This document shows positions 1 through 42,603 of a stretch of DNA of 42,603 nucleotides, piece by piece. The stretch lies in NCBI RefSeq assembly GCF_016907915.1, contig NZ_JAFBCW010000024.1, positions 1 to 42,603 of the forward strand. The letters are read 5' to 3'. Made by a program: the position numbers and the translations under genes. Positions within the stretch are counted from its first letter, which is position 1. Each line of letters starts with the position of its first letter. The notes beneath the pieces are model-generated. The model searched no databases. It saw only the letters and a program-made list of their open reading frames with translations, and was not told the origin of the DNA. Source of the stretch: Desulforadius tongensis. GTDB lineage: Bacteria; Bacillota; Desulfotomaculia; Desulfotomaculales; Desulfohalotomaculaceae.

Positions 1-91
1 GCCGCGGACACCCTTGCCTTAAGCTAACGTTTACTGCTACCTTCAACGTTCGGGACTTTCACCCTATAGACATTGCCCATGCCGGGCACAC
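1..91 (-). mobile_element. Group II intron, 5' end (class C-like), truncated by the window edge
   Basis: On the minus strand the sequence from position 91 begins GTGTGCCCGGCATGGGC and continues with TATAGGGTGAAAGTCCCGAA and a GGCAAGGGTGTCC segment. This is the pattern I recognise as the 5' splice site and domain I of class C bacterial group II introns. The body and any reverse transcriptase lie beyond position 1. The preceding exon is a Rho-independent terminator hairpin with its T-rich tail, which is the known insertion preference of class C introns. The boundary is placed at the GTGTG and could be off by a base or two. Confidence 0.8.
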
Positions 92-126
92 ATAATAAGA
101 CAACCCAAGGTAATCCCTTGGGTTGT
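92..126 (-). terminator. Terminator of the tRNA Glu-Tyr-Gln cluster
   Basis: A perfect 11-bp stem (100-110 with 116-126, loop 111-115) is followed on the minus strand by CTTATTAT. It lies just after tRNA-Gln. The group II intron begins directly after the T-rich tail. Confidence 0.8.
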
Positions 127-131
127 TCTTT

Positions 132-205
132 TGGCTGGGGTGGTAGGATTCGAACCTACGCATGGCGATTCCAAAGACCGCTGCCTTACCGCTTGGCTAC
201 ACCCC
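132..205 (-). tRNA. tRNA-Gln (anticodon TTG)
   Basis: The minus strand gives a cloverleaf starting GGGGTGTAGCC with anticodon loop CTTTGGA (anticodon TTG), T arm GTAGGTTCGAATCCTAC and an encoded 3' CCA. It is the last gene of a three-tRNA cluster read Glu, Tyr, Gln. Confidence 0.95.
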
Positions 206-212
206 ATTACTT

Positions 213-299
<87 letters not shown>

Positions 300-303
300 A
301 CAA

Positions 304-379
304 TGGTGACCCCTACGGGATTCGAACCCGTGTTACCGCCGTGAAAGGGCGGTGTCTTAGACCACTTGACCAAGGGGCC
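304..379 (-). tRNA. tRNA-Glu (anticodon TTC)
   Basis: The minus strand starts GGCCCCTTGGTCAAG. The anticodon loop CTTTCAC gives TTC. T arm ACGGGTTCGAATCCCGT and encoded CCA are visible. It is the first gene of the three-tRNA transcript. tRNA-Glu also feeds the HemA/HemL tetrapyrrole route encoded further along in this window. Confidence 0.95.
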
Positions 380-408
380 AAAAATCATATCTCATTGCCA
401 CAAGCTTA

Positions 409-438
409 ATTTTAACAAATAATCATTATTAATGTCAA
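409..438 (-). promoter_or_regulatory. Sigma-A promoter for tRNA Glu-Tyr-Gln
   Basis: The minus strand reads TTGACA (433-438), an 18-nt spacer, then TAAAAT (409-414), about 30 nt upstream of the tRNA-Glu 5' end. Confidence 0.7.
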
Positions 439-532
439 TACTTTTTATAAAAATTTTCTCAGTTAATTTGCCCACAACAGCTGTTTATTATACTCATTTT
501 TCTGTTAAAAATACACTTAAAAATCTCCTGCC

Positions 533-567
533 AAAAGCCCCGGCGACAACCTGCCACCGGGGCTTTA
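533..567 (-). terminator. Terminator after tRNA-Pro
   Basis: A 10-bp stem AAAGCCCCGG / CCGGGGCTTT (534-543 with 557-566) lies just 3' of tRNA-Pro on the minus strand. The T tract is short (TTTT). Confidence 0.6.
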
Positions 568-571
568 AAAC

Positions 572-648
572 TGGTCGGGATTGAGGGATTTGAACCCCCG
601 GCCTCCTGCTCCCAAGGCAGGCGCGCTACCAAACTGCGCTAAATCCCG
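572..648 (-). tRNA. tRNA-Pro (anticodon TGG)
   Basis: The minus strand starts CGGGATTTAGCGCAG. The anticodon loop CTTGGGA gives TGG. T arm GGGGGTTCAAATCCCTC and encoded CCA are present. It has its own promoter (662-690) and terminator (533-567), so it is separate from the Glu-Tyr-Gln transcript. Confidence 0.95.
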
Positions 649-661
649 CCAACGCTTTATA

Positions 662-690
662 ATTCTAACAAAAACCTTAACAGTTTTCAA
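662..690 (-). promoter_or_regulatory. Sigma-A promoter for tRNA-Pro
   Basis: The minus strand reads TTGAAA (685-690), a 17-nt spacer and TAGAAT (662-667), just upstream of tRNA-Pro. Confidence 0.6.
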
Positions 691-733
691 CCCCTGCGGT
701 AAAATTTTTTAGAAGGTCTTGCCGTTTGTCGAA

Positions 734-766
734 AGCCAAAGGGCAGCGTTGTGCTGCCCTTTGGCT
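734..766 (-). terminator. Terminator of the SLH-protein gene
   Basis: A perfect 14-bp stem (734-747 with 753-766) with a 5-nt loop sits directly 3' of the minus-strand SLH gene. The T tract is short. Confidence 0.75.
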
Positions 767-773
767 CTTCATC

Positions 774-1868
774 TTACTTATTAACAGCATTATCCTCTTC
801 TTCTTTTACACCGGTATCATCTGATACATCTACTACATCTACATCGGTATCATCTGAACCGGTATCTTCTATACCTTCATTTTTTTCCCCTTCTTCTGCG
901 GTGCTCCCATCTTCATCCGCTTCTGACCCTTCCTGTAATATTCTATCCATTATAACCACTATTTCCGCCCTGGTGATGGCACCATTGGGGTTAAACTGCC
1001 CCTCGGAAGTTCCAGCAATTAAACCTTCATTTACCAAAGCCATAATGTAACCGGCATCTTCCGGACTAATTAAGACACCGTCTTTAAACGGCATATTGGA
1101 TGTATCCACCGGTTCTAAATCCAGGGCTTTGGCAATCCAAACCGCAGATTGAGCTCTGGATGCCTGTACATGTGAATGAAAACGGTTCCAGTTTAGCATA
1201 CCCATTTTATGGGCCTTCTTAACAGCCCCGCGGGCCCATACCGGAACCTCTGAAAGTTCTCCCGTCTCGCTGTCAACAACCGCCTCTTCTTCCCTTTCTT
1301 CACCAGCTTCCCCTTGGTTTTCCCCATCCTCATCAGCTTTTTCTGCTGCTTCCGTTTCTTCACCATTCCCGGCGCTTTCAGTATTTTCTGCCGCAGATAC
1401 TTCTTCATCATCCACCAAGCGCATAAGCAGCACTATCACTTCAGCCTCCGTCACTTTATCATCCGGCTTAAAAGTACCATCAGCATAACCGCTTACTAAA
1501 CCCAGTGATTGCATTCTAATTATAGAATCCCTGGCCCAGTGGCCTTCTATATCTTTTAGCGCTTGAATCTGCTTTTTAACCTGTTTTTCTGTTCTTACCT
1601 TTACTCGTTCTCTAATTTTTGCCCTAATGCTTTTATTTTCTCCTTCCTCAACTTTCTTTTTAACCCGCTCTTTCTTTATATCACCTTTTTTTTCTTTTAC
1701 AACCGCCTTAACATTTTTTACCGGTGAACCATCACTTTTCACAGCATGCACCGGCGATCTGCCGCTTTTCCCCGCCCCGCTTCCACCATGGGGTTTGGCC
1801 AGTGCCGCTCCTGCAAACAAGGTTGCCGCCATGGTCAATACCACAGCCGCAGAGATAATTTTTTTCAT
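774..1868 (-). CDS. Secreted S-layer homology (SLH) domain protein
   Basis: Likely a cell-surface protein held on wall polymers by SLH domains. A signal peptide starts at MKKIISAAVV and ends near ALA before KPHGG. After a Lys/Arg-rich stretch come an SLH domain at about residues 104-152 (DIEGHWARDSI, ADGTFKPDDKVTEAE), a very Glu-rich linker at 157-206, and two further SLH repeats at about 206-248 and 258-312 (PFKDGVLI, FNPNGAITRAE). An acidic Glu/Asp tail runs from about 315 to the end. No catalytic domain is visible. The start is placed at 1868, where AAAGGGG stands 8 nt upstream; an in-frame ATG 18 nt earlier has no such site. It stands alone between the tRNAs and a divergently transcribed regulator. 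Confidence 0.9.
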   Translation of the reverse strand: MKKIISAAVVLTMAATLFAGAALAKPHGGSGAGKSGRSPVHAVKSDGSPVKNVKAVVKEKKGDIKKERVKKKVEEGENKSIRAKIRERVKVRTEKQVKKQIQALKDIEGHWARDSIIRMQSLGLVSGYADGTFKPDDKVTEAEVIVLLMRLVDDEEVSAAENTESAGNGEETEAAEKADEDGENQGEAGEEREEEAVVDSETGELSEVPVWARGAVKKAHKMGMLNWNRFHSHVQASRAQSAVWIAKALDLEPVDTSNMPFKDGVLISPEDAGYIMALVNEGLIAGTSEGQFNPNGAITRAEIVVIMDRILQEGSEADEDGSTAEEGEKNEGIEDTGSDDTDVDVVDVSDDTGVKEEEDNAVNK

Positions 1869-1978
1869 AACTACAGCCCCTTTCATTTAAAATTAATCAG
1901 TTAGTTTTCTCATTTTCATATACGGCAGCCGAAATTCCGTTTTAGGGGGTTATGGGGTGCTATATTCCATAAAAATGC

Positions 1979-2009
1979 AAAAAAAAATGTCCAGCACTAA
2001 ATGCTGGAC
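1979..2009 (-). terminator. Orphan terminator in the 1869-2283 intergenic region
   Basis: An 8-bp stem GTCCAGCA / TGCTGGAC (1989-1996 with 2002-2009) is followed on the minus strand by a run of about eight T residues, a textbook Rho-independent terminator. No minus-strand gene precedes it. The roughly 250 bases upstream on that strand are AT-rich with no convincing ORF, so it may end a small RNA. The rest of the region up to the 2178 promoter shows nothing else I recognise. Confidence 0.65.
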
Positions 2010-2177
2010 GGGGAGAGATAGAACTCACCAAAGCGGAGCATTAATAATTTGTACCAATAATGATAGTTTTATACATAATTTGTATCATATTTTTAAAAAC
2101 AAAATAAATTACCACCGTTAAAACCGTTCTGTACGCATATTTTCTGTAAAATTCGTTTGTTTTCGACATATTTAAAT

Positions 2178-2206
2178 TTGACAGAAAAGTTAGCCTCGTC
2201 TATAAT
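2178..2206 (+). promoter_or_regulatory. Consensus sigma-A promoter of the small XRE regulator
   Basis: A perfect TTGACA (2178-2183), a 17-nt spacer and a perfect TATAAT (2201-2206). It drives the XRE gene at 2284 with a leader of about 70 nt. Confidence 0.85.
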
Positions 2207-2218
2207 TTAGACAGATTT

Positions 2219-2260
2219 AGTATAGCTTATAAGTTTTTAAAGGGCAGTATAGCATATACT
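2219..2260 (+). promoter_or_regulatory. Repeated dyad, possible autoregulatory operator
   Basis: AGTATAGCATATACT (2246-2260) is an inverted repeat, AGTATA-gca-TATACT. A degenerate copy, AGTATAGCTTATAAG (2219-2233), starts 27 nt upstream. Both lie between the -10 box and the ribosome binding site of an XRE-type gene, where autorepressors often bind. Binding is inferred. Confidence 0.4.
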
Positions 2261-2283
2261 AATTGTTATCGGGAGGGACTAAA

Positions 2284-2616
2284 GTGCCCCTTTATAACAG
2301 CCAACAGGTAGGAGCAAATATAAAAAGAGCTCGCATGCACAAGTCGGCACAGGTAGGGTTTGGTTATACGCGCAAACTGCTAGCCGATGCCATGGAAGAG
2401 CCGGTACATATAATTGGCAAATTAGAAGCAGGTGAATATTATCCTGATTTTGAACATATTAAAAAAATTTCTGAAATATGCGGGGTATCCATCGAGTTTC
2501 TAGTGGGTGAAGACTTCCAATCAATGGATAGTTACTTTAAAGCAATACACGAGGCAACAAAAAACAAAGATGTTAATGCCCCTAAAAAACACTGCATCGA
2601 CGGTGACCCTTACTGA
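2284..2616 (+). CDS. Small XRE-family helix-turn-helix regulator
   Basis: A 110-residue protein that is mostly one Cro/C1-type HTH domain: VGANIKRARMHK, then MEEPVHIIGKLEAGEY as the recognition region, then FEHIKKISEICGVSIEFLVG. A short tail of about 30 residues follows with no recognised domain. The start is GTG at 2284, because GGGAGGG (2271-2277) is correctly spaced; a TTG 21 nt upstream lacks a site. It has a perfect promoter, candidate operators in its leader and its own terminator, so it is a single-gene unit. Its targets are unknown. It resembles stand-alone phage-type or SinR-type regulators. Confidence 0.85.
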   Translation: MPLYNSQQVGANIKRARMHKSAQVGFGYTRKLLADAMEEPVHIIGKLEAGEYYPDFEHIKKISEICGVSIEFLVGEDFQSMDSYFKAIHEATKNKDVNAPKKHCIDGDPY

Positions 2617-2625
2617 AGAATTTAA

Positions 2626-2655
2626 GCACCGCCCTGGTCAGGGCGGTTTATTTAT
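2626..2655 (+). terminator. Terminator of the small XRE gene
   Basis: A 9-bp stem ACCGCCCTG / CAGGGCGGT (2628-2636 with 2639-2647) is followed by TTATTTATTT. Confidence 0.85.
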
Positions 2656-2685
2656 TTCCTTAATTACATAGAAATTCAAAGTGAA

Positions 2686-2717
2686 AAAGCTGTCCCAAAA
2701 ATGATTTTTGGGACAGC
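2686..2717 (-). terminator. Terminator of the H-cluster maturation operon
   Basis: A perfect 13-bp stem (2689-2701 with 2705-2717) is followed on the minus strand by TTTTTC. It lies just 3' of hydG. Confidence 0.85.
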
Positions 2718-2730
2718 CCCCTTTGTAATT

Positions 2731-4179
2731 TTAAAAGTATAAATCCCTTTCTCCCTTTTCAATACGCTTTAATCTTTCTTCAGTGGCTTTACGCACATTA
2801 GGATTCTTAATGTCTTCCAGGTTCTTTCTAATCGCCTCTTCTCCCACTGCTTTGGTTTCCGGAGAAGCATAATCCATCAAGTACTCTTTAAAAGTCAGTA
2901 TGGCATTGGGCAGGCACACATTTTGAATTTCGCCGGTTTTAGCCAGAGACATAAAACGGTCGCCGGTACGCCCCATGCGGTAGCAGGCAGTGCAGTAGCT
3001 GGGCAGATATCCCGACTTACACACACTGCGCAGCACCTCATCCGGGCTGCGGTTATCTTCCACTTCAAATTGAGGTTTATCTCCTTTTTCACCGCAGCCG
3101 CACTGTGCCTTCTCCGCTTCTTTTTTATATCCACCCACACCGGTACACGACCCGGCACTAATCTGCGAGATTCCGTACTTAAACAGCTCATCTCTAAACT
3201 CAGCTTTTTCCCTGGTGGATAATATCATACCGGTGTAGGGAACGGACAAACGCAAAATGGCAATAATTTTAGCAAAGGTTTTATCATCAACCAGGTAGGG
3301 GAAGGTGTCAATACTCACTCCCAGCGCTTCCCTTATCCTCGGTACGGAAATAGTGTGCGGGCCAACACCAAACTTTTCTTCCAAGTGTAAAGCATGGTAT
3401 ATTAACCCCATCACTTCAAATTTGTAGTCATACAGCCCAAACAGCACACCCAGCCCTACATCGTCAATCCCCGCGGTCATGGCCCGGTCCATGGCAGTGG
3501 TATGCCAATCGTAATCCATTTTCGGCCCGCTGGGATGCATTCTGCCATAGGTTTCCCGGTGATATGTTTCCTGGAACAGAATATACGTGCCGATGCCTAT
3601 TTCCTTTAGCCGGGCATAATCTTCCACTGTGGTGGCAGCAATGTTTACATTAACCCGGCGGATACTGCCGTTTTTTAATTTTACTTTATAAATAGTATCA
3701 ATACATTCCAAAATATAATCAATGGGACATTCTGTGGGATGCTCACCTGCTTCCAGCGCTAAACGCTTGTGCCCCAGTTCTTCCAGTACTTTTACCTCCT
3801 CAGCCACTTCTTCCATGGTCAACTTGCGCCGCTCAAATTTGTTATCCCGGCGGTAGCCGCAGTAAACACAGTTATTAATGCAGTAGTTGCTTACATACAG
3901 CGGGGCGAACAACACCAACCTGTTGCCGTAAATTTTTTCTTTAACTTCTTTGGCTGCTTCAAACATTAAATTTAGCAGTTCTTCATCCTCCGTCTGCAGT
4001 AATGCGGCCACTTCCCGCGGGGCTAAAGCCTGTGCTTCCTTGGCCCGGCGGGCTTTTTCTATTATTTCTTTAATCTCTTCTTTTGAGTAATTCCGAGCTT
4101 CCTCCAAATCCCTGTAAATTTTATTCTCATCAATAAAATCCGCCACTTGTTTTTGTTCTTTAATTTTATTTACGGCCAT
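2731..4179 (-). CDS. hydG: [FeFe] hydrogenase H-cluster radical SAM maturase HydG
   Basis: HydG is the radical SAM tyrosine lyase that makes the CO and CN ligands and an Fe(CO)2CN synthon for the hydrogenase H-cluster. The radical SAM motif is YCINNCVYCGY (Cys100, Cys104, Cys107). The family's C-terminal cysteine cluster for the auxiliary iron-sulfur site is present as YCTACYRMGRTGDRF. The length of 482 residues is normal. The gene starts with ATG after AGGTAGGG. It is last in the operon TM1266-aspA-hydF-hydE-hydG and is followed by a strong terminator. The family assignment is secure; the substrate is the trimeric hydrogenase, and perhaps the sensory one, encoded at 24-30 kb. Confidence 0.97.
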   Translation of the reverse strand: MAVNKIKEQKQVADFIDENKIYRDLEEARNYSKEEIKEIIEKARRAKEAQALAPREVAALLQTEDEELLNLMFEAAKEVKEKIYGNRLVLFAPLYVSNYCINNCVYCGYRRDNKFERRKLTMEEVAEEVKVLEELGHKRLALEAGEHPTECPIDYILECIDTIYKVKLKNGSIRRVNVNIAATTVEDYARLKEIGIGTYILFQETYHRETYGRMHPSGPKMDYDWHTTAMDRAMTAGIDDVGLGVLFGLYDYKFEVMGLIYHALHLEEKFGVGPHTISVPRIREALGVSIDTFPYLVDDKTFAKIIAILRLSVPYTGMILSTREKAEFRDELFKYGISQISAGSCTGVGGYKKEAEKAQCGCGEKGDKPQFEVEDNRSPDEVLRSVCKSGYLPSYCTACYRMGRTGDRFMSLAKTGEIQNVCLPNAILTFKEYLMDYASPETKAVGEEAIRKNLEDIKNPNVRKATEERLKRIEKGERDLYF

Positions 4180-4218
4180 TAAAATCCCTACCTTTCCCCA
4201 GCAAAGCTGGTCAATTGA

Positions 4219-5283
4219 TTAATAACCCTTTTGAAAAACCGGTTTCGGTGAATCACCACGGCCTGCCGCCACTTCCCTACCCACTTGATGAATTATACCG
4301 ACAATTTTCTGCAGCGACTGCTGCGGATCATCCGTTACCCCGGCCTTATTGGGGTATATTTGATACAGCCGGCGATATTTTAAAGGTGTAACATTGGGCA
4401 TTATTACGTTGGCACCGCAGTTAAGAGCCATTTGTCTTCCTTCGGAATGCATGGTACCCGCTGCAGTGGTGGCGGGCAGGTGGCATAACGGCAGCATTAT
4501 ACGAGCCACCGCCAGAGTTTTTAAAGCTAACTGCAGATCCCCTGCCGGTTGACCGGCCAACGGAGTTTGGGGATGGGGAATAAACGGGCCGATACCCGCC
4601 ATTTCCACGTCCAGCTTTTTCAGCAGCAAAATGTCCTCGGCCAGTGAATCCAGTGTCTGCCCGGGCAGCCCCACCATATTGCCGGAACCCAGCTGATAAC
4701 CGGATTCCCGCAGCCACTGCAGGCACTGAAGGCGGCGTTCAAAACTGGTTCCCGGGCGCAGGCTGCTAAATAACTGCCGGTCTGCAGTTTCATGTTTGAG
4801 TAAAAACCTGTCCGCCCCGGCCCGGTACAGCTGCTGGTACTCCTCTTTACTGCGTTCACCAATACTCAAGGTAATAGCCACGTTTTTGATTTTTTTAATT
4901 TCGGCAATCATACGGCAGAGGGTATTAACATCGTACCAAGGATCTTCCCCGGACTGCAGCACTATGGTGTTATATCCCAGTTCAATAGCCCGGCGGGACG
5001 CTTCAATTACCTGCTGCACCGTCATGCGGTAGCGGCTGATATTTCTGTTGCTGCGGCGCAAACCACAATAATGGCAGTCATTGCGGCAGTAATTTGAAAA
5101 TTCTATAATTCCCCGCAGGTGCACCACATTGCCGTGGTGCTGCTGCCGTACTTTATCCGCCAGCGCAAACAATTCCCGCTGCTGGTTTCCCGGTTTTGCT
5201 TTCAGCAGTGTTACAATATCTTCCTTGGACAGCGGCTGCTGCCCAGCCGCTTTTTGAAGAACAGCCTGAAAATTACTGTCCAT
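4219..5283 (-). CDS. hydE: [FeFe] hydrogenase H-cluster radical SAM maturase HydE
   Basis: HydE is a radical SAM enzyme that acts on the HydG-derived iron synthon while the diiron subcluster is built. The motif is YCRNDCHYCGLR (Cys66, Cys70, Cys73), in the BioB/PylB-like family. Internal features such as QSGEDPWYD and GNMVGLPGQT fit HydE. It is 354 residues long, a full-length protein. The start ATG follows GGGAGGAAAAC. It lies between hydF and hydG with short gaps, so all three maturases are probably co-transcribed. Confidence 0.97.
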   Translation of the reverse strand: MDSNFQAVLQKAAGQQPLSKEDIVTLLKAKPGNQQRELFALADKVRQQHHGNVVHLRGIIEFSNYCRNDCHYCGLRRSNRNISRYRMTVQQVIEASRRAIELGYNTIVLQSGEDPWYDVNTLCRMIAEIKKIKNVAITLSIGERSKEEYQQLYRAGADRFLLKHETADRQLFSSLRPGTSFERRLQCLQWLRESGYQLGSGNMVGLPGQTLDSLAEDILLLKKLDVEMAGIGPFIPHPQTPLAGQPAGDLQLALKTLAVARIMLPLCHLPATTAAGTMHSEGRQMALNCGANVIMPNVTPLKYRRLYQIYPNKAGVTDDPQQSLQKIVGIIHQVGREVAAGRGDSPKPVFQKGY

Positions 5284-5301
5284 GTTTTCCTCCCTGCAGA
5301 G

Positions 5302-6528
5302 TTAATCTTGATCCAATATTTCTACCAAGTGGGGAAACGGTGACAGTGCCCGGCGCAGTATACCATGCAGGTGGGCAATGGCCACACCGTAATTTACTAT
5401 CGGCACACCGGCTTCCCGAACCTGCATGATGCGCGACAGCATTTCCCGGCGGTTTATCATACATGCCCCGCAGTGTACCACCAGTTTATATTCCCGCAGG
5501 TTATCAGGAAACTTTGTGCCGCTTACCCAGTCAAAATGCAGTTCCCCACCCACAAACTGGCGCATCCAGCGGGGTATTTTAACCGTTCCGATATCGTCCT
5601 CCACCCGGTGATGTGTGCAGGATTCGGCAATTAACACCTTGTCTCCGGGCTGTAATCTCTCAATGGCTTTAGCTCCGGCCACCAGTGTTTCCAAATCTCC
5701 TTTATAGCGGGCAAACAGGATGGAAAAGGAAGTTAACAAAACACCCGGCGGGGTATCGGCATCCGCCTTCAAAAAAGCCTGGGAATCTGTCACCACCATT
5801 TTGGGTTTACAGGCCAAATTATCTATGGTCTGCTTCAGTTCCCTTTCTTTAGCCACCACCGCAATGGCATCGTGGTCAAGAATATCCCGGATGGTCTGCA
5901 CCTGGGGTAGTATCAATCTACCCTTGGGAGCAGCAAGGTCTATGGGCACCACCAGCACCACCACATCCCCCGGCTGCAGCAAATCGCCGATGATGGTTTG
6001 ATCATCCCAACCGGTGGGAGCATTACGAATTATACTGATTTTTAAATCTGCCATTCCCTGACCGGTAAGAGCGCTGACCGCAACCACCGGCACTGACAGC
6101 TTGTTTTTGTAATCTTCAATTTCCGTTTTACTAACCTGCCGCAGGTCTATTTTGTTAATCACCGCCAGCACTGCCAGTTTTCTTTTTTTACATTCCTCAA
6201 TTAGATCCAGTTCGTACTTAGATAGTCCTTCGCCGGCATCTATCACCAGCAGCACCATATCCGCCTTTTTAAGAACTCCTTTAGATTTCTCCACCCTTAA
6301 TTCACCCAAAGGGCCCACATCATCTATCCCGGCAGTATCTATAATCACCACCGGTCCGATGGGCAGAATTTCCATGGACTTGTATACCGGATCGGTGGTG
6401 GTTCCGGCATAATCAGAAACCACTGCAATATCTTGATTGGTTAACGCGTTAATCAAACTGGATTTTCCCGCATTTCGCCGGCCAAATATGGCAATGTGCA
6501 ATCTATTTCCCCTGGGAGTACTGTTCAT
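5302..6528 (-). CDS. hydF: [FeFe] hydrogenase maturation GTPase HydF
   Basis: HydF is the scaffold GTPase that carries the assembled diiron subcluster and hands it to apo-hydrogenase. The N-terminal GTPase domain shows the P-loop GRRNAGKSSLINAL, the switch DTAGIDD and the NKID motif. The C-terminal [4Fe-4S]-binding residues are present as ESCTHHRVEDD and VHCGACM. Length is 408 residues, as usual for the family. It starts 7 nt after the aspA stop, so translation is probably coupled, with AGGAAGGTGATG upstream. Confidence 0.97.
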   Translation of the reverse strand: MNSTPRGNRLHIAIFGRRNAGKSSLINALTNQDIAVVSDYAGTTTDPVYKSMEILPIGPVVIIDTAGIDDVGPLGELRVEKSKGVLKKADMVLLVIDAGEGLSKYELDLIEECKKRKLAVLAVINKIDLRQVSKTEIEDYKNKLSVPVVAVSALTGQGMADLKISIIRNAPTGWDDQTIIGDLLQPGDVVVLVVPIDLAAPKGRLILPQVQTIRDILDHDAIAVVAKERELKQTIDNLACKPKMVVTDSQAFLKADADTPPGVLLTSFSILFARYKGDLETLVAGAKAIERLQPGDKVLIAESCTHHRVEDDIGTVKIPRWMRQFVGGELHFDWVSGTKFPDNLREYKLVVHCGACMINRREMLSRIMQVREAGVPIVNYGVAIAHLHGILRRALSPFPHLVEILDQD

Positions 6529-6535
6529 CGTATCA

Positions 6536-7930
6536 TCACCTTCCTATTACCCCGGCTTTTGTTGCTGCATCGGGCCGCAGCAGCTGTTCCAGTTCTTGTT
6601 CCGTAAACATCTCCTTTTCCAGTATTACCTCTCGCACGCTGCGGTTGGTTTTTAAAGCCTCATGAGCCAGCTGTGCCGCTTCTTCGTAGCCGATATGCGG
6701 AACTAAAACTGTAATTAAACCAATACTTTTATCCACCAGTTCCCGGCAGCGTTCCCGGTTGGCAGTAATGCCCAGCACACAGCGTTCGGCAAATAACTTC
6801 ACTGCCCGGCTGAGAGTATCCATAGCCGGCAGCAGGTTGGCCGAAACCAGAGGTAAAAAAGCATTTAATTCCAATTGCCCGGCCTGGGCCGCCATGGTTA
6901 TTGCCAGGTCATGGGCCATAACCTGGTATGACACCTGAGTTATCATTTCCGGCATTACAGGATTTACTTTTCCCGGCATTATTGATGAGCCGGCCTGCAA
7001 ATCCGGCAGTTTTATCTCCCCTATTCCGGCCCGGGGCCCGGATGAAAGCAGCCGCAAATCAGAGGCAATTTTTGCCAGGGTGGCAGCAGCGGCTTTAATC
7101 AGCCCGGATACTTCTACAAATACGTCTGCATTTTGGGTTGCATCCACCATATTTTCTGCCCTGGCCAGCCCCAAACCGGTAAGTCCCCGCAGGCGCTCAA
7201 TGACAGTGTATATGTAACTTCTCCGGGCATTTAAACCTGTACCTACCGCCGTCCCTCCAAGGTTAACCTGACGCAGCCGCTCTTCCACTTTATACAACCG
7301 CCAGCGATCTCTGGACACCGCTTCGGCAAAGGCACTGAATTCCTGCCCCAGTGTAACGGGCACCGCATCCTGCATTTCAGTACGCCCTACCTTTAATACC
7401 CCGGCAAACTCTGCTTCTTTTTTCTGCAGCGCCCCCTGCAGCACCGCACAGCTTTCACTCAGCGGCTGCAGCAGGCGGATGGCGGCAATGCGCAGGGCTG
7501 TGGGATACACATCATTGGTAGACTGACCCATGTTGACGTGGTTGTTGGGATGCACCAGCGAATAATCTCCCTTTCGCCCTCCCAACAGTTCTATAGCCCG
7601 GTTTGCCAGAACTTCATTCATGTTCATGTTGGTGGAAGTACCGGCTCCGCCCTGCAGTGCATCTACGATAAACTGATCCAGGAAATTGCCTTCGGCAACT
7701 TCACCTGCCGCCTGGTAAATGGCATCACCAATTTTTCTATCTAAAAAACCCATGGTCATATTGGCATCTGCCGCAGCTTGCTTGACCACTGCCAGGGCCT
7801 TTATCAGTTCCGGGTGAACCCTGGTGCCGGTTACGTTAAAGTTCTCCGCCGCCCTGACAGTGTTGATACCGTAATAAGCTTCTTCAGGTATTTCCATTTC
7901 TCCAATTAAGTCACGTTCAATTCTGCCCAT
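6536..7930 (-). CDS. aspA: Aspartate ammonia-lyase
   Basis: AspA reversibly deaminates L-aspartate to fumarate and ammonium. The family signature SSIMPGKVNPVMPEM is present, together with GGAGTSTNMNMNEV, MGQSTNDVYPTAL and VGRTEMQDAVPVT. The length of 464 residues is typical. Class II fumarase is a close relative, but the N-terminus (MGRIERDLIGEMEIPEEAYYG) is that of aspartases. The gene sits inside the H-cluster assembly operon between the TM1266-like gene and hydF. The bridging azadithiolate of the H-cluster needs a nitrogen donor, and local ammonium release is a possible reason for this placement; that is inference. Confidence 0.93.
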   Translation of the reverse strand: MGRIERDLIGEMEIPEEAYYGINTVRAAENFNVTGTRVHPELIKALAVVKQAAADANMTMGFLDRKIGDAIYQAAGEVAEGNFLDQFIVDALQGGAGTSTNMNMNEVLANRAIELLGGRKGDYSLVHPNNHVNMGQSTNDVYPTALRIAAIRLLQPLSESCAVLQGALQKKEAEFAGVLKVGRTEMQDAVPVTLGQEFSAFAEAVSRDRWRLYKVEERLRQVNLGGTAVGTGLNARRSYIYTVIERLRGLTGLGLARAENMVDATQNADVFVEVSGLIKAAAATLAKIASDLRLLSSGPRAGIGEIKLPDLQAGSSIMPGKVNPVMPEMITQVSYQVMAHDLAITMAAQAGQLELNAFLPLVSANLLPAMDTLSRAVKLFAERCVLGITANRERCRELVDKSIGLITVLVPHIGYEEAAQLAHEALKTNRSVREVILEKEMFTEQELEQLLRPDAATKAGVIGR

Positions 7931-7948
7931 GCTTATTCACCCTTAAAA

Positions 7949-8197
7949 TTAAAATTTCTTACTGAGAGCAGATTTAACCTGAACTCCTTTAATGCTGCCC
8001 AGTTTACCGGTTAAAGCTCCTATTTCATCCGTACTTCCTTCCACCATCAGCGATATTACACCCAGCTCTTTATTCCGGTAAGGCACCCCCATGCGGCCGA
8101 TTATGATTTTCCCAAATTCGCTGATGATGGAGTTTATTTGGGCCGCTTTATTACGATCCTCCAGCACTATGCCCACCACTCCAATACGCCTATCCAC
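7949..8197 (-). CDS. TM1266-family iron-only hydrogenase system putative regulator
   Basis: An 82-residue ACT-like protein (DRRIGVVGIVLEDRN, GRMGVPYRNKELGVISL, KGVQVKSAL). The TM1266 family is annotated as a putative regulator of iron-only hydrogenase systems because it usually sits beside hydE, hydF and hydG. Its ligand and action are not established. The start is GTG at 8197, with GGAGGTG 6 nt upstream; an ORF running a further 29 codons upstream crosses the leader terminator and is not credible as coding. It is the first gene of the maturation operon, behind the attenuator-like leader at 8221-8373. Confidence 0.88.
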   Translation of the reverse strand: MDRRIGVVGIVLEDRNKAAQINSIISEFGKIIIGRMGVPYRNKELGVISLMVEGSTDEIGALTGKLGSIKGVQVKSALSKKF

Positions 8198-8220
8198 AGA
8201 ACCACCTCCAATGACAAAAA

Positions 8221-8247
8221 CACCTGTTCCCCGAAAGGGAACAGGTG
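8221..8247 (-). terminator. Leader terminator upstream of the TM1266-like gene
   Basis: A perfect 11-bp stem CACCTGTTCCC / GGGAACAGGTG (8221-8231 with 8237-8247) is followed on the minus strand by TTTTTGT. It stands before the operon's first gene, not after a gene. Confidence 0.85.
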
Positions 8248-8373
8248 CACTTCTAAACAGTAATACAATACCCCAATGGTGCACCCCTCAAGTCAGGCCC
8301 GCGCCCTCCCCTCAGGGAACTACCTTAAATTGTCAACCCTTGGCAGCAGCATAACCCGCAGCCTCAGGTTGTT
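8221..8373 (-). promoter_or_regulatory. Structured leader of the H-cluster operon, candidate riboswitch or attenuator
   Basis: About 175 nt separate the promoter at 8380-8409 from the first start codon. The leader is GC-rich and foldable. On the minus strand AACAACCT near its 5' end can pair with AGGTAGTT further on, with one mismatch. It ends in a strong terminator (8221-8247) placed before the ribosome binding site. GGTGCAC (8278-8285) can pair with GTGCACC (8244-8250), which would take the base of the terminator arm and act as an antiterminator. I could not match it to any riboswitch class I know, including T-box, SAM, cobalamin, Moco and c-di-GMP. Confidence 0.55.
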
Positions 8374-8379
8374 GTAATC

Positions 8380-8409
8380 ATTATACCCTTTTTCCCGTTT
8401 TGCAGTCAA
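8380..8409 (-). promoter_or_regulatory. Sigma-A promoter of the H-cluster maturation operon
   Basis: The minus strand reads TTGACT (8404-8409), an 18-nt spacer and a perfect TATAAT (8380-8385). Confidence 0.75.
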
Positions 8410-8598
8410 TACAACAGTCTGAAATTTACAAAATCTTTGAACTATTAAATTCGCCTACCAGCTTTTTGCCAGCCAATAAAATTTTTTGATAAAGCAGCAT
8501 ATTTTAACATATTAAAAGGATTCTGCTTATTAATGTCGAATTTTAAAATTTGTAAACAGCTGCTCATGTCACAAATGGCAGTATCAAATGAAAAAGCA

Positions 8599-8650
8599 GG
8601 CAGCCTTTTGTACAAACGGGCGTTTATGGACGAGCCGCTGCCAAACTTGG
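8599..8650 (+). other. Inverted repeats in the cheW upstream region
   Basis: GGCAGC (8599-8604) pairs with GCTGCC (8637-8642) and encloses AAACG-gg-CGTTT. CCAAacTTGG follows directly. The region 8410-8701 has no gene, and I see no clear promoter in it. The fold could be a leader RNA element or a DNA site. It does not match the c-di-GMP riboswitch consensus that I checked because of the chemotaxis context. Confidence 0.35.
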
Positions 8651-8701
8651 TGAGATAACATTTTTCAGAATAGGTGCAATTTACTTAAGGAGGTTTTATA
8701 T

Positions 8702-9121
8702 ATGTCCGTTGTTGGGGAAGAACAGTTGGTAGTTTTCAAGCTGGGCGATCAAAAATATGCCCTGCCTATTCAGGAAACCCAGGAAATTATTCGCATGACT
8801 GAAGTTACCCGCATACCCAATGCCAGCTACTATTTAGAAGGTATTATCAACTTACGCGGCACCATCCTGCCGGTTATAAACCTCAACCGCCGCCTTGGTC
8901 TGCCGGAAAAAGAAGTGGATGAAGAAACCAGAATTGTAGTGGTGGAAAATAACGGCCAGCAGGTGGGTATGATTGTGGACAACGTTTTAGAAGTGGGACG
9001 TTACAGCGAATCCGAAGTGGAACCCCCAAGCAGCATGGGAGACAGTGCAGATTATCTTAAAGGGGTTGTTAAAAAAGGCGATCAGCTGTGGCTGTTGCTG
9101 GACTTAAATAACGTTTTATAG
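8702..9121 (+). CDS. cheW: CheW-like chemotaxis coupling protein
   Basis: CheW couples chemoreceptors to the CheA kinase at the inner face of the membrane. The 139-residue protein is a single CheW domain with the usual features: VVFKLGDQKYALPI, TRIPNASYYLEGIINLRG, and TILPVINLNRRLG. The start ATG follows an ideal AAGGAGG. The next gene, 27 nt downstream, encodes a chemoreceptor, so the two are probably co-transcribed and work together. No cheA, cheB, cheR or cheY is in the window, so the signalling partners are elsewhere. A stand-alone CheW-like adaptor for another kinase is possible. Confidence 0.93.
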   Translation: MSVVGEEQLVVFKLGDQKYALPIQETQEIIRMTEVTRIPNASYYLEGIINLRGTILPVINLNRRLGLPEKEVDEETRIVVVENNGQQVGMIVDNVLEVGRYSESEVEPPSSMGDSADYLKGVVKKGDQLWLLLDLNNVL

Positions 9122-9148
9122 TTTTTAACGGATCCTGGGGGCAAGATA

Positions 9149-10714
9149 ATGAAATTATCTCATAAGTTACTGCTTAATATTTTGATTGTGCTGGGTCTGG
9201 CTGCCGCTGCAATGGCGGTGGCTTGGACTCATTTTAATATGATACACAAATTTAATAAAGAAGTACAAGAACAAACACTGCGCTTTCAACTGATTGCTGA
9301 TATACGGTATCACTTTACCAAGCAGGAAGCATATTTAAAAGAATATATACTCAACAAAAACAAAATAGCAATTAACAGTTATAAAAGCGAATTAAAAACC
9401 ACAAAGAAAATTATAGAAAAACTAAATAATATTACCCGCGATGAAATTAATAAAGAACAAATCGAAAAAATAGTTGATCTTTACAACAGCTACAACTATT
9501 TTGTGGAACAGGAAGTTATTTCTTTTTTAAATAGTGAACCCAATTCAACAGAACAAGCATTATCCGTTTATAACTTAAATGCTAAGCCAACAGCTGTTAA
9601 TCTCATTCGCATAATTGAACAGTACAAAGACCGAAAAATGGTAACTGTTAATAAAATGGAAGAGCAGTCCCTTTACCACCTGCAAAAAGCCAAGACAGTT
9701 CTATTGCTCTTGGGTACACTGGCATTAGTTCTTGGTTTAGCAGTGAACCACATTATAGTTCGTAAAATTGTCATTACCATCACTTCCCTTTCAGAAGAAG
9801 CGAAAAAAATGGCCGCGGGAGACCTAACTGTCAGGGTAAAAGCAGCCGGTAAAGATGAGCTGGCCACCCTGGCCCAGTCTTTTAACACCATGGCAGATTC
9901 CCTGCGCCATATGGCCACCAGTTTGATGCAGAGCTCACAAAAACTGGCCTCCAACAGCCAGCAGCTTTCAGCTGCCAGCCAAGAGGTTAGTTCTGCGGTG
10001 GATGGAATAAGCAGCAGCACTGCCCAAGTTGCTTCGGTGGCCCAGCAGAGCGCCGCCGGTGCCGGCAGGGCAGCAGAACTTATTCAAAGCGTACAGCAGG
10101 CAGTAAAACTGGGGAACAGGTCAGTACAGGACACCGCTGCTAAAATAGGAGTTGTACACCAGGTTGCGGGTGAAGCCGTTAACCGCATACAGGGGCTTAA
10201 TGAAAAATCTAAGCAAATCGGATATATTACTAAGCTGATAAGCGAAATTACCGAACAAACTAATATGCTGGCATTAAATGCCGCCATTGAAGCAGCCAGA
10301 GCCGGGGAACACGGCAGGGGATTTGCGGTGGTAGCGGAAGAAGTGCGGCAGTTGGCAGAAAAATCAGCTCAGGCCGCAGCGCAGATTTCAGAATTAGTAG
10401 AAAATATTCAACATGAAACGGCCAATGCAGCTGCCTCTGTACAATCCAGCGCCAGTGAAGTGAACGAAGGAATGGAAATAGCTCAACGGGCCGGTAATTT
10501 GCTGGATGATATTAACGAGCGCATTGGCTGGGTAACAGAAATAATTGCAGAGGTGGCCAGCGGTGCCCATGAGTCCAGCAGCGGAACTAAAGATCTGGCC
10601 TCCAGCACAGAAAAAGTCACCGCCACAGTACAGCAAATTGCTTCTTCAGCCCACAGCTTGGCTGAAATGGCAGAACAACTGCAGTCACAGGTTAACAAAT
10701 TTAAAATTAACTAA
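9149..10714 (+). CDS. Methyl-accepting chemotaxis protein
   Basis: A transmembrane chemoreceptor of 521 residues. TM1 is at about 7-29. An extracytoplasmic helical sensor region of about 150 residues follows, probably a four-helix bundle. TM2 is at about 181-203, followed by a HAMP domain and a long cytoplasmic coiled coil. The hairpin tip that binds CheA and CheW is clear at about 365-395 ([20 protein letters not shown], then [19 protein letters not shown]). The ligand cannot be read from sequence. It lies 27 nt after cheW, with a terminator behind it. Confidence 0.95.
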
Positions 10715-10728
10715 GGTTAAAAACGCAT

Positions 10729-10765
10729 AAAAAATAGCCTTGAAATTTTACCAAGGCTATTTTTT
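10729..10765. terminator. Bidirectional terminator between the chemoreceptor and ybjQ-like genes
   Basis: A 14-bp stem AAAAAATAGCCTTG / CAAGGCTATTTTTT (10729-10742 with 10752-10765). It has A and T tracts on both sides and lies between convergent genes, so it probably serves both. Confidence 0.9.
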
Positions 10766-10773
10766 ATGCTATG

Positions 10774-11088
10774 TTAATCTAACTGCACCGCTGTACCGCT
10801 GGCCGTTACCATCAGCATGCCATCACGTATTACTTCGTAATCAATATCCACCGCCAGCACGGCGTTGGCCCCCATCTGAGCAGCCTTGCCAGCCATTTCT
10901 TCCAAAGCTATTTCCCGGGCTTGGGCCAGCTTGCTTTCATAAGCACCGGAACGCCCGCCAACAATATCGGAAATACTGGCAAAGAGATCCCGTACAATAT
11001 TTGCTCCCATGATAGCTTCCCCGGCAACAATACCCAAGTACTTGGTAACCTTTCGTCCTTCAACGGTATTGGTAGTGGTAATAAGCAT
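10774..11088 (-). CDS. YbjQ/UPF0145-family protein
   Basis: A 104-residue protein of the YbjQ family, also called the putative heavy-metal-binding domain family. Typical features are the start [14 protein letters not shown], then [16 protein letters not shown] and [17 protein letters not shown]. No function is established for the family. The start ATG follows AGGAGG. It may be the distal gene of the heme operon, since hemL ends 130 bases upstream on the same strand, although an inverted-repeat element lies between them. Confidence 0.88.
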
Positions 11089-11114
11089 TGTTTCAGCCTC
11101 CTAGCATAAAAAAT

Positions 11115-11177
11115 TTATCTTACTGAGCCCGGCAGCATTTGCACACCGCTGGTCTGCTCCTGCAAATGGCTGCCGGG
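11115..11177 (-). repeat. Intergenic inverted-repeat element, copy A
   Basis: The arms CCCGGCAGCATTTGCA (11128-11143) and TGCAAATGGCTGCCGGG (11161-11177) pair with a single bulge. The flank TATCTTACTGAG is shared with related elements at 13556 and 16945. It lies between hemL and the ybjQ-like gene and could act as a terminator, a processing site or a mobile palindrome. Confidence 0.6.
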
Positions 11178-11215
11178 GTTTTCACTTCCTTTGGTACCAC
11201 CTGCAGCCCAAAGGG

Positions 11216-12508
11216 CTACTTAATTTTCTTAAATGCTTTTCTAGCCGCTTCAATGGTAAAATCTATATCCTCATCGGTATGAGCCGCCGACATAAAAGCC
11301 GCTTCAAACTGCGACGGGGCCAGGTATACCCCTTCCTCCAGCATGGCCCTGAAAAAGGCGGCAAATTTTTCAGTATCAGAACTGCTGGCAGTATTAAAAT
11401 CAACCACCTCTTGATCAGTAAAGAAGGTACATACCATGGAACCAACCCGGTTTTGAGTTACAGCCACTCCCGCTTCTTTAGCCGCTTCGGCCAAACCATC
11501 TGCCAGTTTGGCGGCTTTACGATCCAGTTCTTCATATACACCGGGCTTGGCCAATTCAGTTAGCGTGGCAATGCCGGCAGTCATGGCCAGCGGATTGCCG
11601 GACAGTGTGCCTGCCTGGTACACCGGTCCAACAGGAGATACATGCTCCATTATTTCCTTTTTACCGCCATAGGCTCCCACCGGCAGCCCACCGCCGATAA
11701 CCTTACCAAAGCAGGTGAGATCCGGCTCAATATTATATAAAGACTGGGCACAGCCATAGGCCACTCTAAACCCGGTCATTACTTCATCAAATATCAACAG
11801 GCTGCCGTACTCTTTGGTCAGTTGGCGCAAGCCTTCCAGGTATCCCGGTTGGGGCGGTACCACCCCCATGTTACCGGCCACCGGTTCTATAATTACCGCT
11901 GCAATATCTTCCCCTTCCAGCTCAAACACTTTCTTTAGTGTTTCCAAATCATTATAGGGGGCCGTGATGGTATTGCTGGCAATGCCCTCCGGTACCCCCG
12001 GGCTGGTGGGAACACCGTGGGTCAGCGCACCGGAACCGGCTTTAATCAATAAAAAATCGGCATGTCCATGATAGCATCCCTCAAATTTCACTATTTTATT
12101 TCTTCCGGTATACCCCCGGGCCAGGCGCAGTGCACTCATGGTGGCCTCGGTGCCGGAGTTTACCATGCGTACCATTTCCACAGAGGGTACCGCTTCCACA
12201 ATCATGCGGGCCAACTCCGTTTCCTGCTCGGTGGGTGCCCCGTAGCTGGTTCCCTTTTCCAAATAGTTCTGCAGCCCCTCCATCACTGCCGGGTGACGAT
12301 GACCTAAAATCAGCGGCCCCCACGAACATACATAATCTATGTAACGGTTTCCATCCACATCCCATATATATGCACCCTGCCCCCGGGCAATGAACAGCGG
12401 GTCCGCTCCCACTGATTTAAAAGCCCTCACCGGGCTGTTTACACCGCCCGGTATGTACTTCCGGGCCTCTGCAAACATTTCCCTAGATTTATTAAATGAT
12501 TTAGACAT
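11216..12508 (-). CDS. hemL: Glutamate-1-semialdehyde 2,1-aminomutase
   Basis: HemL is the PLP-dependent enzyme that converts glutamate-1-semialdehyde to 5-aminolevulinate, the second step of C5 tetrapyrrole synthesis after HemA. It is 430 residues long. The start is [16 protein letters not shown], followed by [26 protein letters not shown], and [16 protein letters not shown] with the PLP lysine. The start ATG follows TAAGGAGG. It is the last heme gene in the operon, although it acts early in the pathway. Confidence 0.97.
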
Positions 12509-12576
12509 TATAAAGCCTCCTTAATCCCGGCACCACCTGTCCCACTCTTCCAAAGCGGTGTTCACCGGGGTAATCT

Positions 12577-13047
12577 TTAATCTGCAAAGTAAGTCATGCT
12601 GCTCTTTTTAAGTTCCCTGGTACTGAATAACAACCTGTAATCCGCCACTCCCACAGACCGGGCCATTTCTTCCGCCAGTGCCTTACATTCTTCCCTGGTC
12701 TGCTTGTGTATCATGGTATAAAGATTGTAGGGCCAGTGTTTCCCGGTTTTGCGCTGGTAACAGTGGGTTACTTCCGGGTGTTGAGCTAACTTTTCACCCA
12801 CTTCCTTGGCCCTATCTTCCGGAACACGCCATACCACCATGGCGTTGGCCACATAACCCACCCGCTGGTGCCGCAGGGCAGCACCTATTCTTCTTAAATA
12901 ACCCTTTTGTTTAAGCTCATTCACTTTATTTAACATCTCTTCTTCAGCAAGTCCAAACTGCAATCCCAACTGGGCAAAGGGCCGGGACACCAAGGGCAGC
13001 CCGGCCTGCAGTGCTTTGATTATATTTTTCTCCAGCTCGGTGAGCAT
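12577..13047 (-). CDS. ahbB: Siroheme decarboxylase subunit AhbB (Lrp/AsnC-like)
   Basis: AhbA and AhbB form the siroheme decarboxylase that makes 12,18-didecarboxysiroheme in the alternative heme route. The protein looks like an AsnC/Lrp regulator (winged helix, then an ACT-like domain) but belongs to the NirD/G/H/L-related enzyme family, as shown by GYLRRIGAALRHQRVGY and TGKHWPYNLYTMIH. The start is taken as ATG 13047, where GGGGTG is suitably spaced; an ATG 12 nt upstream overlaps ahbA and has no site. Which of the two subunits is called A or B follows order and similarity and is less certain than the function. Confidence 0.85.
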   Translation of the reverse strand: MLTELEKNIIKALQAGLPLVSRPFAQLGLQFGLAEEEMLNKVNELKQKGYLRRIGAALRHQRVGYVANAMVVWRVPEDRAKEVGEKLAQHPEVTHCYQRKTGKHWPYNLYTMIHKQTREECKALAEEMARSVGVADYRLLFSTRELKKSSMTYFAD

Positions 13048-13048
13048 A

Positions 13049-13510
13049 CTACACCCCATTCAGTTCAAAATTTACCATCACTTTAAAAAACCTTTCTGCC
13101 GGCAGGTTTAATATATCTGTAATGCCCGTTTCGGTACTGATTTCCTGCAGTATTTTTTCTACCTTTTGCGGTGAATCCGCCAGTATGGTAAACCACATAT
13201 TGTATTCATGTTCCCGCAAATAGTTGTGGGTAATACCGGGATAGCTGTTAACCACCGCAGCCACTTCATCCACCCGGTCAGCGGGAACCTTCATGGCGCA
13301 CAGCGTTCCCCTGTACCCCAGTTTACGGGAATCAAATATACCACCCAACCGGCGAATAATGTCTGCATCCATTAAACGCTTAAGACGGCTGAGCACCTCT
13401 TCTTCGGTGATATTCAGTTTTTCTGCCAGTTCTTTATAAGGTCGAGAAACTATGGGGAAATCAGTTTGTACCAAGTTAAGCAGTTTTTTGTCTAATGCAT
13501 CCAGCTTCAT
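13049..13510 (-). CDS. ahbA: Siroheme decarboxylase subunit AhbA (Lrp/AsnC-like)
   Basis: Partner subunit of the siroheme decarboxylase. It is 153 residues, with an N-terminal winged helix (LDKKLLNLVQTDFPIVSRPY, then SRLKRLMDADIIRRLGG) and a C-terminal ACT-like half with the family's HNYLREHEYNMWFT. The histidine-rich segment is typical of the decarboxylase family and not of DNA-binding Lrp proteins. The start ATG follows GAGGTAG. Its stop lies 1 nt before the ahbB start, which suggests coupled, equal synthesis of the two subunits. Confidence 0.86.
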   Translation of the reverse strand: MKLDALDKKLLNLVQTDFPIVSRPYKELAEKLNITEEEVLSRLKRLMDADIIRRLGGIFDSRKLGYRGTLCAMKVPADRVDEVAAVVNSYPGITHNYLREHEYNMWFTILADSPQKVEKILQEISTETGITDILNLPAERFFKVMVNFELNGV

Positions 13511-13555
13511 AATCTACCTCATACATTTTTTAATGTTCCGTACCTTGATAAAACG

Positions 13556-13613
13556 TTATCTTGTTAAGTCCGGCAGCTGCACACTGAAAAAACTTCTGCA
13601 AATGACTGCCGGA
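13556..13613 (-). repeat. Intergenic inverted-repeat element, copy B
   Basis: The arms TCCGGCAG (13569-13576) and CTGCCGGA (13606-13613) pair perfectly, with TGCA / TGCA inside. The flank TATCTTGTTAAG resembles the one beside copies A and C. It lies between ahbD and ahbA. Confidence 0.55.
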
Positions 13614-13636
13614 TCCTTTCTACCTTCACCCGTTTA

Positions 13637-14629
13637 TTAATACCCCTTACGCCCATGATACAGGCACCAGGGTTCTTCGGCCATAAAATCCCCGTGGTAG
13701 TAATAAGCCCTGGCCCGGCAGCCGCCACAGATATTGTTGTAACGGCAGGTACCGCAGCCGCCCTGCAGCGGTTCATTGCGCAGGCGGTTAAAAACCTCGT
13801 TATCCCGCCATATCTCGCTAAAGGGAGTTTCCCGCACATTACCCACCGGGATATTCAGGTAGGCACAGGGCTGCACATCTCCCTTGGGACTGATAATACA
13901 ATAGGATGTGCCGGCCAGGCAACCCTTACTAAAACGCATATTTATACCCATTTGTTTGGCAATGCGCATAAACTGCGGCGCACAGGTCGGTTTCAGTTCG
14001 ATACCCACCTGCTGCTGCTTTTTCATAATGCGATGAAGCAATTTTTCATACTGTTCCGCCCGTAACGACTCCTGCTCAATGTTAACCGCCCTGCCGGTGG
14101 GCACTAAAAAGAATATGTGGTGGGCCACCGCACCTTCTTTAACTGCCAAGTCAGTCAGTTCTTCCACCTCATCGTAATTCCAATCCACCACGGTGGTGTG
14201 GATTTGAAATGGAAGTCCTGCTTCCCGGCAGCTGCGCATCCCCTGAAGGGCATCCTGCCAGGCATTTTCAGCATTTCGAAAGCGGTTATGCTTGGCAGCA
14301 TCTACACTATCCAAACTAATACCCACACCCATGGCCCCTGCTTTCTTTAGGAGCCTGGCCACCTGCGGGGTAATTAGTGTGCCGTTGGTTCCCAAAACCG
14401 GCCGCAGTCCCTTAAACCGGGCATATTCCACCAGTTCAAAAATATCATCGCGCATCAGCGGTTCACCACCGCTAAAGATTAAAATTTTAAAGCCTGCTTT
14501 TACTATTTCATCTATTAACGCTTTGCCTTCTTCAGTATTTAACTCTTCTTCCACCTTGGCCCCGGCATCGCGGTAACAGTGCTCACAGTACATGTTGCAG
14601 GCGTTTGTAGTGTTCCAAGATACCAGCAC
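13637..14629 (-). CDS. ahbD: Radical SAM heme synthase AhbD (Fe-coproporphyrin III decarboxylase)
   Basis: AhbD oxidatively decarboxylates two propionates of Fe-coproporphyrin III to vinyl groups, the last step of the siroheme route to heme. The radical SAM motif is NACNMYCEHCYRD (Cys11, Cys15, Cys18), followed by FSGGEPLMRDD. The C-terminal SPASM-like cysteines include QGGCGTCRYNNICGGCRAR. It is 330 residues. The start is GTG at 14629, directly after the hemB stop, with AAGGAGGGTAATTAA upstream. AhbC is a homologue in the same operon; the assignment as AhbD rests on sequence type and position. Confidence 0.88.
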   Translation of the reverse strand: MLVSWNTTNACNMYCEHCYRDAGAKVEEELNTEEGKALIDEIVKAGFKILIFSGGEPLMRDDIFELVEYARFKGLRPVLGTNGTLITPQVARLLKKAGAMGVGISLDSVDAAKHNRFRNAENAWQDALQGMRSCREAGLPFQIHTTVVDWNYDEVEELTDLAVKEGAVAHHIFFLVPTGRAVNIEQESLRAEQYEKLLHRIMKKQQQVGIELKPTCAPQFMRIAKQMGINMRFSKGCLAGTSYCIISPKGDVQPCAYLNIPVGNVRETPFSEIWRDNEVFNRLRNEPLQGGCGTCRYNNICGGCRARAYYYHGDFMAEEPWCLYHGRKGY

Positions 14630-15616
14630 TTAATTACCCTCCTTAAGCCAGCGGGCAGCATCCTTGGCGTGATAGGTGATGATAATGTCCGCCCCGGCCC
14701 GTTTAAAAGCGGTCAGTGTTTCCATCACCACACGCTTTTCATCAACCCAGCCCCTTTGGGCGGCAGCCTTAATCATGGCATATTCACCGCTGACATTATA
14801 AACCGCAGTGGGATAACCAAACTCATCCTTAATACGGCGTAAAATATCCATATAGGCCAAGCCCGGCTTAACCATCACTATGTCGGCCCCCTCTTCAATG
14901 TCCAGCCAGGTTTCCCTCAGTGCCTCATCACCGTTCGCCGGGTCCATTTGGTATGCTTTGCGGTCACCAAACTGCGGTGCTGAACCCGCCGCTTCCCTAA
15001 AGGGGCCGTAATAGGCGGACGCATATTTGGCGGAATAAGACATAATGGGAATATCAGCAAACCCGTTTTCATCCAGCGCGCTGCGGATGGCCGCCACCCG
15101 GCCGTCCATCATGTCCGATGGAGCCACCATATCTGCCCCGGCTCTAGCATGGGATACCGCGGTTTTGGCCAGTAATTCCAATGTGGGATCATTGTCCACA
15201 CTGCTGCCGTTGATAATCCCGCAGTGCCCGTGGCTGGTAAATTCACACAGGCACACATCTGTAATCACCAGCAGCTGCGGGTATTTTTCTTTTATCGCCC
15301 GTACCGCCCGCTGCACAACACCGTTATCATCATAGGCCGCTGATCCCACCTCATCCTTTTCCCTTTCCTCCAGCACACCAAATATTATCACCCCGGGAAT
15401 CCCCAGCTGTACCACTGGCTGCAGCTCTATCAACAGCTCATCAATGGAAAAATTATAAATCCCCGGCATGGAGGAAACTTCCTTTTTCACACCCTGCCCT
15501 GGTGTAACAAAAACGGGATAAATTAAATCCTCCACCCGCAGGTGGTGCTCTCTTACCAGCCGCCGTATACTCTCACTGGCCCGCAGGCGGCGCATACGTA
15601 CAGTTGGAAAAGTCAA
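14630..15616 (-). CDS. hemB: Delta-aminolevulinic acid dehydratase (porphobilinogen synthase)
   Basis: HemB condenses two 5-aminolevulinate molecules to porphobilinogen. Visible features are the N-terminal [14 protein letters not shown], the metal-site cysteines in [15 protein letters not shown], and the two active-site lysines in [14 protein letters not shown] and [14 protein letters not shown]. It is about 328 residues. I place the start at TTG 15616, because GAGAGG abuts the upstream ATG (15625) but stands 9 nt before the TTG. This also matches where HemB proteins usually begin. Confidence 0.95.
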
Positions 15617-15680
15617 GACAATCATCCTCTCAATTAGTTTTCATTGCCTGATGACGCGCTGTATGGCATGCCGGTCTTTA

Positions 15681-16856
15681 TTATCCCAAGCCGATTTCTT
15701 CATCCGTCAGATAACAGGCCGGGTCCTCCATCCAAAAATCATTGTATACCGCTTCGGCCCGGGCCCGAAAGTTGCCGTTACATACATCAAGCCACCGGCA
15801 TACTGCACATCTACCCTTTAGCAGCGGTTTCCTGTTCTTCAGGCCGCCTAAAATGGGATGGCTGGTGTCAGTCCATATATCACTGAATTTGCGCTCCCTA
15901 ACATTGCCAAAGGTATGGTTTTGGGTAAACTGGTCCGCGTGGACATTGCCGTACCAATCCACCTGACCAATGGCTATACCGCTGCGGTTGCCGCCGTTTC
16001 TGCTCAGCAGCTGCCAGGCCCGTTCCGCCCGCCGGGGATCCTTTTCTTTTAGTTTCAGGTAGATATAAACGGCATCGGCATGATTATCCACCGTCAGTAT
16101 TTCTTTTTGCAAACCACGACGATGCATATCTTCCGTCCGCTCCATAATCAAATCCAGCACCGCCCTGGTTTCTTCATGGGTAATGTCTTCATCTTTCATA
16201 TCACTGGCCCGCCCCGAATAAACCAGGTGATAAAAACAGGCTCTGGGAATATTCTCTTCTTCCAACAAATCAAAAATATCATTTAGTTCGTTAATATTAT
16301 GACGGTTAATGGTAAAACGCAGACCAACCTTTTGCCCCACTTCCAAGCAGTGGCGAATACCTTTTAACGCCGCGTCAAAAGCACCTTTTCGACCGCGGAA
16401 ACGGTCGTTGTTTTCTCCTATCCCATCCAAACTGATACCCACGTAACCTACACCGATATCTTTAATTTTCCGGGCCACATCGGGTGTAATCAGTGTGCCG
16501 TTGGTGGATATGGTTACCCGCAGTCCCAGCTGTCTGGCATATGAAGCCAATTGAAAAAAGTCCGGTCTGGCCAGTGGTTCACCCCCGGAAAACAGCACCA
16601 CCGGTACTTTAAATTCAGCCAGGTGGCGCAAAAACTGCCTGCCTTCATCAGTGTTCATTTCATCGGTATATTTTTGAGCATCGGAATTAGAGTAGCAGTG
16701 TATGCATTTAAGGTTGCAGGTGCGGGTGACGTTCCACACCACCACCGGCCCGTGTCCGCCGTGGGTGCCGTGCACCTGCCGGCAGGAATCATGAGAGTAT
16801 CTCAACCTGTCACCAAAATTTTCACTGCCAAAGAGAAGTTTGCTAACGCTAATCAT
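15681..16856 (-). CDS. ahbC: Radical SAM 12,18-didecarboxysiroheme deacetylase AhbC (NirJ-like)
   Basis: AhbC removes the two acetate side chains from didecarboxysiroheme to give Fe-coproporphyrin III. The radical SAM motif is TRTCNLKCIHCYS (Cys47, Cys51, Cys54), followed by VLFSGGEPLARPD. The C-terminal SPASM-type cysteines are in KGRCAVCRWLDVCNG. The N-terminal segment rich in His and Gly before the radical SAM domain is typical of AhbC/NirJ. It is 391 residues. The start ATG follows ATGGGGTG. It is preceded by a hairpin at 16878-16908. Confidence 0.9.
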   Translation of the reverse strand: MISVSKLLFGSENFGDRLRYSHDSCRQVHGTHGGHGPVVVWNVTRTCNLKCIHCYSNSDAQKYTDEMNTDEGRQFLRHLAEFKVPVVLFSGGEPLARPDFFQLASYARQLGLRVTISTNGTLITPDVARKIKDIGVGYVGISLDGIGENNDRFRGRKGAFDAALKGIRHCLEVGQKVGLRFTINRHNINELNDIFDLLEEENIPRACFYHLVYSGRASDMKDEDITHEETRAVLDLIMERTEDMHRRGLQKEILTVDNHADAVYIYLKLKEKDPRRAERAWQLLSRNGGNRSGIAIGQVDWYGNVHADQFTQNHTFGNVRERKFSDIWTDTSHPILGGLKNRKPLLKGRCAVCRWLDVCNGNFRARAEAVYNDFWMEDPACYLTDEEIGLG

Positions 16857-16877
16857 CAGTTCACCCCATTTTTAAAG

Positions 16878-16908
16878 AAAACCTTGGCCTTATAAATACC
16901 AAGGTTTT
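16878..16908. terminator. Hairpin before ahbC, possible attenuator
   Basis: A 10-bp stem AAAACCTTGG / CCAAGGTTTT (16878-16887 with 16899-16908). On the minus strand it is followed by a T-rich tail broken by a C. It lies inside the operon between cobA-hemD and ahbC, so it could partly terminate transcription or protect the 3' segment of the message. Confidence 0.5.
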
Positions 16909-16944
16909 TTATCTACCGGTGATATAAATCTACTCTGAAAATGA

Positions 16945-16979
16945 TATCTTACTAAGCCGGCGGCTTTTCATCCGCTGAT
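16945..16979 (-). repeat. Intergenic inverted-repeat element, copy C (degenerate)
   Basis: TATCTTACTAAGCCGGCGGC repeats the left part of copies A and B. The right arm is poorly conserved. It lies between cobA-hemD and ahbC. Confidence 0.4.
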
Positions 16980-17006
16980 GGCATCGCAAAGAAGTATTAT
17001 GTCTAT

Positions 17007-18527
17007 CTATTTTGAAACAGCTTTTAAAACAGCTTCCACCAGACCGTTTATAGTGTACTCCTCCGCTTCCACCGTCACTTCAATACCCAGTTCACGGGCA
17101 GTGCTGGAGGTAATAGGCCCGATGCTGGCCACAACAACATCTTTTAATAACTGCTGCAGATTATCTGCATTTAATAATTTGACAAAATTACGTACAGTGG
17201 AAGAACTTGTAAAGGTTAAAACGTGCAGCTCCTTCCTCTGCAGCATTTCGATAAGTTTACCAGCATCTCCTGCCCCCAAAACGGTTTTATAGGTGGTAAC
17301 TTCATCCACCCTGGCTCCCATTTCTGCCAGCGCCCGGGGTAATACTTTACGGGCAATGTCCGCTCTGGGCAGCAGCACCCGGTCCCCGGGCCGCACCCGC
17401 CCGGAAAGTCCTGCAATTATCTGCTCCGCCCGGTATTCACCCGGTACATAGTCCACCAGCAAACCGTAAGCCTCTAAAGATTCCCTGGTTTTGGGGCCGA
17501 TGGCACAGATTTTTACACCGCGCAAGTCTCTAATATCTTTATTTAGAACTTTTAAACGGTTAAAAAAGTATTTTACCCCATTTACGCTGGTAAATACCAC
17601 CCATTGATACGACGGCAGTTGATTGATAGCGCTGTCCAACGGTGAATAATCTTCCGGTTCGGTTACCTCAATGGTGGGAAATTCATAGGGCTCGCCGCCC
17701 AGTTCCTCAATACGCCGGGACAGTGCACTGGCCTGTTCCCGGGAACGGGTTACCAGTACCCGCTTTCCAAACAGCTTTTTATTTTCAAACCAGGATAATT
17801 TATCCCGCAGCTTGACCACTTCACCCACCACAATGACAGCGGGATTTTTGAACTCTGCCTTTTCAGCCTTTTCCGCAATATTATCCAGTGTACCCACCAG
17901 TGTCCTTTGTTCCGGACGTGTACCCCAGCGCACCAGGGCCACAGGGGTATCGGGTGAACGTCCATGCTGCACCAGCTTATCACAGATCCGGGACAGATTG
18001 CTCATACCCATTAAAAAAACCAGCGTACCAATGCCGGTGGCAATTTTATCCCAAGCAATATTAGATTCTTCTTTGGCGGGATCTTCGTTGCCGGTAATTA
18101 CGGCAAAGCTGCTGGTGGCATCCCGGTGGGTTACCGGAATACCGGCATAGGCAGGCACCGCCACAGCCGAGGTAATACCGGGCACCACTTCAAATTTAAT
18201 ACCGTTTTCCACCAAGGTTTCCGCCTCTTCCCCGCCGCGGCCAAAGACAAAGGGGTCGCCGCCTTTTAACCTGGTTACCACATATCCCTCTTTGGCCTTG
18301 TCAACAAGCAGTTGATTAATTTCATGCTGCTTCATAGCGTGCCTGTCCGGCGACTTGCCCACATAAATTCTCTGCGCCTCAGGCCGGGCATAAGCCAGCA
18401 GCCTGGAACTGGCCAATCTGTCATACACAAGCACATCCGCTTTTTTGATACAATCAAGTCCTTTAACAGTGATTAACCCGGGATCACCGGGACCTGCACC
18501 CACTAAATAAACAATGCCGGTTTTCAT
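17007..18527 (-). CDS. cobA-hemD: Fused uroporphyrinogen-III C-methyltransferase / uroporphyrinogen-III synthase
   Basis: The N-terminal half (about 1-245) is the SAM-dependent methyltransferase that makes precorrin-2: VYLVGAGPGDPGLITVKG, VTRLKGGDPFVFGRGGEE and GIPVTHRD. The C-terminal half (about 255-500) is HemD, which cyclises hydroxymethylbilane to uroporphyrinogen III: RVLVTRSREQASALS, FTSVNGVKYFF and LTFTSSSTVRNFV. Such fusions are common in clostridia. The fusion channels the pathway towards precorrin-2 and siroheme, which fits the Ahb genes. The gene starts 2 nt after the hemC stop. Confidence 0.95.
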   Translation of the reverse strand: MKTGIVYLVGAGPGDPGLITVKGLDCIKKADVLVYDRLASSRLLAYARPEAQRIYVGKSPDRHAMKQHEINQLLVDKAKEGYVVTRLKGGDPFVFGRGGEEAETLVENGIKFEVVPGITSAVAVPAYAGIPVTHRDATSSFAVITGNEDPAKEESNIAWDKIATGIGTLVFLMGMSNLSRICDKLVQHGRSPDTPVALVRWGTRPEQRTLVGTLDNIAEKAEKAEFKNPAVIVVGEVVKLRDKLSWFENKKLFGKRVLVTRSREQASALSRRIEELGGEPYEFPTIEVTEPEDYSPLDSAINQLPSYQWVVFTSVNGVKYFFNRLKVLNKDIRDLRGVKICAIGPKTRESLEAYGLLVDYVPGEYRAEQIIAGLSGRVRPGDRVLLPRADIARKVLPRALAEMGARVDEVTTYKTVLGAGDAGKLIEMLQRKELHVLTFTSSSTVRNFVKLLNADNLQQLLKDVVVASIGPITSSTARELGIEVTVEAEEYTINGLVEAVLKAVSK

Positions 18528-18529
18528 AG

Positions 18530-19465
18530 TTATTCACCATTCTCCTTGCGTACTTGTTCCAATATTTCATCCGCACCCATTTCCAACAGGCGGTGGGCCA
18601 ATTCAATACCCAACCACTCCGCCTTTTCCACCGGGCCATCAATACCGGCCCTTACCGCAGCGGCTCCATCCAAACTAACCACGGTGGCTTCCAGATACAG
18701 GGTATCATCTTTCACCTGCCCCAACGCTCCAATGGGCACCTGGCAGCCTCCTTCAAGTTTTCTCATTAATGCTCGCTCGGCAGTGATGGCAGCACAGGTT
18801 TCTTTATGCTCAATACTTTTTACCATGTCTAAAATTTCCCGGTCGTCTTCTCTTATTTCTATGCCCAAAGCACCCTGGCCTACCGCTGGCAGGCAGATTT
18901 CATAAGGTATGTATTGGGTGATATGATCTTCCCAACCCATGCGGGTCACTCCCGCCGCTGCCAAAACTATGCCATCCAGCCGCTGGGTGTGCAGTTTTTT
19001 CATCCGGGTATTCAAATTGCCCCGCAGCGACTCTAACTTCAAATCGGGGCGGTATTTCAGCAGTTGAGCACAGCGGCGCAAACTGGATGTTCCCAACCTT
19101 GCCCCCCGGGGTAGTTGTTCTATAGTTTTACCCGTTGGACTGATCAGCACATCGGCGGGGTTTTCCCGCCTGCATATCGCTCCAATAGTTAACCCGTCGG
19201 GCAGTTTGGTGGGCAGGTCTTTCATACTGTGCACCGCAAAATCAATTTGCTTCTCTAACAAAGCTACCTCTAATTCTTTGGTGAACAAACCTTTATCCCC
19301 TATTTTAGCTAAAGCCACGTCAAGGATTTTATCACCCTGGGTCTTCATTTTAACTATCTTAAAAATCCGGTCCGGATAGCATTTTTTTAATTCTTCCACT
19401 ACCCAGTTGGTCTGCCACACGGCCAAAGCACTTTCCCTGGTACCAACTATAATCTCCTGCTTCAT
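18530..19465 (-). CDS. hemC: Hydroxymethylbilane synthase (porphobilinogen deaminase)
   Basis: HemC polymerises four porphobilinogens to hydroxymethylbilane on a dipyrromethane cofactor. The start [15 protein letters not shown], then [25 protein letters not shown], and the cofactor cysteine in [14 protein letters not shown] are all present. The start is ATG 19465, which overlaps the hemA stop (ATGA) and has GGGGGGTG upstream. A GTG 9 nt earlier abuts the same G-rich site and is less likely. About 311 residues, a normal length. Confidence 0.96.
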
Positions 19466-20856
19466 TGTTGGCACCCCCCGGAATGAACCTGTTTTTGAGC
19501 ATGCATCTCGTCATTCACCCTGGATGTTAAGATTTCTTGAACATTTTCCTTTCCTTTATTTTTAATTCTATACCTTTGGCTGTCCCGTTCATCCACTTCC
19601 AAGTTGAAAAGATTCTGCAGCACCTTGGTGTACAAATGTCCCTCGTTGGTTACTGCATACTCTTTTAAACGAACAATGGGAAAATGCAGCAGCTGCTTCA
19701 TAATGGAATTGGCCATAGAACTGATAATTTTATACTCCCGGTCAGAAACATTACCCAGCCGGTTGAGCGCCCGTTCCAGTTCTCTTTTTTTAATTTCTTC
19801 CCCCATTTCTTTCAAGGAAACAATGGTGGGAACAACAAGCTGAACAGACAGCCACTGCAGAAATTCATCCAGTTCTTCTTCAATAATTTTTTCCGCTTGT
19901 ACCGCTGCCTGACGTCTTTCGGCTAAATTATTGTCCACCACATTTTGCAGGTCGTCAATATCATACAAAGTAACGCCGGGCAGTTTATTTACCTGCGGGT
20001 CAACATCCCTGGGCACCGCTATATCAATAAACATTAGTTTTTTCCCCGGGTTGGCGTTAATAAGCTCACACATATCCGGGTAACGAATTACATAGTGGCT
20101 GGCAGCGGTAGAACTGATAACAATATCAGCTTTTTTCATATAACGGAACAACTCTTCAAATCTACAAGCCCTGCCTTGGAATTTTTCAGCCAGCATTTCC
20201 GCCCGGTCATAAGAGCGGTTGGAGACAATCACCCCCGATACCCCGTTGGATACCAGGTGCTTGGCGGTAAGCTCACTCATTTTACCAGCCCCCACCACCA
20301 GTACCGAGCGGCCGTTTAAATCACCAAATTTTTGCTTGGCCAATTCCACAGCGGCATAGCTGACAGAAACTGCATTTTTGTCAATGCCCGTTTCGTGGCG
20401 TACTCTCTTCCCCACTGTAATAGCCTGTTGGAAAAGAGTATTTAACACCCTGTTGGTGGTACCGGCTTGAAGGGCAATTTCATAGCCCTGGCGCACCTGT
20501 CCCAGTATTTGAGTTTCACCCAAAATCATTGAATCCAAGCCGGCAGAAACCCTAAATAGATGCCTTACCGAATCATAAAGGGTATGGCAAAAGGTACAAT
20601 TTTTAATTTCTGAGCTGTCTAAATCTGAATAATTGGATAAAAAATCCCATACGGCATTTAATCCATCGTCCAGTTCACGGGGAGTAACGTAAATTTCCGT
20701 TCTGTTACAGGTAGAAATAATAGCACAGCCTTCAATACCACCGTAAGAATGCAGCCGCTGCAGTTGTTTGGGCAGCGAGTGGGCAGGAAAGGATAACTTT
20801 TCTCTTATTTCTACCGGGGCGGTGCGGTGATTAACACCCACTGCTACGATAAGCAT
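19462..20856 (-). CDS. hemA: Glutamyl-tRNA reductase
   Basis: HemA reduces glutamyl-tRNA to glutamate-1-semialdehyde, the committed step of the C5 pathway. It begins [20 protein letters not shown]. The catalytic Cys50 is in STCNRTE. Also present are [18 protein letters not shown] and the NADPH-binding [17 protein letters not shown]. The length of 464 residues includes the usual C-terminal dimerisation helix. The gene start overlaps the end of the precorrin-2 dehydrogenase gene by 26 nt. Confidence 0.97.
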
Positions 20857-21472
20857 GTTGAACCCGCTCCTTTATTTTGTCGTAACGTTTTTCTTTATAT
20901 AGTTTTAAAATATCCGATTGTACTATTTTTTCCAGCACTTCCCGGCGTTTATGGTGTTCCGGTACCCTTTGTAAAAGGTCCACCCGTACCTGGCCCAGCA
21001 GTTCCAAAAAATCTGCATATTCCGGACCAAAGGTGTTTTCCAACTGTTCTCTAATGCGAGCAGCCAGAAGCGGACTTTTACCATTGGTGGATACAGCAAC
21101 GGAAAGGGGTCCTTGACGTACCACCGCCGGCACAAAAAAACTGCACCTTTGAGGATCGTCCACAATATTTACCAGTATTTTATTTTTTATGCAGTATTCA
21201 GCCACCCGGCGGTTGACCTCTTCATCATCTGTGGCGCTGAACACTAAAAAAGCATCCTGTAAATCTTTTTCTTGGCACTCCCGTTCAATATGAGTTATAC
21301 GGGCTTGTTCTTTCAATGCCGCCAGTCCTGGTGTCAACCGGGGGCTGACCACGACAATGTCTGCCCCGCTCTCCAATAATTTCTTCACCTTCCGTTCCGC
21401 CACTTTACCTCCACCTACCACCAGGCACTTTTCACCTTCCAGCCGCAGGTACAGTGGATAGAACTCTGTCAT
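20831..21472 (-). CDS. Precorrin-2 dehydrogenase / sirohydrochlorin ferrochelatase-like protein
   Basis: A Met8/CysG-N-type protein that oxidises precorrin-2 to sirohydrochlorin with NAD. Some members also insert iron to give siroheme. The N-terminal [20 protein letters not shown] with its Rossmann GGGKVAERK is diagnostic, followed by [13 protein letters not shown] and [18 protein letters not shown]. It is 213 residues. No separate sirohydrochlorin ferrochelatase (SirB/CbiK) is in the cluster, so this protein may do both steps; that is inference. ATG follows AAGGGG. Confidence 0.9.
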
Positions 21473-21485
21473 ATGCTTTCGCCCC

Positions 21486-22451
21486 TTAAAAATTACGGTA
21501 CTTTACAAAATCAGCTATGGTAAATAAGGTTTGCTTGGCCGGAATATCCGGTAAATGATGCAGTTCTGCCTTTGCCTTATTTACGTATCGATCCACCACT
21601 GCATTGGAATATTCAATGGCACCACAGGCCCGTATTAATTCAATGGCCTGGTGCACTTCAGCCCCGGTTTTGTTCTTATTTTCTACCAGTTTTATTAATC
21701 GTTCTCTCTGCGGACTATTCCTTAAAGCATAAATTACCGGCAAAGTTATTATTCCCTGGCGTAGGTCTCCCCCTATGGGTTTACCCAGTTCTTTCGGGTC
21801 AGCAATCATATCCAATATGTCATCAATTATTTGAAAGGCAATACCTATCTTGTAGCCGTATCTTCTAAGGGGCATGTATATTTCCCTGGGAGCCCCACAG
21901 GCCACAGCACCAAGCTGGCAGCTGGCCGCTATCAATAACGCCGTTTTACGTTCAATACGGTACAAATAATCTTTTATAGATTGCTTACTTTTGTACGCAC
22001 TGGATATTTGCTGAATCTCCCCCTCGCACATTTTTACACTGGTTTTAGAAAGCACCTTGGCAATAAGGGGAATATCTTCGTACTTAGAAATCATTACCAG
22101 CGACTTGCCGAAAAGCAAATCCCCGGTATGCACGGAAATTTTATTACCCCAATTGGATTTGACAGTGGGTATACCGCGCCTGGTTAATGCCGAATCCACC
22201 ACATCATCGTGAACTAAAGTAGCCATATGAATTAACTCCAATGCCACCGCCAAAGGCATTATAGATTCCAACCGGTAGTTGTAAAACTTGCCGGACAAAA
22301 GTGCAAAAGCCGGACGCAATCTCTTTCCTCCGGCATTTAACAAGTGACTGGAAGTTTTATTTAAAAGAGGATTTTGATGTTGTACCACCCGGGCCAGCTC
22401 TTCTTCTACAGCTTGTAGATCTTTTTTTATATCTTTAAAAATATCCAGCAC
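21486..22451 (-). CDS. Polyprenyl diphosphate synthase (heptaprenyl diphosphate synthase component II-like)
   Basis: A trans-prenyltransferase that makes long-chain isoprenoid diphosphates, usually for the menaquinone side chain. Both Asp-rich motifs are present: VHDDVVDSA and QIIDDILDMI. NAGGKRLRPAFALLSG is also typical. The start is set at GTG 22451, with AGGTG about 10 nt upstream; another GTG 12 nt earlier lacks a site. It lies 13 nt before the precorrin-2 dehydrogenase gene, so it heads the heme operon, which links quinone and heme supply. HepT is the best guess, but chain length cannot be read. Confidence 0.88.
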   Translation of the reverse strand: MLDIFKDIKKDLQAVEEELARVVQHQNPLLNKTSSHLLNAGGKRLRPAFALLSGKFYNYRLESIMPLAVALELIHMATLVHDDVVDSALTRRGIPTVKSNWGNKISVHTGDLLFGKSLVMISKYEDIPLIAKVLSKTSVKMCEGEIQQISSAYKSKQSIKDYLYRIERKTALLIAASCQLGAVACGAPREIYMPLRRYGYKIGIAFQIIDDILDMIADPKELGKPIGGDLRQGIITLPVIYALRNSPQRERLIKLVENKNKTGAEVHQAIELIRACGAIEYSNAVVDRYVNKAKAELHHLPDIPAKQTLFTIADFVKYRNF

Positions 22452-22583
22452 GCCACAGATCACCTACTTGTAATCTATTCTAGCTTTTCTGCAGTAACAT
22501 GTAAATATTCGCTTAATTATGGAAAAATCCTCCCACCATAGCTATATTTCTATACAAACACTTCTCAGCGCAAAAGTTAAATA

Positions 22584-22604
22584 CCCCTACCCAGGCGGTA
22601 GGGG
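22584..22604 (-). terminator. Terminator of the hydrogenase operon
   Basis: A stem CCCCTACC / GGTAGGGG (22584-22591 with 22597-22604) lies just 3' of the last gene of the operon on the minus strand. The T tract is interrupted. Confidence 0.65.
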
Positions 22605-22607
22605 ATT

Positions 22608-22946
22608 TTATTTATAAAAGTTTAAAACCCTGGATATCTTACTCCGGTCCATATTGGGATAGAGCACATCATCTATCATCATCACCGCCCCCACTGCACA
22701 GGCGCCCATACAGCGAACCACTTCCAGGGCAAACATACCGTCCGCAGTTACTTCACCGGGTTTAATACCCAGCTCTTCACTGACAGCCTTGAGCACCTCC
22801 GATGAACCCCTTAAATAACAACTTGTTCCCAAGCATACGGCTATCCTATGCTTGGCCCGCTTTTCTTTCCTTAAGCTGCCGTTTTGCAACTCTTGTACCT
22901 GTTCGCAAACACCGGCACTGCACTGACAACAGTTTTTAACGTTCAC
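22608..22946 (-). CDS. Thioredoxin-like [2Fe-2S] protein (NuoE/HydC-like)
   Basis: A small protein of about 112 residues with a C-terminal thioredoxin-like [2Fe-2S] domain. The four ligands are in VCLGTSCYLRGS and RCMGACAVGAVM, as in the NuoE and HydC family. Its N-terminus adds a separate Cys cluster (CCQCSAGVC) followed by a basic stretch, which I do not recognise. The start is placed at GTG 22946, with AAGGAG 8 nt upstream; an earlier GTG overlaps that site. It is the last gene of the hydrogenase operon, after the SpoIIE-like phosphatase and sensory hydrogenase. It probably passes electrons to or from that module. Confidence 0.85.
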   Translation of the reverse strand: MNVKNCCQCSAGVCEQVQELQNGSLRKEKRAKHRIAVCLGTSCYLRGSSEVLKAVSEELGIKPGEVTADGMFALEVVRCMGACAVGAVMMIDDVLYPNMDRSKISRVLNFYK

Positions 22947-22972
22947 CAGTGACACTCCTTATCACCGCGCAT

Positions 22973-24124
22973 CTAATAATATTCCTCAGTAACTTTTTTC
23001 CCTTTATCCTTTAACGTGGCAATTAAATCACGTATTACATGCTGCTTATAAGTATATATGGCAGGAGCTTTCACCTCCTGCAGCGCGGGGTTTGTAGCAG
23101 TACCCACTATTATATGAATGTCATCCGCCTCCAGCAGTGCCGCTGCCAACCTGCTGGCCCCGTCCTTTTGTGACTTAAGTTCAGTTAAACTGGTGCCATA
23201 TTTTATGTGTTCCAATGCATACACCAGCGTCACAGCACCCTCGGTAACCAAATTAATGCCCGGCAGTATTCCAATGGGCGGGATGTTTTTGCAGTTAGAG
23301 GATAAATCCACAGCCACCTCTCGGCCCAACACCCGCCCTACAATATTACCTGTGGTTCCACCGCAGACAATCTTAATACCGGGCCCGTTCATTAATTTAT
23401 TTACCACCGTATAATCATCTTCTTTATTTTGCGGTGGTCCAATTAACATGGTAACCTGGCGCGGCTGGCGAGCCTTCACCACCACAATGCTGGCATCATC
23501 ACCGGGTTTTTCACCGTATAAGTTATAGCACAGCTGTTTGATTTCTTCCGCCCACTGGGCAGCATCTTTTTGAGGTGAGTACGTTTCCTCCAGGTGCCTG
23601 CCTACCCGTTCCCATCCCCATCCCATGTTCATTATATTGCCAATACCGGCATGCAGTACACCATCACTGACCATTACCAGCCAGTGGTCGTCCTGCATTT
23701 GAAAAAAATACTCTTTTATTTTTTTACCGCCGATACACCTGGAAATCTGGTGCGGTTTAATTAACCTGTTACTGCGGCCAACAAACACCGGTGGATTATC
23801 ATATTCTACTAAATAGGTTCTGCCATCGGTTCTTATCTGGGCGATGGAAAATGTGCTGTAAGCCAAGTTCCTCACCTTACATATGGGCAGGGTATGAGCC
23901 AGGGTTTCAATGACCTCATCTATATCCCCACCCATTTTCAGCATGGTGCCGGCGGTTTTAACGGTCAGCCGGGACAGTATATTAGCCTTGACTCCACTGC
24001 CCAAACCGTCCGAAACCACAACAATACTGGCATCGTCAGTGCGAACAATTTCTACACTGTCACCGCACAGTTCTTCATCATATTTTTTTAATTGGGCGAT
24101 GCCGTAATCCAAACGTATATTCAT
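22973..24124 (-). CDS. SpoIIE-family PP2C phosphatase linked to the sensory hydrogenase
   Basis: A predicted serine/threonine phosphatase of the SpoIIE/RsbU type in its N-terminal half (about 1-220). The metal-binding aspartates are in VVSDGLGSGVKAN, MVSDGVLHAG and GDDASIVVV. The C-terminal part (about 225-383) has LIGPPQNKEDDYTVV and IKIVCGGTTGNIV and matches no domain I can name. There is no signal peptide or membrane helix. It lies 7 nt after the sensory hydrogenase gene. Pairing of PAS-type [FeFe] hydrogenase with a PP2C phosphatase is known in clostridial hfs-like clusters and in putative sensory hydrogenase groups. Its phosphoprotein substrate is unknown. Confidence 0.85.
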   Translation of the reverse strand: MNIRLDYGIAQLKKYDEELCGDSVEIVRTDDASIVVVSDGLGSGVKANILSRLTVKTAGTMLKMGGDIDEVIETLAHTLPICKVRNLAYSTFSIAQIRTDGRTYLVEYDNPPVFVGRSNRLIKPHQISRCIGGKKIKEYFFQMQDDHWLVMVSDGVLHAGIGNIMNMGWGWERVGRHLEETYSPQKDAAQWAEEIKQLCYNLYGEKPGDDASIVVVKARQPRQVTMLIGPPQNKEDDYTVVNKLMNGPGIKIVCGGTTGNIVGRVLGREVAVDLSSNCKNIPPIGILPGINLVTEGAVTLVYALEHIKYGTSLTELKSQKDGASRLAAALLEADDIHIIVGTATNPALQEVKAPAIYTYKQHVIRDLIATLKDKGKKVTEEYY

Positions 24125-24131
24125 CGGCAGA

Positions 24132-25871
24132 TTACTCCTTCCGGGAAGGATCTTCTCGCATTAATTTGATTAACCTGCTCAGCTGTATTTTGCTTTCTGC
24201 GGTGGCTTCGCCCAATAACCCGGCAATTTCCTGGGCCACCTTCATTTGTTTTTCAATTACTTCTTGTGCCTGTACAATGGTTTGGTTTTTAATCAGTTCA
24301 AATTGTTCCCGCTGCCTTTTTTCTTCAGTAACATCTATAAATATACCCACCACAAGATTTTCCTGCTCCACCGGGAATATGATCTCACTGGTAACAATGT
24401 CCTTATCCGGGTAATCACAGCAAACATTTAGCATTTTACCGGAATTCATCACCCGGATAAAGTTCTCCGGGTTAATTACGGTATCCAATTTTTTGCCCAC
24501 CACATCCGCCCCGGAACAGCGGAACATCCTTTCAGCGGCGGGATTTATCTCCAATATGGTTTGAGTGCTGTCAATCACAATTATACCGTTGGGCATGGCC
24601 GCGGTTACTACATTGGAAAGGGATTCCGCCCGCTTGCGCATGTACGGTATACACATCTCTACCTCTGCTTTGCCCTGGTAAACAGCAATGGCTTTATCCC
24701 GGCAGGTATCATACCCGCAGGCGCCGCAGTTCAGCTCATCCTCCGGTTTATATTTACCTGTCCGGGCCAATATCTCCTGCAGTTCTGCTGCACTTGGATA
24801 GGCAGCATTTACCTTTCTGCACTGGTAACTTCTCTGCATCAGATGCCCGGGCAGCTGCTCATCAATACAATCATCACCGCGATTACTAACCGACTTATAA
24901 TAATCCTGCACCTTACGCCGGCGTACATAAAGGCTTTCATCGCGGCACATTGAAAGAGGACCGTTTATACAACCACCTTTACAAGCCAGGAGTTCTATTA
25001 ATTTCGGCTGCTTGCCGATTCCTCCACCGGCCAGGTGATGCAGAAAGTCTATACAATCATCCAACCCGCTAATAGATACAAAATCTTCTTCCGAACCGTT
25101 TAGGCCCTTGTTTATACATCTCAGCATACCGCCCTCCAGCGGAAAGAGACAGTTGGTCCCGGTGGGAGCATTATCAAAATTAGATGGAGTTAAATCATTT
25201 AAGTCAATGTTAAAATGCTTAACCAGATCCCATAACTCATCAAAACCAAGCACAAAATCCACAGCATCACTAATACCTGCTGTGGTATACTCTTCCTTCT
25301 TGGCCACACAGGGCCCTATAAATACAACTTTACACCGCGGATTATTGGCTTTAATGTAGCGCCCGTGGGCAATCATGGGGGAAACCACCGGCGCCAGCAT
25401 CGGTATCAGCTGGGGATAGTAGCGCTCCACCAGGTTAACTATCACAGGGCAGGAACTGCCAATTAAAGGTTTATCAAAACCCAGTTGAAAATGGTGCCGG
25501 ACCACCAGTCCGGCACCCACAGATGTTTCCTGTACAATATTGAAACCAATTTTTCTTAATAAATCGGGCATTAAACCCGGGTCTTTTAAGGGCAAACCAG
25601 CAACGAAGGATGGTGCCACCGCGGCAGCCAACAGTTCACCCCGCTCCAGAAGCCTTATTACCTCTGCCAGGTCATTGGACAACAGCTTCTTGGCATTCTG
25701 CGGGCAGGCCAGTATACAATTGCCGTCTTTAATGCACAGCTCATCTATTACCTTAACATGTAATGCGGCATTTTCCTTGTCAGAACTGATGGCAATGGCT
25801 TTAACGGGACATATTCTCACACAGCGGTAGCAGTCACGACACTTGGCTTCGTTGGTGGTAATTAAGCCCAT
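24132..25871 (-). CDS. Sensory-type [FeFe] hydrogenase with PAS domain
   Basis: A 579-residue, putatively H2-sensing hydrogenase. The N-terminal ferredoxin region has Cys11, 14, 17 and 21, then CIKDGNCILACP, where one ligand position is Asp49. The H-cluster domain keeps Cys141 (GSSCPV), Cys188 (IGPCVAKKEE), Cys297 and Cys301 (LACKGGCINGP). The proton-relay Cys of catalytic enzymes (TSCCP) is Ser140 here, and MPC is replaced by GPC. An extra Fe-S domain (NCGACGYDTC, with Cys407) and a PAS domain (about 418-530) follow, ending in a helical tail. These features match group C/HfsB-type sensory enzymes, not fast catalytic ones. It lies between hydA and the phosphatase gene. Confidence 0.9.
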   Translation of the reverse strand: MGLITTNEAKCRDCYRCVRICPVKAIAISSDKENAALHVKVIDELCIKDGNCILACPQNAKKLLSNDLAEVIRLLERGELLAAAVAPSFVAGLPLKDPGLMPDLLRKIGFNIVQETSVGAGLVVRHHFQLGFDKPLIGSSCPVIVNLVERYYPQLIPMLAPVVSPMIAHGRYIKANNPRCKVVFIGPCVAKKEEYTTAGISDAVDFVLGFDELWDLVKHFNIDLNDLTPSNFDNAPTGTNCLFPLEGGMLRCINKGLNGSEEDFVSISGLDDCIDFLHHLAGGGIGKQPKLIELLACKGGCINGPLSMCRDESLYVRRRKVQDYYKSVSNRGDDCIDEQLPGHLMQRSYQCRKVNAAYPSAAELQEILARTGKYKPEDELNCGACGYDTCRDKAIAVYQGKAEVEMCIPYMRKRAESLSNVVTAAMPNGIIVIDSTQTILEINPAAERMFRCSGADVVGKKLDTVINPENFIRVMNSGKMLNVCCDYPDKDIVTSEIIFPVEQENLVVGIFIDVTEEKRQREQFELIKNQTIVQAQEVIEKQMKVAQEIAGLLGEATAESKIQLSRLIKLMREDPSRKE

Positions 25872-25884
25872 AAAATCATCCTTT

Positions 25885-25913
25885 CGAATGGATTGGTTCT
25901 AAAAATCCATTCG
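25885..25913 (-). promoter_or_regulatory. Hairpin between hydA and the sensory hydrogenase gene
   Basis: A perfect 10-bp stem CGAATGGATT / AATCCATTCG (25885-25894 with 25904-25913). On the minus strand it ends just before the AAAGGATG ribosome binding site of the sensory hydrogenase. It has no T tract, so message processing or translational control is more likely than termination. Confidence 0.5.
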
Positions 25914-25944
25914 ACAAGCCCCAGGGAATATCCTTTTAAAAATA

Positions 25945-27966
25945 TTAATTATTTGCTGCCAAATCCACTTTAATGGCCACATGAGTCTTAAAGATTTGTT
26001 CAGCATTTTCAGCGGTAACACCGGTAATAATTTCATCATCTACTCTTATTGAAACTCCCTGATCGCATTTTTCCAGGCAGAAGGTCCCGCTTAAGTGCAC
26101 GTAGCCCTCCAGTCCCAGCTGTTTGATTAACTCAGCAAACTTATTCATTATATCGTAGGAACCGCGCAGATAACAGCCGGTACCCACGCACACTGATACA
26201 TGCACAGAATCACCCTTTTCAGAAGTATTTATATCAATCGGCTTACCACTGATTCTTCTGCGTGGTGTATAGCTTGTATGCAAATCATGATGGGTACCGC
26301 TGGAAGCAGGCCCGCCAAACCACTCCTCCAGCACTTTATTTACATATACGTTGTCCTGGGCTTTATGCACCTGCTGTACCGCATCCAGATTGTAAATTTC
26401 TTTAATCCGGCGGATTCTGGCCGCTGTATCGTTAACATCCGGCTGCCCGCCGCCGCCAACACAGCCACCGGGACAGCTCATTACTTCTACCATATGATAA
26501 AACGCTTCACCGTTTTTAATACGCTGGATTAATTTTTCAGCGTTAGCTAAACCGTTAACCACAGCAATTTTAATGGTATTACCGTCAACCTCTACCTCCG
26601 CTTCTTTTATTCCTTTAATGCCGCGCACCGGGTAAAAGTCTACCCGGCCAACCCCTTCTCCACCGGTGTAACCGGCAACAAAGCGCACCACTGATTCGGC
26701 CACACCACCGGAGGCACCAAAAATCAAAGCGCCGCCGGAACCCATACCCAGCGGATTGTCGTAACCCACCGGGTCCAGTTCATCAAATATAATGCCTGCC
26801 TCTTTAATCATCTGTGCCAATTCCACGGTGGTTAGTACAACATCCACATCGGGATTTCCTTCAGTGGTAAATTCCGGCCGCCTGGCTTCAAACTTCTTGG
26901 CGGTACAGGGCATTATGGATATACACACAACATCGCCGGCTTCTTTTCCGATTCTTTTAGCGTAATGCTTTTTAACCATGGAACCAAACATCTGCTGGGG
27001 AGAACGGCAGCTGGATACATTCTCCAGCAGATCGGCATGGTTTTGTTCACAGTACTTAATCCAGGCCGGGCAGCATGATGTGAACAGGGGCAGCTTACCG
27101 CCGTTTTGTAAGCGGTTCATAAATTCCATGGACTCTTCAATGGTGGTCATATCGGCGGAGAACAGTGTATCAAATACTTTATCTACCCCCATCTTTTTCA
27201 GCGCTGCCACCATTTTACCTGTTACATCACCGGAGCTAAGGCCAAATTCTTCCCCCAGCGCCACCCTTACCGCCGGGGCAATTTGCACCACCACAGTTTT
27301 ATCAGGATTATAAATTGCCTCCCAGGCCTTATCAACTTCAGATTTTACTGTCAGTGCGCCGGTGGGACAAACAGCAACACACTGGCCGCAGTTTACGCAG
27401 GCCACCTCAGATAATTTTTTATCAAAGGCAGTGGTAACTTCCGTTTTGCTGCCCCGGTGGGCAAAATCCCAAACCCCTATGCCCTGAATTTCTTTACACA
27501 TCCGCACACAGTCACCGCAAAGAATGCATTTGTTGGGGTCTTTTACAATGCTGTCTGCAGATTCATCTATCGGCAGCTGTACATCACGGCTTCCAAAACG
27601 CACCCTGGTGATGCCGAATTGTTTAGCCAGTTTCTGTAATTTACAAGCAGTACTCTTGCTGCAGGTGGGACATTCCCGGTCATGATTTGCCAGCAGCAGC
27701 TCTATAATCATCCGGCGCAGCCGTCTTACCCGCTCGGTATTGGTGCGGATAACCATGCCGTCGATGGGAACGGTGGAACATGAAGCCACCAGCCCCATTT
27801 TTTCCACCTCCACCATACACAGGCGGCAGGCACCGTAAACACTTAACTCCGAATGGTAACAAAAGGTAGGTATTTCAATACCGATCCTACGCGCTAACTC
27901 TAAAATGTTTTTTGCACCGTTTATTTCTATAACCTGACCGTCTATGGTCACTTTGCCCGTACTCAT
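25945..27966 (-). CDS. hydA: NADH-linked [FeFe] hydrogenase catalytic subunit HydA
   Basis: The catalytic subunit of a trimeric, probably electron-bifurcating hydrogenase. Domains in order: [2Fe-2S] (Cys36, 47, 50, 63); His95-Cys99-Cys102-Cys108 [4Fe-4S]; two [4Fe-4S] clusters (Cys147/150/153/157 and Cys190/193/196/200); H-domain with FTSCCPAW (Cys298 proton relay, Cys299 ligand), IMPCTAKK (Cys354) and SCPGGCVGGGGQP (Cys498, Cys502); and a C-terminal thioredoxin-like [2Fe-2S] domain (CVGTGC and CLEKC, Cys593-634). All catalytic residues are intact. 673 residues. It follows hydB in the operon. Bifurcation with NADH and ferredoxin is inferred from the subunit set. Confidence 0.96.
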   Translation of the reverse strand: MSTGKVTIDGQVIEINGAKNILELARRIGIEIPTFCYHSELSVYGACRLCMVEVEKMGLVASCSTVPIDGMVIRTNTERVRRLRRMIIELLLANHDRECPTCSKSTACKLQKLAKQFGITRVRFGSRDVQLPIDESADSIVKDPNKCILCGDCVRMCKEIQGIGVWDFAHRGSKTEVTTAFDKKLSEVACVNCGQCVAVCPTGALTVKSEVDKAWEAIYNPDKTVVVQIAPAVRVALGEEFGLSSGDVTGKMVAALKKMGVDKVFDTLFSADMTTIEESMEFMNRLQNGGKLPLFTSCCPAWIKYCEQNHADLLENVSSCRSPQQMFGSMVKKHYAKRIGKEAGDVVCISIMPCTAKKFEARRPEFTTEGNPDVDVVLTTVELAQMIKEAGIIFDELDPVGYDNPLGMGSGGALIFGASGGVAESVVRFVAGYTGGEGVGRVDFYPVRGIKGIKEAEVEVDGNTIKIAVVNGLANAEKLIQRIKNGEAFYHMVEVMSCPGGCVGGGGQPDVNDTAARIRRIKEIYNLDAVQQVHKAQDNVYVNKVLEEWFGGPASSGTHHDLHTSYTPRRRISGKPIDINTSEKGDSVHVSVCVGTGCYLRGSYDIMNKFAELIKQLGLEGYVHLSGTFCLEKCDQGVSIRVDDEIITGVTAENAEQIFKTHVAIKVDLAANN

Positions 27967-28004
27967 TTTTTCACACTCCTTATTACTCTGTTAAATTGAA
28001 GACA

Positions 28005-29885
28005 TCATGCTCTGTAAATGGCGCCAAATTTACATTTATCCATACAGGTCCCGCACTTTGCACACTTGGAGGTATCAATGCTGTGCGGCTGTTTCTTTGC
28101 ACCGGAAATGGCTCCCACCGGGCAAACCCGTGCACAAAGCCCGCAGCCCTTACATTTTTCCGCATCAATGAAGTAATTCTGTAAGTCTTTACAAGCTCCG
28201 GCGGGACACTTCTTATCCCTTACATGAGCTTCATACTCATCTCTGAAGTAACGGAGTGTGGTTAAAACCGGATTCGGTGCCGTTTTACCCAAACCACACA
28301 GCGAACCATCCTGTACGATATATGCCAGCTCTTCCAGCAATGCCAGGTCTTCTTCCGTGGCCTGTCCTTTGGTAATGGCGGTGAGAATTTCCAGCATCCG
28401 CTTGGTTCCCTCACGGCAGGGAACGCACTTACCACAGGATTCACTTTGTACAAACCCCATAAAAAACTTGGCCACTTCCACCATACAAGTATCCTTACCC
28501 ATCACAACCAGACCACCGGATCCAATCATGGCACCGACTTTTTTCAGTTCATCGTAATCCAATTTCAGATCCAGGTGTTCTTTGGTTAAACAGCCACCGG
28601 ATGGGCCGCCGATTTGCACCGCTTTAAATTCCTTGCCGCCGGTTAAACCGCCGCCAATGTCAAAAACTATTTCCCTAAGCGTCATACCCATGGGTATTTC
28701 AACCAAACCGGTATGGGCAACTTGACCGGCAAGGGCAAAGGTTTTCGTGCCGGGACTGCCGGGGGTGCCAAAATCGCGGAACCACTTACCGCCTTTTAAC
28801 AGAATAGAGGGCAGGTTGGCCAAAGTTTCTACGTTGTTAATAATAGTGGGGCAGCCCCACAAGCCCTTGTTAGCTGGGAAAGGCGGCCTGGGGCGGGGCA
28901 TACCGCGCTGACCCTCGATGGATGCAATAAGGGCAGTTTCTTCACCGCATACAAAAGCACCGGCACCTTCTTTAATATTTATTTTGAATGAAAATCCCGA
29001 ACCAAGGATGTTTTCACCTAACAAACCAATCTCTTCAGCATCTGCTATGGCTTTTTTCAACCGTTTTACTGCCAGCGGGTATTCCGCCCTTACATATATG
29101 TAACCCTCATCAGCGCCGATGGCATAACCGGCAATCATCATACCTTCCAGCACCCGGTGGGGGTCACCTTCCATTACGCTGCGATCCATAAAGGCACCGG
29201 GATCTCCTTCGTCACCGTTACAGATAATATATTTCTTATCGCCCTGGGCCGCTGCTGCAAACTGCCATTTGCGACCGGTGGGGAAACCGCCGCCGCCGCG
29301 ACCGCGCAGACCGGAATCTAAAACTTCATTAATAACTTCTTCTGGTTTCATTTCCAGAAGAATTTTAGCAATAGCCTGGTAACCGTCGTGAGCTATATAA
29401 TCATAGATGTCATCGGGATTAATTCTACCGCAGTGTTCCAATGCCACCCTGGTTTGCTTTCGGTAAAAGGGTACTTCATCCTGGGTTTTGGCCACTTCCC
29501 CGGTTACAGGGTACTTGTACAGCAGTCTTTCAACTAACTGGCCATTCATTATATGCTGGTCTACTATGTCATCCACATCGGACTCTTTTACATGGTGGTA
29601 AAATACTCCCTCCGGCTCAATGCGCACCAGCGGGCCCATTTGACAAAAGCCGTGACAACCGCTGATGTTTACTGCACAGGGCTCATCTTCTTTTTCTTCC
29701 ATCAGCTGTACTTTAATATTTAAACCTTTTTCCTGCAGTTTTTTCTTTATTTTTTCATATACTTTTAATGAACCGCTGGCCACACACCCCGTACCAGCAC
29801 AAATTAAAATGCGCATTTTCTCTTTTCTCAACGCATCTTTGGTTTCTTTTTGCAATTGAATTAAATCTTCACGAGATTTAAGCAT
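28005..29885 (-). CDS. hydB: NADH-linked [FeFe] hydrogenase subunit HydB (NuoF-like)
   Basis: The NAD(H)- and FMN-binding subunit of the trimeric hydrogenase. The N-terminal thioredoxin-like [2Fe-2S] domain has CAGTGCVASGS and SGCHGFC. The NuoF core follows with RGRGGGGFPTGRKW and CNGDEGDPGAFMDRS, then the [4Fe-4S] motif ESCGKCVPCREGTKR. Two C-terminal ferredoxin clusters (CKGCGLCARVCPVGAI and CAKCGTCMDKC) complete it. 626 residues, full length. ATG follows AAGGAGG. Its layout matches HydB of electron-bifurcating enzymes such as those of Thermotoga and Moorella. Confidence 0.96.
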   Translation of the reverse strand: MLKSREDLIQLQKETKDALRKEKMRILICAGTGCVASGSLKVYEKIKKKLQEKGLNIKVQLMEEKEDEPCAVNISGCHGFCQMGPLVRIEPEGVFYHHVKESDVDDIVDQHIMNGQLVERLLYKYPVTGEVAKTQDEVPFYRKQTRVALEHCGRINPDDIYDYIAHDGYQAIAKILLEMKPEEVINEVLDSGLRGRGGGGFPTGRKWQFAAAAQGDKKYIICNGDEGDPGAFMDRSVMEGDPHRVLEGMMIAGYAIGADEGYIYVRAEYPLAVKRLKKAIADAEEIGLLGENILGSGFSFKINIKEGAGAFVCGEETALIASIEGQRGMPRPRPPFPANKGLWGCPTIINNVETLANLPSILLKGGKWFRDFGTPGSPGTKTFALAGQVAHTGLVEIPMGMTLREIVFDIGGGLTGGKEFKAVQIGGPSGGCLTKEHLDLKLDYDELKKVGAMIGSGGLVVMGKDTCMVEVAKFFMGFVQSESCGKCVPCREGTKRMLEILTAITKGQATEEDLALLEELAYIVQDGSLCGLGKTAPNPVLTTLRYFRDEYEAHVRDKKCPAGACKDLQNYFIDAEKCKGCGLCARVCPVGAISGAKKQPHSIDTSKCAKCGTCMDKCKFGAIYRA

Positions 29886-29921
29886 GTCACTGCCTCCTTG
29901 TACTAAAAGCCTTCACAAATT

Positions 29922-30407
29922 CTATGCTTCTGACGCTCTAAGCCTATTAACAACTTCTAAAATTCCTTCCGGGGTCATCTGTCCATATACTTCAGTTTCA
30001 TTTACTGTTACTACCGGAGCTAAACCACAGGCCCCCAAGCAGGACACTCTTTCTACGGTAAACTGCAGATCTTCAGTAGTTGACTGGCTGTCATCCAATT
30101 TTAATTCTTTTTTTACAGCAAAGTTAATCGGTTCAGATCCCCGCACGTGACAGGCTGTGCCGTCACAGATTCTTATTACATATTTACCCTTGGGAATAAG
30201 TGAAAACTGAGCATAAAAAGTAGCTACCCCAAATACCGCTGCCGGAGGAAGTTTCATGGCCGTTGCAATATAGGTAAGTACCTCTTCTGGAAGATAGCGG
30301 TATTCTCCCTGTACTTCCTGCAGGATAGGAATAAGATGCGAAGCCTTTCCCTCGTGCTTGTCAATAATTTGCTGAAGTTTTTGAAATTTTCTTTGCGGCG
30401 ATTCCAT
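29922..30407 (-). CDS. hydC: NADH-linked [FeFe] hydrogenase subunit HydC (NuoE-like)
   Basis: The small [2Fe-2S] subunit that partners HydB. It has the NuoE helical N-terminus (IPILQEVQGEYRYLPEEV), GVATFYAQFSLIPKGKY, and the four ligands in ICDGTACHVRGS and SCLGACGLAPVV. 161 residues, a normal size. The start ATG follows AAGGGGG. It is the first structural gene of the hydrogenase operon, 44 nt after the XRE-cupin regulator gene. Confidence 0.96.
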   Translation of the reverse strand: MESPQRKFQKLQQIIDKHEGKASHLIPILQEVQGEYRYLPEEVLTYIATAMKLPPAAVFGVATFYAQFSLIPKGKYVIRICDGTACHVRGSEPINFAVKKELKLDDSQSTTEDLQFTVERVSCLGACGLAPVVTVNETEVYGQMTPEGILEVVNRLRASEA

Positions 30408-30451
30408 AAAAAAGCCCCCTTAAATTATGTATTACTTAATATTTAGGCAAC

Positions 30452-31003
30452 TTATATTCCAGGTGGACTAACCACCCATAAACCGATAACTTTTTCCTGA
30501 CCAATATTTTTAAAACCGGTGGGATTGTCGAAAATAAAATAGGCTGCATCGCCTTCTTCTACAACATATTTTGTGTTTTTTACGGTTACTTCTACCTTGC
30601 CTTGAAAAACATATATAAAATCCTCATGGGATCCGGAAAATAAAGAAAGATCCGTTTTTTCTTCTCCCACTTCCAGCTCAAAAACCAACGGCTGCATTTT
30701 TTTATTCCTGGTTCCTAAAAAAGCAAGCATTTCCAGCTTGACCTTTTCATTGTTCGAGGCTAAACGCTTACGGTTATTTTTCCTTACTATCACCCACTCT
30801 TCGGGAAGTTCTTCCTCAATCAGCAGACTGATATTGGTATTTAGCGCACCGGCTATGCTTTTTAACGTGGAAAAGGACGGCGAAACTTTATTTTGTTCCA
30901 ATTGATAAATAAAACTGGCTGTTACACCCACCTGCCGGGCCAACTGCCTCACACTTAAATTGTTATTTAAACGCAGCTGTTTAATTCTTTCTCCCAGTGA
31001 CAT
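30452..31003 (-). CDS. XRE-family regulator with cupin domain
   Basis: A 183-residue transcription factor. The N-terminal HTH is LGERIKQLRLNNNLSVRQLA, then VGVTASFIYQLEQNKVSPS. The C-terminal cupin domain is at about 110-180 (GSHEDFIYVFQGKVEVTV, EEGDAAYFIFDNPTGFKN). Such proteins sense a small molecule in the cupin and bind DNA as dimers. The start is ATG 31003, with AGGGGGCG spaced correctly; an upstream ATG in frame lacks a site. It is the first gene of the hydrogenase operon and probably regulates it and itself. The ligand is unknown. Confidence 0.9.
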   Translation of the reverse strand: MSLGERIKQLRLNNNLSVRQLARQVGVTASFIYQLEQNKVSPSFSTLKSIAGALNTNISLLIEEELPEEWVIVRKNNRKRLASNNEKVKLEMLAFLGTRNKKMQPLVFELEVGEEKTDLSLFSGSHEDFIYVFQGKVEVTVKNTKYVVEEGDAAYFIFDNPTGFKNIGQEKVIGLWVVSPPGI

Positions 31004-31054
31004 TGTCGCCCCCTGTTTCACGCTTTAGAAAAATCTGAATATTTGTTGTTTTTT

Positions 31055-31084
31055 ATTATATTCTGTATACTTTACAAGTGTCAA
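31055..31084 (-). promoter_or_regulatory. Sigma-A promoter of the hydrogenase operon
   Basis: The minus strand reads a perfect TTGACA (31079-31084), an 18-nt spacer and a perfect TATAAT (31055-31060). The spacer contains the palindrome GTATAC, which a repressor could use. It is followed by the XRE-cupin gene. Confidence 0.8.
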
Positions 31085-31189
31085 GTAATTCTTTATATTT
31101 TAAATTTATTGTTATTTTAGGTTAATTAATAATATAAATCAGTCAATTAGACGACATTTATCCCATTAAATACCAAATTTTTTACCGGT

Positions 31190-31690
31190 TTATTTTTCCA
31201 AATTCAATTTGCCAATCAGCTTGACAAAGGCTAGTAATACCAGGGCCAGTATAATTCCAGCACAATCAACCCCAACGTCAAACCATCTACCTGCCCTGCC
31301 CGGCACAAAACTCTGGTGCATTTCATCCACAACAGCCAGCATCAAAGTAAGCAGTCCCGATATAACCAGGGCGGCACAAAATCTCTTTAAGTAGCTGCTT
31401 ACCAAAAAAAATACAGTCATTGTAGACACAGCAAATACCAAAACATGAGCGGCCTTCCGCACAATGAATTCAAGCCGGTTGGGATGCTGCTGCAGTTCCA
31501 GGTACAGCGGCTTTAATTTTTCCATGTATTCCATTTGATTTAACAATTCCCTGACATTTATACTCCGGGCAATTAAAAAATGATCCAGCTTCTTTAATAC
31601 CGAAATTACCAACAAGTTAGGCTGGGCTGACAGGTGCCACAGCGAGCAAACAACAAAGCCCAACATTACCCAGGCTGTTATTTTCTTCAC
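31190..31690 (-). CDS. VanZ-family membrane protein
   Basis: A 166-residue integral membrane protein. An N-terminal hydrophobic segment (about 5-25) is followed by a soluble stretch and then three hydrophobic segments. The family pattern is clear: FIVRKAAHVLVFAVS, then VVDEMHQSFVPGRAGRWFDV and VDCAGI. VanZ proteins are linked to low-level teicoplanin resistance, but most members have no defined role. The start is GTG 31690 after AAGGGG. It is divergent from the VanW gene. Confidence 0.88.
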   Translation of the reverse strand: MKKITAWVMLGFVVCSLWHLSAQPNLLVISVLKKLDHFLIARSINVRELLNQMEYMEKLKPLYLELQQHPNRLEFIVRKAAHVLVFAVSTMTVFFLVSSYLKRFCAALVISGLLTLMLAVVDEMHQSFVPGRAGRWFDVGVDCAGIILALVLLAFVKLIGKLNLEK

Positions 31691-31795
31691 TTAAAATCCC
31701 CTTAATTTGCTTTGCTAATAGTTCGTTTCCCCTTCGGATCTTTATTTCCAGAATACCCCTTTTTTTCTCCAGGAATACTTTTTACTTATTTTTCA

Positions 31796-31824
31796 TTAAT
31801 TTACTTTATTTGGTATGATATAAT
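31796..31824 (+). promoter_or_regulatory. Extended -10 promoter of the VanW gene
   Basis: TGATATAAT gives a TGN-extended -10 with a perfect TATAAT (31819-31824). The -35 (TTAATT) is weak. It lies about 30 nt before the VanW start codon. Confidence 0.5.
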
Positions 31825-31855
31825 GTTCTTACCATTTAGTTAGGAGGTGGTAATT

Positions 31856-32704
31856 ATGAGCAAACCATTCCCCCGCCCTAAACACCGTTCCAAAACCCGG
31901 CTGCTGGTGGGCCGGGCTTACTTTAGTCTGCGCCGGTATATTTCCTGGTATCTTTCTAAAACTAAATATGCCCAGACAATAGAAAATTCTCCTCTACCAT
32001 ACGTTATATTTAAACATCAAACCCCTTTAATACGCCGGCTGCAGAATGTGGATATGTATCTTCAGTACAATAAAATAAAAAACTTAAAGCTGGCCACCGC
32101 CCGAATTAACGGACTGATAATCAAACCAGGGGAAACTTTTTCCTTTTGGAAGTTAATTGGCAAACCGACCAGAAAAAAGGGGTATGTTGAAGGCATGGTT
32201 TTACATAACGGTTCTTTTAAACCCGGCACCGGCGGCGGACTTTGCCAGCTGTCTAACCTGATATACTGGATGGCTTTACACTCCCCTTTAACAGTTACCG
32301 AAAGATGGAGGCACAGTTATGATGTTTTTCCGGACTGCAACCGCACCCAACCCTTCGGCAGCGGTGCCACCGTAGCCTACAATTACATAGACCTGCAAAT
32401 TCGCAATGACACAAAAACCAGCTACCAGTTAATAGTATATGTTGGTGATTCCCACCTCCACGGACAGTGGCGCTGCAAATATCCCTGCGATGTTAAATAC
32501 CGGGTATACGAAGTCAATCATCACATCACCCATGAATGGTGGGGCGGTTATATGCGTCATAACGTACTGCGGCGTAAGCTGCTGGATGTAAACGGTAATG
32601 AAATTTCTGATCAATTGGTAACAGAAAATCATGCCATTATGATGTATGATCCGTTATTATCATCTTCCCCAATAATTCCCCTTGCCGCCGCACAGCAGCG
32701 GTAA
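31856..32704 (+). CDS. VanW-family protein
   Basis: A 282-residue VanW-family protein. The core motifs are INGLIIKPGETFSFWKLIG, GTGGGLCQLSNLIYWMAL and ERWRHSYDVFP. The family occurs in vancomycin-resistance and sporulation clusters, but its biochemical role is unknown. The start is ATG 31856, with TTAGGAGG correctly spaced; a GTG 9 nt upstream overlaps that site. No clear signal peptide is seen. The next gene encodes an L,D-transpeptidase, which suggests a peptidoglycan role. Confidence 0.9.
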   Translation: MSKPFPRPKHRSKTRLLVGRAYFSLRRYISWYLSKTKYAQTIENSPLPYVIFKHQTPLIRRLQNVDMYLQYNKIKNLKLATARINGLIIKPGETFSFWKLIGKPTRKKGYVEGMVLHNGSFKPGTGGGLCQLSNLIYWMALHSPLTVTERWRHSYDVFPDCNRTQPFGSGATVAYNYIDLQIRNDTKTSYQLIVYVGDSHLHGQWRCKYPCDVKYRVYEVNHHITHEWWGGYMRHNVLRRKLLDVNGNEISDQLVTENHAIMMYDPLLSSSPIIPLAAAQQR

Positions 32705-32838
32705 AAATTGAACAGCAGGTGGACTTTTGCTTATTTATTAATTTATTAGTACATTCCCCTTTCTCACTTGAAGAAGCATTCTACAAATCATATAATGTAA
32801 CTGATTGTCTAATTAGCATGCCTTTTGGGGGAATGAAT

Positions 32839-33702
32839 TTGAAAAAGAAAATTTTTAGTTTTTCTGCGATAATAATTCTTTTAATCATTGCAGTATCATA
32901 TTTGCCTCAATCCCTTGAATCCACAGCACACCAAAGTAAACAAACACCGGAATGGGAGAACAAGAAAGTGGAAAAAAACACCGGTCAAGAAAACGGTACT
33001 GCTGAAACAAGTGATCCTTTAGCTCCGGAGAGAATCCTGGCCATGGTAAAACCATCCATAGTGGTGGCCACCATCACCAAAAGCACCAAAGTATATTCCA
33101 ATTACACCACCGGTCAAGTTTCCGGCCAGCTGGCAGAGGGTGATAAAGTAGAGGTTTTCAGGGACAGGGGATATCAATGGTATTATGTCAAAAATCTTAC
33201 CAACAATTTAACAGGCTGGATACCTGCAGAACCCATTTCCATCCCCGCTGACCCAGCCACAAATCAGAATAAAATGAACCAAAAAGAACTGGAGACTTTT
33301 GTTAATCTTAAAGGGTTTCAAAGTGATACCAATTATTTAGTTTGGGTTGATATTGATAGACAACTGGTCCATGTATTTACCGGTACCCTGGAAAACTGGA
33401 AACTGCAGAAATCAATGGACTGCGCCACTGGTAAAAACATCTCCCCTACTTTAAGAGGTTCATTTACCATCAAAGAAAGGGGTACATGGTTTTATTCCCC
33501 ACAATTCCAAAGCGGCGCCAAATATTGGGTACGATACAGCGGTGCCTACCTGTTCCACACCGTTGCTATGGATAAAAACCAACAGATTAAAGACCCCACT
33601 TTGGGTAAAAGAGCTTCCAACGGTTGTATAAGATTGGCGGTGGAAGATGCCAAGTGGTTTTACGATACCATCCCCAGGGGCACTAAAGTTTTTGTTAATT
33701 AA
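32839..33702 (+). CDS. L,D-transpeptidase with SH3-like domain
   Basis: A YkuD-type enzyme that makes 3-3 cross-links or attaches proteins in peptidoglycan. An N-terminal membrane anchor or signal (KKKIFSFSAIIILLIIAVSY) is followed by an SH3-like domain (VVATITKSTKVYSNYTTG, GWIPAEPIS). The C-terminal YkuD domain has LFHTVAMD and the catalytic Cys in RASNGCIRL. The usual SHGC is SNGC here, a variant at the second His. The start is taken as TTG 32839, 7 nt after GGGGG; ATG 32833 is too close to that site. About 287 residues. Confidence 0.87.
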   Translation: MKKKIFSFSAIIILLIIAVSYLPQSLESTAHQSKQTPEWENKKVEKNTGQENGTAETSDPLAPERILAMVKPSIVVATITKSTKVYSNYTTGQVSGQLAEGDKVEVFRDRGYQWYYVKNLTNNLTGWIPAEPISIPADPATNQNKMNQKELETFVNLKGFQSDTNYLVWVDIDRQLVHVFTGTLENWKLQKSMDCATGKNISPTLRGSFTIKERGTWFYSPQFQSGAKYWVRYSGAYLFHTVAMDKNQQIKDPTLGKRASNGCIRLAVEDAKWFYDTIPRGTKVFVN

Positions 33703-33785
33703 TTTAAAATCAGGCGTCTGTACAGATTAAAGCACTGTCCGGTGCTGCAGCCGCAGCAAATAAAGGAAGGCCCACCGGTAGAAAA

Positions 33786-33814
33786 AATAAAAAAGCCCCC
33801 GCAACCCGGAGGCC
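33786..33814 (-). terminator. Terminator of tRNA-Sec
   Basis: A GC-rich stem (about 33795-33800 with 33807-33813) is followed on the minus strand by TTTTTTATTTTTTC. It lies just after the tRNA-Sec gene. Confidence 0.8.
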
Positions 33815-33824
33815 TTGATATTCC

Positions 33825-33922
33825 TGGCGGGAGTGCGTGGGAATCGAACCCACCAGGGACGGGACCGCCGCCCCACGACTGGTTTTGAAGACCAGGGGCA
33901 CCACCAGGCACCATCCACTCCC
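33825..33922 (-). tRNA. selC: tRNA-Sec (anticodon TCA)
   Basis: The minus strand starts GGGAGTGGATGGTGCC and ends CACTCCCGCCA. The anticodon stem-loop CTGGTCTTCAAAACCAG gives TCA. The extended D arm and the very long GC-rich variable arm, for 98 nt in total, are hallmarks of selenocysteine tRNA. It reads UGA under SelB control. No selA, selB, selD or selenoprotein gene is in the window. Confidence 0.95.
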
Positions 33923-33973
33923 TTAATAATAATTTTGGAACCTGTGCAGTTGTACTATCCTTTGACGAATTTC

Positions 33974-34002
33974 ATTATACTTTTTATAAATGAACCCGTC
34001 AA
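33974..34002 (-). promoter_or_regulatory. Sigma-A promoter of tRNA-Sec
   Basis: The minus strand reads TTGACG (33997-34002), a 17-nt spacer and a perfect TATAAT (33974-33979), about 50 nt upstream of tRNA-Sec. Confidence 0.8.
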
Positions 34003-34054
34003 GGATAATTAAAAAAGATTTTCTGCCCGGGGATTAAATGTGCAGGACAGCCAA

Positions 34055-34102
34055 TAAATGGTACTTGCCAAGGCACATAGTTTGTGCTACGCTGTATACA
34101 GC
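34055..34102 (+). promoter_or_regulatory. Palindrome cluster in the glcT upstream region
   Basis: A perfect 12-bp palindrome GCTGTATACAGC (34091-34102) is preceded by GCACA-tagtt-TGTGC and TGCCAAGGCA. They lie where the promoter for the glcT leader should be. A weak candidate is TTGCCA with TACGCT at 17 nt. They may be operator sites. The rest of 34003-34131 shows nothing recognisable. Confidence 0.35.
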
Positions 34103-34131
34103 AAGCAGGTTAAAATTAAATATCTCAATGC

Positions 34132-34221
34132 ACTGGCGTGTTACGTAAACGGCATTAGCCAGTAGGCATAATTTTATTTGAAAATACAAAAAATAAAATT
34201 ATGCCTACTGGCTTTTGTTTT
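34132..34221 (+). promoter_or_regulatory. glcT leader attenuator: RAT-like antiterminator and terminator
   Basis: A perfect 22-bp stem (34158-34179 with 34191-34212) followed by TTTTGTTTT is a strong terminator upstream of glcT. Its first six bases, GCCAGT (34158-34163), can instead pair with ACTGGC (34132-34137) to form an alternative hairpin whose loop carries GTGTTACGTAAACGGCATTA. GTGTTAC also begins the RAT-like sequence before the PTS gene. The two folds exclude each other. This is the layout of BglG/GlcT-type antitermination, here possibly autoregulatory. Confidence 0.6.
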
Positions 34222-34300
34222 AGCAACATTTTTTCAACGCAAGTTTGATAGTTAAAGTTTCCAGAAAATATATAAAACTAAATATTTAGGAGGGAGATAT

Positions 34301-35152
34301 TTGCAAACTCCTAAAGGCCCGTTTACGGTACAACGCATACTTAATAATAATGCAGTTATGGCCAATACTCCCGGTGGACAGGATGTAATTCTGCTGGGTA
34401 AAGGTATGGGGTTTGGACGTAAAGTGGGGGATATTTTGTCCAATCCCAAATATGAAAAAATTTATGTTGTTCCGGAAGGTGTGGCTGAACAAAAAGCTCT
34501 GGCCTTAATTGAGCAGGTTGACCCAGCTATTATCAAGGTTACCGAAGAAATCATCCAGCTGGCTAAGGCCACGTTGGGAAAAAATCTGCATCCCAGGATC
34601 CATATTGCTTTGGCAGATCATATTAACTTCACTTTAATTAGGTTAAATCAAGGTATGGAGATCAAAAACCCTTTTATTGCGGAAATTGAGGCCATGTATC
34701 CTAAAGAGTTCAGCGTAGCCAAGCAGGGAGCTAAATTAATTATGGACAAGTTCAAAATTTCTATTCCCCGCGAAGAAGTTGGTTTCATAGCTTTACACCT
34801 GCATTCGGCCAGACATGACCGGCAGGTAAGTCAAAGCTTAAAACATACCGCAATAATTAACAAGGTAGTAAAATATATTGAAACCAAGCTTGGCTCCCTT
34901 AAAGAACGCGGGGGAATAGAGTATACAAGGCTGCTTTCTCACCTTCAAAGCTGCATCCACAGGTTAATAAATAAAACAACAGTTGAAAATCCTTTTATAG
35001 ATAAGTTAAAGCAAGAATTCAGTGAATCATATGTCATAGCCAAGCAGGTGGGCAGCATTCTGGAAGAAGGTTTAGGTATGCCGGTACCGGAAGATGAAAT
35101 TGGTTATTTAACCATGCATATAGAGCGCATTCGCCGCAACTTAACCAAATAA
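34301..35152 (+). CDS. glcT: GlcT-like PTS transcription antiterminator
   Basis: A BglG-family RNA-binding antiterminator of 283 residues. An N-terminal CAT RNA-binding domain (VQRILNNNAVMAN, VILLGKGMGFGRKVGD) is followed by PRD1 (ALADHINFTLIRL, EVGFIALHLHSA) and PRD2 (LLSHLQSCIHRL, EIGYLTMHIERI). PTS proteins phosphorylate PRD histidines to switch activity. The start is TTG 34301 after GGAGGG. The next gene is a glucose/GlcNAc-type EIICBA with a RAT-like leader, so that gene is the likely target. Confidence 0.92.
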   Translation: MQTPKGPFTVQRILNNNAVMANTPGGQDVILLGKGMGFGRKVGDILSNPKYEKIYVVPEGVAEQKALALIEQVDPAIIKVTEEIIQLAKATLGKNLHPRIHIALADHINFTLIRLNQGMEIKNPFIAEIEAMYPKEFSVAKQGAKLIMDKFKISIPREEVGFIALHLHSARHDRQVSQSLKHTAIINKVVKYIETKLGSLKERGGIEYTRLLSHLQSCIHRLINKTTVENPFIDKLKQEFSESYVIAKQVGSILEEGLGMPVPEDEIGYLTMHIERIRRNLTK

Positions 35153-35160
35153 ACGACGAC

Positions 35161-35230
35161 GTGTTACTGGTAATGCAGGCATGAGTCATTTGGAAAGTTA
35201 AAACTTTCCTCATGGCTGATGCCTTTTTTA
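35161..35230 (+). promoter_or_regulatory. RAT-like site and terminator upstream of the PTS EIICBA gene
   Basis: GTGTTACTGGTAATGCAGGC (35161-35180) resembles the ribonucleic antiterminator bound by GlcT upstream of ptsG (GTTACTGATAAAGCAGGC type, from memory). Its 3' part overlaps the first arm of a terminator hairpin (35178-35223, with inner stem GGAAAGTT / AACTTTCC) followed by TTTTTT. GlcT binding should stabilise the RAT fold and block termination. Confidence 0.75.
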
Positions 35231-35314
35231 CTGTATAAAGTCTGGTCAAAAAAGCATAATGCGCGCGCCATTAAGCTTTTTAAGCAAATAAACAAAATCA
35301 AATGAGTGAATTAT

Positions 35315-36388
35315 ATGAAAAAGGCTTTTAAGTACCTGCAGATGGTTGGACAATCTTTAATGCTGCCCGTATCTGTGTTACCTGCTGCCGGCCTGCTGCT
35401 CAGGTTTGGAGAAAAAGACCTGCTCAACATGCCTGCAATGAAGGAAGCCGGGCTGGCTGTTTTTGCTAATCTGCCCCTGATATTTGCCGTAGGGGTTGCC
35501 ATCGGCTTTTCCGGCGGCCAGGCAGTAGCCGCCCTGGCAGCTGTTGTAGGACAGCTGATTTTATTAGCGGTATTAAACGCAGTGGATCCCAATATTAACA
35601 TGGGTGTTTTTTCCGGAATTATTATGGGTATCACAGCCGCCGTATTGTACAAGCAGTTTTATCAAATTAAATTACCACAATACCTGGGCTTTTTTGCCGG
35701 AAAACGTTTTGTTCCCATTATCACAGCTGTAGCCGCTGTGTTTATTGCCAGTGTTTCCGCAGTGGTTTGGCCCGGCGTGCAGAATATTATTGATAGCGTG
35801 GGTCACGTGGCAGTTAATTCCAGTTTCGGTCCCGCTTTGTTTGCCGCCGGTAAGCGATTGCTGATACCTGTCGGCCTGCACCACGTGTATTACCCGGCTT
35901 TCTTGTACGAATTCGGTCAGTACGTAACTGACGCCGGAGAGGTTATTAAAGGCGATTTCAACCGTTACTTTGCCGGGGACCCAAGCGCCGGAAAATTCAT
36001 GGCCAGTGAGTTCCCCATTATGATGTTCGGTCTTCCCGCTGCTGCTTATGCCATTTATCGCAATGCTAAGCCGGAGCGCAAAAAAACTATTGCCGGTCTA
36101 ATGGCCAGTGCAGCCTTTACATCTTTCTTAACCGGAATTACCGAACCAATTGAGTTTGCCTTTATATTTGTGGCACCGCTGTTATTTGTTTTCCACGTGC
36201 TGATGGCCGGTGTATCCGGTTTTGTAACCAACCTGCTGGATATTCATTTAGGCTTTACCTTTTCGGCTTCCTTTATCGATTATTTGCTATCCTACAAATA
36301 CGGTCACAACCAGCTGCTACGGTCACAACCAGCTGCTGCTGTGGCCGGTGGGCTTAGTTATCAGCGCTTTGTATTTCGTAGTCTTTAA
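35315..36388 (+). CDS. PTS EIIC domain, C-terminally truncated ORF
   Basis: First half of the split EIICBA gene. It contains the multi-spanning EIIC permease (LMLPVSVLPAAGLLLRFGE, GLHHVYYPAFLYEFG, SEFPIMMFGLPAAAYA, TGITEPIEFAF). The last 24 or so residues after HNQLL are out-of-frame sequence. The start is ATG 35315, matching the usual KAFKYLQ start of the family; a GTG 9 nt upstream is possible. Without the EIIB and EIIA domains it should not transport. Confidence 0.75.
   Translation: MKKAFKYLQMVGQSLMLPVSVLPAAGLLLRFGEKDLLNMPAMKEAGLAVFANLPLIFAVGVAIGFSGGQAVAALAAVVGQLILLAVLNAVDPNINMGVFSGIIMGITAAVLYKQFYQIKLPQYLGFFAGKRFVPIITAVAAVFIASVSAVVWPGVQNIIDSVGHVAVNSSFGPALFAAGKRLLIPVGLHHVYYPAFLYEFGQYVTDAGEVIKGDFNRYFAGDPSAGKFMASEFPIMMFGLPAAAYAIYRNAKPERKKTIAGLMASAAFTSFLTGITEPIEFAFIFVAPLLFVFHVLMAGVSGFVTNLLDIHLGFTFSASFIDYLLSYKYGHNQLLRSQPAAAVAGGLSYQRFVFRSL
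36299..36337 (+). repeat. 19-bp perfect tandem duplication inside the EIIC coding region
   Basis: ACGGTCACAACCAGCTGCT occurs twice in direct tandem at 36300-36318 and 36319-36337. Nineteen is not a multiple of three, so it shifts the frame. Confidence 0.97.
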
Positions 36389-37208
36389 CACGGCGATAAA
36401 AGTTTTGAACTTAAAAACCCCGGGCCGGGAAGACAAAGCTGCCGATGAAGCCAATCAAGGTAGTGCTTCCGATTTGGCACACAAGGTATTAGAAGCCCTG
36501 GGAGGAGCTAATAATATTGATGTATTGGATGCTTGTATTACCCGTTTGCGGGTAACCGTAAAAGATCCGGCACTGGTTAAAAAAGACACTTTCAGTACCT
36601 TAGGTGCAGCCGGCGTTATGGAAATGGGTAAAAACCTGCAAATTATCTTTGGTACCCAATCAGACAGCTTGAAAGAAGAAATTCGCAGCCTAATGGGCAA
36701 CCAGGCTTCAGCCGCAGGGACAGAAGCTAAATCCGATGCCGCAGCCGGCCATTCAGATACCAAGACTATAATTAAAGCTCCCGCCAGCGGCAGGGTTACT
36801 CCTTTAAACCAGTTATCTGACAAAACCTTTAGTCAAAAAATGCTGGGCAACGGGGTGGCCATTGAGCCGGTAGAAGGTACTTTTGTAGCCCCTGTATCCG
36901 GTACAGTTGTCCAACTGTTCCCCACCCATCATGCCTTAACCATCAAAACCGAAAGCGGTCTTGAGGTTCTGATACATGTGGGTATTAACACTGTTTCTTT
37001 AAAAGGCCGGGGCTTTAAGGCCCTGGTTGCCGAAGGACAAAAAGTTGAAGCAGGGCAAAAACTGCTGGAAGTTGATTTACAGCAGATCAAAGATGCTGGT
37101 TTAGATTCCACAACCCCTGTAATTGTAATTGGGGTTCAAGAGATGGAGATAACTCCTGCCGGTGAAGTAACTGCCGGTGAAGATACAATCCTGCAAATTG
37201 GCGGCTAA
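36348..37208 (+). CDS. PTS EIIB and EIIA domains, 3' ORF of the split gene
   Basis: Second half of the split gene. It begins in the last EIIC helix (GLVISALYFVVF), then EIIB with the phosphocysteine in DACITRLRV, then EIIA of the glucose family with the phosphohistidine in VLIHVGINTVSLKG. All catalytic residues are intact, so the EIIB-EIIA part could still be phosphorylated if it were translated. No convincing ribosome binding site precedes the GTG at 36348. Confidence 0.75.
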   Translation: MGLVISALYFVVFNTAIKVLNLKTPGREDKAADEANQGSASDLAHKVLEALGGANNIDVLDACITRLRVTVKDPALVKKDTFSTLGAAGVMEMGKNLQIIFGTQSDSLKEEIRSLMGNQASAAGTEAKSDAAAGHSDTKTIIKAPASGRVTPLNQLSDKTFSQKMLGNGVAIEPVEGTFVAPVSGTVVQLFPTHHALTIKTESGLEVLIHVGINTVSLKGRGFKALVAEGQKVEAGQKLLEVDLQQIKDAGLDSTTPVIVIGVQEMEITPAGEVTAGEDTILQIGG

Positions 37209-37261
37209 TTGAACAAACACGCCAGAAATTCAACCCAGCCTACCAAACGGAGGGAAAACAA

Positions 37262-37525
37262 ATGATAAAGCAAGTAGTAACTATCGTTAACCCAACGGGT
37301 ATTCATGCTCGACCGGCGGCAAATATTGCCAAACTGGCCGGCCAGTATGATGCCACCATAAAACTGGCTCATAAAGATAAAGAAGTAGATGCCAAAAGCA
37401 TTATTGGAATTATGAGTTTGGCCGCACAGGCCGGAGAAGAGGTTTGCATAACTGCGGAAGGTAACCAGGCAGAAGAAGCAGTACAAGCTTTGGTTGACCT
37501 GTTAAGCAAACCCTTTGCAGAATAG
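37262..37525 (+). CDS. ptsH: Phosphocarrier protein HPr
   Basis: HPr passes phosphate from Enzyme I to sugar-specific EII proteins. The 87-residue protein has the active His15 in NPTGIHARPAA and the regulatory Ser46 region DAKSIIGIMSLAAQAG, the HPr kinase target in Gram-positives. ATG follows ACGGAGGG. It lies between the EIICBA gene and ptsI in one unit. Confidence 0.97.
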   Translation: MIKQVVTIVNPTGIHARPAANIAKLAGQYDATIKLAHKDKEVDAKSIIGIMSLAAQAGEEVCITAEGNQAEEAVQALVDLLSKPFAE

Positions 37526-37540
37526 AAAGGGGGTCGCAAC

Positions 37541-39163
37541 ATGCTGCAGGGAATTGGTGTCTCCCCTGGTTTGGGTATAGCTCAAGCAGTGATATACCAG
37601 CAAAAAAAACCAGTAATTTCTGCGGTAAAGTTGGAAGCAGAGGCTGTAGAAACAGAAATCAATAAGTTTAAACAAGCCCAAGCAGAAGCTAAACAAGAAT
37701 TACTGCAGATCAAGAAAAAAGTGCTGCAGACTGCCGGGAAGGAAAAAGCAGATATAATTGAAGCACAAATAATGTTTTTGGAAGACCCGGCAGTAGCCGA
37801 TGAAATAATCAACCTGATCAAAAATGGTTATAATTCCGCTTATTCCGCCAATCAGGTGATAGAAGCACAGGCTCAGATGTTTGAAAATCTGCCGGTCCCG
37901 GAAATGCAAGAGCGGGCCGTGGACATGAGAGACATGGGGCGCCGGTTAATCAATATTTTGCTTGGTCGAAAAGAGGTAAATTTATCAGAGATAACCGGGG
38001 ATGTTGTCCTGATAGCTCATGACCTTACTCCTTCTGACACAGCTCAATTATCCAAGGACAAAGTTGCCGGCATAGTAACCGAAGTGGGCAGCAGAACCAG
38101 TCACACGGCTATCTTGGCCCGTTCACTGGGTATTCCGGCAGTGGTTGGAATTCCAGGCATTGTTGAGCAGGTTGGTCCCGGAGATTTGGTAGTTGTCGAT
38201 GGAAACAGCGGTGAAGTACATGTCAATCCGGATCAGTTGAAGTTAAACAGCTTTAAAAAGAAAAGAGAAAAGTTAGCCTTTGAACAAAAAGAATTGGAAA
38301 GCCTGGTTAATAAAGAAGCGGTAACTGCCAACGGCATTCCGGTCAGGATTGCCGCAAACATCGGTAAATTAAGTGATATTATAGAGGCCAAAAAAGTGGG
38401 CGTTCGTGAAATCGGGCTTTTCAGAACAGAATTTTTATACATGGACAGGAATTCACTGCCTTCAGAAGAAGAGCAGTACCGAGCATATAAACAGGTGGTT
38501 GAAGCTTTCCCTGAACGAGTTATCATTAGAACTTTAGATATCGGTGGGGACAAAGAGTTACCTTATTTAAAACAGGCCAAAGAGCTTAACCCGTTCCTGG
38601 GCAAGCGGGCCATACGGCTTACCCTGGCGGAAAAGGATTTATTTAAAATCCAGCTTAGAGCCATCCTCCGGGCCAGCAGGCACGGCAATGTAGGCATAAT
38701 GTTTCCCATGATTGCCACAATGGATGAATTACTGGCTGCTAAAAAACTGCTGGAGGAAGTAAGAGCCGAGTTGGAAACTGAAGGAGTAGTTTTAACTAAC
38801 CCCGTGGAAGTGGGGATGATGATAGAAACCCCCGCCGCTGCCCTTACGGCAGATTTGTTTGCTAAAGAAGTTGATTTCTTCAGTATCGGCACAAATGACT
38901 TAATCCAGTATACCATGGCCGCTGACCGCATGAATGAACAGGTAGCCTATCTGTACCAGCCAACTCACCCGGCTATAACCAGGTTGTTGGAAAAAGTTGT
39001 ACAGGCTGCCCATGCAGCAGGAATTTGGGTCGGTATGTGCGGTGAAATGGCCGGTAATCCCCAATTGACAGAACACCTGCTAAAGTTGGGCTTGGATGAG
39101 CTCAGCATGACCAGGGGGGCAGTGCTGAAGGTGAAACAAAAAGTACGCCAGATTACTTTATAA
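37541..39163 (+). CDS. ptsI: Phosphoenolpyruvate-protein phosphotransferase (Enzyme I)
   Basis: Enzyme I takes phosphate from PEP and gives it to HPr. The N-terminal HPr-binding region is followed by the active His in GSRTSHTAILARSLGIP. The PEP-binding domain has GLFRTEFLYMDR, IRTLDIGGDKELPY, FFSIGTNDLIQYTMAADR and the catalytic Cys in VGMCGEMAGN. The length of 540 residues is about 30 short of the usual size. The missing part is at the extreme C-terminus, after the catalytic core. ATG follows AAAGGGGG, 15 nt after the ptsH stop. A terminator follows. Confidence 0.96.
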   Translation: MLQGIGVSPGLGIAQAVIYQQKKPVISAVKLEAEAVETEINKFKQAQAEAKQELLQIKKKVLQTAGKEKADIIEAQIMFLEDPAVADEIINLIKNGYNSAYSANQVIEAQAQMFENLPVPEMQERAVDMRDMGRRLINILLGRKEVNLSEITGDVVLIAHDLTPSDTAQLSKDKVAGIVTEVGSRTSHTAILARSLGIPAVVGIPGIVEQVGPGDLVVVDGNSGEVHVNPDQLKLNSFKKKREKLAFEQKELESLVNKEAVTANGIPVRIAANIGKLSDIIEAKKVGVREIGLFRTEFLYMDRNSLPSEEEQYRAYKQVVEAFPERVIIRTLDIGGDKELPYLKQAKELNPFLGKRAIRLTLAEKDLFKIQLRAILRASRHGNVGIMFPMIATMDELLAAKKLLEEVRAELETEGVVLTNPVEVGMMIETPAAALTADLFAKEVDFFSIGTNDLIQYTMAADRMNEQVAYLYQPTHPAITRLLEKVVQAAHAAGIWVGMCGEMAGNPQLTEHLLKLGLDELSMTRGAVLKVKQKVRQITL

Positions 39164-39171
39164 ATGATAAT

Positions 39172-39222
39172 GGCTTACATTCGCCCGTGCTTAAAAAGCC
39201 GCCGGCGAATGTAAGCCTTTTT
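39172..39222 (+). terminator. Terminator of the PTS operon
   Basis: A perfect 14-bp stem GGCTTACATTCGCC / GGCGAATGTAAGCC (39172-39185 with 39204-39217) is followed by TTTTT. It may also serve the convergent DUF3006 gene. Confidence 0.9.
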
Positions 39223-39229
39223 ATAATGC

Positions 39230-39427
39230 TTATTCAAATAATTCATTCATCAAATCTTCAACCTGTTTTTTATGCTTTTCCGTTTCTTCTTTATCCACCA
39301 CTAACGTTATTTTCAGCACATCTCCTTCTTTTGCTTCCGCCGGCAGCAGGCTGGACGGCAGGTTAAAAGTTCTGCCCTGGTATTCAATTACCGCCATATC
39401 CCCTTCAAAACGATCAATTACCAGCAA
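39230..39427 (-). CDS. DUF3006-family small protein
   Basis: A 65-residue protein resembling the DUF3006 family: VIDRFEGDMAVIEYQGRTFN, then LPAEAKEGDVLKITL and a charged helical tail. No function is known. The start is TTG 39427, directly after the stop of the ComEC-like gene, with GGAGAGGTG upstream. DUF3006 genes commonly sit next to secreted ComEC-like metallo-hydrolases, as here, so the two probably work together. Confidence 0.8.
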   Translation of the reverse strand: MLVIDRFEGDMAVIEYQGRTFNLPSSLLPAEAKEGDVLKITLVVDKEETEKHKKQVEDLMNELFE

Positions 39428-40732
39428 TTAAAACACCTCTCCGTTATCGTATCTTGAAACCGGTTTGCCTTGGTCATCATAAAGAACACCGGGATCACCA
39501 CTGTTATTCCAAACGGAACTGCCGGTCCACAGCAGGGCGTTGGAACCGGGCTGATTTTTTGTTCCGCTTATTATTTTTAGCACCCCACCGGGTGGTATAA
39601 CCGTTCCCGGTGGAAAATTAAATTCCTGGTTGCCCTTTACACTGACCAGTTTCCAACCGGATAAATCCACCGCCTTTCGGCCTGTGTTGCTGAGAGTAAC
39701 TATTTCTTTTTTCAAGTCGATACCGGTTATTTTTACAGTCCCTTTAGCAGCAGATTTTTCTTTAGCGGTTGAATATTCCTGTGCCCGTTCCTTAGCAGGT
39801 AATGGATTTTTATTCAAGGTAATATTTTTACCATCACTTGTTACTACAATATGGCCGCTAATATCGGTACGCAGCACCTGCACCCCCGCCGCAGCAAGAG
39901 CGGCCATCGTTTTAGAATGTGGATGCCCATAATCGTTGTCTTTGCCCACTGAAATTATGGCGTATTTTGGAGCCACAGCCTTTAAGAAGGCAGGTGTTGT
40001 GGAACTGCTGCTGCCGTGATGGCCCACTTTCAGCACATCTGCTTTTAGATTATAACTAGCAGCCAGCATTTCCCTTTCAGATACTGCTTCAGCGTCCCCT
40101 GTAAACAGAAAACTTGTACTATCATAAGTCAGCTTAAGCACAGCACTGTAATCATTCAATTCTTCATAATAATTACTATTCGGTGCAATCAGTTCTGCCT
40201 TTATACCACTGCCGGCATCAAGCACCACTCCCGCTTTGGCCCGGCTAATTTTAAGACCTTTGTTCTTAATAGCCAGTAACAAATCTTTATAAGTCTTGGT
40301 GGTCTGAGACACTTTAGGCAGGTATACCTTTCCCACGTCAAATTTGTTTATGGCAGCATCTAAGCCGCCGATATGATCTTCATGGGGGTGTGTACCGATA
40401 ACGTAATCCAGTCTTTTAATCCCCTGTTTTTTTATATAATTGACCAGCAGACTGCCATCATCATTATTTCCACCATCAATAAGAATATTTTTACCGGATG
40501 GCAGTTGGATAAGAGCTGCATCAGCTTGGCCAACATCAATAAAGTGAACTTTCACTTCCCCGCTGCCGGTGGATGGAGAACCTACCTGCAGCTGCTGCTC
40601 ATTTCCCTTAGAAGATGCTGGTACTGCAGAATGGGAACCGGTACAGCCCGTGATAAACGTCATTACCAGTGCTGTTAACAGAATAATCAATGGAATAAAA
40701 AGTAAGTCTTTTTTGACGCCTGTTTTGTTCAA
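39428..40732 (-). CDS. ComEC/Rec2-like metallo-beta-lactamase-fold lipoprotein with lamin-tail domain
   Basis: A 434-residue exported protein. The lipobox is in VMTFITGCTGS (Cys at about 29). The metallo-beta-lactamase domain (about 58-300) has VHFIDVGQADAALIQLP, the metal motif THPHEDHIGG, FLFTGDAE and VGHHGSSSSTTP, as in the hydrolase part of ComEC. The C-terminal 100 or so residues form a lamin-tail-like domain (LSNTGRKAVDLSGWKLVS). Such proteins may be extracellular nucleases; the substrate is not known. No ComEC membrane channel domain is present. A DUF3006 gene follows. Confidence 0.9.
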   Translation of the reverse strand: MNKTGVKKDLLFIPLIILLTALVMTFITGCTGSHSAVPASSKGNEQQLQVGSPSTGSGEVKVHFIDVGQADAALIQLPSGKNILIDGGNNDDGSLLVNYIKKQGIKRLDYVIGTHPHEDHIGGLDAAINKFDVGKVYLPKVSQTTKTYKDLLLAIKNKGLKISRAKAGVVLDAGSGIKAELIAPNSNYYEELNDYSAVLKLTYDSTSFLFTGDAEAVSEREMLAASYNLKADVLKVGHHGSSSSTTPAFLKAVAPKYAIISVGKDNDYGHPHSKTMAALAAAGVQVLRTDISGHIVVTSDGKNITLNKNPLPAKERAQEYSTAKEKSAAKGTVKITGIDLKKEIVTLSNTGRKAVDLSGWKLVSVKGNQEFNFPPGTVIPPGGVLKIISGTKNQPGSNALLWTGSSVWNNSGDPGVLYDDQGKPVSRYDNGEVF

Positions 40733-40946
40733 GTAGATGCCTCCTTGTATTTTTTGTCTTGAATTAGGGTGCAGGTTAAAACGAACATATATTTTTATTT
40801 TACTGTAAAATGTTTATTTTTTTATCAAATTTCCATTAAATTTGACATAAGGCAATTATTTTTTTGATGGCCAAAATTTAATGACGCTCCCAATAATACA
40901 AACAAGCCCTGCGGCTGTTTATACCTTAGAGCTTTATAAAAATTAT

Positions 40947-40983
40947 TTCGGCAGCGGCCTACTCTCCCAGGGGACGGTGGCTG
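40947..40983 (-). pseudogene. 5S rRNA 3'-end remnant
   Basis: The minus strand reads CCCCTGGGAGAGTAGG, then CCGCTGCCGAAAT, which matches the conserved 3' strand of bacterial 5S rRNA. The expected 5' part of about 80 nt is absent; only AACACCTGT about 40 nt upstream recalls it. A weak hairpin (about 40904-40922) follows. It lies in the otherwise empty 40733-41144 region. Confidence 0.65.
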
Positions 40984-41019
40984 TAATAATATGATACAGG
41001 TGTTTAAAACTGGTATATA

Positions 41020-41040
41020 TGTGTTCTTGTTAAGAACACA
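41020..41040 (+). promoter_or_regulatory. Inverted repeat upstream of the alcohol dehydrogenase gene
   Basis: TGTGTTCTT-gtt-AAGAACACA is a perfect 9-bp dyad about 70 nt upstream of the -10 box of the alcohol dehydrogenase promoter. It has no T tract and is better read as an operator than as a terminator. Confidence 0.45.
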
Positions 41041-41088
41041 CAGCACATCTTGTACCACCGAAATTACATAACTTTCTATAATCATTTG

Positions 41089-41118
41089 TTGGAACAAAAA
41101 TTGCTGTTGAACTATAAT
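41089..41118 (+). promoter_or_regulatory. Sigma-A promoter of the alcohol dehydrogenase gene
   Basis: TTGGAA (41089-41094), an 18-nt spacer and a perfect TATAAT (41113-41118), 26 nt before the start codon. Confidence 0.7.
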
Positions 41119-41144
41119 GAATTAATTTATAAGGAGGCTTTGTA

Positions 41145-42311
41145 ATGAAGACATTTAGAGTGCCAAGAGATATTGTGTTTGGTTGGGGAGCTGTTAGTTA
41201 TCTTCAAGAAATCAAGGGCAGCCGGGCTTTTATTGTAACTGACAGGGTAATTGCCAGCTTGGGTTTTATTGAAAAAATTGAAGGATATCTTAAAAAAGCC
41301 GGTTTGGAAACTAAAGTTTTTGCCGAGGTTGAACCTGACCCATCACGGGATACGGTGGAAAAAGGTGTTAAATTAATGGCAGAATTTAAGCCCGACTGGA
41401 TTGTGGCTGTAGGCGGCGGCTCTTCTATGGATGCTGCCAAAGGTATGTGGGTCTTTTATGAATACCCTGACATCACTTGGGAGAAGGCCTTTGGTGTTCT
41501 TCCCCCTTTACGGCAAAAAGCCCGTTTTATCGCTATTGCCACCACCAGTGGTACCGGTTCGGAAGTTACCTGTGCTGCTGTCATCACTAACCGTAAAGTT
41601 GAACCCAATGTAAAAAATGTTATTGCCGGCAGTGAAATTACGCCGGACATTGCAATTGCCGATCCAGAGCTGGCTTCTCAAATGCCCCCCAAAGTTACTG
41701 CCGCCACAGGAATGGATGTTTTAACCCACGCAATTGAATCATATACATCAATTGCGGCTACAGAAATAGATAAAGCACTGGCATTAAAAGTCATTCAAAT
41801 GGTATTTCACAGCTTACCCAAAGCCTACGCTGACGGGCGAAATAAAGCTGCCCGCGAGGATATGCATACCGCATCTCTCATGGCAGGTATGGCCTTTACC
41901 AATTCATTCCTGGGGATAGTTCACAGTTTAGCACACCAGTTAGGTTCTCAATACGGTATACCTCATGGAGCAGCAAACTCTTTAATGCTGCCTTATGTAA
42001 TTGAATTCAACTCTATTGCCGTGTCTAATTTATATGCAGAAATTGCCAGTGCATTGAATATTCATTATGAAAACAGCAGGGACGCCGTGAAAAAATTAAT
42101 AGCTGCCATTTTCCAACTGCAAAAAGATATTGGGCAGCCGCAAACCATTAAAGATGCCGGAGTGGACGAAAAGACATTCTTTAACCGGCTGGAAGCAACA
42201 GCTGAAAATGCACTGAACGATATATGCACTTACTGCAATCCGAGGGTGCCCAGTGTTGAAGATATGAAGGCACTCTATACTGCAGCTTATTTCGGTAATC
42301 AACTTAAATAA
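41145..42311 (+). CDS. Iron-containing alcohol dehydrogenase
   Basis: A group III NAD(P)-dependent alcohol dehydrogenase, probably cytoplasmic. The nucleotide-binding VAVGGGSSMDAAKGMW and TTSGTGSEVT are clear. The metal ligands are in AIADPELA (Asp), ATGMDVLTHAIESY (His), IVHSLAHQLG (His) and IPHGAANS (His). 388 residues, full length. ATG follows AAGGAGG. It is a single gene with its own promoter. Substrate is not predictable; related enzymes oxidise ethanol, butanol or 1,3-propanediol. Confidence 0.94.
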   Translation: MKTFRVPRDIVFGWGAVSYLQEIKGSRAFIVTDRVIASLGFIEKIEGYLKKAGLETKVFAEVEPDPSRDTVEKGVKLMAEFKPDWIVAVGGGSSMDAAKGMWVFYEYPDITWEKAFGVLPPLRQKARFIAIATTSGTGSEVTCAAVITNRKVEPNVKNVIAGSEITPDIAIADPELASQMPPKVTAATGMDVLTHAIESYTSIAATEIDKALALKVIQMVFHSLPKAYADGRNKAAREDMHTASLMAGMAFTNSFLGIVHSLAHQLGSQYGIPHGAANSLMLPYVIEFNSIAVSNLYAEIASALNIHYENSRDAVKKLIAAIFQLQKDIGQPQTIKDAGVDEKTFFNRLEATAENALNDICTYCNPRVPSVEDMKALYTAAYFGNQLK

Positions 42312-42511
42312 TAAAAATTAATTTTTTATCTCCATAGCAGTAAAAAAACACCCGGTTGGTTTTAGTTGTTTTAGCCTTGGGTATATCGCCTGCACCAACC
42401 GTTGCGATGATTGGAGTATAAGGTAACAACTCTTTCCACCCTGTACTTCTATCATTAATTGTTATATATACAAATTTAAGTCAAAACCGTGGTATACAAT
42501 TTGCCGGCTAA
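42312..42511. other. Non-coding stretch between the alcohol dehydrogenase gene and the intron
   Basis: No convincing gene. CGGTTGGT (42353-42360) pairs with ACCAACCG (42394-42401). A minus-strand frame of about 57 codons (containing YTPIIATVGAGDIPKAKTT) has no good start and may be the end of a decayed gene. It is the 3' exon side of the group II intron that begins at 42512. Confidence 0.4.
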
Positions 42512-42603
42512 ATCGAGTAGGAGGGAGTGATTAACTCCCGTCCTCTCACACCACCGTACGTACCGTTCGGTATACGGCGGTTCATGTTGTGGAACGAAGT
42601 TCA
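42512..42603 (-). mobile_element. Group II intron, 3' end (domains V-VI), truncated by the window edge
   Basis: The minus strand reads GAACCGCCGTATACCGAACG, then GTACGTACGGTGGTGTGAGA, then a GGGAGT-taatc-ACTCCC hairpin and TCCTACTCGAT. This is the 3' region (domains V and VI) typical of class C bacterial group II introns. The rest, including any reverse transcriptase gene, lies beyond 42603. The 3' splice site is set at CTCGAT and may be off by a base or two. Confidence 0.8.

Follow-up and report, generated by a model that had tools for sequence, protein, structure and literature searches.

A putative phosphatase-linked sensory [FeFe] hydrogenase module and a predicted dedicated regulator in a hydrogenase operon of Desulforadius tongensis

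In most anaerobic communities, the level of H2 sets the direction of fermentation, and deletion of sensory hydrogenases (HydS) of the C3 type already serves to raise ethanol yield. The DNA analyzed herein, a window of 42,603 nucleotides from Desulforadius tongensis (contig NZ_JAFBCW010000024.1), carries genes for a putative HydS, a phosphatase, and a small [2Fe-2S] protein beside those of a hydrogenase. On balance, we consider it probable that the three proteins form one H2- or redox-sensing unit that acts on the operon's own hydrogenase. Systems of this kind are already published, namely the phosphatase-linked sensor class C3 of HydDB, hfsABCD, and a Ruminococcus albus gene set. What our results appear to add is a dedicated XRE-cupin regulator with one predicted operator on the operon's promoter, and a phosphatase domain that falls outside the family libraries. 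The single predicted operator and the unnamed domain, together with the lack of a dedicated kinase, open the way to specific and cheap tests of C3 signaling.

Operon layout and a candidate dedicated regulator

The operon runs uninterrupted along the minus strand in the order XRE-hydC-hydB-hydA-hydS-phosphatase-[2Fe-2S], with intergenic gaps of 44, 36, 38, 73, 7, and 17 nt. A consensus scan placed a sigma-70-type promoter for the whole operon at 31055..31084 (minus strand; TTGACA-18-TATAAT, 12/12), an arrangement shared by relatives 5' of the XRE gene, and a terminator-like hairpin with a T-rich tail directly 3' of the last gene (22584..22604, minus strand). The gaps, the 12/12 promoter, and the end hairpin agree and fit a single transcription unit, although scans of this kind prove nothing by themselves; for hydS and the phosphatase gene, the shared strand and the gap of 7 nt make co-transcription probable. 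The ORF check confirmed the positions and minus-strand orientation that the sequence-only reading had given to the three signaling genes, and the uninterrupted run with hydCBA bears out its placement of them in the operon of a bifurcating-type hydrogenase. Its spacing of 7 to 26 nt was right for the 7 nt, while the second gap is 17 nt. The hydrogenase itself is encoded, all on the minus strand, as HydC (29922..30407), a NuoE-like [2Fe-2S] subunit; HydB (28005..29885), a NuoF-like flavoprotein subunit; and HydA (25945..27966), a catalytic [FeFe] hydrogenase. With TSCCP kept in HydA and both partner subunits present, the set has the features of HydABC group A, which points to a bifurcating-type enzyme.

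The first gene of the operon (30452..31021, minus strand) encodes, by its reading frame and domain matches, a regulator with an XRE-family helix-turn-helix and a cupin domain. Its orthologues in the class (E below 1e-50) number 17, all but one of them in phosphatase-bearing genomes (16/17; hypergeometric p 1.6e-6, uncorrected for ancestry), and 13 of the 17 are no more than 8 kb from the phosphatase gene, placed either 5' of hydCBA-hydS-phosphatase or directly 5' of hydS-phosphatase. From three promoters (that of the operon and those of loci L062 and L083), we derived the palindrome CTTNACA-N2-TGTNAAG, and we tested it on eight genomes with an XRE orthologue, six of which lay outside the derivation of the motif. 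Every one of the eight has it 48-105 nt 5' of the XRE gene, and six, D. tongensis among them, have no second copy elsewhere in the genome. By chance, about 0.2 occurrences per genome would be expected, and the reversed control pattern gave 0. In the window, the predicted operator reads CTTGACA-CT-TGTAAAG (31070..31085) and overlaps the -35 box, so autorepression is the simple reading of the protein's role. One half of the palindrome is the -35 hexamer, and the conservation of that half may therefore reflect promoter constraint alone; that of the other half cannot be so explained. These patterns suggest that the XRE-cupin protein is dedicated to this operon, whose promoter carries the only predicted operator in the genome.

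The sensory hydrogenase, the phosphatase, and the small protein

HydS (24132..25871, minus strand; 579 aa) comprises two N-terminal ferredoxin motifs (2x[4Fe-4S]), an H-domain (residues 82-305), an FeS domain (380-409; PF04060) with an exact CX2CX4CX16C motif at 382-407, and a PAS domain (425-516). Alignment and domain search upheld what had been read from the letters, that is, all four H-cluster cysteines (C141, C188, C297, and C301), a serine (Ser140) at the position of the proton-relay cysteine C299, and the PAS domain. Further, Gly186 stands at the Met353 position and Leu295 at the Met497 position, and one cysteine of the second N-terminal [4Fe-4S] cluster is replaced by Asp49, as it is in 14/68 HydS. 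We aligned 68 HydS encoded directly 5' of the phosphatase with 32 catalytic relatives. Among the phosphatase-paired proteins, each H-cluster cysteine and the FeS motif CX2CX4CX16C are retained in 67/68, and glycine replaces Met353 in 66/68. The C299 position is less uniform, with cysteine in 26 of the 68, alanine in 19, serine in 13, and some other residue in the remaining proteins, and a survey of sensory hydrogenases likewise found it variable, with 17% cysteine and about 10% serine (PMC10055695). Serine is therefore one variant among several and not diagnostic, and its earlier use as a marker of a sensor fails, with 26 phosphatase-paired HydS keeping the cysteine. The overall architecture is nonetheless of the sensor type, as judged by comparison with TmHydS and TamHydS, and H2 sensing by HydS is putative. 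Two further sensory [FeFe] hydrogenases are encoded in the genome, one of them fused to GGDEF and HD-GYP domains.

The phosphatase gene (22973..24124, minus strand) encodes 383 aa in two domains. Residues 1-218 (23471..24124, minus strand) match SpoIIE and PP2C_2, have a fold nearest to that of SpoIIE, RsbU, and RsbX, and carry an intact set of active-site acids; across 60 sequences, D22, D39, D154, D209, and D210 never vary, with conserved motifs D39-G40 and D154-G155. The assignment to PP2C-type phosphatases thus holds, and the fold and metal-binding acids indicate a SpoIIE-type PP2C/PPM enzyme. It differs from SpoIIE, RsbU, and RsbX in three respects. First, its first metal-binding aspartate (D22) lies within CGD, where the SpoIIE of the same genome has SGD. 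Second, it has an extra C-terminal domain. Third, no STAS or anti-sigma gene lies nearby. The extra domain (residues 219-383, 165 residues; 22976..23470, minus strand) is confidently modeled as a second alpha/beta domain (pLDDT 90.9) and belongs to no Pfam family. Searches of Pfam, PHROG, and PDB sequences (for significant relatives) returned no relative, and Foldseek gave no match at E <= 0.001. In VIA-align, domains from molybdopterin-type enzymes and from complex I NuoG matched with Z as high as 8.6 (rmsd 3.6, 115 aligned), and methylglyoxal-synthase-like folds ranked lower; a Z at this level can be mere common arrangement, and the fold matches give no function. Within the phylum, 122/398 genomes carry the domain, almost always as a fusion with the phosphatase.

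The last gene (22608..22955, minus strand) encodes a thioredoxin-like [2Fe-2S] protein of 115 aa with a PF01257 domain and four cluster cysteines, arranged as C-X4-C and C-X3-C in the manner of thioredoxin-like [2Fe-2S] ferredoxins. By gene order, and by the reported likeness of HfsA to part of large hydrogenase subunits, it is likely the counterpart of HfsA.

The association of these genes is not one of chance. The phosphatase is present in 47/113 genomes of the class, and a scan of named genomes, from whose 581 coding loci we retained 80, found a HydS match ending no more than 700 nt 5' of the phosphatase at 79/80 loci; at the sole exception, the phosphatase starts at base 73 of its contig. 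The 80 loci span Bacillota, Planctomycetota, Desulfomonilaceae, Calditrichales, and others, and the best named match (87% identical) comes from a Desulfotomaculum metagenome assembly; viral contigs yielded no relative. Most often, [2Fe-2S]-HydS-phosphatase comes first, with hydCBA or a lone hydrogenase after it; at many loci, the pair occurs with no hydCBA nearby, and Rex was recognized at 8 of the 80. That HydS and the phosphatase work as one unit is well supported by their inseparability across phyla and by two active sites that look intact.

Relation to known systems and a proposed signaling route

Judged by its domains and gene neighbors, the module would belong to a kind that HydDB has already named, [FeFe] group C3, the phosphatase-linked putative sensory hydrogenases (PMC5037454). 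An H-cluster domain with four cysteines, a C-terminal [4Fe-4S] motif followed by a PAS domain, and a Ser/Thr phosphatase encoded directly 3' of HydS are all present, and nothing excludes C3, in agreement with the hfs-like kinship that the sequence-only reading had recognized (hfsABC type). The locus departs from C3 in its XRE-cupin regulator with a predicted operator of its own, and in having the [2Fe-2S] gene 3' of the HydS-phosphatase pair, not 5'. It shares with hfsABCD of Thermoanaerobacterium (PMC5707799, PMC11837493) and with hydS/hydA2 of R. albus (PMC6776011) a small protein, a PAS-bearing HydS, a phosphatase, and a hydrogenase in one operon; the hydrogenase in those systems is ferredoxin-linked (HfsD and HydA2, respectively), whereas here it is the three-subunit HydABC, encoded upstream. 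TmHydS of Thermotoga maritima (PMC10055695) has a similar domain order and the glycine at the Met353 position, and differs at the Met497 position, with serine (S267) for leucine. TamHydS of group D (PMC8163306, PMC13104023) resembles HydS in its CX2CX4CX16C motif, its altered proton path, and its adjoining bifurcating hydrogenase genes. Group D (M2e) proteins, however, have no PAS domain and adjoin an RsbW-like HATPase, as already noted for TamHydS (PMC8163306), whereas HydS here carries PAS and adjoins the phosphatase.

In the route we propose, H2 would bind at the H-cluster of HydS, and an electron or structural signal would pass from the C-terminal [4Fe-4S] cluster through PAS to the SpoIIE-type phosphatase, which it may gate, with the small [2Fe-2S] protein as a presumed electron partner. 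The phosphatase would then dephosphorylate a target, and the operon's own hydrogenase would in the end change in amount (or activity). Because sensory homologues of HydS still show measurable turnover (PMC10055695, PMC8163306), HydS could instead report redox state through the flow of electrons and not through H2 binding, a point against the preferred reading.

Genetic data from relatives bear on this route. Removing either hfsA or hfsB from T. saccharolyticum increases adhE transcripts 2-3 fold, and hydrogenase activity also rises when hfsB is deleted, whereas strains that have lost hfsC or hfsD show unchanged adhE and no high-ethanol state (PMC5707799). This pattern fits a HydS and a small protein that together may restrain the phosphatase arm. 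In T. thermosaccharolyticum, overexpression of hfsD without hfsABCD gives the same ethanol phenotype (PMC11837493), which suggests that the phosphatase exerts its effect through hydrogenase level or activity. The same phenotype, arising as it does without hfsC, makes the phosphatase dispensable once hydrogenase is supplied, which counts against our preferred reading. In R. albus, the sensory-hydrogenase cluster is down 111-fold in co-culture, for which the authors credit the H2 level (PMC6776011).

Candidate end points of the phosphatase signal

The most speculative step is the last, that the phosphatase signal ends at the XRE-cupin protein or its regulation, which we regard as doubtful. If it held, the route could extend to a full circuit from H2 to transcription without a histidine kinase, in which HydS would act through the phosphatase on an operon-specific XRE-cupin repressor at a single operator, and the operon would adjust itself to H2 by serine/threonine dephosphorylation; the circuit as a whole we judge unlikely. 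Only some lineages have the XRE gene, which hence cannot be the general target of the phosphatase.

The sequence-only reading had taken the trio for a sensor that signals by dephosphorylation, and the HydS-phosphatase unit on which this depends stands (79/80 loci, intact active sites), without the serine marker and as a reading already in the literature. A search for the partner kinase or anti-sigma protein that it had envisaged found no dedicated partner in the genome (99.6% complete) or the 80 neighborhoods. Specifically, genes for kinases, anti-sigma factors, or STAS proteins do not recur beside the module, with one SpoIIAB-like and one PrkC-like frame across the 80 neighborhoods, and neither these nor the operon hold the dedicated STAS protein and HATPase kinase of an RsbU/RsbV/RsbW-type partner switch. 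The genome has one SpoIIAA/SpoIIAB pair, with a sigma factor next to it, one Hanks-type kinase (PrkC), and three SpoIIE-type phosphatases; the pair being the only one of its kind, a dedicated partner switch is absent. That the neighborhoods yield neither a target nor a partner kinase also counts against our preferred reading.

The phosphatase might instead feed general serine phosphorylation, with PrkC substrates or SpoIIAA~P as its targets, so that H2 would inform global physiology or sporulation and not the operon itself. The SpoIIE kind of its domain, the sole SpoIIAB-type kinase, encoded in the sigma operon together with its only STAS partner, and the single PrkC would all accommodate this, and both kinase types are present in 62/62 tested phosphatase-bearing genomes; being near universal in such genomes, their presence weighs little. 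Against it, the phosphatase does not adjoin such kinases in the 80 neighborhoods and occurs also in Planctomycetota, Desulfomonilaceae, and Calditrichales, for which we know of no sporulation. We consider this alternative improbable.

A two-armed switch, in which a group D HydS with its RsbW-like HATPase forms a putative kinase arm, and the C3 HydS with its phosphatase opposes it on one target, is less probable still. The HATPase lies directly 5' of a PAS-less HydS in 15/16 loci checked (DRTGG-HATPase-HydS-DRTGG-PHP-HydC-...) and, across the phylum, is present in 91/122 phosphatase-bearing genomes vs 78/276 others (odds ratio 7.5, with ancestry and H2 metabolism uncontrolled). It is, however, absent from D. 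tongensis and from 30 other phosphatase-bearing genomes, and so cannot be the partner here.

Equally improbable, in our estimation, is direct action on the bifurcating hydrogenase, whereby the C-terminal domain would dock on HydABC and enzyme activity would be adjusted. In four genomes of one related genus (g27), a free-standing copy of the domain, about 35% identical, lies directly 3' of hydA in the hydCBA set at the four loci read, with the HydS-phosphatase pair located elsewhere in those genomes. Many HydS-phosphatase loci nonetheless have no hydCBA nearby, the fold matches offer no function, and we know of no phosphorylation of HydABC.

Finally, the full set of H-cluster ligands in HydS and the turnover of its sensory homologues (PMC10055695, PMC8163306) could mark HydS and the [2Fe-2S] protein as functional electron-transfer parts of the hydrogenase, with the phosphatase a passenger or unrelated, a reading we find hardly credible given the phosphatase's constancy beside HydS even away from hydCBA, the glycine at Met353 in 66/68 HydS, and the genetic evidence of regulation (PMC5707799).

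Further sensory-type hydrogenases of the genome

Besides HydS, the D. tongensis genome encodes a second sensory-type [FeFe] hydrogenase, an 800-aa protein (contig C11:54694-57093, equivalent to locus L007:1270-3669, + strand) with an FeS domain and a fusion to GGDEF and HD-GYP domains. The [FeFe] sensors in HydDB are kinase-, chemotaxis- and phosphatase-linked, with no cyclic di-GMP-linked class (PMC5037454), and a single literature search found no report of a cyclic di-GMP-linked [FeFe] sensory hydrogenase. A third (contig C26, L152:3065-5062, - strand) carries an MCP signalling domain, adjoins an MCP-like gene, and resembles HydDB group C2.

Residues of HydS and the phosphatase

At residue 49, HydS (window 24132-25871, - strand) has Asp instead of one of the cysteines that would coordinate the second N-terminal [4Fe-4S] cluster, as do 14 of the 68 relatives in the alignment. 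Residues 20-22 of the phosphatase (window 22973-24124, - strand) read CGD, the near-invariant Cys lying beside a metal-binding Asp, whereas the SpoIIE of D. tongensis has Ser there; this Cys is a possible redox-sensitive site.

Related gene arrangements

In one related genus, the phosphatase C-terminal domain occurs as a separate gene immediately 3' of hydA (L049:7875-8333, L050:8123-8599, L051:7898-8353, and L052:7947-8414). Many clostridia (loci L162-L177) exhibit the conserved order DRTGG, RsbW-like HATPase, PAS-less HydS, DRTGG, PHP, HydC, HATPase, [2Fe-2S], and HydB.
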